From Lunularia cruciata (Eukaryota; Streptophyta; Marchantiopsida; Lunulariales; Lunulariaceae): a stretch of DNA of 64,000 nt. Made by a program: the position numbers and the translations under genes. Location of the stretch: the NCBI GenBank assembly GCA_948567375.1, contig OX419757.1, positions 74,841,836 through 74,905,835 on the forward strand. Reading direction: 5' to 3'. Of the stretch, positions 1 through 64,000 are shown in pieces. The first letter of the stretch is position 1. Every line of letters begins with the position of its first letter. Under the pieces are notes generated by a model. It made no database searches, was not told where the DNA came from, and worked only from the letters and a program-made list of their open reading frames with translations.

Positions 1-18
1 AATATTTGATGAGGTTGT

Positions 19-513
19 TTGGCACCTCTAAGTAAGACACCTAAGAATAGTCAGTCCCAAGATGGGAAGTTTGTCAAGAAGGTAGCCATAGAGCAAAATT
101 TGAAGGGAGATGAGTCCCAAGATGGAAATTTTTCCAAGAAAACAGCCATAGAGCAAGCTTTGAAGAAAGATGAGTCCCTAGATGGGAAGTTTGTTAGTGA
201 AGCAGTCATAGAGCAAGCTTTGGAGGAAGATAAGTCCATTTTTGCTATGTGGATCAAGCAGATTGCACAAGTAAAATTTGAGGAGGGCCAAGAGCATCAT
301 CAATCAATGGTTGATCAGATAGTTCATGAGTTTGTGGATGTGTTTCTGGATGATCTGCAAAAGGGATTACACTTCGATTGTGATATGCCCTTCAAGATTG
401 AGTTATTGCCCAGGAGTACTCCTGTGAGTAGACCATTCTATCGGCTCTCACCAAAGGAGTTGGAGGAGTTGCAAACAACACTTATGGAGTTAATAGAGAA
501 GGACTTCATATAA
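19..513 (+). pseudogene. Gypsy pol segment before RT, with 20-residue tandem repeat
   Basis: An open stretch of about 164 residues. Its second half matches the region just before gypsy reverse transcriptase: a FVDVF-type motif, then IELLPRSTPVSRPFYRLSP and a helix ending in EKDFI. The first half is three copies of a 20-residue unit with the core SQDGKFVKKVAIEQ. A stop at 511-513 separates it from RT. The protease, expected upstream, is not visible. The window starts inside the element, so the true start is unknown. Confidence 0.75.
48..234 (+). repeat. 60-bp tandem repeat, 3 copies
   Basis: Three consecutive 60-bp units, each starting near gatgagtcccaagatggga, encode a charged 20-residue repeat in frame in the gypsy segment. 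Copies differ by several bases each. The exact 60-bp period keeps the frame. Confidence 0.85.
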
Positions 514-1245
514 CATTGTACCTCTCCTTGGAGAGCACTAGTACTATTTGTTCCAAAGGATGGAGGACTTCATTTCTGTGTCGATTATCGTAGGCTCAAT
601 AATCAAACAATGAAGATACATATCCCTTGCCTCAGATTGATGACTTGCTTGATCAATTGAATGGAGCACAATATTTTTCCAAATTGAATCTTTGCATTAG
701 CTATTGGAAAAGCCCCATTGATAGGGAGAATGTGTAAAAGATTACCTTTCGCACAAGGTATGGGCATTTTGAGTAGAGAGTTTTACCTTTTGGGCTCATT
801 TATGCTCCAAAAATCTTCATGGATCAGATTCATCAAGTGTTAGATGGACTATTGGATCGGTACATGGTGGTGTTACTGGATGATATCTTAATCTATAGCA
901 AGATTGAGGCAGAACACGTGAATCATGTGCAAGAAGTCCTAAGACGACTACAACAATGGAAATCTTATTGCAAGAAGTTGAAGTGTGCCTTTTGGGAGAA
1001 CAAGGTTACCTTCATGGGTCACAAGATCTCATTGGAAGGGATCAAGATGGAAGAGGAGAAAATCAAGGCCATTACTAATTGGCCTACTCCAAAGGATGTT
1101 ACAAAAGTACATGCATTTAATGGATTCCCAGTTTTTACCGACGGTTCATCCACCTATTATACTCATATGGCTACACTATTAATTGACCTCTTGGGGAGGA
1201 ACTTGAGCTTCCAATGGACCACCAAGCACAAAGAAACATTCTAGA
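514..1245 (+). pseudogene. Gypsy reverse transcriptase, broken
   Basis: RT motifs occur in order in more than one frame: VPKDGGLHFCVDYRRLNN, then FSKLNL, then LPFGLIYAPKIFMDQIH, then LLDDILIYSK, then the thumb-connection motif FMGHKIS. The motif A aspartate expected in FSKLDL reads Asn, which should abolish catalysis; motif C keeps DD. At least two frame changes and several stops occur between 511 and 818. The piece 819-1244 is the longest open part. Confidence 0.85.
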
Positions 1246-1247
1246 AG

Positions 1248-1665
1248 TTGAAACATATGGTGTCTTTAAGACCCATTCTTCAACCATATGATACTCATCT
1301 ACCTTGTGTGGTTGATTTTGATGCTTCTAACTTTGCAATTGGAGCCGTGTTGCACCAAGAATTCCTAGATGGACTACATCCCATTTCCTTTGTGTCTCAT
1401 GAACTAAATATAGTTGAAAGAAATTACTTTGCTTGAGATTAGGAACAACTTGCAATGGTATATGCTACAAAGGTATGGAGTCATTATCTCTTGGGGAAAA
1501 AATTGATCATGCAAATTGATCACAAGCTATTGTTGTAGATCTTACACTTGGAACACATTAAGAATAGACATCATCAATGGGAGGAGCAACTCCAATTGTT
1601 TGACATCAAACTTGAGTACAAACCAAGTCGGTTCCATGTCATCCCTGATGCTCTATCATGATGAC
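1248..1665 (+). pseudogene. Gypsy RNase H and tether, broken
   Basis: Contains the gypsy RNase H opening VDFDASNFAIGAVLHQ and the motif PISFVSHELN..ERNY, then, past a stop at 1434, QLAMVYATKVWSHYLLG and the end motif of the domain with YKPSRFHVIPDALS. Several stops interrupt it. This is the standard RNase H of Ty3/gypsy pol, fused downstream of RT. Confidence 0.85.
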
Positions 1666-1670
1666 CTAAT

Positions 1671-2700
1671 TTGAAATCTCTTCTTCTCATCACGGTGGCA
1701 ATTACAATGGTGTCAATTGACTCCAAGGTCCATAACAAGTTTTGGTCAGCTCTACAACAAGATCTTTTCTTCCAAATGGCACATGGTTGTCTAACAGCAT
1801 ACAACAAGGAGTACAACACCTTCTCCTTCAAGGAAGGCCTTTTATTCCATGAGGACCGGATCTATGCTCTAGCCAAAGGTGATCTCCAACTTGTGTGCCT
1901 TCAAGAAGCCCATTATTTACTAATTGCCAATCACATGGGTGTGGACAAGACCTTAGGTACCCTCAAACACCAATGGTGGTGGCCCAACATGACACAAGAT
2001 GTTTAGGAGTTTTTCCAATCATGTGAGAGTTGCCAATGCAACAAGGCCAATAACCAAAAGCCAAGTGGACTCCTTCAATCACTCCCCATTCTATCTACTC
2101 ATTAGGAACATGTGAGCTTAGATCTCATCACCTCCTTGCCCAAGACAAAGTAAGGTCACACAGCAATTGTGATGTTTGTGGATAAGCTTAGTAAGCAAAT
2201 TCATTTGGCACCAATGGTTGATATTGTGGATGCTCCAACCTTGCCGTAAATCTACCTCAACAATGTACAAGCATCATTGGATATCAAGTGTACTCATCTC
2301 CGACCACTGGAAAGTTTTGGCAAGCACTTGTCCAAATACTCAGCACCAAGCTTGTTTTGTCCATGGCCTCTCATCCTTAAATTGATAGAAAAATTGAATG
2401 TGCAAATTGCACCTTGGAAGATATACTTTGTGCCTTTGTCAACATTCATCATACCAATTGGGATAAATGTCTTGCAATTGCAAAGTTTGCATACAATAAT
2501 TCTAAACATGCAAGCACCATATTCTCTCCTTTCTTTCTCAATTTTGGCCAAGACCCACTTGTTCTAGATTCCCTTCTTGCTCCTCCTCCATCTCAAGTCC
2601 CTCATACTTCCACCCTCTTGACCACCATCTCCCAATCTCTCCAACAAGCCAAATCTCATCTCCTTGTTGTTCAAAATTGGTAGAAATAATATGCAGATCA
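1671..2700 (+). pseudogene. Gypsy integrase, zinc-binding domain and core, broken
   Basis: The HHCC zinc-binding module is visible: EAHYLLIANHMGVDKT, WWWPNMTQDV, then CESCQCNKAN past a stop. The catalytic core follows as DLITSLPKTK and VMFVDKLSKQIHLAP, then a scrambled middle, then a late-core stretch with FAYNNSKHAS (about 2480-2520). Stops at about 2005, 2104, 2150 and later break the frame. No complete DDE triad can be traced. Confidence 0.85.
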
Positions 2701-3187
2701 TCATCGTCGTGATCTCAACTTTCAAGTTGGTAATACGGTCATGCTCTCATCCAATAACCTCCCTCTCCCACTGGATACCCAAGTTTGTAAACTCACCCCT
2801 AATTGAATAAGACCCTTTGATATCACCCAAATTTTCTCTCCTATTGCTTATCGACCTGCCTTGCCTTGTCATATTCACATCCATCGTGTCTTTCATGTTT
2901 TCAAGTTGAAACCCTTTGTTCCTAACCCCTCTTTTTTTCCTCTTGAGTCCAACCTCCCCCTCCTCCTATCCCTATCAATTATCATGAGGAGTACAAATTT
3001 GATCGTATCCTTCTGGGTTGCTATTTTAAGGCCGTCAACAACATACGGAATACAAGGTCCCTTGGAAAGGGTATCGCCTTCATGATGCCACATGGAACCT
3101 CTTTCTCATCTCCAAAATTCACTAGCCATCCAAGAGTTTGAAGCTTCATTGGCAATGTGGACGTCACCAACTAGCGGTGGGGAAATA
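2690..3187 (+). pseudogene. Gypsy integrase C-terminus and chromodomain
   Basis: The GPY/F-like integrase C-terminus is seen in YADHHRRDLNFQVGNTVML and IRPFDITQIFSPIAYRPALP, followed by HIHRVFHVFKLKPF. A chromodomain follows at about 3048-3113 with EYKVPWKGYRLHDATWNLF, matching the YLVKWKGY..DATWEP pattern. Chromodomains of this kind direct chromovirus integration toward modified histones. The purine-rich tract just before 3188 (gcggtggggaaata) is the expected polypurine tract. Confidence 0.8.
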
Positions 3188-3626
3188 TGTAACAATATGG
3201 AGTTTAGCGACTAAGTTAGTAGGGCTAACGAAGTAGCAAATAAGACAAATTAGCCTATAATATTATTGAAGTATCTAGGAAGCTTCTTGGGAAGTCTCTC
3301 CGCTAGCTTAACTTGCATCCCAAGTAGGTAGTTTCTAGAAAGAAGCTTCTTGAGAAGCTTCCCAGTTAACTTGGCTTGCACGCCAAGAAAGTGGCTCAAG
3401 GAAACGTCTTGAGAAGCTGCTCCCTATAAATACAAGAGCCAAAGCTCATGCTAGGAATCTGGAGTTTTCTTTCATTCAAATGTCCCAATGTGAGTTTCCA
3501 TTCTCCTAATTTCTCTGCTTGGTCTTGGACTTTTACACAACAGCTAAACTCCATAGTCATTTTATAATACAAAGTCTTAATCAAGTCAAATAAACTCATC
3601 TTTATTATAAAAATACTTAGGTAACA
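3188..3626 (+). repeat. Gypsy 3' LTR (end approximate)
   Basis: Starts with TGTAACA directly after the polypurine tract. It carries a TATA box (tataaata at 3425-3432) and repeated aagcttcttg(g/a)gaag blocks upstream of it. The right end is placed at a GTAACA at 3621-3626 because LTRs close with CA, but without the 5' LTR this is only a guess. Confidence 0.6.
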
Positions 3627-5301
3627 TTGTGGCATACTATTTCATATCACTAGAGTATGATGAATTTGGAGTAGGAATGTTTTTTGCTCCAAAGGAGAAC
3701 AATTGATTTCATGTTGAACTTGAGTTACCACTTTGAAATATTGGCTTATTCCTCAAGAGATTTTCATGCCCTTAGGAGACTCATTTTCATTTCATGATTG
3801 CCCTTTGACTCTTAACTCTTCTCCTTGAACTTGAGTTTTTTTGCTCTAGCTTTCCTTTATCGGCACTCAATTTCTTCTCAATTTCAACTTTCATCTTCTT
3901 TGTCTCTTATCTAACATGCTTTGCTTTCATTTCATCAATGTTTTCTCTCTTTTCCTCATGTTGGTGGCTTCTAGTTCAGCTAGTCATAACTTCTCCCTGG
4001 ATTCTATAACATATGCTTTCAAAATGGTGATTTTTGCTAAATCTTGTGACAATGACATACTAGGTAACATCCAAGATACCTTACTTGTTGATATTCCACT
4101 TTTTCTCCTCTTTGGGTCATGTTCTCCTTCTTTGTCAAGAGAGGTGCACTCAGACCCATCACTTGTAGAAGTTAGTGGAGATGGTGTAACAAAAGGTGAG
4201 TCTTCTACTTATGCAACAAATTGTGACTCCTCCTTAGGTGATTGGATTCCATTATCCATGTAAACATTAGGTATATTTGCCACCCCTTGGGTGTTTGGGA
4301 CAAATTGAGAGTATGAGTCCAAGAGGACTACCTTTGAGGTTGATGGGAATTGAGAGCCCTCTTCTACACTCTCATGGACCTCCTCCATGCCAACCTTGCT
4401 TGAATTGGGATTTAAATCTCCCAAACTTACCATAACATGTGGACTAATGTTTGCTCTGTTCCCAAACATGGCTTCCATTCTAGCAAAATGAAAGCATATT
4501 CCATTCAATTTATCTTCTATAGTTCTCCACCCTTTGCCATATTTCTTCTCTAGTAGACTTGTTCTTCAGCTCTTGAGTTTCTTTGTATTTTTTCATACAC
4601 CTCAACCATTTCTTGTAAAGCAATGTCACCTATCATAGAAGTAGGAAATCCTATATCAAAAATGTTTCCATGAAAATAAAAGCAATGGATTTTTGAATAG
4701 GCCTTTTTCAATTCCCACCATGAATTTATGCAAAATGCTTGGGTCCTCCAAATAATCTAGTATATGGCCATAATGGTACGTTGCCATGTGAAACCTTTCA
4801 TCTTCTTCTTTTTTGCCAAGCACGGAAGAAGCCATCCTCAACAATTCTCCAAATTTCCCTAATGATTGTTCAGGTTGCAAATCCAAATGTGAGTCTATAG
4901 GTCTTGGATTTGCATCCAAAGTGAGCTTCTTGCACTGCAACAAGGTACTTGATCTCCCATTCCTAACTTTTCATTGCCTTTTAGTTGTAAAATTCCTTGA
5001 TCTCCAATCAATTTCTTGGTGGTCATGGTGCGGTGTGGATCATTTTCCATAACTCACGCTATCCTTTGCCGCACTTATCTTTGGAAATGAACCAACACAC
5101 CAATGCAAAACTACAAAAACACCATTTAGTTGATTGACAAAAGGAGCATTTGCACCTGGGATGGTGAATTTGAGTTAAGAATTTGAGTTGAGAATTTGAA
5201 TAGGAGAGAGTGGCATTTTGGATCCTCCAAAGAATTTCATAAATCCCACTCCAAAACCTTCTCACCAAACCACGTAGCCCCCTCTCAAGAAACCATATCA
5301 C
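3627..5301 (-). pseudogene. Relic of an unrecognised repeated coding family (copy 1)
   Basis: Read on the minus strand, several open pieces line up. A domain with LGKFGELLRMASSVLGKKEE and YHYGHILDYLEDPSILHKF lies at 4656-4943. A polar stretch with PKRRKSGISTSKV at about 4090-4140 is followed by LSQDLAKITILKAY. A lysine-rich coiled-coil tail (ETKKMKVEIEKKLSADKGK) lies at about 3840-3890. The same three blocks recur in order on the plus strand at about 58.2-59.1 kb. I do not recognise the family; the layout (globular domain, KR-rich linker, basic coiled coil) would suit a DNA-binding or gag-like protein of a mobile element. Stops make it non-functional. Confidence 0.5.
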
Positions 5302-6063
5302 CTCTTCTTACAATCATTTATTTCAATATGGCATTCCTAAACATCCATAATATAGCACTTGATTTGTAAAAATGAACACAACCTAGATGGAATACCTCAT
5401 ACCACAATTTATGGTGTGTTCATTTATTATCATCTCATCTTGTTAAAGAATTCACTAAAAATAGTTACAAAGTTTGTTATTTATCACGTAGATATACATC
5501 AAAACTATTTCTGCTTTCAAAGAGTGTTTGCACCTATGGGTCAATAAAGAATTTTGCATGATAAATGTTAATGGTTTGAGTGATTTCTTATGTCTACAAC
5601 CATTTTTACTTGATATAAGAAGTTTTTAATGTTTTAAGATAGCTGACAGATATTCAAAAATCATTGCTAGATTATTATATTAGTTATACCCAATGTTAAT
5701 TTCTCCTTAAAGAAGAAGCTCTTGTCACCTTCAGGAATCTTAATATGCATATAGCTTGTGCTTAGACGTTCCATATGTAGTTTGTGCACTTGAAAAGGTT
5801 TGTGTTACTTGTTAATTTAATATGCAAAGAGGTGGGAATTTTATTTGCACCTCCAAGTTTTACATTGCTAATTGTAAGGTGAGAGGGAAACTTTGCACAA
5901 GTACAGGTTTGTAATTAAGCGGGATGCAATTCAAGCGGACCAATTGTAGTTAAAGAGCCTTCATAACATGTGCATTTGTGGTGTCCTCTCATGGAGGAAT
6001 TGAAGGTATGCACATCCAGACAATAATGAATAAAAGTGTCTCCAAGTATTTTCACACTTCATA
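5302..6063. other. Spacer with no recognisable feature
   Basis: A moderately AT-rich spacer. The only open stretch (5359-5547, 62 codons) shows no family motif. Confidence 0.6.
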
Positions 6064-6293
6064 CATCTATAGGGATCACACTAGGTGATGCTTCTTTGGA
6101 TGCTCCAATTATTTGTAGACCACACGACTTGGCATAGCTCGGATATCTTAGGTGTAAAGGGCAGATTTCTCATATAGACTCTATTGGGGCTTAGTACCAT
6201 TTTACCTTTTTCATCTCTCTCTTGTACGGCTTGATGGGGTCTTCCCATCCTTCATTTTCTCTACGCGGTCCGTCCTTTTTGCATTTATAGGGA
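6064..6293 (+). mobile_element. 5'-truncated non-LTR tail, copy 1, with TSD
   Basis: About 206 bp (6076-6281) matches the last ~210 bp of the full-length element at 51.6-55.3 kb: the ctaggtgatgc..tttggatgctcc block, gggcttag, cttgtacggcttgatggggt and cttcccatcc, then ctacgcggtc. It is flanked by catctataggga (6064-6075) and catttataggga (6282-6293), an 11/12 match read as a target site duplication. There is no poly(A). Confidence 0.85.
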
Positions 6294-9200
6294 AAGGAGT
6301 CAAACCTATATAGTTGTAGTGATGATGTTTGGGGATAGTTGATCACTACCTTGCATTTTCTTGAGGAAGAAGACAAAAGGAAAAAGAGCCTTTCCAAGTA
6401 CAAAAACATAGTGAACAAATACAACTTCCTTACTTTATTAGTATGATTGTATTAAACTATAAAATAGACATATCCTTATGAAAGAGCCACGGAGAATTAC
6501 TATGTGGTCCAGCATTCAAACATTTACAGTATAAATTAAATTTTTTAAGATCAAACTATTTGAAAACAAAATTAAGAGTTAAAAGTGGTTAGAGGATTAA
6601 GGATTAAGAGTGGGAAACAATTGTATGATTGTGATTGAGTTAGTTTGGTTAATTACAAAATCAAAACTGGATTTTGATTATTAAATATCAAATAAAAAAT
6701 CAACAAAGTTTTCAACTTCCAATCTTTAAAGCCAAAGGGTGTCAATTAAGCCCTTTATAAAAAGTTAAAATATTATATATAGAGAGAGATAAAATATCAT
6801 TGCCCAAAAATTTAGATAAACTAAAATTTATGGAATTCGATTATATATTTTTTCCAAGTTTTTTTTACTTTCAAAGCTGCTACTCATAAAATTTCTGAGC
6901 TGCAACTTGTAAATTGTATCTTATAGAAACTCTTAATAAGATAATATGATCAGTAAAAAAGGAAATAATGGTTCTTTGTTATTTTTATATCAAATTTCCT
7001 CTCTCGCTAATTTTCATAATATTATTAATAAACGCCTATATGCCTTGGAATTATAAGTTAAGTGCAGTGGTCATAGTAGTTTAGAAGCTTTGCAATTAGC
7101 ATGAATTATATTCCAATGATTCTAGCATCCTGAATAGTGTATACTATAAACATCATTTAAATATCCATCCCTTCATCCATCTACACATCTTGTACCTAAA
7201 CTATCATGCAAACCATTGAGAAAAGACACAAAAAAAGATATACACAAGAAGTCAATGTACATATCTTTTGATAATATATTAAAATATTTTTTTAGTCTTT
7301 TCCCTTAGGACTCGTCTTATGTTTATATTAGTAATATAAATGAAACTATTACTTTGACTACCCTTCTCATTAATCTATAACTTTATAAATTATGTGAATT
7401 GTCAACAAAACATGTACATCACTATATTCATTTATTTATTATAAGCATGGTAAAAGAATACTTGCACCATAAAATTTTAGAATCTTCTACAAATAAGATA
7501 AGCAACTAGAGAACACAACATTGCAAACCAGTAAAACATAGAACTCATAAAGGATAGATTTCCAAACATGAGATATTTTTTTACTCTCTTTATATAATTC
7601 ACAATAGCATATGCCTATGCATGTGCATTAGATGTCTTAAATAAAGAAAAAGAAATAAAGATCTTAAAGAAAACAACAACAACTCCATTACAACATCAAT
7701 ACTTTAAGTAAAAATGTGTTTTATAAATTTAGAAGTTAAAATAGAATAAACATGATAATAGAATACTCTAATTTTGAGTGTTTAATTGACTAGTTTGAAT
7801 TTCTTATATAGATAGTTTGTAATATCATTCAGATCCAACCATTTACCCATGAGATTACTAATCAAGGACCAATTTATCTTTAAAAAGCTTGAATAAAAAT
7901 TATTTAAAATGAGGAATTTTGCAAGTAAGATAATTTAAAAAAGAAGTCTACATTTTTATGCAAAAATATAACTATCTTTGACACTATGTATTAAAAGAAT
8001 TAACAAGATACTACCAAACATATAAATATTTATACAAATTTATACAAAATTAATGTCCCCCTAAGTAGTTTGAACTCTTTCTAAAATCTATATTGTAAAA
8101 AAAAAATTTTATGTATGTATACAAGAAAAAAAATATTTATACAAAAATTTCACAAAAATTATTCAAACCTTTTTAGAAGCACTCTGGTAGAAGTTTCTCC
8201 ATTATGAGTTCTCTTATTGAAAAGAGTAATAATCAAATCAAATCATGACAATGCAAAGACTATATGTTGATGTATATTTTATGCTACAATATTACTTGTC
8301 TTGAATTGAAGGTCTTCAAATAGATTTATTTTATTTAAAATAAATCATATTTGGCTAATTGGTCATATTCATATAATGAGTCATATTATTAAAAATATAA
8401 ATGATTTCTCAAGCATTAGAAATATATGGTGCAATCAAAGTAATAATATGGTTGATTAGTACTTAGTATGTATAATATTATCTCTTCATTTGGACTTCAA
8501 TATAGATAAGAAGAAATTCAACCTTAAAGGAGTAAATTATACTATGAGGATAAACAAAATATAATATAATATCCAGACGTTTATATTAATAAAGTTTTTT
8601 CAATCTCATAAATTACTTCATATACAAAGAAAAATACATCTTAGTCTACCAATAATTTATAATAAATTTTTTTCGAAAATTTTAATACTATAATATAAAA
8701 GTTATTTACATAATACTAAAATTACATCTTGCAGATAATACATGAAGGATATATATAAAAGAAAATTAACAAAATATGAAAATTAATTGGAACTTGATTA
8801 TCTAAAGTGAATTAGTCTACGTTTCCTCTTATTCATATAATTCCGTCTAATTTTCCCCAAAATAATTTTCATATGCAACGTTTGTTTTCTAAACAAAACC
8901 CAAAATTTTTAATTCATAGTAAATTTAAAATTAAATAATGTTTGATGCAATTTAAGTAAATTAATTTAAATTTAAAATAAATTGGGAGTAAATTAAAATT
9001 TTTATTCAACCTTAGCAAGAACGCTCGTTCTGCAAAATATATGACTCATGCTTCATTATGATCATTAAATTCCGGTCCATTTCGGCATTTTTGAAGATTT
9101 CTTTTCATAAAATAAAAGTTATAATATTTTAAACATTGTTAAGATTGGAACCTGGCCGCGGGTCTAGACTTTGTCTTTCCTTCGTCCTCAGGCTTTACAC

Positions 9201-9920
9201 CAAGCCCACGGGCCATCAATGGGATCTTAGCTACCGTTTAGGTACGCGTCCTTGGATTGCTGTACTACATATAATATAAAATTTCTTTTAAGTACGAAAA
9301 TTTAGCAATGCTATAAGAGTAAGTTTAGTCTTTATATATAAAAAGCAGATTTTCTCTTTATGGTAGAAGATTTGGTTCTAGAAGCTTGCTTATTGATATA
9401 TATTATTCTTCAGAAAATATTATTGATTTTTTTAATCTATTTGTTCCATCATTTGTAAAATACACTACATCAAAGTACGTATTTGAGTACCATCGAACGC
9501 CAATATTAGATAAAATAAAATAAAATATAAGAGGATTTCTAGCATATTTCCGAAAGCATTAAAAGACTTCAAAATTTAATCAACTTAGATCTTTTTGACT
9601 GATTTACCGGTACAACAACCCTATGATTCATTTCAGTCCTTTTGCATATTGACATACAGCTACGTATAAGGTATAATCAAGTTAAGTTAGATAAGGACTT
9701 CCACTGAATCAATTATATATATTATTATATATGATTGAGTTTTTCATCAGATTAATTTGATAAACTTACTGTGGATGATATGCGTATTCCGACCATGAAA
9801 AATAAGCGGAATATATATCCCAAGGATAAATGCTACTTCAGAATCTAATAAGGGATTAACGTCAACAGAATATCCCAAATTATTATTTCTCATTGAGTTA
9901 ATATTTGTAAGTAGAAGCTT
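6294..9920. other. AT-rich intergenic block
   Basis: Very AT-rich, with long A and T runs and no open reading frame with recognisable similarity. A small GC-rich island stands out at about 9150-9255. Nothing else is supported. Confidence 0.7.
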
Positions 9921-10192
9921 TTTATTCTTTTATAGATAGTATTGGCGGAGCAATCCATAATAGAGCAATCACACTAGGTGATGGTCTTTAGGATGCTTCA
10001 GTAGTGTGTAAACCTTGTGAATTGCATAGCTAAGACATTTTAGGTTTGGTATGGCAAATTTCTCATATCAATATTGTTGGGGCCTAACCCATTTTACCTC
10101 TTTTTGTCTTCTCCTTGTACGGCTTGATGGGTCTTCCCATCCATCCATGTGTTCCACATGGTCACCCTTTTCTTCCTCTTTATTCCTTTATA
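9921..10192 (+). mobile_element. 5'-truncated non-LTR tail, copy 2, with TSD
   Basis: About 244 bp (9935-10178) matches the 3' end of the element at 51.6-55.3 kb and starts slightly further upstream than copy 1 (ggcggagcaatccataatag corresponds to the end of its ORF). The flanks tttattcttttata (9921-9934) and tttattcctttata (10179-10192) match at 13/14 positions. The stem GATGGG/CCCATC is intact; the other tail hairpin is altered. No poly(A). Confidence 0.85.
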
Positions 10193-11121
10193 TGGCTAGA
10201 TAATAATTTTCAGACTTGTTCTCTAATCTGTTTGATAGGTGGATTGTGGCATACTTGATTATTCTTTGTTGGAAATAAAAAAAAAGAACTTTCAAAAACA
10301 TAATATCTAGTTGGAGAATATAAAATAGAGTTACTTAACCAGGATCAAATTTATCAAATTAAGGATTATTTATCACTTGGAAAGTACCGTCCTACAACAA
10401 TGTTTACAAAAGAATCTATGTTATATTTTCTTGAGGTGATAGGTATACCCTTAAGATATGTATAACCAAGCATAGATCGATGAATAGATTCTTATCAAAA
10501 CCTTAGAGTAAGGGAACATAGGAAGTGTGTGCAAAGGGCCAAGAGTTCTAACTTGGTGTATCTATAAATTAGAGAGGCCCTCCTCTATTCAATTCTTTCG
10601 TCTCTTTTCAAAGGAGATCTTTGAGATCCGTTCTTAAAATGTTGGATATTGTTATATTTTAAATTTATTTCACAGTCAGTTAAATTATAAATTGATCTAC
10701 AAGTCACGAAGAAGCACAAACGAGAAAATACAAAGTGGTCTCACAATTATCACTAGATCATACACTAGATCATATTTACCAAAATGATTTTAGTTTCACT
10801 GAAACTTTTGTTATAAATGCACAGTGCACTGTGCATGATAAAGTGTATTTCTAAATTTGATTTGAATCTTTTGTAAATTAATTGCAAATAAGTCTCTATA
10901 TCCATCTATTATTCTACATTTAACCTGCATTTCTCAGATTGTACTTCTTTGTACCTCTTTGTGAACTTAGTACATATGTTTAGAGTGAAGTTCATTATTA
11001 CTGGTCAATATATCAATCTTCTACCTCAAACATTATGATAATGGAATTGAAAGGGACTCATCTTGAATTTAACCTGCTTATCTAGGAAGCTAGTCATAAG
11101 CAATCTAAAGGGGTCACTTTA
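10193..11121. other. Spacer, possible LTR-like promoter
   Basis: No gene is seen. A TATA-like tctataaatt at about 10560 is followed by a pyrimidine-rich stretch, which would fit the promoter part of an LTR belonging to the copia relic just downstream, but no second copy is present to prove it. Confidence 0.3.
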
Positions 11122-11470
11122 TTGAATATGATGTTAAGGGTGAATATATTTTATATAGTAAACAGTATTGATATCATTGTACTACTAGATATTTCACTAA
11201 GTAGACTATTTGGTTGGTCTACTAAGAGATATATCCAATATTCTAACCATGTTCTTTGGTATTTCTTAGGACCTCTCGACAACTTATTTGGAGTACCCTG
11301 CGATATCACTAGTCTTTTTATTGACTTTGCACGTTCTATTAATATGAAAAAGTCTGATTATTACTATTACATTAGTTATAAAGGGAACATTAAATTTTTT
11401 TCCTGATTTATACATAAAAATTGAACTTGCATTAAAATGTAAAGTAAATAAATTTAGTTTGTTTTCCAAT
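11122..11470 (+). pseudogene. Ty1/copia RT-end/RNase H relic
   Basis: A 94-codon open stretch resembles the end of copia pol. The motif TKRYIQYSNHVLWYFLGPLD corresponds to the usual (K)EHW..KHVLRYLxGTLD block. Then, with a frame wobble, DFARSINMKKS and YYYISYKGNIKFFS correspond to the RNase H stretch DADFAGc..RKSTSGYvF....ISWxSK. It is short and diverged, with the catalytic DAD degraded. Family assignment is by motif order only. Confidence 0.5.
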
Positions 11471-12534
11471 CTGCAGCAATCTGGAGCAAGGTACTTAAGT
11501 ACATGTGTTCTTTTTCTACAAGATAATCAAATATATTATTTACACCGACTGAAAGGTCTGGAAAGACAGCCAAGTCCTAAAATGTGACCTTGATCTCTTC
11601 AATCAATACTTCAAATATCTCTATTTGAAGTATTGATTTTTAATCCAGGGGTTAATTCAGTCTAGCATTCTTCTCATAGGAATTTAAATGCATATTATAG
11701 TAAAGCTCTCTGAGCAGGCTATGCATGAAACTCAGATAATAAAAGGTAGATGTAGTGGGAATTTATACACTAGAATGTTAAATACTAATGCTTAATAAAA
11801 CGTGTATTCAAGGACAAGGATCTACGGTGACTCGCTGGAACCTACTTTATGCTAAAACTCAGAGGATGCTGGACTTAATTTGAACTGTCCCTAGAGGTCC
11901 CGCCTTGAAATCCTTGGCGCGTAAGAAGGAGCTTCCAAGGTTAAAGTAAGCTTCGGAAGGGATAATCGAAGAGTAGATGAGTCAGAGTTAGGATAAGACA
12001 ACAACAGGGTCCTACGCCTTCTGGAGGCAGTCGCAATTAAATGCACTAACCACCGATGGGGTTTACTTAGGTTAGTGCACCTCCACCACTACTAAATCCT
12101 CGACAGTCCTACCTTAGCGGATTGCCTCTCCCCGACCTCTGGCTGCTTCCACGTGACAGCGAGCCCTTCAACCTCAGGTCAGTTCAGGTCAGGTCAAGTC
12201 AAGTCAAGTACTTTCCTGAAATCCTGGTGGTGGTTGTTGTGTTTGGGTTACCTAGCCTCCCGTCAGGCCCGTCACTCGTGCCACTGAGGTTTGACCCGGC
12301 GATGCTCGTCCTTCGCCGTTGTTGGCGCTTCTCCGACCACCGCGTTTCTTGGTAATCCTGGAAAACCGTCCGGTACAGGGTATGGTCGACTACTACCGTA
12401 TGGTTAAAAGAAATTTCGCTTTGACTGTTGAACTGGTCTTGCCTGATTCTTGCAAAGCACGTACTTCGCCTAAGAACAGTTTATGTAATATTATTTGTCT
12501 GAGCCACTAGGATCTTTTAGCTGACAGATATCTC
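11471..12534. other. Spacer with no recognisable gene
   Basis: Contains a run of short overlapping agtc/aggtc direct repeats at about 12175-12210 but no coding stretch with a family motif. Confidence 0.5.
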
Positions 12535-12678
12535 GTTTTTGAATTTTTTGGGGCTTAGCCCCATTTTAGCCCCATGGGGCTAAAATGTGTGTGTTTTTAT
12601 CGTTGTACGGCTTGATTGGCTCTTTCCATCCTTCTAATTATCTTACGCGGTCGTCACTAGATTTCGAGTTTTTGAATT
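12535..12678 (+). mobile_element. 5'-truncated non-LTR tail, copy 3, with TSD
   Basis: The insert (12546-12667) holds the ggggcttagcccc hairpin, a locally duplicated inverted version of it, ttgtacggcttgat and cttacgcggtcg. The flanks gtttttgaatt at 12535-12545 and 12668-12678 are identical (11 bp) and are read as the target duplication. This copy is the most diverged of the family in the window. Confidence 0.75.
12562..12587. repeat. 26-bp perfect palindrome inside tail copy 3
   Basis: The 26 bases centred on ccatgg are identical to their reverse complement. They extend the normal ggggcttagcccc tail hairpin and look like a local inverted duplication of it. Confidence 0.9.
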
Positions 12679-13675
12679 CTTCCTTGACTAAAGTAGGACA
12701 TTTGGACTTCATCGTCGTTAGCCAAAGATCATACTTCACGACCACAGTTTGCAAACGACTTAATGTGCAGAGTTTTTGTGCTTTAAATTTCCAGAAGCGA
12801 AGAATAATTGACGGAGGGAGGTGAAGCTGAGGAAAATTTGGTGCTTCAACACGAGTGCATTTGTTGTGAAGAAAGACGGAGTTACGACATGGAGAAATTC
12901 AGAAACGTCACCACCGACATGTTTTTCTTAGATCTTGTGTTTCTTATGGCTGCGATTAGTGAAAGTGTCCTGGGGTTGCATAAATTTGGACCTCATCCGA
13001 GCTTTCAGAAGAGATGAAGGTGTGAGTGATACCGTAGGCGTTTTGGATTCACTCTTGAATTAGCGGAAGGGAGAAATTCATACTTCAAAATGTCGATGTT
13101 AATGAAACCGATTCAATCTAGAATTAGGAGGAGAAGATACGGTATTCGTTCTTCAAGATGTCTATGTTAATGAAACCAAAACAAGAGGCACGGAACTTTT
13201 TGAGTTTTAACTAAATTTAGATTCTCGAAGGAGAACTACGGAAGTCGTTTGTTGATTTTAATTTCTTCCGTGGAGTACTCGTGCTGTATCTTTCTACAAG
13301 TCTGGTAGATATGACGACGGATTGTTCTACTCGAATCATGTTGCTATTTACACATGCTCGTAATATGGGGTTTCGATGATTTCCATATCTCTCGCTAGGA
13401 ACGGCTACAGGTAAGTACCGTCACCCACATCACCATGACACTGTTAATGGAGAGCAAACTATTAATTGAAATGATTCAAATTTAGGCGTTTAAGCAGGAT
13501 AGGATTAAGCAATATCAGTTCGTTACGGTACTGTAAAAGACCAGTTATGACCCGAGAAGTAAAAGGGAGATCATGAGCGTGGACACTTTTGAACATCCTC
13601 ATGTCGTAAAAGAGGTATACAAGGTGATATGACTGCAACGCTGTGAAGGATTGGGAATCCATGGGACTTGTTAAT

Positions 13676-13762
13676 ACTTAGATATTTTGACTCAAAAAGT
13701 GTCTCTCGTTCCAACTCATTTTGTTGGAATGAGAGCCACTTTTTGAGTCAAAATATCTAAGT
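13676..13762. repeat. Near-perfect 87-nt hairpin
   Basis: Arms of 40 nt (13676-13715 and 13723-13762) pair with 38 Watson-Crick matches and one possible G-U, around a 7-nt loop. The size and arm match fit a young foldback element or a small-RNA precursor. No TIR/TSD pair or mature-miRNA identity is recognised. Confidence 0.85.
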
Positions 13763-16757
13763 CAAAATATCAAAATATATATATCGTGGTTCATATCAGC
13801 TCCCATTTTGAGGGAACTTTTATCTTTGCTTTGCCGTGAGGAAATGTATCACCATTCGGCATGAGACTAGGTTTAAGAATGTGCTGCAATAGATTTAAAG
13901 AGAGCTATGATATTCAAAACATTGATTACGGTTGATAACACCAATGTTCCGCGTAGTGTACAACCTGGGCAAAACTGCTACAGCACTTGGTTACAACTGT
14001 AGTGTGCTGTGCTGTGATTGAACACCTCCAGAGCGACCTTTGGTTTTCACAAAGGAATCAGCTTGGATAGGCAACTTTCAAGCCATAAACAGGTTCTTAT
14101 CAGAGAAAAGAGAACGTTCAACTTACACAGAAAGGTGAATAAAATCGAGTCATTGCTGTTAAAGCAATCAGTAAGGCAATCAGCTGTTGAATCAATTTGA
14201 GTCATTTGCAGATCTCTAGTGAACGTTGGAGGGATCTTGACTAGCCGAAACGTCAGTTCCTCTCATCAACTATGGCTCGCTCTCCATGACAGGAGAAACG
14301 GCCCCCACTCCGAGTAAGTATGAATTGCAATTCAATTTGGCAGATAGTCATTGGCGAAGTGTAGAGGTGAATTTCTCCTCCGTCTAGAGGGGGGACCGAA
14401 AGGGACTCTACACCTCTCACCTACGTGTTATATTTGTCTTACATTCTCCCCTCATCGTCTTCAGCAAATCAATAGGGTTATTATCAGTAAACTTATTTAA
14501 CGACATCCGTCCAGAAAGTCATCTACATACCGTGTGTCTATGAAAACGTTCGTCTCCACCTCTCCACCTCTCACCTCCTGCCCATTGTTTTATGGAAGAG
14601 AAAGAGATGAGCCCCAAATCTCCATGGAAACCAAGCCACAGGCCATTCGAAGCCCAGATCCGCGATACATAGTTGGCTGGAACTAAAAGAAACCAAAGGA
14701 CTTCAGAATTCTTATCATTACCGTACAAGGACTTGTGGATGAACGTAAATTCCTATCCATGGAATTCCGACCACTTGCGGTACCCTACAACATCCTTGTG
14801 GGACTTAGAACAGGCAGAATTGAGATCGCCTAATCTTGTTGTAGCCATCTTGAAGCAACCCTGCCAATTGAGGCACTACGGCACAACTCGTCCTCTCACA
14901 ACGAATCAACAAATCGCATAGAGTCACATCCTTGCCAATGGAAGATAGTTCATGTGATGGCAAGGCATAAAAGTCAAAAATTTGACACCTCATACCCTCT
15001 ACTACAAATGAGTGCATTCCCATCTACGCAAAAACTAGATTTTACATGGATATTTGATTGAAAGCTTAAGATAAGCTTCCAACGCAGAGGATCTAATTTC
15101 ACTCTCTATGAGCGCATCTGTGATATGAGTGACCCTTACCTCCAATTGAATATAGTCCGACTGAAACTCCTGCACATGGATACGTTTGATAAGAATGTTT
15201 CTTTTCTGAAAGTGTACGAGTTTTATTGAGTTTGCTACCATTGAGTTGTATCCTTATATGAAATTTACTGTTCAGTTTCCTACTTAAGAATAAATGATCA
15301 GTAGATGGATTGACGTCTCAATCAGCGGCCACCGCTTATTAGAAATGATGTAAAGCAGGGTGTCATCTTATAGTACTTCCAGAAGATCCATGCAGCGAAA
15401 TGAGATTTTCGTTGACAGTTAGAGTACATGCCACTTCTTTTATCATTGCATGAAGACAAATAATATAGAAAGAGCAAGACAAAAGCCCATGTGAGGCTAC
15501 AAATAACAACATCATTCTCTTTCTCTTGATGGAGAATGCACATGTAAAAGACATTTGCGCTCAGAGGAGCATGATCTGTCTACAGCAGCTTTCTATGAAT
15601 ATTGTCGACGAGCATTGGTCATCCTCGTTACGAGTAACGGATATACTAAGCAAAGTGGTGACTCAATAGTACGACGATTATTTAATTGTCTAACAAGACA
15701 AGACTGGGTCTGCCGCTATTACTCTGAAGTGATTTTAAACGGAAAAAGGCGAGCACATAGAACACATGAAGGATGGAAAGTGATTTTAAACAGGTAAAGA
15801 ACTTCAACGTTTGCTGCAGCTTTCCTATGCTTAACGGAGTTACTTATTAGTATTTGCAACTGTTCAACCGATCGTAGTTACTTACTCGTAAAATGTACAA
15901 GTAATCCTGGCAAGGACTACGGAGGGAAGTGCGTCAATAATTGAGAGTTTACACCCATGATGTCGATCGGAAAGGCATGATTATTTCATCACATTATGGC
16001 TCAGTCGCTGTTACAGACCATAACTTACATATTTTGGACACTATACTACATGAGTCCAACTTGAATATCGAGTCCAGCTCAAATTTTATCAAAACGAAAG
16101 AGAACGATGGAATATACCACGCGCGGCCCACTACCTTTGAAGCAGAGACCTATAGCTCTCAGCAGCAGAGGAAGACAGCATACTTTTTCATACGATTTTG
16201 GAGCCAAGCTTGACCCTTGTTTATTATCTTCCATCCTCCCTGCAAGTTGCCACACTGTCCATACAGCATTATCTAAGACCAGAGGAAAACGTATCCAAAA
16301 GGAAAGTTCGAGGCACCCATTGAGCACACGCATGGGAGCTTCTAATGTTTAAAGTTTCTAAGTTCCTAAATTTTTGCATAAGCATGATCTGGTGACTCCG
16401 TGTTATGAATGCTCATCAGCCATGCTTAGCTCCTCAAGTATTGGGGTTCTTGTGGGATGGTCGGGACAACACCAGGCGGTCAAAATGCCTTGATTTCTAC
16501 AGTACTTGAACTATTAGAGACACAGAATTCTGTCATGAGGTTTGTCTCTTCGACTGCTTGAGCATGGTAATGTGCAAATCTCCGCGGCCATGTTTGACTT
16601 TGGGTAACGAATGAGAAAGAAAGGTCTTTTGGCAGTTCCAGTGGACTCTGGTCCCAAGTCGTTTGGGAGTCTACTAATCTCCGAAGATGTTATCCAGATG
16701 TTATGTGGATGTCTGGCAGTTCCAAACAAACTAGTCGTGGCTGATTACAAGAAGGAG

Positions 16758-16818
16758 TATTCACTGTGCATCCAGTAACAATTAGCAGTATTCACTGTGC
16801 ATCCAGTAACAATTAGCT
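16758..16818 (+). repeat. Short tandem direct repeat (2 copies)
   Basis: attcactgtgcatccagtaacaattag occurs twice in direct succession with a few spacer bases. No associated gene is evident. Confidence 0.8.
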
Positions 16819-18425
16819 GGGGCCTTGATTCTCCCTTTCACAATGAGAGGGAAAACCCCACCCTATGACAACTGGTAGCATCGAACTCGCCACAGATTGC
16901 GAGATTTAGGACGACCCTAAATCCATAGTGCTCCTGTGATCTAAATCGTAGCATTGAACCTTGACGTTTTGTTGTGTTTTGCTGTAGCCCTCACGAGTTG
17001 CTTTTAAGGTTTTCTTCTTTCATCACCAGTACCCGTTATAACTCGTGCTTGCTTGTTGGGCCCGCTATCGAAGCATACCGTTATGGTACGCTCGGAAGTC
17101 TAATCTAGTATGGAACTCACTTATTGCATCGAGAGTTGGAAAAATTCTCCATCACTTTAGAAGTAAGCACCATTGCTCCATATTGCCCGTCAGAAGACAT
17201 GACAAACATTGAGAGAAATTCCTCGTTTCTTGAAAGCGGATGCTGAAAATATTACCTAGCTTGTCAAGTTGTTGCGCATTGCAGGACAAAGTGGCAAGAT
17301 AGGAGCAAGATTTTAAGGGCCCAGCCGTATATGTATATTTGATTGCATGCGGTGGGTCTTTAAACAAGTAGGAATCAATGAGAATTTATTGTGGCGTTTG
17401 CAATGCAGAATAACTATTATAGAGAATTCAATGAATCCACACCGCAGTCCCAAGCAAGATCGTCAGACATATGCATAGGAAATGATTTCTTGTCGTAGAT
17501 TTGGATGCCAGAATCCTTTAGACCGTTTTACTACAGATTGAAAATTAGTAAGATAATCGGATTCGCCAGGGAGTATCCGAGAAGTTATTTGGTGCGTTTT
17601 GTAAGACTCTGAATTATAAACATGAGAAAGGACGGCTGAGAGTTTAGTTTAAAGAATTCCAGTCATTGATCAATTATAGAAAACTAAGTAGTTGATTAAT
17701 TATAGAAAACTAAGCTCAGTATGCACCGCGTAACCATGATCGTCTAGAGAATCGTCCGGGAAAAGAAGTGTATTCCGCGCATGTCTGCCATTGTCAGGTC
17801 GTCTGATTCTCCTTCTACCGAAAACTTCCGCTTCGTCCGATTTTGCGGACATGCTCGGAATACACCGGCCACATACCCTACAGATTCGCCCGGAGAGCGA
17901 AGGGCATGAAAGATGCGATACGCACCACCGTTAAAACTGCGTCTGCACAGAAAACGGGCAAGTTGCAACCCGCTACACCAGAGGTCGAAACCCGCTGGTT
18001 TGTCATACGTATTGAATATCGTGCCAGGTTAGGCGCCGCATTCTCCGAAATTCAAACTGATTCCGTCGGACACCCGCAAAATGAAACCGGATCGAACGGT
18101 ATTGTATTATAATTCTCGTGATCATACTTGTTGCTGGTGTTTGATGTTTTGACCTCGTTGTTCCAAAGGCAGTTAGTTATACCTGATCTTCAACCCCTCG
18201 CCAAATCTGGGTTAAAGGTCGGGCAGTTAGTTAGCCTTGACTTTATACCGGTCTAGTAAACCGGATATCCCCGATCAGTAGCTAATTTCGCGCAGTAGGT
18301 ACATGTCCAGTCAGATATTCCCTCGATCAGACCTTGCCACCGTAGTCTGATTGGGACTTCTTCGGACCCACATCATCAAAACTTACTCAACCAGACCCCA
18401 GCTACAGGTTACCAGTCAACGAACT

Positions 18426-18440
18426 ACTGTATATACGTAC
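18426..18440 (+). promoter_or_regulatory. Candidate TATA box for the DUF3527 gene
   Basis: tgtatatacgtacg lies about 1.75 kb before the DUF3527 start codon, just ahead of a purine-rich stretch that could be a long leader. The position is plausible only if the leader is long or spliced. Confidence 0.25.
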
Positions 18441-20179
18441 GTACACCACTGCCACACCTTGGTCTCCTGGAGGTAAAGCTGCTGCATGAGAGGAGATGGT
18501 AAAGTAGGGGCCTAGGGAAGTTTTGACGGAGGGGACATAAGGGGTAACCGAAAGGGTAAGATACGGTAAGTCAGAGGGTAGGAGGATGGATCCACGCTAC
18601 GGACAGGATTGACCGAAACTGCGATGAGCGGTTCACGGAGGTAAAAGTAAACAGTTTCTCGTTCCGGGGCGAGAATGAGATTTGGTTACGGGCGGAAATT
18701 CACTACTGCAGTGAAGTGGAGTGGAGTGGACAGAGCAGAGCAGTGCCTTGTGCTGCCGTTTGGGGAGTGAACGAAGCGAGGAGCTGCTTGCTACGCGGCA
18801 AAATCATGCACAGATCACAGAGAGGAGCTTCTTCTATGCCCCCCTCCCTTTGATGGACTCCTCCATGGGAAGGGAAAAAGGTTGTTCCTTCGCCTCTGCT
18901 GCAACAATGGCTATTATTGCGATCCCCGAGTACCCGGCCTATTGAGTGGTCGTCGAGACGAAAGGAGACGCACCAGACACAGACAGACAGGAAGAAGAAA
19001 GGACGGGAAGGTAGCGGAAGAAGATAGTTAAGATCGGGTCACAATACTACCAACTGCCGATGATCTGATACTCCATTGTCGAACTACTACCATCCTCTAG
19101 TCGATTCGGGCACGTCATTCGCAATCCGAAGGAAGACAGAAATCACTGTCTGGGAAGGTATTCGGAAGGAAGTACCAGACGTGCGATAGAAGAGAAAGAG
19201 GAGAAGAGGGAAGAGAGAGAATGGAGAAGAAGACATGCATCTGCATGCAGGAAGGCTGATCTGAGTTTGAGTTAGTTGCAACTTCGGTTTCATGTTAGCT
19301 TGAGGAGACTCAAGCCCACCTATTGCAGGTTCCCTTTCGGCGGTGAGCTCAAGCTCCGAAAGCACCTGGATTTGACACCCATTCTTTGTGTTGACAAGCG
19401 TAACCTGCCCTCTTCCTATGGGGAATAACACCTGTGTTCTGGCGGAGTACCTACGAGCCAATGTGCTCAATTACTATCAGCGGTAGAGATAGTTAACCCC
19501 GTGTTAAGGGGAATGTTGGTCCTCGGGAGTCGACATCAGGATTGAGGCTGGGCGAAGAGATTGGTACCACATCTTAGTGAACTTTTAGTAGTTTTACCTG
19601 GCAGAAAGAAAGCCTGAGGTTGTTCGGTCGTCAGCAAGTGAACGCGATCTATGCTTCTATGGATCACCGGAAGCTGACTCTTCCATTTCTTGCTCAGGTA
19701 TTACAGCCCAACCCCTCCGTGAGTAAGATTGTCATTTTTGTGCGAGCTCTCCGGCTCTCTCTGTGCGCTTACTCTGAACTTACTATTACCGTCATATAAA
19801 TGCTCATCATTGAACAGCACCACAGTGTTTCACCTATTATCATTAACTCTACTCCCATCGCAAGTTGTATGTCATTATATGTGCGCATCACAGAGAACCA
19901 CTACATTGTTGGTGCAGTTTGGATTTCTGTTTGTGGATTGCAGTGGCTGGCGTAAGATTGAGTGTCAGCAGTTGGGAATTTCAAAACATTTACAGCCGTA
20001 GTTTGCTTGTGCCATTAATCACCAATTTCTGTCAAAATATGGCACATTGAGTTCCATTCGTCATCTAATTTGTCTGTCGTCACCTAATCCTTAGGTTGGA
20101 CCCCTTACATGGAACGCACACTTGCTTACTGACTGAGGATCCATAAGTTGACCTCGCAAACTTCCGACTCAACTCAAAG
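18441..20179 (+). other. Putative leader of the DUF3527 gene
   Basis: No other gene is seen here. A donor-like CTCAG/GTATTA at about 19697 and pyrimidine stretches before 20180 suggest at least one leader intron. Several short upstream ORFs are present (for example at 18721-18945). The extent is inferred, not shown. Confidence 0.35.
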
Positions 20180-20556
20180 ATGCGCGAGAGTACTCGCTCT
20201 CATGGTTTCATGAAGACAGGCAGCGGAAAATTAGCTTCTTCGTTGAGGAGCATTCATCCTCAGTACCGCGTAGGTGCCAAGTCCTGTGATGGAGGAGACG
20301 ACTCCCACGTCCGGGCTATGTGGGACGAGGAGTTTTACGGGCACGATCTACCGCCCAACTTCATAATTTCACGGGAAGGATCTGTAGATGAACATCACTC
20401 TAAGCGCAAGGATTCTGGTGGTAGTAGGCGGGACCTTACAGAACTGAACCCCCGGGAGCGAGCTATGTGGGATGAGGAGTTCCTCGGTCACGAGCTACCT
20501 TCCAATTACAGAATCTCCCGTGACAACAATTCGACATTCGAGGACCTATCGACCAG

Positions 20557-20587
<31 letters not shown>

Positions 20588-23500
20588 CGCAAGGAGTCGC
20601 GGGGGTGCCAGTTGACGAAGAAGTCTTCTGCTCACGGGGAGAAGACGAGCAGTAGAAGTGTTCACAGGCACGCAAGGTTTTTATCGGAAGATACTTTCGA
20701 GTATCACTTCGACAGAACTGTGGATAGTTACGTCTTGTGTGAAAAGAAGTCTCATGCACCGAGCACCAAGGAGAATGGTGGCCGGGACGGATCTATGCGT
20801 TACAAGCAGGAAACTTGCACTACTACGACGACTAAAGAAGAGACATTTGAAGAACGTGCGCTTCGCTTTGGGGCGGAAGACTGGAATTTGGTGGGTAAGA
20901 AGTGGAGTAGTACTCACACCGAGTCGAAGAGTAGCAGACGGTCTTCGAGGAGGGGGATTTTCCACTCCCCATCTGGGAGCGATAGTTCCAGCCTAGTTTC
21001 CACTCTCGAGTCGTCTTCGTTTTCCTGCGGAAGCGAAGGGAGTTCATTCGCCAAAGGAGACTATTCGACGGCTTCTGGGTACTCAACTGTCAGAAATCCT
21101 CCTTCAATTCGGGCAGCACGGCCGTCTGGTGATGGTATTGGTAATGTTAGTGTTGCAGGGGGAAAGGCATCCGGTGACGCGCAGCAGCAGTTTGTAGAGC
21201 TCACTCTGTTGGGGAGAACTACGAACCCGGATGTTGTCACGGACCTCAAGTCCGAGGGGGAGGCCGCAGAGCAAGAAAACGGGAACTTCTTAGAGTTCAA
21301 TTTCCTTGATGGGAGGATGGTGGAGAGCCCTGAGGATGGGCCAGAGGTGGAGAGTCGTAGTGGTGCCATGCAAAGTGAGCAGAAGTTTTCCATCAGGTTG
21401 AAAGACGAGGATGGAAGCTCAGAGGAATTTGTGGAGAGGAGTGCTGCTACTCCGACTGTGTACCAGTCCGCCACTACGCAATCTCCTGATAGTGAGAGTT
21501 TCTTTGGAAGCTCTCACGAGTCGGACTGGTCTGGGACTCATAGCGTTAGCACAGAACAAGGCCCGGTCAGTGCACGAGGCGATGGTGAAGATGACTTGGC
21601 AAGTGTTTACACGGAAGATCGAACTGAAGAGTGGAGCTTGAACAGCGAGGCTCAATTCTTCGATGCAAACTCTACATCTGCATCGAAGAAATCTTCATCT
21701 GCGGGTTCCGGCGGTAAAGAGCACATTCAGCTCTATCCAGAAGACAGAATGTCGACTGTTAACAGAACATCGAAACAACATCGTGATGTTTTTCGTTCGC
21801 TTGGTAAACCTAGTGATTTTGATAGTCCAAAGAAGCCCAGTAAGTCCCCTGCAACGTCGAGAAGAGTACGGAGCTTAGGATCTGTTCTGAGCCAACATCT
21901 TGCATTCACTGCGATTCCTTCGTTGCGCCAGAAAGCCCAACTGGGAAGGAGTTCAGATTCTCATAAAAAGCCACCCCTTGGCGCTCCCTGGGACGGGGAG
22001 AGTCCTGCCAAGGTGTCCGCCGCTTGCATTGAGTGGCTTTGGGCTGAGAAAGGTCATATGAAACCGATGCAGTCGTTGAGATCGCTTGCAGCCAAAGAGA
22101 GAGAGCTTGCAGCCAAGGAAAGAGAAGCTAGGGGGGATTCTGCTGCTGCAGTGGTGGTGGATCCTGCGCCTGCTGCCGGTGGTCCACCTGTGAGAAACTT
22201 GGAGGCCGCTTTCAAGGAGTCGAAAGCATCTTCTGTTCTTCGGAAGATCCAACATGGTGTGGAGAAGGGGGTGGGGGCTGACATCCTGAGACGACCCGCC
22301 AGGAGTGGTGCCAGTCCTGTGCGAGTAACATGGAGAGATCCTTCGAAAGAGTCGAGAGCGTCAATTCTGGCTTCATGGTCTGCTGTCTACGGCTTGACAG
22401 ATTCCTCTTCCACTGACAAAATCAGGACCCACACCAAATCGTCGTCTAAAGTCGCTCTACTTTCAGGCTCATCCAAGAAGGTGGGGAGATCTGGTACTCC
22501 TGTGAAAAGGAGTGTAAATGGTGGCAATGCTTCTCCTCGCCCCTCTACCAAGGTGGGAAGCAGACTCGCCAGGCACGTTCCGAAGAACCTCGCCCTGGAG
22601 CTAGAAGTTCTGTGCCGACCCTTCGGTCCTGTTCTGAAAGGCGTGCGCTGCTTACCCACGGCCAAAAGAGGTGTTTCTCGAGGAGGACCCCCATTCTTTT
22701 CAAGCTATCAAGGGGAATTTCACCAACCTGAGCAGGTATCGTCCTTATCGACGTCTACCCAGGTCAATATTACGTCCACCCTACTGCAGTATGGGCGCTT
22801 ACAGTGTGTTCTCACAAGAGATGGACTTCCGAGCTACAGCCTCATAATGGACGAATCGGAGGAGATCTTCGTTGCGAAAACGCAGCGAGTGGATGTCGGC
22901 CTTCAAGAAGGGGTGACACATCTTTATACTTTCCATTCGTACAAGGGGAAAGGGAAGGGTAAAATCACTCACTGGAGACAGTGGGGTAAGAAAGAGAAGC
23001 CGAGTTCTGATTTCGCTGGGAACATGAAGGTCACTTCGACCATCAGTCCCATGACAAGTTGCAATGGAGTGCAAAATTTTGTAGAGTCCGAGTTTGTGCT
23101 ACTGGACGCGAAGGTTAAGGAGATCTCTATTTCCATTCCGACCTCGACAAGCTGTCCGAGGTCGAGTTTTTCCTCGTGGGATGCAACTCCATTGAGATCA
23201 CCTCGTTTGCCGTCTTCCTCGTTTTCATCTCCCAGCTCGACCTACTTTAGCTTGCCCTCTCCTGCTGGTGCTGCTTTCAATACCTCCGAAAGTGGTGCAG
23301 CAGCAACTTCAATGCCCACTTTGACTCTTCCTTCATCTCGGTACGTATCTCAGAGTATGCCCGCTGCTGCTGTAAGCTCGAGGACTCACCAATCCAGCCT
23401 CGACAAAAGTTCGTCAAGTCTAGATAAGGGAGTGCTTCGGTTGAGGAATTTGGAGAGGAATATGGTTCTGGGAAGTCCGCTGCAGTACAACCCGAAAGCG

Positions 23501-24669
23501 AGCAACTATGGGCTTTCAGAGTCTTGGAGTGACTCTGAAGCCTTGGATGACAGCGAGTCCAGAATCACAAGATTTCTTCCACAGTCTCAGAGTGAACTTG
23601 CAGCCGTTGTTGTCAGAGCTCCTATGGGGAGTGGAGGAGATCAGGACAAGGGTACTAGTACAGACAAGTGGGGCTGGGGCATCAATTTTCTCCGCAAGGT
23701 CGGTGATAAGCCTCAGAAAGGGGGGAGTTCTCCCGCTACTGCTGCTGATGTCCAATCTCCAAGTAAAGAGACCAAAACTGCAGATGGTGATAGTCCTCCA
23801 AGTGAAGTCTGTCACAGCACCACCCGGGATCAAGTTTGTGGTTCGTGCGGGAGTGTTCCTGTGAATGAATATTGTAGGGCTGGAATGAGCGTCACATTAG
23901 TCCTTCCGGCAGGTAACCACGGCTGTAGTTCCAATGGCATTGATGGCCCCCAGCCCCTGGTCGAAAGATGGAAATCTGGTGGTAAGTGTGATTGTGGCAG
24001 CTGGGATTTGGGCTGTGGTTTAACTGTTCTTGGCAATCAGAAAATGGAGTCTTCAAGCATGGGAGCTGAAAGTGCCGCAGAGGCACAAGATAACTCCTTG
24101 AGACTTTTTGTTCAAGTAAGTTTTGCCACTACCCTTTCTCTAGTCTGATTTTATGAAGAAAGCGTTTTAATAGCTCCATCTTGTCTCAAATCGAACTGCG
24201 GGTAACGATGGAACAAAAAGCAGTTGAATGTTACTGTCATGTTATTTATCATGTTATTTATCATGATAACATGTTATTTATCATGTTATTTGTCGTTTTT
24301 GTTGCGTAGGGGAAGAAGCAAGAAACTATGGGGTTAACGTTGACTGCCCTGCGGGAAGGCTGCTACACGCTGGGATTCCAACCGCCTATAGCTCCCCTAC
24401 ACGCCTTTGCAACGGCCGTTGCGGTTTTACACAGCAAAGATCCACTGAACGTGATGAAGAAGGTCGCTGCAGGAGAGCTGAAGAAGCGGGGAGCATGCCG
24501 GGCTCCCGTGAAGGCGTGCACCAACGCCAACACCGACACCAACAACACATCTACTACCATGAGAGCAATTGCTACAAGGCCGTCCGAGGAAACATTCTCC
24601 ATAAAGCCCTTAAATAGCTACCAGCTGGTCTGCCCTGACCCTCCTCTTTCTCCGTTTGGAAGAGCTTAA
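20180..24669 (+). CDS. DUF3527-family plant protein, about 1431 aa, two coding exons
   Basis: Exon 1 is 20180-24115 (1312 codons) and ends at CAA/GTAAGT; exon 2 is 24310-24669 after gcgtAG; both junctions are phase 0. The C-terminal half matches the plant-specific DUF3527 family: VPKNLALELEVLCRPFGPVL (about residue 794), LLQYGRLQCVL, the FVLLDAK stretch, a Cys-rich block CDCGSWDLGCGLTVL (about 1270) and, across the intron, a block with LREGCYTLGFQPPIAPLHAF. The N-terminus is long, Ser-rich and low-complexity, with two copies of a MWDEEF.GH.LP.N..ISR motif (45-66, 94-115) and a 10-Gln run (127-136). The family has no established biochemical role. The start is the first ATG of the long frame; a leader intron could change it. 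Intact, no neighbours in operon-like spacing. Confidence 0.9.
20558..20587 (+). repeat. (CAA)n run encoding polyglutamine
   Basis: Ten consecutive Gln codons, almost all CAA, in the DUF3527 protein at residues 127-136; a likely length-variable microsatellite. Confidence 0.95.
24229..24297 (+). repeat. Intronic tandem repeat of catgttatttat
   Basis: Four copies of a 12-bp unit lie in the 194-bp intron of the DUF3527 gene. They are split in the middle by catgataacatg, which also gives the array an internal palindrome. Confidence 0.85.
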
Positions 24670-27600
24670 CTTCACTTCACCATTCACTGTCATATTCTGT
24701 ACCATCTTCCAAACCGATTGTCATGACAACCGCTTAACTGTCCCAACAGCAAGAATTCTTGACACAGTTAACCTTCAACCTACTCCACAAGGCTGGACTT
24801 TGTACATAGATGAGTCTGTCCCCACCATGCCAGCCTTCCTCAGTTTGGTGTGGTCTCGTCTGTACTCCTCATTTTCAAGGTGCCTTCTGATCAGGTTTTT
24901 CCCTTGAATATGGATCAATCACACGACAGGCAGCAGCAACAACTGAACTTTCGATGATCTTCTACAGCATTGTAGCTAACTAGAAGCTTTAGACTTGTTG
25001 TCGATATGGCTGGCTGGCCTCCTCCCCACCACCCCGTCGGTCGTCAACCAATGAATTAGAGAGGTGTATAAGTGTAATGGACAGCCCAATATGGCAACCT
25101 ACCCACCAACCACCACCAGCTTATGACGAAGAGGAGTGATAAGATGATGCAGTGATAGATAGCCTCCCGACGCAGCATTTGAAATACTATACGGAAGAAT
25201 CAAGCAGAGTGAGAGAGAGACTGTAGCCGCCATTCATTGTATGTAGAGAACGGCTGAGCATATACTACTCGTACCGGCTCATGCAATCCCATTCCTCTGC
25301 CCTTTCAAATTATTACGATTGGGATCCATCCCTAGCATAGGTTATTACATCTCTGCCAGCATCTCTCCCTGTAAAACTATGGTGCCAGTTGTATATTGTT
25401 ATGAGCAGGCCCGCCTTGGGTCCCATCTGTATAAGCGATTTTTTTGCATCACGTCATTCTCCGTCCTTCTTCATGCTTCTATTTCTGACAACAACGGACT
25501 TCGTCTGAATGGATCACCTTTGGGTCGCCTGAACTGTACGTACAGTAGGCTGTTTGTGGACCAGGCTCTGCAAAATGCGAGAAGCCTCTCTTCTTACGTA
25601 CTCTACTCACATGGCCCAACCATATCAACTTTTTCGACTTAGAGAGGACTACTACGTGGTGACAGACAGCCCACTTTCCTCCTCGAGTTTGTAGTAGAGT
25701 TCAGAATTCTAATCCGTTGGACGTTTCGGACATTCATCATGCCATTACTACCTCAGTCTGCCACCAGGGCGGTGCTATCATGGTGTGCAGCAGCTCCGGT
25801 ACACATCTCGAGCGTTGTTGTTGCGCTGACCAGAGTGAGAGGAACCTTGACTGGATGGAGGCAGTTCAAGCAGCCCAGTCTGTGCTCCCCCTATAATAAT
25901 GCCACCGCTTCTTCTAGTGATTCAAGAAGTATGAAGAATTTCTCCAGCACTACTCTGTACCTGAAAAAGGGCGTTATTTGTTGATTGAAATTGGTCAACG
26001 GTAACTTTTGGTTCAATGTTTTGTTCAAATTAATCTGACATGAAAAGCTACAATATCCTCAAGACTTTGACAATTGCTCTTGTGATGATTATTTGGATGT
26101 CCACTGGATGGCGATTCCGATTGACAGTTGACAGAAGGACGACTGACATGCGACTCGTTATCGCAATTCAGTGGACGAGTAAGCGTCTCTTTCGCAACCT
26201 TCTCATCATCATTGCATACCCCCATGCGTTGAATAACTGAACTTGATCACTCATGAAGTTCGAGTGAGGTAGTCATTTCTTGATGTAACAGAATAAGAAA
26301 CTGAGAAATCCCTAAAGCAACACGAACCAATGCCATACTATTCAGCACTCGATTTACAGCTCGGATTCCAGAGATCCAGCAACACAATTTGGTGATGACA
26401 TTGTGAAGTAAGCTTCATATACAGATCATCAACAACTTCAAGGATTGTCATTAACTGCAAGATAGATCCGGTCAATGACTTTCACCAAATGCAGTGGAAT
26501 TGGTCATCCTTGCCTTTCTTGAGTTGAGTTATTACTTCTTCTACCTGAAGCTTTAAGAGCTGCTTTAATTTAAAGCCTATTGAAGGCAAAAGGAGGTGAT
26601 ATAAGATGAGGCAAGTCATAAAAGGACAGGAGGTAAACCAATTTCATAAAGTCGAGAGGCAATAAAGCAACATAATAAAGACTTGAAATCTAGATAACAA
26701 CGGTTTACTTTTCCACTGCTGGCATTGTTCTTGTCAAACATGATTTGTTTCATTCCTTTATGCATATTGATTGTGCATGTTATGTTAAGTGACTAGAAAT
26801 AGGGTATACAATCTTAATGCCCAATGGAAATAGAAACTTAGGATGGATTATCATTGCGGCAAAGCGTTTAACTTATACACAACTACTAGCACTGACAATA
26901 AGTCTTATATGAAATTCCATCACGTGATACACTCATTCATTATGAAAATGTTTATTATAAATTTTAGCGACACGTTATTAAGATTTATTGGGCCTCGTCT
27001 TTGACATCTACAATTACTATGGGCGTGAAAATCCACGCGAGAACTAATATACCTCCATAAAAGAAAACTTGAAGGTGGAAAATAGAAAATTAGGAGAAAA
27101 TAGTGTAATAAATTGATCAAAGTAGGTAGATATTAGAAGCAAGCTTTAAGAATAATATATGTGGATGGTGCAAACCGTTGTTTTATTACTTCTTCACGTG
27201 TAAAACAAGTTTTGCCTAATTACTATGTTCGATATTCCTGGACTGTAGTTCAGGTTATCTCACAATCTTTCCCTCGCTACTCCCACATTCTTTTAAGCGT
27301 TCTGCTGCGTCTTGCTACAAGTTACGTGTTTGATCCTTCTGGCTTCTTCCTTTCCTTTCTGAAGTACTTCTTACCTTGTCCCTAAAGCAGATATTGATTC
27401 ATGTTGTTGCATATGTGAACCCATGAACGGGATAATGCACTTCTTACTTTGCCAGTTCTTGCCTCCGTGGTTCAGTTACGTTCATGCATACTTTCTGAGT
27501 CCCCACACAATTCTTTAACAAATATGCAGCCCAGTTTCCCTTCTCAGCTGATTAAACAGTGAAGTTTGATGTAGAATACACTCTTTCTTGTCACTGTCGT

Positions 27601-28388
27601 TTTTAGTGGAAGATTCTCCTTTGTTCTTATGAAGAGCCAGCGTTAGTCAGTCTCTATTCTTGCACGAGATAGTGATATGATATGACACGTTTGAGATGCC
27701 AAAGACTGGAAAAGACATCACCTTACATCTAACCTTGAATCCTACTTCCAGTGACCACGTTCAAGCTTGCTGTTTTCAACAATTTTGCATCTCGCTGAGG
27801 AGAGATTCGGAGCACCACTTCACACGTACTGAATGAACAGGTTGCTCACCTTAGAAGGCTAAAAGTGAGGATGACTTTGTGCAAAGATCCGCAATGAAGT
27901 GTTCAAATGCCTGAATCCGAGACCACTGTGTTGTCTCTTTTCACTGAGATATCATCACCGTATCCATGTCCGCAGTTAAGAATCACCATAGCGATATCGT
28001 ATGGTGACTGTGGTTGTGAATCACTATTGCACTATCAGGGAACTTCACTAACATGGGCATTTATTAGTATCTGAGATTACACCAAAGCAAAGTCTTTATT
28101 TCTTGATTGTAGGCGAGTGCTATGTCCAAGAACAACTTGGCACTGCCCGGGGCTGATTCTCGAGCGCATCTCTACTTGCTGTAGTTTGCTTCTTTTGCTT
28201 CTGCTTGGGCAGATGATAGATCTCTTACCTAAAGACTCGCTCGCATACAGTAAACCGTAAGAGAAGCACACAGAAGTCGATTGCCACCTACAGCAGAAGA
28301 AAATCAGAAAATGGATGTTTGAACTCAGTACGCAAGTGGATTACTGCCGAGTGAATTGCCGCCCCGGACTGGCGGTAAGAGTACCCAC
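24670..28388. other. 3' region of the DUF3527 gene and spacer
   Basis: The first part presumably holds the 3' UTR. Open stretches at 25319-25642 and 25739-25984 have no recognisable motif and no supporting splice context. Nothing else is supported. Confidence 0.45.
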
Positions 28389-28493
28389 CTTTAGATGATG
28401 AAGAAGCAAAATTTGCCAACCATTTCTCCACTGTAGGCCCACTAAAGCCGCAAGGTAGCAGGATGCTCTCGTCCGTGCTTCCCCTTCTGAACA
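28389..28493 (-). other. Possible orphan exon
   Basis: On the minus strand, taccag/TGTTC and AAAG/GTGGGT bracket an open 105-nt stretch encoding RRGSTDESILLPCGFSGPTV and EKWLANFASSSSK. It reads like protein, but neither the flanking exons nor the family are identified. Confidence 0.2.
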
Positions 28494-28722
28494 CTGGTAC
28501 CAAGATTAGGTTTCGTCATTCAATCATTCAAACGTCATCTTAAGCTGTGCTTGTCTACCCCCCTGCTCTGCCTCCCTGCATGACGCTAGATCTCCTCAGA
28601 AGGAGGTGATGGTTGGGCAATGTGCTGAGGATGGTTGGATATTACTGCTGAGATGGTCACAAGTCATATCCACCCCGCCACAGCAGTTTGTTCCACATCA
28701 GAGCCCTGTGGCCACTACTGTT

Positions 28723-29041
28723 TCACAGGGAAAATGATCCGGTCTTTGAGCTCCGAGCTAAGAACCTGACTCGATCGATTGTGAAGGACAGGGCGTATCC
28801 CAAGAGGAAAGACAACCAGTAGATTGACTCATTGCAGAGCAAAGGTGAGGGTGGTCCAACTGTGAAAGCATGCACAACCTTTACCTTCACCTGTATGCAT
28901 GAAGAAAGAAAGTCCGACCAAATGCATGCAATGCTCTTCATATGATTTAACAAACCAGCAACCTACCGAAGAAAGCATGGGCGACAAGGATAGTAGTCCC
29001 GAAAACTAAAGAGGCCAAGTTCACCAAGATAGCACCTGTGT
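28723..29041 (-). CDS. Terminal two exons of an unidentified membrane protein
   Basis: Exon 28967-29041 (ctttacag/ACACAGG to TTCTTCG/GTAGG) and exon 28723-28859 (tttcacag/TTGGACC to a TGA stop) join in phase to give a hydrophobic C-terminus: a membrane segment around VNLASLVFGTTILVAHAFFG, a short loop GPPSPLLCNES, a second membrane segment around YWLSFLLGYALSF, then a basic tail RVRFLARSSK. The two segments and clean phase support a real gene end. Upstream exons should lie between 29.05 and about 31.2 kb on the same strand but could not be chained, and I do not recognise the family. Confidence 0.4.
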
Positions 29042-31747
29042 CTGTAAAGCAAACGTCTCGACATCTCGGCGGTGGACAAGATGGTGATAAGAATGGGTGT
29101 AGAAGGATCCAGAAGTTCGCACTACTTCTTTGGTAGAAAGTCGTTTCAGCAAACAACACCCAAACATATATTGTAGTCCTGTAGCTGCAGACCTTACTCG
29201 TCTCCTCCTGGTCGATTTGCATGTCACGATCAGAAACGTGCTCAAGAAATTACATTTGGAAACTCCAAGAGACCTTTTACATTCACTGTGGGCGTATGCA
29301 GCATTCTAAACACATGACAGGGAAGATCCCACGGTTAAGTGGGACCCAGAAAGTGTACAAGATAGACAGAATATTTTACACTTGCTGAGTCGATGGCAGC
29401 GGTGAACGAGATGGCTGCTCTAGATTCAAAAGATCTTCGTCTAGCGCTTGTGGACCACGTCCGCATGTCAATCCGCGAATTACCCACGCAATGCTGCAAC
29501 CGACCAATTTTGAAAAGGATCCCCCATCCCTGAAAGACGTGTTGTTCAATCTGCGTAGTGTTTCTGTAAAATTAGCGTTGTTTGTGACTTGTGTTTCTTC
29601 CAGTAAGACGCAATCTCCAGCTTCTTATATGGATTTTAGCAGTTCATCATTTGTAAGCGAATAATCATTATACAAGCTAGCTAACTGGATGATGAAGGGA
29701 GATGGGAAATAATGTACGTAAGACGGCCAATATCTCTTAGGTACAGAGGGACTTGCCCTCTCCTTGAAACGCCCGTTTCTCATCTCCACTGACGGGATCA
29801 GCGATCTAGCAATGACTACTTTTGTTGGTATGCCCCACATCAGAAAACCCTTTCCAAGATATACCAAACATTGAACTTCCAAGCCGTACAATTCCCCCTG
29901 CTAACAGAACTCTTGTCTGTATCTACAATGATGTGCAAGACTAGCTTTTCCTCACAAGGCTCATACAACAGACTCTAAAGTGACGATCATACTCAACAGG
30001 TGCTTAGATAAATATCGAGAACATTTGTCACGAAACCGAGGAGCTTATCGTAGACACTCGGTTCACGCGCAAAGCTCAACAAAGAACGCGCTCCAGGCCC
30101 ACAATAGCTATGAACATCTCAATACAATTGTTGGTTGACATGAACTTGTGCTCTAGTGGAATTTATTTGGGACAAAGTTGACAGAGGAGAGAGAATGCCC
30201 CGCAATCCCCTCTCTGCCGATACTCCATGCAAAGCAACCAATCACCTGTGGCGTGAGGGCATTCATAAATCGTCGCTGACAGATGTTCCATTCATCCACT
30301 CCTTATGTTCTAGCAAACTGATTTTCGACCTCAGAGTCCCAGAGACGTATATCGTCGGCAATCATCACCTGTGACCACAAGCGGTCTTCGGCTATCATGC
30401 TTTGTAAGCGTGAAGAACAAGGTGCAAACATTCTAGTTGGCTCAAAAGCCACCAGTCGGCATTCTCAGCAGAGTCTACTCTTGTTGGTGCTTGAAATGGT
30501 CTTGTCCATTGACAGTCTCATATTTCACCATTTCATATAAATGGATCGATAAATCGAACTCAGTCAACTTTACATGCGAGGACTCAGTTTCACACCTCTC
30601 TTGAAGTACAATAAAACAGCAAAAAGCTCACTGATGTAGTTCCCACCTATGTATGCTTAGGGAGCAGCACCGCCCAGATTCTGCACTAGTGTAGACTAAA
30701 TGATTTCTTCGGAAATGAATTGGGAGAACAATGGCAAGGAAGACGTATGTCCAAAAGAGATCGGGAGATGGGTGATATGGTAAACTGGAGATGGGGTAAG
30801 TTGATAAACTGGAGATCTCTAGCACAATGCTCGGCAAAGACTACACCTGAAAGAGGAAACCAAAACTTCCTCATCTTTGTAGGTCACTACTTTGCTTTAC
30901 ACGGAGATGGAGGGTTGGTGAGCTCTCCTTAGGCTACATTTTTCTCCACTTCTTTGACTACTCCTTTTCCGCTTCCATAATCATTCCTGGACCACATGGC
31001 AAGTCATTCCTTAGCATATGGCCAGGTACATCAATCTCTCTTGAAGCTGGAGATACCTTCACAGGTGCTCTTACCATTTAAAATCACGACACAAGAGGGC
31101 CACGTTTCTTTGAGAGTTTATAAATCAGATTTTAATATAGCTGTTCTTGAAAGGTAAGCAACGTCGATGGTGATCCACATCTGCTACTTTACTATCCCAA
31201 TCCTGTTAGTCGATATAGTGAATGGGGCAAACTTGAATACTAGGAAAATACTAGGCATCATACGTCATGTCAACATGGAGCGGTAATAGTTTAGTCTCTC
31301 GTGTGGTAAATGTCACTCAGTGCCTCAAAATCATCCTCGATACGAACATACTTCGGCGGTGCGGTCCCAACCAGGTAACAAACTGCAAGCCACTCAGGAG
31401 ACATCTTGTGTAGTTAAGCTAACCTTGTCTTCCGATTATTTTCACTACCAGGGATGCTTTCTAAGATCCTTAAAGAGCGATCATACTTGCCAGATTGGGA
31501 TTTGTAAGACTGATAATACTTGGACCATAATGCTTATTTAGGTGGCCGTCTGTGGGGGAGCTTTCTGCAATTGCTGGTGTCGGCGTCGACTCTGTTGATG
31601 TTCTTTGGAGAAAAACCTAATTTTCCACTAAAGTTGAAATTCATTTACTCCTTCCGCATTCTTGCTAGGTCGAATCCGTTAGCAAGAAACAATAGACACA
31701 ACAAACCAGTATCGTAAGTCCACACAGAGCTGTAGATAGGTCATAAC
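29042..31747. other. Unresolved region between membrane-protein exons and the carrier gene
   Basis: Probably holds the upstream exons of the minus-strand membrane protein and the 3' end of the carrier gene. A hydrophobic minus-strand stretch at 30628-30837 (with FWTYVFLAIVLPIHF) is a candidate exon. No chain could be supported. Confidence 0.3.
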
Positions 31748-33196
31748 TTACTGGATTTTCCGGGACAGTTGGTAGATTCCTGTTGTGGCCATCAGACAGT
31801 TGACGCTAAACAAGTTCCAATTTTTCTGTCACAACGGAAAACATATTACTTTACATGGTCAATATTAGTAAACAACCTACAGTATCATCAGGCTGTGACT
31901 CTTTCTTCCAGAAAAGAAGGTTCTGGTCCTCGGATCATGACCTCGAAGTAGGAATTGTCAGTACACTGATACCTCCACGAAACTTACACCATACACACGT
32001 GTATGGTGTGTAATATGTTTGACTGGATATACTCGGGGATAAACTCTTCGTAAGAAGGATTGTGCCGCGTTCAACCACATGGGATAAACCCACACAAGTA
32101 AGCGGTAGGAGCAGAGAAAATGGACCCTAGATAGTGAAGAAGTCAATAAGGATAGAGAGTTCAGACATACCGGGTTAATGACCATGCTGTACCGAGACCA
32201 GATAAGTCCAGTTGCTGTGACGGCTGTCACAGACGAACCATATTCAGCCAGAAAACTCGTCACCTATCTAGCAGAGCAAGGCCAGCTTTACACTAGCGTC
32301 TTCGGATCTATAGCCGTTCTCCAGATCATTCATCAAATCACAACAGTGATAATGGTGTATGGCACATACAAGGGAAAAAAATTTAGAGGCACCTTCACTG
32401 GGCTTTCGATAGAAGGAGAGGAACAATTTTAACAAAATCCTAAGCGTATCAGGAAGTAAGGGGGAGAAGGAGGAGGAGATTCACTTACCAACTTGCTGAG
32501 GATAAGATATCACGTCCGTAGGTTTGGAGAAGTCAGCAATGTTTGCGAGAGATATTCCCCATTTGAACGTGGGAGCCCAGAAGTGAACTGCAGATGCAGA
32601 CCAGATGCAATGGTCTCCTTAATTTGCAATTTTCTTTTATCCCATCACAAAACCATTGAAAGTTTGGTAGCTCATAGCAATGGACCCCAATTCATTTAAA
32701 CGATTTGTATCAATGGTCCTGGACTAGACTCAGCAAAAAAGTAGAGGCACAATCGAGCAGCAGAAACCAGACAGGACAAAAATGTCTTAATGTGTTCCTT
32801 GTACTCCTCAGATGACTGAATTTTATTGACCTGGGATATTTGGTATTATCCCTGGATACTGTATGGAATACACATGGGTTATGATCTTATTATTTGTGGG
32901 TTGTCATCAAAACCGTTCAATTTGGTCGTAATCAGATTGTACGAAGCGAAAGAGACAGCCCAAGAACCCAAATCCGCAGATCCACTGCTTGCTCACTCAC
33001 TCACTCACTCACTCACTCACAGATCTCACGAGCGAATTTCCCCAATCGAAGCTCCATGAAAGCAATCAAGATTCAAACGAACAAACATCAGATGGGGGGA
33101 TGGGCAAAATCAGAGCTGCTGAGTTTGACAGAACTACTCACTTGTTTTCGGGCCGGCCGGGTGGTTCCAAATCGCTTGCAATTTACTCGTCGCCAT
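31748..33196 (-). CDS. MPC: Mitochondrial pyruvate carrier, MPC2-type, 94 aa
   Basis: Four exons on the minus strand: 33142-33196, 32489-32587, 32171-32223 and 31748-31825, all GT-AG, with phases 1, 1 and 0 agreeing. The product begins MATSKLQAIWNHPAGPKT, then HFWAPTFKWG (residues 20-29), ANIADFSKP, SYPQQVAVTATGLIWSRYS and KNWNLFSVN (70-78), the hallmark plant MPC2-type sequence. Such carriers form heteromers with MPC1 in the inner mitochondrial membrane and import pyruvate. At 94 aa it is about 15 residues shorter than the plant homologues I recall, because TAA follows RKIQ where others continue; the same bases (CA/GTAAGT) could be a donor to an unseen last exon. It is head-to-head with the chimeric ferredoxin gene, which carries a partial copy of it. 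Confidence 0.93.
31986..32009. repeat. Palindrome in carrier intron 3
   Basis: acaccatacac and gtgtatggtgt are perfect inverted arms around 2 bases. The aligned intron in the duplicated copy (near 34,540) has only one arm, so the palindrome arose after the duplication or was lost from the other copy. Confidence 0.8.
32991..33020. repeat. (CACT)n microsatellite
   Basis: About seven tetranucleotide units in intron 1 of the carrier gene, absent from the duplicated copy. Confidence 0.9.
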
Positions 33197-33897
33197 AGCA
33201 ACCAGGTCACCCAAATTACGACCAAAGAGATCTGTCCTCCCTCAATCAGCCCCCCAGAAAAGCTTCGAAAACCGCAGCGCAGTCCGGGCAAGGAAGCAAG
33301 CGCTCCTCTCAATTCTCAGTTCTCAATTCCCAATTGCGATACGTACAATGGGATTTGAGCACTCGGATTTTCCTGCCAGTATCGTCCTTCCTTCCTTACC
33401 AACCCTTCTTTCACGGTGCTGCGTTGGCAACGCATCCCCTTAATATGGTACATAACTAAGTACTGTGTCTTTTCCTTGTGCGGCTTGAGGGGCTCTTCCC
33501 ATCCTTCTTGTTATCACGCGCGGTCGCCTTCTTCACTAAGTACTGTTCTACCACATTTGATGCCTACAGTACTGTATAGTAGTTCGGTTGGTAACATAAC
33601 TGCGGTGCACTTCATCGACGTAGTTTCATGGCAACCGCACCCACCCCCCCGACTGCAGTTGGCTGACATATACACGTGTCAATCTTTGGTGAAGATAATG
33701 AAATTTCGGACAGGCAACTGCAGTTCAATAAGGGTAACAAGGGTACTAAGGGTGAGGAAGGAAAGACTACTACGCAGACAGGAAAATCCCAGGGCTCAAT
33801 TCCAGTTTATCGACGGGAATCAAGAATTGGAAGCTTCTCTGGGGCTGGTTCAGGGAGGACAGATCTACTTGCTTGCAATTTGGCTCAATCGGTTGCC
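33197..33897. promoter_or_regulatory. Shared head-to-head promoter region
   Basis: A 701-bp gap separates the divergent start codons of the pyruvate carrier (-) and the chimeric ferredoxin gene (+). The leaders are duplicates: gaagctt..tctgggg and gggaggacagatct occur at matching distances before both ATGs. The middle contains tail copy 4. Co-expression from a bidirectional promoter is plausible but inferred. Confidence 0.55.
33455..33546 (+). mobile_element. 5'-truncated non-LTR tail, copy 4, 68 bp, with perfect TSD
   Basis: The 68-bp insert (33467-33534) keeps only the last part of the tail: ccttgtgcggcttgaggggc, tcttcccatcc and cgcgcggtcgcc. It is bracketed by actaagtactgt at 33455-33466 and 33535-33546, identical over 12 bp. 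This shows that the 3' boundary of the family lies just after gcggtcgccttcttc and that insertion makes ~12-bp duplications. Confidence 0.9.
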
Positions 33898-34728
33898 ATG
33901 GCGACTAGTAGGTTGCAAGCGATTTCGAACCACCCGTCTTTTGCGCAAACAAGTGAGTAGTTCTGTCAAACTCAGCAGCTCTGGTTTTATCCGTCCATCC
34001 GTCTGGTTTGTGTGAATCTTGGTTGCTTTCATACAGCTGTGTTGTGGAGCTTCGCTTTGAGGAATTTGCCTGAGGTTTGTGAGGGAGTGAAGGTATTCTG
34101 AATTCTCTGTTCCATTCATGTGACATCCACTTTATCTTCCAATCAAGGTGTTCTAAATTCCCTTTACCATATATGTGCTATAAACATTTATCCTTGTTGT
34201 GAAAAGAATGATATGTAGAACGGGTATAGAATCACAGAAACAAGCGTTAAATTGGCCGTGCTCTGCTAAATTGGTGACGAGTTTTCTGGTCGAATGTGCT
34301 TTGTCTGTGATAGCCGTAACAGCAAATGGACTTACCTGGTCTCGGTACAACGTCGCCATTAAACCGGTACGTCTGAGCTCTAATTCTCGTATTCCGTTCT
34401 TCATTATCTACGACTTATTTGCTCTGCCCCTGGTGCTTAGAGAGTTCACTTGTGTCGTTTACCCCTTGCAGTTGAACACAGCACAATTCTTTCCATAAAG
34501 AGTTTATCCCCCAGAGACGTATATCCAGTTTGTGCGTATGGTGTAGATTTCGTGGAGGTACCAGTGTACCGAAATCTCTACTTCCTGGTCATGATCTGAG
34601 AACCAGAACCTTCTTTCTGGAAGCAGTGAGCAAAGGCCACGTCTTGATGGAGCCACGTTGTTCACTAATATTGACCATGTAAGATGTTATGTTTTTGATT
34701 GTGGCAGAAAAATTGGAACTTGTTGAGA
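33898..34728 (+). repeat. Inverted partial duplicate of the carrier gene
   Basis: Opposite in orientation to the carrier at 31748-33196. Carrier exons 1, 3 and 4 have exactly equal or alignable lengths here (55, 53 and about 50 nt), and intron 3 is alignable and similar in length (341 against 345 nt). Leader similarity extends upstream to about 33,810. A segment of roughly 550-650 bp containing exon 2 and the microsatellite is missing. Similarity stops inside exon 4 after ACAACAGGAAT. Confidence 0.9.
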
Positions 34729-36376
34729 GTCAGCTGTATGATGGCCACAACAGGAATTCACAAACCGGAGTCGACGCTTCATTCTGTCACAGTTGTTGAT
34801 AGACAACGTGGTGTTACCCATAAATTCGATGTCCCCGAGGTACACGTTTTGCTATTCACGTGTCTTTCCAAGTTCTTAAAGTACAAATATATGGAGTGCA
34901 TTACGTTTCCAAACTTTCTCCATGTACTAAAATTGAGCTTCCATCTACTTCTTGGTTTGGAGGGTTTTGAGGAATTGAAGATTAAAAGTTCTCGACTTGA
35001 TGTACAGGACCAATACATCCTTCACACAGGTGAAGACCAAAGTATAGACCTGCCATTTTCCTGCAGACACGGTGAGTCACTGAAGTGAATGTGGGCTCAA
35101 ACTGAAGCTACTTCTTCTACTAATACCCTGATGTGACTGCTGTGGTAGGTTCCTCTGAAGCTTTGTATGGTGACCTTAAATGCATGAGAGCGAAGAGCAC
35201 ATTTCTTCGCCACAATCTCAGTAGACCGAGGGTCTTGGCTGTTTTTATATTCTGCTAAGGAATTTGCGCTCTGATGGTTGCTAGGTTGCTGCACAGCATG
35301 TGCTGTTCGCGTAAAGTCAGGACAGCTCTATCAGCCGGAAGCTTTGGGTATCTCTGCCGAATTGAAAGATCAGGTACGTTGAAAGAAAACGTTTGCGCAT
35401 GAGACGGACGGTGTGAACGTCTTGATTACTATTTCACGATAAAACTGGCTGTAACTGCGATCCTCGTGTGACTATTTGGATAATTTTCCTTGAATGAGCT
35501 CAGTCACTAATCAGGTTGTGCTGGGTCCTGTCATTCAATGTTGCAGGGATATGGACTACTCTGTGTAGGCTACCCTCTGTCTGACCTGGAAGTCGAAACG
35601 CAAGATGAGGATGAGGTATAGACAGCAAAACTGTCATCATAGTTGGCGTAAAGATACTGGTTGGATACTCGAGTATGGTCGACAAGTTAACGTTGGAGCC
35701 AATTTGCTCTGTTTCCTTGTCATTGTGATGTACTTCCAAATGAATTTTGGGCTCACTTCCGCTGATGCTTGATATGCAGGTATACTGGCTACAATTTGGT
35801 CGATACTTTGCTCGGGGCCCAGTGGTAAAGATACCTTTCCTGAGTGCTATTCCACGTCATTGATCTTTGTTTTATCCTTTTCAGGAGTTATGAGGGAATG
35901 CTTTTCGTCAATCTTCTTTCCATCGTTCCCGAAACATGGGTTGCAAATTTCTAGGGTAATAATGTCACTCACTGGTCGCTAGAGTAGTAAGTCAAACAGG
36001 GAGATGAAACCTCAAGTCTATCTTGTCATAAACCTATGGGGGTTGGTAGCCTGCGATCGGGATTAGATGAGAGTTGATAGCACAGTGCATTCGATGCTAG
36101 TAATTTTCTCTCGTCCTTCTTTTACCGTGTATAATGCTCCGCCCAGTCTATTAGATCACTCTCGTCTGGAGACTGAGCTAATTTACATGGAAGAGCCTGC
36201 GAGTTGAGTACTCAAAGTTTCTCTCAATTGTCGTTGTACCCTATTTGATGAACCCTAGCTTAACACTTTGAGATTGAAGGCTGATACATGGACTTTCTAA
36301 CGCAGCCACTCTCTTCCTGTATGTCGTGCAGGAAAGGGATGATTATGCCCTTGAGCTGGCTATGGCAGATGAATAG
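33898..36376 (+). CDS. FdC2: Ferredoxin C2 with a pyruvate-carrier-derived N-terminus, 183 aa
   Basis: Eight exons: 33898-33952, 34314-34366, 34708-34839, 35008-35071, 35285-35373, 35547-35615, 35780-35824, 36332-36376; all GT-AG with matching phases. From residue ~58 it is ferredoxin C2, a plastid [2Fe-2S] protein: SVTVVDRQRG, DQYILHTGEDQ, CRHGCCTAC (ligands C99, C104, C107), AELKDQGYGLLCVGYP (C137), the extended tail EVETQDEDEVYWLQFGRYF and ERDDYALELAMADE. Residues 1-53 derive from carrier exons 1, 3 and 4 (MATSRLQAISNHP, GLTWSRYNVAIKPKNWNLL). They are rich in Ser/Thr and basic residues with almost no acidic ones, as in a transit peptide. Carrier exon 2 is absent. The ferredoxin part is near certain; use of the 5' exons is inferred from open frame and intact splice sites. 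Confidence 0.85.
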
Positions 36377-37903
36377 GTTGTGTTTTTACTTGGACGTTTT
36401 TCGTTCAGCCGGAACGACGTTTAGGGTTTTTGCGAAGAGAGTGGCGCGGTTAGAAAGAGAAAAGGTAAAAGGTAGAGGTAAACGAGAAAAGAGAAGGTTA
36501 ACAATGTGGAAATGACCTGTAGAGTACCTGGTGGTTGTAAAATTTGTTCTGTTTCTTGTTTACAAGAAAGCATTCTGTAGAGAGCTACGTAGAAGTATTT
36601 CAATGGTGTCTAGCCTTTAGTATACTCGGGTGGTCGTTCCTTCTAACTGGCAATTCGGAAGGCTGCCTAACACAAGCCAGACAGGCAGAACCATGTAAAT
36701 CTTTCTCTCGCGAATTCAGTAAAGATTTGGAGCTAAGGGTTACCTTGTATAACCTGGCATCGGTATGTGTATCAGAACTTGGTAGACCTGCTCTCGTACC
36801 AAAAGTGCATCGTGGAATTCTAGTCATGGATAGGGGAGCTCAAAGCGTGGTTGTTATGGTAGAGGGGCTGATATTCTGCCCTTTTGTCCAAAGAAATGTC
36901 ACCCATCCGATGAAGTTGGATGAACAATAAGTGGTAGTAGCTATCTTTGTATATCATTATCCCAATTTTTTGAGACTAACCGAAATTAGTCCTGCATTAA
37001 GTCGGTTCATATTGATTGTGTTATGGGAACAAGAAAGCAAGAATCATAAGCTTTGTTATAAGCAGTAAGGGGGTTAGGAGAGGCCTGGAACTGCAAGAGA
37101 GTATGAGACGAGCGACTCTATTGTTGTAGGCTATTGGTGTACTTTGCTCGACATGAATTCATTTTCAGTCAAGAAGCAAGACAGACTGCGAGACGGAGTC
37201 TTCATTAGTACTCAAAGCTTTAATAGCCGGTAAGCACATTGGAAGTTTGTTTAGTCAGGTCTTGGAGATGTAGACTGAGATGGAGAGATACAATTAAGAG
37301 AACCAGCACTAGCGTAGCTAATACATCAGACTCTTCTCCTTAAGTTTAAAAGCTATTATCTGCATCTTTATCCGATCTACATTGTTTCTGAACTGTTGGA
37401 CGTAATGCCTGTTTTTGCACTGTCTTAGTTTCCTTCTCTCGCTTGAAACTTCTGTGGTTTCTGAAGAACAAGAACTTATTGCTTTGATCTACAAATTGAG
37501 ATCTTGCACAAATAGGTTATCTTAAACACTCAAAACTTGTTTCAGAAATATTCTGAAAACTATCTCAACTTGTGGTGAAGTTGGGATATAACAAATTTTG
37601 TGAGATCAAATTGTGGCTATCTCATCATCATGCTGTCGCCTAGTTGGACTGTATCGGGCCACTAAGGCCAAATTAGAACTACGGTTACATTCAAAATTTG
37701 CTGCGCATGGAGAATATTCCCCAAGAAGTCACATTTTGAATTGTAGCCTATAACTATCTCGTGAATTTTAAGCTATGTGCACCGAGTTTCAATCTTGGTT
37801 AGTTGCTAAGCAGAATTGGATTTACAGCAATTCCTAAATTTGCTGTTGTGTCTGACTAATGAGGGTTATATCCCTGGGGAGTGTCGTTGTGCATCCATCC
37901 ATC
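36377..37903. other. Spacer between convergent genes
   Basis: Holds the 3' UTRs of the ferredoxin gene and the subtilase. A 128-codon open stretch at 36544-36930 has no recognisable motif and probably is not a gene. Confidence 0.5.
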
Positions 37904-40900
37904 CTACTGTGGGGCTTGATGGCCGACAACTATCGGGCTTCTCACCTTGTGCACCCCATCCGACCAGGTGTAGCTTCCGAACACATATGCCTCCTGCGAA
38001 GCATCAACCTGAAGAGTTCGCTTCAACGTTATGGTGAAGGACCTCGTCTCGTACATACTACTAAACGACAACCTCGACGGATAAATCGTTACCCTCAAAC
38101 CTTTGGGCGCCTGTATGGACGCAGTGTACACACTCTTGGCCGGTCCGACATTGGTCACTCTCCGGGTGATTGTCATGGTTTGCTGAAGGTTAGAAACGGA
38201 TACCGAGGGGTAATTGAGGTTGCTCGGAGTTGGAAAGTACTTATGGCTGGTGCATGCATTTTGCTCTCCCGTTATGAGTTCCACGTTCACGTCGTCGTAA
38301 CCTAGAGCGCACAAGAAGAGAGTATAGTCCCGTGGACCTGCCTCGTATACCAGACCGGGATCTACTGCTACATTTGGGTTCACCAGCCCAGATCCAGTCG
38401 AAAAAGGTCCCGCAGGTTTCGAGAGAGGATTTTTGGTGAGACGGCCGGTGTTGTCGAGCACTTGAGCTGCACACATAATACATAGACTGAGCGTGATGAT
38501 CATACAAATTACGGCAGAACGTCACACTTAAAAGTATAAAAGTATAAAAGTATAAAAGACTGAAAAGCTGATCATGAACGATTAGAGGAGTTTTTCAGCT
38601 AAAATACCTGAGGTCATAATAGCAGACTTCATTGCAGCCGGGCTCCATCGAGGATGAACGGCTTTTATTAGAGCCAGCACTCCTGAGATATGTGGGGTTG
38701 CCATGGAGGTCCCGGAGATGGTAGCGAAAGGTTTCGGATCACCGGTCCATGCTGCTAGTATGTTTACTCCTGGTGCAGAAATGTCTGGCTGCCAATGTGG
38801 TAGTAGAATAAACAGTTTGTCAATAATCTCGAATGGAAAGCCGCTGCTGCTGCCGCAGTTTGAAGACAGACTGTAAAGACAGGATCTAAGTTCAAGAAGA
38901 GGCACGTACCTTCAATATATCACCAGTCACCCCGCTTGGGCCACAAGATGAGAACTCAGCTATGACAGGCGCGGGTCTCACTCCGGTAAATGTCTTCCCG
39001 GCGTAGATGGTCGCAGTTGTCTTTCTGGGCAATCAAAAACTAAAAGATTTCAGTCTTTTCCAACCCTTCCACAAAAGAACGCGTGCACCCACTGAGAAAT
39101 GCAATCGAAATCGTAGGTAACAATATGAGGGAAACTGCCAACCTAAGAATACACGAATCGAGGTCGCATTTAGATAAGTAGTCCAGGATTTGTTGACCGT
39201 CGTCTGCCGTAATATGAACTGCTGGAATGAGATGCTCCGCAGGATCAAGAGTATAATCACCCAGTTCCTTGGTATTTGCGACAATCATCCCAATCCCGCC
39301 AGCATCTCGTACTACCTGACTCTTCGATTCTATGCTCTCGTAGATATGCCCTCTCATACACAAGACAATCTTCCCCTCCACGAGTGAGGGAACCAAAGAA
39401 TCATCATAACAGAACCTGTCATGAAAGATAGAGGCAGTCATGAAGTTAAAAGAGGTGATACTACAGCATTCAGATTCGCATGTACAACTACTATTGAAGC
39501 AGTGGAGTGCAGTGCAGTGCATTGTGACATCACTTACATTGCATAGATACGGTCAGTGGATGCTGCCTGGGTAGCTAAGACCAATGGAGCGCTTATGGTA
39601 GAGTACTTCGTCAAAGTAGCTCCCTGCAAACGATCATCAAGTCAATCGTCATATCCACATGCAAAAGTTTTCAGTGAAGTACTTCTGTTGTCTCGATCCG
39701 ATCAGAAGTCTCGTCTTGTAGTTACAGTGAAGAGTTGTTCTTGTGCACTCAAACGATTCAGATACTTCCCTTTCGCCTGCGGAAGGATGCTGGTAATATA
39801 CTAGATCGCAACAGAATCTCACAATTAGCCTTGGATTTCAGATTGTGTAAGAGGTAGCCAAGAATCACATCGAGTGCTCAACTTTAGAGCTTTAAATTGG
39901 TTGAGAGTTTCAGTAATTTCCTTGTTTGAGGAGATTCATCGGTGCAGGAGTTCATGATTAGGCTATCTACTTCTTTGAAGCAATTTCACCAACATGAAGC
40001 ATCAATATGCAAAATACAAAAGTTGAGTTAGTTGCCCTCCGACCACTTGGCCCCATCTCCATCCTTGTCAGTTTAGCAGCCAGGTCGTAAAGGTCGTAAA
40101 ACTGATAATATTATGATTGATTATGGATGAGAATATCCAAGGGTGGACCTCTTTTCTCACTTCTCCCCTCGACCGGGAAAAAGGGCGACCGCGTAGAAAA
40201 TAAGAATAGGTTTGGACCGCGTAGAAAAAGAAAAGAAGGCTACCGCGTAGACCCCATCAAACCGTACAAGGGGGAGAAAAAAAGAAGAAGGTAAAGACCG
40301 CGTAGAAAACAAAAATAGATTTAACAAGATAAATTTAAATTTAATATTTAATATAAAGATATTCAAATAATTAATTAATATTATTAATAAGAATGATTAT
40401 GATAATGTTAAATTTATTTATTAATTTTTTTAAAAATAAAAATAATTTATTTTTATATTTAGAAAAACGACATAGAGAACAGTAAGGAAAGAAAGACCCG
40501 TCAATTCAAACCGTACAAGGGAAAGATGACCAAGAAAATTTCTTTTCACTACTCGAATAGTGGTTGAAAATAAGTCCTGATTCTCACACATCACATCATA
40601 TGGTAGAACTTCTGACTCACCCTGAATCTGAGAGGTCGAGCTCGTGGACTACCACTGAGTTTGATCTGAACATAGGCACCCAGAAAACGGTCTTGAGTTG
40701 TTGCTGCGACGGTAAAACTCCAGGGCTCGACGTGGGAAACTGTCCTAAGAGAAGGGCCGTCGTTCCCGCCGGCAAAAGTCACAAGAATACCTTTCCTCAT
40801 GGCATGGAAAGAGGCAATTGGCATCACTTCGTCCCAGAATGGCTGATCGTTGGATCCAGAGATCGACGCGGATATGAGGTCAACTCCATCTTTTATGGCT

Positions 40901-43205
40901 TCCTCAATTGCTGCGAGGATGTCAACGGCTGTACAACCAGCTCCTTGCCAGCAGACTTTGTACATTGCAAGTCTAGCCTGAGGAGCTCCACCTTTGGCGG
41001 TGCCATTTGCGTAGCCATTGATGTCAGCAACAGCAAAGGAGCCTCCTGCAGTTGCAGCAACGTGTGTCCCATGTCCCTCGAAGTCTCTCGTAGAATTGTA
41101 TTCGCTACCGAAGTCCACAAACACGTTCCCTCTCGAAAAGTACTTCGCTCCTATCAGCTTCCTGCCCCAACATGAATTGACATGGCAATTGTCAAAATCA
41201 TGTTCGTTAGATGTTGGTTGGTTGAAGGAATTTAACTTCAGAACATGATGTTTTGTGAAACCGGCTGCTTTCTAGTTTAGGATCATATAAAGTTACCGTG
41301 GAACCGAATAAGCTAAAAGAAAAGTTATGATTATTAGTGAAGGTTAACCGGAGTCAACAATCATGAGCAAATCCACAAACCTCACGACATCTCCAATACA
41401 ATGAAGTCCAAATTGGTGCTTGCCTGTTGCAGAGGGTTTTAGGGAATTTCTCTCCCTCTACGCACTCTCCTTTCCATCTCGCGGGGATTGGACCAAGTCC
41501 TGCATCATTGAAGCTGGCGGATTCTGGCGTAATACCTGTTCGAGAATCAATATCTTTAGATAGATTCCTCTAAATCTAAAAGCAGTGTAGATAATAGGGA
41601 AGCTCTGATATGAGACTATGTGATACACACGAGTAAAGTGATTACTCTAGCTACGTTTTGACATGTACGCTATTTAGCACAACTCACTAAAATGTACTTT
41701 GGATATGGACAAATTGATACAAAGCCCAAACGCGACTCGAACCGTACCTGTGTCGATGATCCCAAGTATCACATCTTTACCATAATGTGCCCGCTCCCAC
41801 AGAGCACCAGTATTGGAAGAGCTGCTGCTTTCTACGCCAAGAAATTTCCATGAATTGGTTGTTGTTGGTTGAAACTTTCTGTTTGGGGTCACTCGAAGTA
41901 CCCCTGGCATTTCTGTTGGCATGAACAGATCGGAAGAAAACAAAAAGGTTTCAAAAATTCCGCTCCGCTTTCAACTAAAGCAATTGACAATGGTAACACG
42001 ATTTACATACCAAACAGACCTAACAGCAGTCGTATAGATCATCATCGTATAGCTCGAGCACGCGTTTTGAAAAATGAATTGAAACGAAATTGAACTCCAG
42101 TATCTCAACAATCTACAGGACGAACTGTTGTTATATATTCAAATTCAATCTAAGGCTTCGATTGGTTTCAAGCTTACTTGAAAGGCTGGTAACTTCCTCT
42201 GCTGTAAGCATAGCAGCGAAACCATCCAACACATTTTCATAGCAGTAAATCAAACAGCTTTCAACCTTCTCGGCACTGTCCGACAACAAATTGATCACAA
42301 TATTAATCTTAAGCTTGTGAACGTCCGGTAACGAAGTTGGCACCGACCTCTGCAGGCATCACATATTTAGAATCAAATTTTACAGAACCATTCCAGAATA
42401 GTGATTAGGAACGAAAAGTTTGATGTTTCAATGCATGAAAACTAGCAACATTAGACAGTTGTCATGTGAGATCTGTGTATGGAGTAGATTGATTACTTTA
42501 CCTGCCTAGAGCTGCTTCCAAATAACCCCCATGCGTGTTAGCTGGGTCAGCTTTACCAGGTCGACTTGGACTCAGACTTACAAGATATACCTGCTTGAGT
42601 AAAGCCATTCGTCCATCAGTTCCGGTATTCCACAGCAACGCAAAGTTTGTGACGAACAAGTCCAACGTCATGCGTGTACGAATTGAGTACACAATGGTAA
42701 GGGAAAAAGAAGCTAGCTATGTCACAATAGCTAGCTTCATGAATTCCTATACGTGGGATATAGAGACATTGAATGATACTTATTACATTGTGGATTCTCA
42801 ACTTCAAGACTCTAGTGAATTGGTTTTGAGTTGGAAAAGTGGGTCCTTACACGAGCGAGGAGTTTTTAGCTCCATGAGATCGTATCTTGAGCGATCTCAT
42901 GGAGCGATCGGGTATGTGGGATGACAGTTCAAGATGGTAGTTTGTTATACATATAATCACAGAAGGGCTCTACTCAATGCCGGCAGGGAATAAGAATGGG
43001 GCATTCTCTCTGTGAGTAAAAAATCTGTCGTACACGATCAAGATGTCCATCGGAGCTCGATCGATAGTCCGAAGCTCACATCTAAAGTGATAAACGGTTC
43101 ATGTTTAGTTACCTGAGTTTCTTCTGCTGAAAGGGAAATGCTCGCAAAGAGAACAAGGAGCAGCCCAAGCTCGGCCTGTAACATCATCTTCCTCGAGCCC
43201 ATCAT
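37904..43205 (-). CDS. Secreted subtilisin-like serine protease (plant S8A subtilase), 795 aa
   Basis: Eleven exons on the minus strand: 43113-43205, 42502-42590, 42178-42347, 41748-41912, 41424-41535, 40621-41161, 39538-39623, 39143-39415, 38910-39024, 38608-38788, 37904-38466. Lengths sum to 796 codons with the stop, and every junction is in phase. The product has a signal peptide ([15 protein letters not shown]), an I9 propeptide starting VYLVSLSPS, catalytic Asp in GIIDTG (D171), His in [12 protein letters not shown] (H240), oxyanion Asn in GGNDGP (N343) and Ser in GTSMATPH (S576), a PA domain (about 418-509, [19 protein letters not shown]) and a C-terminal Fn3-like domain (RRVTNVGP). Length is normal for plant subtilases, which process or degrade proteins in the cell wall. 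Exon 5 uses a GC donor. The subfamily cannot be told from motifs alone. Confidence 0.95.
40140..40545 (-). mobile_element. Rearranged non-LTR tail copies in subtilase intron 6
   Basis: In antisense, the tail terminus (accgcgtaga, the reverse of tctacgcggt) occurs four times at about 40191, 40215, 40240 and 40296; the aaaccgtacaag block occurs near 40260 and 40509. A very AT-rich stretch (40330-40480) separates them. This looks like nested or multiply-tailed insertions. A target duplication is not clear (ctcttttctcact against ttcttttcact). Confidence 0.65.
42709..42738. repeat. Perfect 12-bp hairpin in subtilase intron 1
   Basis: gaagctagctat and atagctagcttc flank a 6-nt loop; transcribed as part of intron 1. 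Confidence 0.9.
42869..42905. repeat. Perfect 14-bp hairpin in subtilase intron 1
   Basis: gctccatgagatcg and cgatctcatggagc are separated by 9 nt, about 130 bp from the other intron 1 hairpin. Confidence 0.9.
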
Positions 43206-43379
43206 TGCTCGTATTCAATTTAAAAACACTATCAGATTCTACGTGTATAGTACCCTGGGCACTTTGTTGAGTTAGCTGAGTGAACTAGGGATGCAGAAAT
43301 GCTCAGTTGTGAGCACTCTCGCACTAGAGCTCCACGCTTAAGGATTGGTGTGAAGCGTTGGTGTTGAAAGCTCATGTAT

Positions 43380-43395
43380 GTATATAATACTGAGG
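43380..43395 (-). promoter_or_regulatory. Candidate TATA box of the subtilase gene
   Basis: On the minus strand, attatatacatac lies about 180 bp before the start codon, a reasonable distance for a ~150-nt leader. Confidence 0.45.
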
Positions 43396-43524
43396 TGTTT
43401 CGATCTAGATCGATACATGATAGCTGCAGCAGGTATGTTACATACGTTGACATTACCTAGATACGGCCATATCCCAGAGCTGAAATTGGCGAAGCCAACC
43501 ACAATATCTAGTTGCTAAATCCTT

Positions 43525-43570
43525 CGGGCAGTTCGCTCCGCCCACTGTTGTGGACCGAGCGAACTGCCCG
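43525..43570. repeat. GC-rich 21-bp-arm hairpin upstream of the subtilase
   Basis: Arms cgggcagttcgctccgcccac (first 20 shown by position 43525-43544) and 43550-43570 pair at 19 of 21 positions around a 4-nt loop. It lies about 130 bp beyond the candidate TATA box. Confidence 0.85.
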
Positions 43571-45271
43571 TTCACCCCCAGTAACGATGGTGATGACTAA
43601 GGTCTCCGCAAAACGAGACTCAGATAGTGTTGAGTAACTTCCAAACATAGTGCTCCTCAACAGTAGCTCATGCCCTAGCTACCGTAATTAACCTGTCGTC
43701 ATGGTCTCAGGACGCCTGCATTGCGTGCTCCTCTCACGTCCAAATCACTTCGGCACCGAAATTGTCAATTGCCATTAATAACCTCTACAGATTTTTCTTT
43801 CACGACGCCGCCCGTGAAGCCAGTAGAAGTCCATGTAACCTTTGCCTTGCCAGCTTATGAAAGTAAGCACGTCATCGTGGGCCGACTACAGTGCCAAGGT
43901 GGAACTGAAGTGCTCGGATAAACATTCCTGTTTAGAGAGAGAATCCTACGTGCTCTTCTTCGCTGGAATGTGCGTTCTTTGGAGTAAATTTGCTATGAAA
44001 TTCGAGGGGATTGTGTTTCTCCCGTAAATTACAAGCGAATAGAGGGTTTGAAGTGGGTCGAAGTTGCCAAACTGAAGAAGAGAAGGAATATAGGGGATTT
44101 CAATTCTAGAGTTTACTACAAAGCTATGGAAGTGTATTATACAAGTTTAAGGGCCATCTCGTAGAGATTACAGGGACGGGAAATGACCAGGACCATAAAA
44201 CTGATTACAGAAAATCTCTAAGAAATTTGGGAAGAATCATCAACACACAGGCATATGACAATTCGGAAAAGTAGTTTGAGAGCAGAAAATTATGGGTCAT
44301 TTTGTTACCCAGTAATATCCTTCAGAACCACCCATAAATCGATTTACGAATCACTAGCGCGTACCATAAGTGCACAGCGGAAACCCTATACTGCAGACGA
44401 GTTTTGAATGTGAGAGCGACAGTTGATTAAACAAGAAACAAGTCTGAAGCAGGTCAATTGAGGACTCTATCTTCTAAACGGAGGGACTTAAATTGAGACA
44501 AGGAGCGATGCAAATCCCACGCGGCTCCGGCGAACTCGAGGTTCCTTTCGCGGAACTCAGATTCCTGCCATTCAGAACAAGAGCAATTGCTGAATGAACT
44601 GCGCAGACAAATGAGTCTGAAGAGGAAGAGAGCCTTCTTCTCTTCTTGCCAAATACAAACATCAAATGACAAGTCGTAACAATTATGATACAAAATTGCA
44701 TCTGCCTAGCTATCCCGCTATACCAGCGTAAACCGTTTGTACTCGTATTTTACGAGAATCTGAGCCACGGCTCAAGACAGACAAAGACGCATTGAGCAAC
44801 AAAATTACGCAATCCATTTCGCAACAGCCTATCGTGAATTCGCCTTTCCAGAGTTTTTTAGTAAAGGCGCGCATGTCGAGCTAAGATAGAACACATTCGG
44901 CGTAACAGTATCAAGTTTCTTCAATCGAGTTATTCAGAAACGGAATTAGACCAAACGCATCTGAGGGAAGATAGAAATTATTCGATATAGAATCAATTTT
45001 TTTTCCATGAAGGTTGACGTCTGGATATAGCATTACAATTTTTCTTCCAAGAAGGTTACGACAGTTTCGGACAGGAAATTCCAATTCAATTCAAAACGTA
45101 AGATCAGAGAAAAGAATCCCTGATTTTACCTTTTGGATTCCCTTACTAAAACAAAGCGACGGCATCCCGGATTGAAACAAGGGGGTTGAATTTCATCCGC
45201 TTGTGTATCCCGGTTGACATTTTTATTATGATGGTCGTGTTCTTGTTCGGAGACAAACACATGCATCCACA
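43571..45271. other. Spacer with no recognisable gene
   Basis: Only short open stretches without family motifs on both strands. Confidence 0.55.
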
Positions 45272-45573
45272 CCTAACCGACCCCCAATATTTGGCGCTTC
45301 GGGTTGGTCGACCCCCAAGTTGGCAAAAAGACTTAACCGACCCCCTCATCGCCCAACAGGGTGACAGGGTGAGTGAGTCCTACGTGGCATTATCACAAAC
45401 ACGACACATGAAATACAAGCATATGAATTGGTTTCCAGGACGAACTCACTCTATGCCAACTATTATTCACGGATGTCACGTCAGACCACATTGCTCTTGA
45501 GGGTCGTCGGTGAAGTCTTTTCTGCAACTTGAGGGTCCAGTAGATCGAAGTGCCAAATATGCGGTCGGTTAAG
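45272..45573. mobile_element. Putative 302-bp MITE/foldback with ~75-bp inverted ends
   Basis: The left end (45272-45346) and the reverse complement of the right end (45499-45573) align over about 75 bp: c(c/t)taaccgac, atatttggc(g/a)cttcg, (c/t)caagttg, aaaagactt(a/c)accgac. The arms differ at roughly a fifth of positions. There is no coding capacity in the middle. No clear target duplication was found. Confidence 0.65.
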
Positions 45574-46189
45574 TCTTTCTCTGGCACTACATCTGTTACT
45601 ATAGTGTGACTGCGAATTCCAAAACCAACCACCATGAAAATTACATTTGGAAAGGGACGTCACGTTTGGAGAAGATAAAAATAGACGGTGATACAAAGAA
45701 AAGAATTCTCGATGTTTATGAAATACTCGAAAAACAACTACAACTTAATTTTAACTCCAGAGCCTTTCCATCTAATATCCTCGAGAATGAAATCATTCTA
45801 GGTGTGTGAATGCCAGATATTGTCAATTAAGAACATGAAGATTTTCTTATCGTAGTGAGTATCTTAACGTACCAGCTCTTAAGGGATCATAGCTGTGTAA
45901 CTTCTTTAGTAAAACATTGTCCTCGCTCTCCATGCCTGAAAATGCGATGGCATGCTTTTCTCACTCTATTCACGCCGCTCTTGAAAGTTTCTTGACGATG
46001 TATACCAGCTGCAGGCGAGCACAGTATAAAATGGAGTAGAACTGTACAAGTGGTTGAGGAGGCCAAAGGGATAAAGCCATTGCAGCAGGAGATGTGTTGT
46101 TATTATTCTAATGAGTAGTTTCAAGAGTACAAGATCACAATGCTGTCATTGTCTAGTGACTCACTTGGACTTTCAGATACAGTATAATT
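45574..46189. other. Spacer with no recognisable gene
   Basis: A short open stretch at 45606-45809 has no family motif. Confidence 0.5.
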
Positions 46190-46443
46190 TATCACGGAAA
46201 TGAATAATGAGAGTGCACACACCAAAGTTCACCAAATGCTCTCGCGGTACACAAGTCTTGCACGAATATACATATAGGATATATAGGTAGAGAAGAAATA
46301 CACAAGCAGGCGAGTCACACTTCACCAGAACTCTAAAATGATGACTAACGGAACGGGGGAGTAAAGAATAAAGTGGACTAAAGATGAACTCTCTTGCGTT
46401 CACTAAGCACTAGGAGTATTAACTTGTAATACTTCATCCAACA
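46190..46443 (-). repeat. Copia 3' LTR
   Basis: Begins TGTTGG on the minus strand directly after a purine-rich tract (gcttgagagagag). It shares gcgttcactaagc, aatgaataatga and gagaagaa blocks with the other LTR, with substantial divergence, which implies an old insertion. Confidence 0.8.
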
Positions 46444-47655
46444 CTCTCTCTCAAGCTAACGTCAATATCTTTGACTCCTAGATCAGATTTGAAATATTCA
46501 GATTCAGAAATATTTATCTCAAGTAAAGTTTAGGTGAAAATATCATCGATTTGCTCATCTGTAGGAATATATTGCAGATCTACTTCTCCAGCTAATAATT
46601 TTTCTCTAATGACATGATAATCGACCTCTATATGTTTGGTTCGTTACATGAAATATTGGATTGCTAAAAAAATTATAGGATCATGGAATATATATTCCAT
46701 ATCTTCTAAATGAAGTGTCAAGCTTCCTTCCTGAATATGACCCTCATTGTACAAAATTCTACAAATAGACTCACATGTAGCATTAGTAACCCCTGTATTC
46801 CATTTTTGTTGATGCTAAAGCAATGGATAAGTTATTTCTTCGATGACCCACTAATTGTAGATATTCAAAGGTTGAAAATATAAACCGATGTTGATATTCG
46901 ATCGTGAGTATTTCTTGCCCGTCCGCATCAAGACAACCTTGTACAATGGGTAACACCAGTTGAATAGTGAAGACCAAATTGGATGGTAAACTTCACATAA
47001 TGTAGAATCCATTGAACTGTATCAAGATGTGGCTTCTTTGGTGCTTGCACAAATTGACTCACTGGACTAACCTCATATCTTAGATATGGTCTAGTAAGGG
47101 TAAAATACATGAGACTTCGTTTGTACATATTTGGATCAGCCAACAACTCATCATCTTCAGACTGCTACCTGCTACCAATGATAATCAGTTCATCAGCATA
47201 GATGACCAATAAAACTATATTGTAGTTGGTATAATGAAAAACATGAACTACAAAATTGGATTCCAATAGATAAAAGATAACAATTTATCTTGGCCTTTCG
47301 AAGTAAAAGACAATGCACATCTTGAATAGCAGGTTTCTTCCGAGCAAGTACATTGAGATCTGAAGGAGCACCTGCATGACAAGCCCCCGTCACAAAATCA
47401 AATTAATTTTTGCCTTTCAGAAAAATATACATTCTATTTTCCTTGCGGAATAACTGATCTTTGTCAAGGCCTTACCCGTGATGCTACCCGCATCCATATG
47501 TATCGAGTTTAGTACACATGGCACAAATCCATAAAATCAGATCACTTAGCAACCAATCGAAAAAATCAGATCACTTGGCAACCGAGATCATCTCACAAAT
47601 CTAAACTAAAAGGCACTCATCGTCTCTCCCCTGCTCTCATGTACCATGTTAATCT
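46444..47655 (-). pseudogene. Copia RT-end and RNase H, broken
   Basis: On the minus strand: VIYADELIIIGSR (the YVDDII block of RT, with one Asp lost), MLADPNMYKRSLMYFTLTRP, VSQFVQAPKKPHLD, then RNase H as GCLDADGQEI, RRNNLSIALASTKMEYRG, and the end motif RTKHIEVDYHVIREK followed by PTDEQIDDIFT. These are the standard C-terminal blocks of copia pol. Stops and frame changes are present. Confidence 0.85.
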
Positions 47656-47664
47656 ATGATACCA
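47656..47664 (-). promoter_or_regulatory. Copia primer-binding site
   Basis: tggtatcat on the minus strand, next to the 5' LTR, matches the start of the initiator-Met tRNA complement used by plant copia elements (TGGTATCAGAGC). Confidence 0.75.
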
Positions 47665-47916
47665 TATTACTGAAATGAATAATGAAAGTGGAAATACCAA
47701 AATTCACCAAAGAATGATCTCGCGGGACACAAATCCTACACGAGAATATATAGTTAGAGAAGAATTATAGAAGTAGTCGACTCACTCTTCACCATAACTC
47801 TAACTCCAAAGTGATGACTATCGAGAAAGGTAGAGAATCAAGTGTGACTAAGGATTAAAATCCTGCGTTCACTAAGCGCCAGGACTATTAGCTTGTGATA
47901 TTTCTAGATCTCAACA
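47665..47916 (-). repeat. Copia 5' LTR
   Basis: Partner of 46190-46443; begins TGTTGAG on the minus strand and ends next to the primer-binding site. Confidence 0.8.
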
Positions 47917-49043
47917 CAATCGAGATCTAAATCGAGACGTGCAATGGCTCAAATCCAAATCTATAACTCGATGGATGCGATTGAATGCACAGCGTGTTGA
48001 TGAACACATGCTTGCATGCAAGCTGGCATGATGTGAAGTGCTAGCACTAAGTGCGCTACTGCATATGGAAATCCTGAGAAGAGTGAGGAGCCAAATGTGG
48101 ACATGCCATCGTCTAAATTAGCATGCCAGCTGAGCAGATGAGTAGTTGCGCCTGTGGATAGAGAATGAAATCGTTGAGAACGAATTGCTTAATATTCTCA
48201 ACGCGCGTTAAAAGGGAAAAGTCTTGTTCAGATGTGCACGGTATATTTGATTCCTCGATCCCATCGACGCTGTTATTGGACGAGCTACGAGTAGAAATTG
48301 AGCTTTTTGCTCAGATGCACATGTCCGCATCGTCAAGCTAATGGATCAGGAAGTTTCTCGAGTAGAATAGAGATCTAGGTCCTGGAAGTTTTGCATACCG
48401 ATTGAAGATGATCATAAATATAGCACATGTTGTTTCAGTTCCCACATTGTTTAAAAGCCCGTCATTCCTTATGGAGTTCTTAAGTACCAGGTCTATACAA
48501 AGACAAAATACATACTAGAAGAAGTTCCGTTTCAACCTAAAGAATGCAAATGGCAGTACGCTTACTTCACTTATATATCACTCAAGGAGGAAAGTTTTGT
48601 TGTTCACATATGTGAGCTACATTGGTTTGCTCTGACCCAGCTAGCTTGGGCAAAAAGTGCCTAAAGCGTTTTTTCAGGACTTAACTTCTGCCGTTTGATC
48701 TGGTAAAGTTCTACAACTTTTTTATCGACTCATTCATGATAGCTGCAATTCAACTTGTGTCGTTGCTGCAGGACTTGTGCCTTTGACTTGATACTGACTC
48801 GACCATTGTCATGTTCACACTGCGGTCTTCGAGTCAGTATCTAGTCAACTCGCCTGCACAAGGCACAAGGTTTTGAGATCGCAAGCAGGGTTAGGATCTA
48901 CCGTTGGTTGGAATGCGTACTTGGCCGCATATAGATTACAGGCATGCTTCTGAATATCGAAATTGAAGTGAGTGAGAGTTTAGCTATAGAATCCGACAAT
49001 TAAGTCCCTCAATCCAGATATCTGAAGATGATACCGCAACGAC
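47917..49043. other. Spacer with one inverted repeat
   Basis: No gene seen. At 48782-48802 and 48829-48849 ttgac.tgatactgactcga occurs in inverted orientation around about 26 nt. Confidence 0.6.
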
Positions 49044-49229
49044 ACGTTAAGGATTACAGATTGTAAGAGAGAAATAATTCTTACTGAACAGCGTTTGGCT
49101 CTTCGCTGCATTGTGAAGTGTATACTATTGTCTTCACGTTAAGGATTCCAGATTGTACGACAGGGAAATAATCCCTACTGAACAGCGTTTGGCTTTTCGC
49201 TGCACTGTGAAGGGTATAGTACTGTCTTG
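49044..49229. repeat. Tandem duplication, ~92 bp x 2
   Basis: acgttaaggatt..cagattgta..actgaacagcgtttggct..tcgctgca.tgtgaag occurs twice head-to-tail with roughly 10-15% divergence. No gene association. Confidence 0.9.
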
Positions 49230-51608
49230 ACGTTTCCTGTGCCCACGTTGCCACCGTCCTACCCCAAACAAGATATATTTCATAGATTTGAGCACCAAAC
49301 TAAGAACTGTTTCTGTATAATCCTCATGAAAGAGCACGGATATAGAACTTTATGGCCTTGATGTATGCATCTGGAAAGCAAACCGAGGTTCTAGGAGCTC
49401 AAAGAGTACGATCTAGATCTCCACAAGTAAACTTCGTCCGGATCCAGTTGCACATAGTGTGTGTGTGAATGAAACTTTCAGTCATCTGGCCCTCTGATTT
49501 AGTGGTTCATGCACGGCATGAAAGGCATCGACTGATCAAGTCCAGGAAGGGTTGAATGTCGCTCCTAATCCTAAACAATATATATATAGTACAAACGATA
49601 AGAATTTTAGAGTTTCTCTTAATTGCGCGCAGAATGAAGATCCAGTAGATTAGGAAAATATTTCAACGCACGAGCAGCTGTTTCAGCATCAGTCTAGACC
49701 TGCATTAATATCACCCGATTGGGTTATGTTCGTTACTCTATTTTGTAGTGTTAAAGTACGCTTTCTGGTCTAGTAAATACCGGTTAATTAAATATAACTT
49801 CAAGTCCAGTGTTTCAGCATGTAAAAAAGTACATGCTAAATTATCAGATATACCAAATATGTCCTGACATATTTGATATGACATTGAATTCAAGCCAGGA
49901 ATTAGAGGTTTTCATTTATATTGCAAATATAAAATATACATAAATAAATAAATTTATTTCTTGGGAGTTTTAGGTTTTATTTTAATGCATGTGTGAAAGT
50001 AAGCCGTAAAGTATGGAATAGTTATGCTTTATATTATGGATACACTCTTGCATCCCTTTTAGGAAGAGTTTGGATTGCCAATAAGTTATATATTTAACTG
50101 AAAGCATTTTTCTAAGATAAATAATGGATACAGGTTCCATTGCATATTTTAAAGATTTATTATAATTATAATTAATTATATATAATTTTTCAATATATTT
50201 TGACCAAAATTAACTTTCAAGAAATTTATCATAATTTAGATTGTGAAAAAATATTTTTCTATGAATCAAATTATATAAAAAATAGAATGAGAGTATTGAA
50301 AAAAATAAATTGAAAAGATTTGAGAAGAGATAGTCAAATATAGTTTTAACCTAGTTTAGTTTGAGCATGTCCAAAATAGATTATCTTATAATATATATTT
50401 GGTTGAAGATCTTGGATAGAGACGTTAAAAAGAAAAAAATTACCACGTATACTTTAATTTTTTTTGGAGATTTTGGTAGAAATGACCTCTTTGCCTCATA
50501 TCGATTGAGAGTATATTTTGGATCTTTTTAAGAGTTACAAATCATTTTAGAGGAACAAAAAGCTGATTGGTAACATATTGGGACATATTTGTAAACAGGT
50601 ATGTTACCGTTGGTTCAAAATAGGAAAACAAACGTAAAACAAATATATTCTCATTTTAAATGTTTGCCCACGTTTGCCATATTATATATTTTCTCTTCGA
50701 TTATTGTGTGAAAAGTATTTTCTCTATGTATAGAATCCACAAAAATACGTTCTCCCATGTAAGAGCTCTTTCAAATCCTATCTTCCTTTATATTTCGTTT
50801 TGAGAATCTTATAGAAACTCAAGAATTTAAAAATTAGAAAATTATTTTAAAAAGTGAAATTGTTCATTTGTTGGCATGATCATATTGCATGGTCAGTTCC
50901 TCTTTGGACGTAAACATGTACACCATATTGGTAAATGCAGAATGACATAATTGCCTAATATCTCGAGATGTTCTGCGGGGAAGGGAACAATGCCATGCTC
51001 CAGGAAAAGCGTACTCGTATGTGTATTTCATCTAAATCTTAAATTGAAAAGAAGTGAAACAACACTACAAAGTGGACATTTTGAAATTAAAAGCACAGAT
51101 ATTGTACCAAATAAAATTGAATGTCTATAGTGTAAGAAAAAGAAAGGCTTCCAAACCTAGATCGTTGTTTAAATTTGCCTGGCAACCCGAGTTTTCACAT
51201 CCGTCAGAATCATTCTATTGGGTTTTCTTGCTTTTACTGTTTTAGTCTTTGACTGAATATGCATGACCGGAAAGGTATACGTCGTAAGAAAATTAGCATC
51301 GTATAGTAGTTGAAATGGGTCAGTAACTTAATCAACACACGTGCATTATAGTAAGGAGTGTACAGCACACATCAAATCTCAAATCTCATAACCATAACCT
51401 CATAATCTATCACATCTGTCCAATGTATATTTATGTATTGTAAGAATATATATGTTAGTATGTAAGGTTCTGAAAAATGTATACATCTTTAAAAGCCTTA
51501 CATAATGGTTGGATGATTGACAACATGGTTCATGCTGAATCCAAAACAAAAGACCACGCAAATTTTATTTTGCTGGTAGAGAGTGATATCATGCAAGAAC
51601 TAAATCCA
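49230..51608. other. AT-rich spacer
   Basis: Strongly AT-rich from about 49,900. No coding stretch with a family motif; a 63-codon open stretch at 51054-51245 is probably chance. Confidence 0.6.
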
Positions 51609-52116
51609 TCATAATCTAAAGATTGTTCTCCGTGATCTTGTTTTCACGAGGATGCGGGGGCTGCACGAGAGTGTGGAGACGTGAGAGGAGAGGGAGAGGC
51701 ATGAGAAGATTTCCTAAATTCTTGAGTGCTCTTTAGCACATAGCACTTGAGTGAATAGTATATTTTCTTTGTTTTCCAATTTTGGTTTCTTTGGTACCTA
51801 GATTGAAACTATGGAGAATCGAGTAGAAAGTTATGAAGAGGTTAACTTTTTTAGGGTTTAGAGTGATCATCATACATTGAGAGTGATGGGTCTAGAATTT
51901 TCATTTTTACTCTTTTGGATTTCATGATTAAGTTTTATGGGAATTTAGTTTTAAAATTTTGGAGATGAAAATTAAAAATTATGAGAGTTTATAGTTTTTA
52001 GGGTTTGGAGAGATTATTTTATTAGGTGAATTGTGATGTGAGGAGTTGTGGTTTGCAGATATGAGAAGATATGGAGAGTAGCATCCTGTGTTACTATCAT
52101 TATTTTTGTGCTAGCC

Positions 52117-55110
52117 ATGACTACACCTTCCTGTGTGGAGTCGCCTAGAGTGGCACAGGATACACCATGCCCGGTGTGTCATCGACGCTTTACCTTGCAA
52201 GGGGTAAAGACTCATGTGTGAAAGATACACAAGGATTATGATTAGACCACTTGGGATGCCAACATGCGATGAGCTACCACATCGACAGCAGTGACACTCG
52301 GGATTATGCATGCTTCTTCTATCTTGTTGTTGATCATTCTAGGGATACCAATCGAGTTGTGAGAGTGGCTAGCTTCTCAGGCTGGTTGCATTTTAGGGTT
52401 ATTTGAGACTAATTTTCCATGTCCACGTCTATTCCATAGGCTACCACACACACTCCATGATGAGGCTAGATAGGCTTTTTGCCTACCACTTGATCATTTG
52501 GCACGTGATCCCTTGGACAAGTTAGCATGGTTCCTATTCCTCTTACTACCTCGCTGGTGTCTTCGTTATGTTAGAGGGCGACATGAGGAGCATAGAGAGG
52601 TGGCTGCTAGATTTTGTCAATTTCAAGCAGGGGATTAGGCTGCCTTCAAGAGGACTCTGTTAGGGCTACATGATTTAGGAGACAGGCATCACCACAAGAT
52701 ACCATAGAGTCCACTCGATTATAGTAGTGTAGGACATTGGGTCAGGCGGGAGAGCTTAGTAGAGCAACATGAGCACTACACCTTTTGTTTATGGCAAGTC
52801 CTACTGATGAGACTATCTCTTCCCTATGCTCATTACATTCTATAGCAGTAGAGGGACTACTACTAGAGGTCTTAGATTATTGGCTTGAGCAGCCTTTATG
52901 TCTTGATAGGTTGCTATTTGCACAAGCATTGTGCACTACCCCTCGCCTTTCCTCAAGAGGCTCGTCAAGGATGGTTTATGAGTACCTTAGAGATTAATTC
53001 TAGGTAGATGATCCTTCTAGTGGTTTTACCGAGTTGTTTCAGGTGGCTATAGTAGTAGCAAGAGGAGACATTCCTATGTTTTTTAGTCGGGTGTTAGGTG
53101 CTAGTCAACTTCTCACAATGGAGAAGGGCACATGGGGCATTAGAATGATTGGAGAGATCTTTTTGCATTTGGTCAGTCGTACCATTGTCCTTCAACATCA
53201 TTCTCACTTTTGACAGCACTTCAGTCCACATCAATTTGGAGTAGCTACACCTGGAGGATGTGAGGTTATATCCCTAGGCATTAGGGCACTCTTAGATATC
53301 TATCCAGAGTGGGCCGTCCTATAGGTGGATGTTGAGAACACTTTTAATAGCGGCTCACAAGCATCCATCTTTAGAGAGCTTAGGGAAGCTGGTGGATCCT
53401 TGGCGAGTCTCATACCTTTTGTGCAGTCTTTTCATGGCTCTCCTACTTCCCTTTACTACCAACATGGTAGTTCACAAGAGGGAGTCACCATCTTGGAGTC
53501 AGCTATTGGTACATGTCAGGGAGATCCTTTGGGAGGAACATTATTTGCCATGGCTCCCTTTAAAGCTCTCCTATCTACTACTTTGGCCATGCTAGGGTGT
53601 GTGTTTCCCTCATTGGCAGATGATACACACATTGTAGGCCCAGTAGATCAAATTAGGCAAGCCTTTGACTATTGAGCTACATCTAGTAGGCTTGAAAGTC
53701 AGGGTGTTAAAGTGCAGGGCATGGTCCCCTTTAGGTATCCCTCCCCACCTTGAGCTTCCAGAGGGGTGTATCACATCCACATATGGACTTCGTGTTCTTG
53801 GAGTGCCAGTAGGATCGGAGGATTTTGTCACACGCTTCTTAGACGCTGCCCTGGCAGAGTATGTTGTCCATGTGGATGACTTCCATTAATAGGAGATCCA
53901 CAGGTGGCATTTGGTATAATCTCTTCTAGTATTGCTTGTCTACCATCCTACCTCATCCGTACAGTTCATTCCTCACCTTCCTTCCTATCACATCTAAGAG
54001 CTTTTGATAGGAGGATTATGGGAATCTTTGGTGATATTATTGGACCAGGGACATTTGAGTGTGTGATAGGGGATTTGGCAAGGAGACAAATGGCTCTACT
54101 GATCTAATGTGGTGGGATTTGCTTGCTATCTATGGAGGAGATTGCACCTATAGCATTATACTTTCCTCTTGTTTTATGGTTGTTGATAGGCCGGTTTTGG
54201 AGACTTATGTGACAGAGGTGGAGGGAGGATCCTTTTCTCTCCAGATGTTATTGCGGCAGATGAGAGATAGTCTATCCCACGTGCACAAGAGGATTTTCCA
54301 CCTTTTGTTGCACTATTATCAGATTGGACTAGAGGTTTACAGTCTTCCTTGATGGAGCGAGAATGTGAGCATATGCTACATTCTCTCTTAGTCGACTCGT
54401 CCATTCTTCAAGCTACTAGAGCACATCTTTGCTCTTGCTCCGGCAAGGGTGCATGCTCTTGGATCTTAGCTCAACCATGCATTAGGGCATCCAACTCACA
54501 CCAGCTACTTTCTCTATAGCGATGAGGTTTCGCCTAGGTTTGGTCCACCCATATGCACCTTCATTACTCACTTGTGAGTGTGGTTCTACACTAGATGCAA
54601 TAGCAGTCCACATGACACAGTGTCCTTTTGGAGGACAGAGGATAGCTACCCATGATGCTATTAGGGACATAGTGTTTGCTATGGCATGAGAGAGTGGATA
54701 CTTGGCTTGGAAGGAGCATTCATATGCTTTGCAGATGACACGTGTCAGGGTAGACTTATACTTGGTCCGAGATGATCAGGTGATAGTAGCGGATGTTGTG
54801 GTTACGGACCCTACGCAAGATACAGTTTCGGAGGGAGTGATTACCCATCTCCTTGGATGGGCGGCGAGTGCAGTAGTAGGTCACAAGGTTTCCAAGTATA
54901 GGGGCATGGAGCGAGGTCACCTCTTTGTTCCTCTAGCCTTGGAGTTATATGGAGCATGGACACGGCGTTTGATACATTTGTCAGTGAGTGCACGAGAGCG
55001 TATCATGTTAGGCGCCAAGGGTGCCACTCTCACTCTCATACTTTGTAGCATATTTTGGACAGCGTGTGTCCAATGCTCTAAAGAGTGTAGTGGCTGGTGC
55101 AATTCATAGG
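52117..55110 (+). pseudogene. ORF of the RLE-type non-LTR element: ZnF, RT, CCHC, endonuclease
   Basis: From ATG 52117 the product starts MTTPSCVES and has a C2H2 finger CPVCHRRFTLQGVKTHV..IH (about 52168-52236) with a stop inside. A basic linker at about 52545-52650 includes RWCLRYVRGRHEEHREVAAR. The RT shows motif A as MDVENTFNSGS (53325), motif B as TCQGDPLGGTLF and motif C as SLADDTHIVGP (53616-53648). Downstream are GLRVLGVPVGSEDFVTRFLD and RRIMGIFGDIIGPGTFEC. Near the C-terminus, CECGSTLDAIAVHMTQC is a CCHC knuckle and VRVDLYLVRDDQVIVADVVV with KVSKYRG fits a PD-(D/E)XK endonuclease. More than ten stops and frame changes are present. Confidence 0.8.
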
Positions 55111-55321
55111 AGAGCAATCACATTAGGTGATGTTTCTTTGGATGCTCCAACTGTGTGTAGACCGTACGACTTGCATAGCTCAAATATCCTAGGTGCAATA
55201 GGGCAGATTGCTCATGTAGACTCTTTTGGGGCTTAGCCCCATTTTACCTATTTTGTCTGTCCCTTGTACCGCTTGATGGGGTCTTCCCATCCTTCGTTTT
55301 TCTACGGGGTCGCCTGCTTCC
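55111..55321 (+). promoter_or_regulatory. 3' tail of the non-LTR element, two stem-loops
   Basis: Contains GGGGC-tta-GCCCC (near 55230) and GATGGG-gtctt-CCCATC (near 55275), then ctacggggtcgcc. Both hairpins, the ttgtac(g/c)gcttgatg link and the (c)gcggtcgcc end recur in the truncated copies, marking this as the part recognised by the element's RT (inference from conservation). Confidence 0.7.
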
Positions 55322-55334
55322 TCATAAACTAAAG

Positions 55335-57677
55335 GAAACATAGACGCTGTTTATTGGATTACTCAGAAAAAGGTTATAGAAATTAATGTATTGTCGAATG
55401 CCGGATTTAACCTCCAAATTTTATCTTATCCCCAAGCCAAAGACAACCGTGAAGTTTTGGAGATGTGTAGATCTCTTTACCATACGAAACCCGCAGTAGT
55501 CGTTCCTTTTGTTACTCTATATATATTTTTCCTGATGATGACAGCAGTGACAAGATCTTTATAAAAATAATAATTTTATAGAAAGGATTAAATTCTGGAT
55601 GGTATTACCAAACGGAGTCCATATCTAGGAACATAAGATCATGTCAATAATATAAGGATAGGATGTTCCCAATGTATGCAATACAACTCGTAACAGAATT
55701 TCCACTATAATCGTACGTAAAGTAGTCATTGAGAAAAGTTAATAGTCATAACAGTAGAGTCATTATTGAGACAGCTATTCCGTATTATTGGTGAAGACTA
55801 TGATTGGTCTCTAATTTTTGTCAAGTTCTGTATATTTATGACGTCATCATTCAGTTCAGAAAATTAAATAGAAAATACCAAAAGTAACTAGTAGCTAAAT
55901 TAAAATATTTTTATGGTAAAAAGCAATACATCGTGATCTTACCAGTCGAATTTTATATCTTTTACATTGGTTGGGTAACCATGCAGTGGATGGGCTAGTG
56001 CTACATTACTTATGAATCATGAACATTTATTCAAATAATTTTCTGGAAATATAAAGTTATTTTTCCATACTTATTGAAAATTATTAATAAAACCTCTATT
56101 GCAAATATATTTACATTTATGACTAAGCTAGTTTATGAAGTAACATGTAGTCTAGTGATTGGATAATATATTAAGTAAGAAATTATACTATTAAAAGCTA
56201 GAAAAAATGGATGAAATAAAAAATAGGAGGATAATTTTAAAATTCGCTCTAATTTTTATTATAATTATAACTCAATATAATAATAAATCATTTTTTTAAT
56301 ATGCACGTCTCAAGCAAAAATGAGATCGATTTTATCATTCATATTATTTCAACGTTAATTAACGTTAGATCTAGAGCTTCTTATGTTGTTAACCTAACGT
56401 TAAAACTCTTTAGTGCTTACTATGGAAACTCTTGTTAAAGCTTGTCTAGAATATATATCATATTATATAAAGATGGATCAAAATGGACTTAGGTAGATTT
56501 TGCACTGTTGTATATCATGCAGAGAATAATTTTGAGTCTAAACTTATTTTTGTTTTTGATCGTATAGTTTTTGGTTAGTTAAATTGTAGGGTCACTAAAA
56601 TATTACTTACATTATACATGTCAAAGCTATACTTAATATATTACAAGGCAAGGTAGAAAATAATAAGAACAAAAATAATAAAAATTGTTATAATTTCAAC
56701 TTTAGTTTCATTCCATGAAATAATATGACATTGAATATTTTCTTCTTTCAAGATTAATCAATAGATTGAAAACTCAAAAGGAAATGATTTTTAAAATATA
56801 TGATCTTAGTGTTTGAAGTATTATTTTATTCCAAAAAATAATAAATATAAATTTTATTAAAAATATAAGATTATAATTTAAATTATCCACTCTTGGACTC
56901 CTAAGTTATTTATAAAGTTTTCATATAGTTTATGCTTATGTAGTATTTGTAATCTACATAGGTGGATCTGAAAGATGGTTCCCGTTATAAATAACAAATT
57001 TATTTGATTTTTCATTATTACTTAGATGTGTATTATAATAAAAATTTAAATTTGTGACTTTTTTAGGATATAAATATTATTTAATTACATATAGGGAAAG
57101 CTATTTAATTTTATGGAATATTTAGAATAAAAATAATATAAAAGGGGATATTGAATAAGATTGATGTTAAAGAAGAAATTAGTAATTTTATTATTATTAT
57201 TAAAAAATATGTATGCTCTACTATCACATGTAAATATTAAATCTCCTTTTGAAATTTTTATATCTTAAATTGAATTTAACTTCTTTGTGTGTGTTTACAA
57301 CCCTTTTCAATTTACATTAACTAGAATAGAATTTTTGCTATTTTTTCTATAAATAATTATATGAATGAATGAATTAATTTTAACTAAAAGAAGTCACCAA
57401 TTATTTTAATATATATATCTTAAGCCGGAATCAGTAGTGCACTTCTGTATGTATATCAAATGGGATCTGATTTTATTCACGTGTAATTAAGAATATCAAT
57501 AAAAATATAATTTTTATTAGAGTACAGTAGGTCCTATGTCCAATAAACCTGCTCCTCCCTTAATAAAAGGAGGGGTACTTGGGGAAAAAGAAATGTGAAT
57601 GTGAACTAAATCACCCGTAAAATAATTTATGGGAACGAGGTGTTTGAGGAGCATTTAGTTATAAAATCAAGGAGTGA
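55335..57677. other. AT-rich spacer
   Basis: Very AT-rich with no coding evidence. The left half of the original locus resumes here after the insertion at 51622-55321. Confidence 0.65.
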
Positions 57678-57839
57678 ATTATGGGTGCATTTGTTAATCC
57701 ATGTGTATTTAATGAAATGTGTGATTGGAACAAGGAGGAAGGAGAATATGACACATGAATTATGGCTGTATTAGGTAATCCATGTGTATCCAATGAAATG
57801 TGCAATTGGAACAGGAAGGAAGGAGAATATGAAACATGG
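57678..57839 (+). repeat. 81-bp in-frame tandem repeat, 2 copies
   Basis: Two 81-bp copies (57678-57758, 57759-57839) encode a 27-residue unit with NPCV.NEMC.WN..EGEY.T, separated by one TGA. The multiple-of-three period and conserved residues suggest a former coding region; family not recognised. Confidence 0.7.
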
Positions 57840-58199
57840 ATGAGTGCCTTTTAGAAACAAATCTTCCGTCTACCAAACTACTGGACTACTTGAATTTCAG
57901 CTGGCTTCAACATGAGTCCCCAAACTAGAAAATGTCCAATAAAAATTTAAATGACACATGGAATTAAGAGTTCTCTTCAAGTGGATTCAAATTTTGAATA
58001 ATGATGTTATGAAGCATAATTTCAAAATGGTGTGTTGATAAGTTTAGGCCTTAGGAGAAATTGGTAGTAGTAGTTGTTTTGCACAGAAAAGCCAAGGCCA
58101 ATGTAGTTATTGGAGATTTTTGCATAACGCCGCCATTATGTAAGAAATTGAGAGGATACACTAGTTTCCATTCAAGAGTTTTGAAACCATGGAGTACAA

Positions 58200-59160
58200 T
58201 ATTTGATCAAATTCTCTCCGCATTCTTGAGTCTATCATTGCAGTCAATATATCTCCAATTGGTAAGTTGGTCAATCTTTTGAATATGGTATCATCAATTC
58301 CATTTGATGAGCAAAGAGAATCAAGATGAAGATCAGTTTAGCATGATAGTGCACCATTATGGACATGTTTTAGATTATTTAGATGATCTAGATAATTTTA
58401 CACAAATTCATGGTTGAACTTATAAAAAGAATGTGTAGAGGTGCATTGCCTTCAATTACATGGCTACCTATTTAGTACAACATGGTATAAGGTTCCTTGC
58501 ATCTATGATTAGTGATAAATTGAACAAGAAATGAGCTCAAAATATGAAATCTTACAAAGATACTTGAGGGCGGAGAAAAAAATGCATGGGTAAGAACTCA
58601 TTGACAAGAAACATAAATGAGGTTGGAGAATTATTGATAACAAGTTAAATCATCTTTGTCCTCATTTTGACTAGATATTTTGTCAAAATGAGGACAAAGA
58701 TGATTTAACTTGAATAAGTGCACTCTTGAAACTTTCCTTTCCATGTGAATGATAATGCTATACAACTATAGGAGGTACTCAAGACCTAAATCAAGGTGAT
58801 GCCATACCATTGGAGGAGACAACTCAAAGAGACAAATAAGAAAATCAAGAGATTAAGAAAGGGAAAGTTTCAAAAGGGAATTCAAAGACACCAACTTCAA
58901 CATTTTCACATTACTTAGCTAAGATAACCACTTGAAGATAGAAACACTTGAAGCATATGAGAGATGAAAATTACCTTAGATTAAGGCATTGAAACTTGCC
59001 AAAATGGAGAAGATGAGATTCAAAGTGGAATCCAAAAGAGCTAAAGTTGAAACAAAGAAATTAAAGGTTGCGGCAAAGAAGAGAAAGTCCATTTAGAAAC
59101 AATGATCCAAAGTTGACAAGCTTTGATTCATTGAGAGGGAAGCCAAATCCTAGCATGTGA
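58200..59160 (+). pseudogene. Relic of the unrecognised repeated coding family (copy 2)
   Basis: Blocks match copy 1 at 3.6-5.3 kb (-): LLNMVSSI, then EDQFSMIVHHYGHVLDYLDD, then KKGKVSKGNSKTPTSTFSHY with LAKITT, then the basic coil MEKMRFKVESKRAKVETKKL. The order is the same and the DNA is alignable over the HYGH block. Frame breaks make it non-functional. As for copy 1, function unknown. Confidence 0.5.
58641..58712. repeat. Perfect 31-bp inverted repeat
   Basis: Arms 58641-58671 and 58682-58712 are perfect reverse complements around a 10-nt loop, inside the relic of the unknown family. The perfection contrasts with the decay around it, so it is recent. Confidence 0.95.
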
Positions 59161-61196
59161 ACTCATTAAATCTAGAATTAACTAGAGCATGAAAGTCTCT
59201 TGAGTAGATTAGGAATGTCATAAAAGTCCTTTCATATGTGTATTCCTATCCTTACAATGACCTTGTACTAGATTAAACACATGTACTAGTGGGATGACAA
59301 CAAAGATCTAAGAGAATTTCCTGTAAGAATGCACTAACACATTCACCCAATGAGAATTCAATAAAGATCATACTCTTTTTTCAAGCATGTTGCAAATACT
59401 TAAGAATTAAAAGTGGTTGTTGGTTTCTATAGTATGCTAAAACGATAAAATACCATCTTGAAATGCTTTGTCTATGTCAAACTATTTTGGTATACACAAG
59501 AATGTGGTGAAGTGCGTGGTGGGAAATTCACTATCCTTGTGCCAAAATATGTTCATGTGTGTTGGTATGCACTAGAATCTTTTTAGCACAATTTGCATCT
59601 ATGCCAAATATGCTTAGGTGCATTGGAATGCATTGAGGTCAATTTAGTGACTGTGTTTGAGTCCTTTTATAGTTATTTTTGGTTTTATGTTAGAATATAT
59701 TATTGTGCACTAAGATGTGCTCAAGTTTGTTGAGCGGACATTGTTGTATGCATTAGCATGCATTGATATGTGCTGGAATGTGCTTGTATACACTATGATT
59801 TCTTGGTTACATCTAAATTTATTTTTAGTGAGTGAGTGACTTGCAAACATCATGTTATGGGTGACTATATTTAGGAGCAATTAGCTAGTGTAAAGAGTAT
59901 AACAATGAAGTGATTAACATACAAATTTTACATTATGGATAACAATCCACTTCAAAGCACAAAGTTCATGCAACATGCAAGGGTAATTTTGAGATATACA
60001 GTTATTTTGATAATATAATATCCAATATATGATCATGTATGCACTATAATAACCAATGTATATATATGACAACCCAATATCAATGTACTACTAATATAAT
60101 TGGTAAAAGAAAGTTGTTCTCGCAAGGATACAATTTGGAATTGGTTAGATGTGAAGTGAAAATATCACTTTGTCATGGTTCATCTATTATTATGTATTTA
60201 TCCTCTTGGGCATGAACTATTCCCAGAAGAGTTTAGGGTAATGCAACCTATAGCATCTCATTACAAACAGGTAAAAAAATCAAATCACTTCCACAAAAGA
60301 TTTACTACAAAAAGCTCTTGAGGTGATAGTTCAATCTGTTCAGATAGCCAACAGCCCTGAAGGTCTTTCCCTCACAGTTACCTATGCCATTTATACCACA
60401 GAGCTAATGAGAACATTCTATCCTTCCCAAAAGGCATACCCATTGCCATATTATAGGTTCAAGACACATTAGTTTGTTCTAGGTGGTACTTCATGATACT
60501 CAACCATTGTGGCAATTCAACAAATCATCCCAATCCTTTAGAAACACCAAGGATCCATTACCCCGGTCAAGCCTAAATGCACACTTGCACTCTAGCATTT
60601 GCATTTTTACTTCAAGTTCCTCATCACTACTCAACCCAACTATTACAAAATATACAACAATAAACCTTGATACAATTAGGATTTTGGAGGTCCTATGCAT
60701 TACCCTTGAGATAGAACACAACTTGTACAAAAAATAGAAAAAAAAACCATGCATATACAAGTTGATCAAGAAATCATGTGAATTGGAATTTTGGAACTAA
60801 ACCTTTGTTATATTGCGGTGATTATTCTCATACCTTCTACTACAACAAGATGGGGTGAATCCACAGTTTTGCAATGCCATGATACCATGAGTAACTCTAG
60901 ACTGATTAACATTAACCCTAATGTACCTATTTGTGGGGCTAACTAATGGCCATGATGGAAAACCTACAAAAACCATTTAATGTACACTCTACCCAATTCA
61001 AGATTCCACCTAAGCATCAAGAAAATGGTCTTGGTGACACAGGAGTACAAAATTGTCTATTGTACATCCGTACTATCCTATAAAGTAGCCACAATTGTCA
61101 TAGTTGGGAGTAATACCACTTTGATGATCTGACTTTGATGACAACCTACCTCAATGATGTTTGACTCCAAAGATTGATCATCACAATTCTATCTCA
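59161..61196. other. Spacer of relic-like sequence
   Basis: Holds loosely repeated tgtgctn(g/a)aatgtgc-like words at about 59480-59800. An open stretch on the minus strand at 60500-60769 has SSDEELEVKMQMLECKCA but no identified family. Probably decayed mobile-element DNA. Confidence 0.4.
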
Positions 61197-63400
61197 TCAT
61201 AGTGATGCTTGACTTTGATGGTCTCCCACCATCATGATATCTAACTCCAATGATTGTGTTTTACTATACCTATGTATATGGGCTATAGGGATATAGTGAT
61301 TCCTATTGTACCAATCTGCCCTCTCCTTTACATATTTTAATGAACTTCTCAAGGCACTCATTATACTCCTCACACTCCTTGTGGATAGTAGCCAAAACTT
61401 CCTTGAATTTGGCATTGGCATGCTTCTACAATCAACTAGCTTGGCTAATTTCTTGCTCAAGTATGATTTAGCTTCCGAAGCATAAATTTTGGACTTAAAC
61501 TCTCACAAACTTGTGTAGTGATCCTAGGTCATGGTTGATATTTCCACTTGTGCTTTGAGGAAATTCATAGCATCCTCCACTAGAGAAAGAACCCTTGTTT
61601 ATCATGCATCCAAAGTGTCCCAAATGGACTACAGCCCCATCTACTTCCTACCTGATCTGCACATAAAGAACTTGCTCCCTCTCTTTATTATCATGGACTA
61701 TTGTGGTCAATTACTCAATTTGGGCCTTTCCCAAATCTACACTATGGGTCTATTGGTCCTTAGTACCATGGAGGTGGAGAGCCCCTAGTTCTTACTTAGG
61801 GAAAACACTTCCTTGTTACAATCATTTAGCTGCTCTTTGTGCTTCTTCTTGTCTCCTTAACATAATTCTTGGATCTCCCATGTATTATTAATTTGAATCT
61901 AGTTGGTTTATCCACCATTGAGATCTAGTCACCTTTGTCTTCATTTTCCAATTTCTTTGTCCTTATTGCTTAGCTTCTTCTCTTGAGCTGTCTTGTAGTC
62001 CATGAATGCTTTCTCATGATGGGATGCACCAAGCTTGAGCACCATGATCTCAGCCTTGGTACTCCACAATTCTTCTATGTATTCCCTAGAAAGTCATCAC
62101 TATCTTGATTCCATACTTTGTAGCTCTTTGAGAAAGCATCATACTTCACCTTCTTACAACATAGCTCATTCTCCTTAGCTGAAACTGTTATTTCAAGTTC
62201 ATGGACCTTAGGCCATTCTCCATCTCTAGCTATGCCATCATTAAATTCTTGATGTCCCGGCCATATGAACTACACTTCTCTTTAGCCATCTCAAGTTGCT
62301 CTTAGAGCTATGTGAGCTCATGATTATCTCCTTGGCTCAAAAATTATTGTTGATACTTGAATTACTTCTAAGTAATAGTAAGTTGAACCTCCAACCACAC
62401 AATACTACCATTTTCTTTGGTTAGTTCTTTCTCCGCTCCCAACTTCTCCCAAACAATGGTTTGTATATGACAATGTAAATCTATCAATCATCTATAATCT
62501 CTCAAAGTAGGGTCTATCTCTTGGTAAGTGGAAAGAAGTTCTTCTAGCACACAACATTGATCCCAACACTTAAATGACCCACAACAACAATGGCGGATAG
62601 TTTAGTGCACGTCCATCACCTTTCTTGCTCATTGGGCCCGGATTGAGTTACCCTTACTTGTGGAACTCACGCCTCTTCCTCTCTAGGTGGGTGATCCAAA
62701 ATTGTTGTTGAGACCACCAGAGTGCTCCCCATTGTTATCCCTACTTAGGAGCCTGTTACTCCACTCATTTGACCATTGCTGCTTCAAATGCTACTACAGT
62801 CTTGATAACAACCACTAGAATCACAAACAAGATATCCAAATTTAGGGACACTCTCCTTTGTGGTTGTTTACCTTTTTCCACACTTGAGGATCATCCCTAC
62901 TCACTTGAATTTCCTCCACCCAGTTGAGCTGATGTGGTTTGTGCATCCTTGGTTACTATTTTTTGGGATGGAGTGGTCATCCACTATTCTTCTCATGGCA
63001 CAACAATTGACTTGCATTGTCTCCACCTCTAATTCTTGTGTTGGAGGAGCGGACTTTTGCAATTGCAATATTGAGATGTCCTCCTCTTCATCCACCTACA
63101 TCTTGGCTATCTTGGAAGTGCATTCACTTGGTATGTTTGGCTTCACTACCATAGTGGGAGCAGATTGCACTTCCACGCATGGCTCCATGTTGCCTACCCA
63201 AGATCACATCATATCAAACTAATTGTATCACTTGCCACTCAAGTTTTTCCTTGTACTTTCCTATAGAGAGTGCTACCTTTCTAGATAATGATTCAACTTT
63301 CTCTGTCTAACCATTAGATAATTCTACTTCCTCCCTCTCATCTTGCAAGAAATTTCTATTACTCCAAGGTCTATCAATCCTCTCACTTGATTGTCCTTCC
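61197..63400 (-). pseudogene. Decayed coiled-coil coding region, probably element-derived
   Basis: On the minus strand, pieces such as VHELEITVSAKENELCCKKV (about 62130-62210), KYDAFSKSY and ALRSSLKYVKERADWYN (61315-61370) read as charged helical protein broken by many stops. It lies downstream of the gag-like piece on the same strand, so it may belong to the same element. No enzymatic motif is visible. Confidence 0.35.
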
Positions 63401-64000
63401 ATATTGTTCAAATGTTGCTTGTATGAAGGTCAAGGCCTTTAGGGAAGCAAACATGACAATTGATGGCTATGTGCCCAAATCAATCAAAATTTTAGTGACA
63501 TGATTGTTTTGCTCCTTGGGGACTCCATCTCTCCTTTCTTTGATACGTTCCCATTCTCCTTGGAATTGTCAAGCTATGTAGTCTAAAAAACAAATGTTAC
63601 ACAACTCCATAGGAACTGGTCTACCAAAATGTGGTGGTTCAGCCCAATGATATTGTGTTGGGGCTACCCCTTCACCGCCTCCAAGTGCTATTGATATCCT
63701 TTGAGCACAAGCAATGGCTTCAAAAATTGTGCAAGGATTTTTTACTATCACTTCTTGTCAAATATGCTCTTTTAACCACCATTTGAAGTTATCAATAGCT
63801 TCTATTGGGCTCATATCAGTTATGGCAACCTGTAGATGTACTCAACCTCCATAAATGGATTCAAACCATTTGCATAGAATCCACTGATTGGACAATTTTC
63901 AACAACCCTTCTTGTATTACTATCCAAATGATGTCCTTTCCTTGTGCCAACATTGATTTTTCCCAAGTATCTAACCAAGGGAGAGCTTTATCAATCAAGT
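63401..64000 (-). pseudogene. Gag-like relic of an LTR retrotransposon
   Basis: On the minus strand, LIDKALPWLDTWEKSMLAQG and then IVKNPCTIFEAIACAQRIS and RPVPMELCNI follow the plant gypsy gag pattern, in which a TLEEAI..AQRID-type helix precedes PMELG. The usual CCHC knuckle after it is not recognisable. It continues past the window edge. Confidence 0.55.

Follow-up and report, generated by a model that had tools for sequence, protein, structure and literature searches.

In the stretch of 64,000 nucleotides of Lunularia cruciata DNA analysed here (hereafter the window), the 5' part of a mitochondrial pyruvate carrier (MPC) gene is present as a second, inverted copy, which stands head-to-head with its donor and runs in frame into the gene of ferredoxin C2 (FdC2). 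The copy was very probably captured by FdC2, and would have supplied its leader and a putative plastid transit peptide. The preliminary description of this DNA had already traced the FdC2 N-terminus to a duplicated carrier gene, and this reading is supported by the DNA homology and by the first exon of FdC2 in three relatives.

The donor gene is placed on the minus strand (30929-33196) and encodes 112 residues in an open frame. It is composed of five exons (33196-33142, 32587-32489, 32223-32171, 31825-31752 and 30986-30929), separated by GT/AG introns whose phases in the spliced frame are 1, 1, 0 and 2. Pfam recognizes the MPC family over the first 94 residues (6.1e-39). The closest sequence among the best 120 of 895 matches, ranked by similarity to the whole query, is MPC2 of Marchantia polymorpha (95%, 89/94 residues). 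The gene had been described as extending over 31748-33196, which is incomplete: the TAA at the supposed end, 31748, is part of the GTAAGT donor that follows exon 4 (which ends at 31752), and a fifth exon is found at 30929-30986. The two genes are separated by a head-to-head intergenic spacer (33376-33778), flanked by the innermost arms of the repeat (I8, 33351-33375 and 33779-33803). Elsewhere in the window, pieces of one or more subtilase genes with Peptidase_S8, PA and fn3_6 domains are distributed over three separate ORFs of the minus strand (37904-41271), and 20147-24148 of the plus strand is one uninterrupted frame of 1333 codons that contains a DUF3527 domain. An Rfam scan of the 64,000 nucleotides returned no matches.

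The FdC2 gene is located on the plus strand (33898-36376) and consists of eight exons (552 nt, 183 residues), open to a TAG and bounded by GT/AG at 7/7 introns. The spliced frame remains open across the carrier-derived and the ferredoxin parts, as had been claimed, and the splice sites are those described before (donors GTGAGT and GTACGT, acceptors tAG and cAG). The first native FdC2 coding sequence is the 3' part of exon 3 (34766-34839, with an approximate junction), which leads into SVTVVDRQRGVTHKFDVPE. Exons 4-8 follow at 35008-35071, 35285-35373, 35547-35615, 35780-35824 and 36332-36376. The core after the junction is common to the aligned liverwort, moss, lycophyte and rice sequences. The protein contains a 2Fe-2S Fer2 domain and an FdC2-type C-terminal extension, the latter alignable with rice FdC2 (P0116) as far as its last residue. 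PF00111 is present in all 120 FdC2-type matches listed (the best of 2550 when ordered by resemblance to the full query), and the name ferredoxin C 2 is attached to many; the closest of them to the spliced window protein are liverwort ferredoxins.

This single spliced protein is matched by two Pfam families, Fer2 (3.9e-16) and MPC (4.6e-06, 27.2 bits vs a cut-off of 27). The match to PF03650 covers model positions 46-84 of 110, which is part of an MPC domain and not a complete one. A profile of MPC exons 1, 3 and 4 was built from 91 plant rows of the 120 listed MPC matches, with exon 2 omitted and 29 rows dropped whose exon pattern did not fit. It matches the window FdC2 with an E of 1.4e-24, and the part after exon 1 scores above 2000/2000 shuffles. 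Residues 1-57 contain no stop, one acidic residue (E57) and 18 S/T/K/R, in line with the earlier account. Upstream of 34708 the frame closes at a TGA (34696), and therefore a transit peptide must be spliced in. When the window was searched by tblastn with the N-termini of Calypogeia, Marchantia and Riccia, no convincing remnant of an alternative FdC2 transit peptide was found.

The homology between the two genes extends to the non-coding DNA. A gene-blind repeat finder returned 13 inverted pairs for the region 30500-36500, nine of which (I1-I8 and I11; 25-179 nt, 78-88% complementary) are collinear and pair 31768-33375 with 33779-34765. When aligned region by region, the leader, exons and introns of the copy resemble those of its own MPC evenly, at 77-86% identity. 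The copy of the MPC leader or proximal promoter (33779-33897, plus strand) is now placed 5' of the FdC2 ATG (79.7% over 123 aligned nt, with 5 gap runs). It starts 119 nt upstream of the FdC2 start, at the outermost arm, so that FdC2 may have gained a promoter too. An in-frame stop is present at 33664, and the bases that separate it from 33898 contain no in-frame ATG. Exon 1 of FdC2 (33898-33952) is a copy of MPC exon 1 that includes the start codon, with 18 codons and 1 nt (80.0% over 55 nt, no gap). It is followed by a hybrid intron (33953-34313) that joins the head of MPC intron 1 (85.6%) to the tail of MPC intron 2 (76.6%), the main blocks corresponding to MPC 33141-33009 and 32401-32224. 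About 600 nt of MPC are absent from the copy, including exon 2 (32489-32587). This loss is neutral for the frame, because both introns that flank MPC exon 2 are of phase 1.

FdC2 exon 2 (34314-34366) is the copy of MPC exon 3 (84.9% over 53 nt, no gap), with acceptor tgatag and donor gtacgt. From the general topology of MPC, we take this donor exon to be the former second membrane helix. The copy of MPC intron 3 follows (34367-34707, 82.5% over 314 aligned nt), and the 5' part of FdC2 exon 3 (34708-34765) derives from MPC exon 4 (85.3% over 68 aligned nt, with all gaps beyond the junction). These identities and the collinear pairs confirm the claim that carrier exons 1, 3 and 4 recur in inverted orientation. 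The junction between MPC and native FdC2 sequence is placed at about 34758-34766, within an exon that also codes for the start of the ferredoxin core. The junction had been predicted inside one exon after MMATTGI, and this is where the exon 4 copy ends and where arm I3 stops (34765). As expected from exon capture, exons 1, 3 and 4 of the donor and its intron sequence are recognizable in the recipient at the DNA level. Chance similarity of the copy to MPC was also considered, and is ruled out by the inverted pairs, the region alignments, the Pfam match and the MPC profile.

The first exon of FdC2 was compared across relatives, as had been suggested, and MPC exon 1 was found in two Marchantia species and in Riccia sorocarpa. 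The annotated FdC2 proteins of M. polymorpha (P0002), M. paleacea (P0003) and R. sorocarpa (P0004) start with MATSNLQALWNHP or MATTRLAALWKHP, which corresponds to MPC exon 1. They match M. polymorpha MPC at 13/18, 13/18 and 14/18 exon-1 residues, respectively, and the window's own pair matches at 12/18. The set of FdC2 N-termini contained 118 of 121 sequences, the window included (P0093, P0104 and P0120 could not be cut before the core). The MPC profile matches four of them: the window (1.4e-24), P0004 (2.5e-9), P0003 (8.5e-6) and P0002 (1e-5). The other 114 of the 118, among them Calypogeia, mosses, lycophytes and seed plants, gave no MPC match (best 0.13); outside the clade, the N-termini of the recipient's orthologues are not detectably related to MPC. 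Since three relatives have the same first exon, the fusion in the window is no quirk of one contig. The 120 listed matches include five Marchantiopsida records. Two of these, a second M. polymorpha model (P0005) and R. fluitans (P0006), have other annotated starts and belong to the 114; their first exons may be mis-modelled or mis-annotated. A search with residues 1-86 of M. polymorpha FdC2 returned 4 proteins of 11 candidates (P0002, P0003, P0005 and P0122) and no further carriers of the exon, and is insensitive, since it missed R. sorocarpa. The ferredoxin core of the window differs, per 121 residues, at 5 positions from both Marchantia species, at 9 from both Riccia species and at 11 from Calypogeia.

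The record P0122, an ORF of 198 residues, gives a base-level view of the same region. It opens with the Marchantia exon-1 peptide and then reads on in frame. In another frame it is compatible at 66/66 bases with the M. polymorpha exon-2 peptide ECRNLTRGKFSANFSNASKPLP (95% for M. paleacea, 0.83 at the next offset), which is compatible with P0122 being Marchantia DNA, as we take it to be. Joint decoding of the two frames fixes 64/66 bases of exon 2. The bases allow a GT donor right after codon 18 plus 1 nt, and in front of exon 2 they allow a CAG acceptor. Exon 1 would then measure 55 nt and be followed by a phase-1 intron, matching the window FdC2 and MPC. The intron 1 DNA of P0122 does not exceed 15 shuffles each when compared with the window introns or the spacer. 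As a side observation, P0122 reads through exon 1 and the intron, and illustrates that protein records can yield DNA by two-frame decoding.

Beyond exon 1 the relatives differ from the window. In Marchantia, shuffled sequences fit the MPC profile as well as the FdC2 tail after residue 18 does (p 0.94 and 0.84), and any resemblance of the inferred exon-2 DNA to MPC exon 3 or to its copy does not rise above shuffles (p 0.40 and 0.42). Compared with the window copy, the Marchantia tails reach p 0.03 and 0.02, no better than the Selaginella control (0.023), with Diphasiastrum at 0.07. A correspondence of Marchantia FdC2 exons 2-3 to MPC exons 3-4, proposed by eye from the motifs W-x-L-x-R, ATT and I-x-Q-x-R, was rejected as unsupported by shuffles. 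The R. sorocarpa tail gives a suggestive signal with the MPC profile (p 0.005 for residues 19-78 and 0.009 for residues 19-38). With a profile of exons 3 and 4 alone, the window is the only match and R. sorocarpa is not picked out. The relatives have exon 1 in common with the window, which is the only sequence in which exons 3 and 4 are demonstrated. Elsewhere these two exons diverged past recognition, or else the window lineage later extended or refreshed its copy.

The copy and the window MPC differ at 19 of 53 codons, and 16 of the 19 differences change the amino acid. At 10 of these 16 sites the residue of the copy is found in none of the 91 plant MPC rows, so that most of the change can be placed on the branch of the copy. 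The exceptions are residue 5, where M. polymorpha MPC carries the copy's R, and residues 32, 35 and 47, where the window MPC has a residue that is in the minority among plants (14, 3 and 1 of 91, respectively) and common to M. polymorpha MPC. With a dN of 0.157 and a dS of 0.211, and an intron divergence of 0.16-0.28 substitutions per site (both branches together), the amino acids of the copy changed at about neutral pace or faster. Coding indels are absent from the 159 nt up to MMATTGI, where a rate half that of the intron gaps (28 runs in 634 aligned nt) predicts 3.5; the resulting P(0) of 0.03 is rough, because the intron gap count takes in alignment ends. The open frame alone is weak evidence, since the start would be kept and stops avoided by drift with a chance of 0.43.

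The composition of the copy has also shifted. The maximum hydropathy over 17 residues falls from 1.02 in MPC to 0.36 in the copy (mean of 0.51 in 117 other FdC2 N-termini), and the S+T fraction increases from 0.18 to 0.24 (mean of 0.23 in the same 117). The S+T, K+R, D+E and A contents and the hydropathy of the window N-terminus are all within the 5-95% range of these 117. Judged from composition, the changes would look like membrane helices remodelled into a putative transit peptide. At residues 44-46 of the window FdC2, in the exon copied from MPC exon 4, a V-x-C is present (VSC; VNC in MPC), and Marchantia FdC2 has a V-R-A (VRAEA) in the corresponding exon. Both motifs presumably resemble stromal processing sites.

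The function of the captured residues is suggested by that of FdC2. In the account of PMC8408499, barley FdC2 (Viridis-k) carries a predicted transit peptide, can drive the plastid Mg-protoporphyrin ester cyclase in vitro and has a role in plastid chlorophyll synthesis; losing it is lethal. Since FdC2 is thus a plastid protein, the captured N-terminus is most likely its transit peptide; by the conservation of FdC2, the liverwort protein would also act in plastids. The yeast MPC proteins, as reported in PMC6945462, follow the TIM22 carrier pathway and are non-cleavable; it is therefore not necessary that the captured exon 1 once served as a mitochondrial presequence. The N-terminus might instead direct FdC2 to mitochondria, or to both organelles and not to plastids alone: it was derived from a protein of mitochondria, and in Marchantia the match to MPC persists in the first 14-15 residues. 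Given the plastid role of FdC2, the carrier pathway of the yeast protein, the loss of exon 2 and the lower hydropathy of the remainder, such a destination is unlikely.

We propose that the 5' part of MPC would have been duplicated and inverted beside itself, and that the inverted copy would have landed in FdC2, its neighbour, within the first coding exon, replacing the native leader and the transit-peptide codons. FdC2 would be transcribed from the captured leader, with splicing that joins exons 1, 3 and 4 in succession, and the residues of MPC origin, no longer of membrane-helix character, would serve as plastid transit peptide. The annotated gene models of Marchantia and Riccia speak indirectly for such a chimeric transcript. 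It is very improbable that the fused frame is unused, with FdC2 starting from another first exon beside an MPC pseudogene. Models with other starts are annotated in relatives (P0005 and P0006), but three annotated relatives have the same exon 1, the copy retains an open frame and consensus splice sites, and the closure of the frame at 34696 leaves the transit peptide to be spliced in.

Most simply, the capture by FdC2 would have occurred after the Marchantia and Calypogeia lines split, while Marchantia, Riccia and the window plant still formed a single lineage, a timing that rests on few species because the set is the best 120 of 2550 with one Calypogeia-side liverwort. The split of Ricciocarpos and Riccia is thought to be mid-Cretaceous (PMC10715061), so that the Marchantia-Riccia split, and with it the capture of exon 1 if single, would be older. 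The main difficulty is the divergence of about 0.2 substitutions per site between the arms, which is small for an event before the Marchantia-Riccia split. Slow evolution or homogenization of the arms would account for it; Villarreal et al. 2016 are said to describe the Marchantiopsida as slow-evolving. We judge that there is a little short of an even chance of a single capture, in an ancestor of Marchantia, Riccia and the window plant, by which an essential plastid ferredoxin gained its promoter region and transit peptide from the leader and the membrane-helix exons of a mitochondrial inner-membrane carrier. Another course, compatible with the main reading and tentatively possible, is that MPC exon 1 only, perhaps with the leader, was captured in the common ancestor, and that a later inverted duplication or gene conversion in the window lineage extended or refreshed exons 3 and 4. 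Marchantia keeps exon 1 only, at a detectable level; in the window, copy and MPC show an even identity of 77-86%, introns included; and at residue 9 FdC2 agrees with the MPC of its own species in both species for which the two are available (I in the window and L in M. polymorpha). Residue 9, however, is a single and easily changed site, R. sorocarpa retains a weak MPC signal after exon 1, and the reputed slow evolution of Marchantiopsida argues against the need for a second step.

The origin of targeting peptides is debated, and there are few examples in which donor and recipient can be observed together with an intermediate state. In the window, the donor with its introns adjoins the recipient, and exon 1 is shared with the model plant Marchantia. 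If the capture by FdC2 is true, one could follow base by base, in one lineage, how a membrane protein gave rise to a transit peptide, with the end product in Marchantia, and carrier pieces without a cleavable presequence, as judged from the yeast work, could be remodelled into a plastid address. In the open-licence literature, no paper on an MPC-derived FdC2 N-terminus was found by title or abstract start.

The window FdC2 is like barley FdC2 (Viridis-k) in its core, from VTVVDRQRG to the C-terminal extension. It is unlike other FdC2 in the MPC origin of its N-terminus, which is detected in the window, two Marchantia species and R. sorocarpa and undetected in 114/118 of those tested. The copy resembles MPC (PF03650) in the sequence of exons 1, 3 and 4 and in the exon ends, whereas it lacks exon 2, has less membrane character and is fused to a ferredoxin, and a carrier role is not expected. 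The gain of a targeting peptide by exon capture is already known: the presequence of plant cytochrome c1 derives from cytosolic GAPDH (Long et al. 1996, as given in PMC5610209), and the passage from MPC to FdC2 would be a new case. In both, an organelle protein took its N-terminal targeting peptide, a putative one in the window, from exons of a nuclear gene unrelated to its own. Cytochrome c1 had a cytosolic donor and a mitochondrial target, whereas in the window the donor is a mitochondrial inner-membrane carrier and the target a plastid protein. Unlike in cytochrome c1, as far as that account describes it, the donor gene still adjoins its recipient as the other arm of the inverted repeat, introns and leader included.
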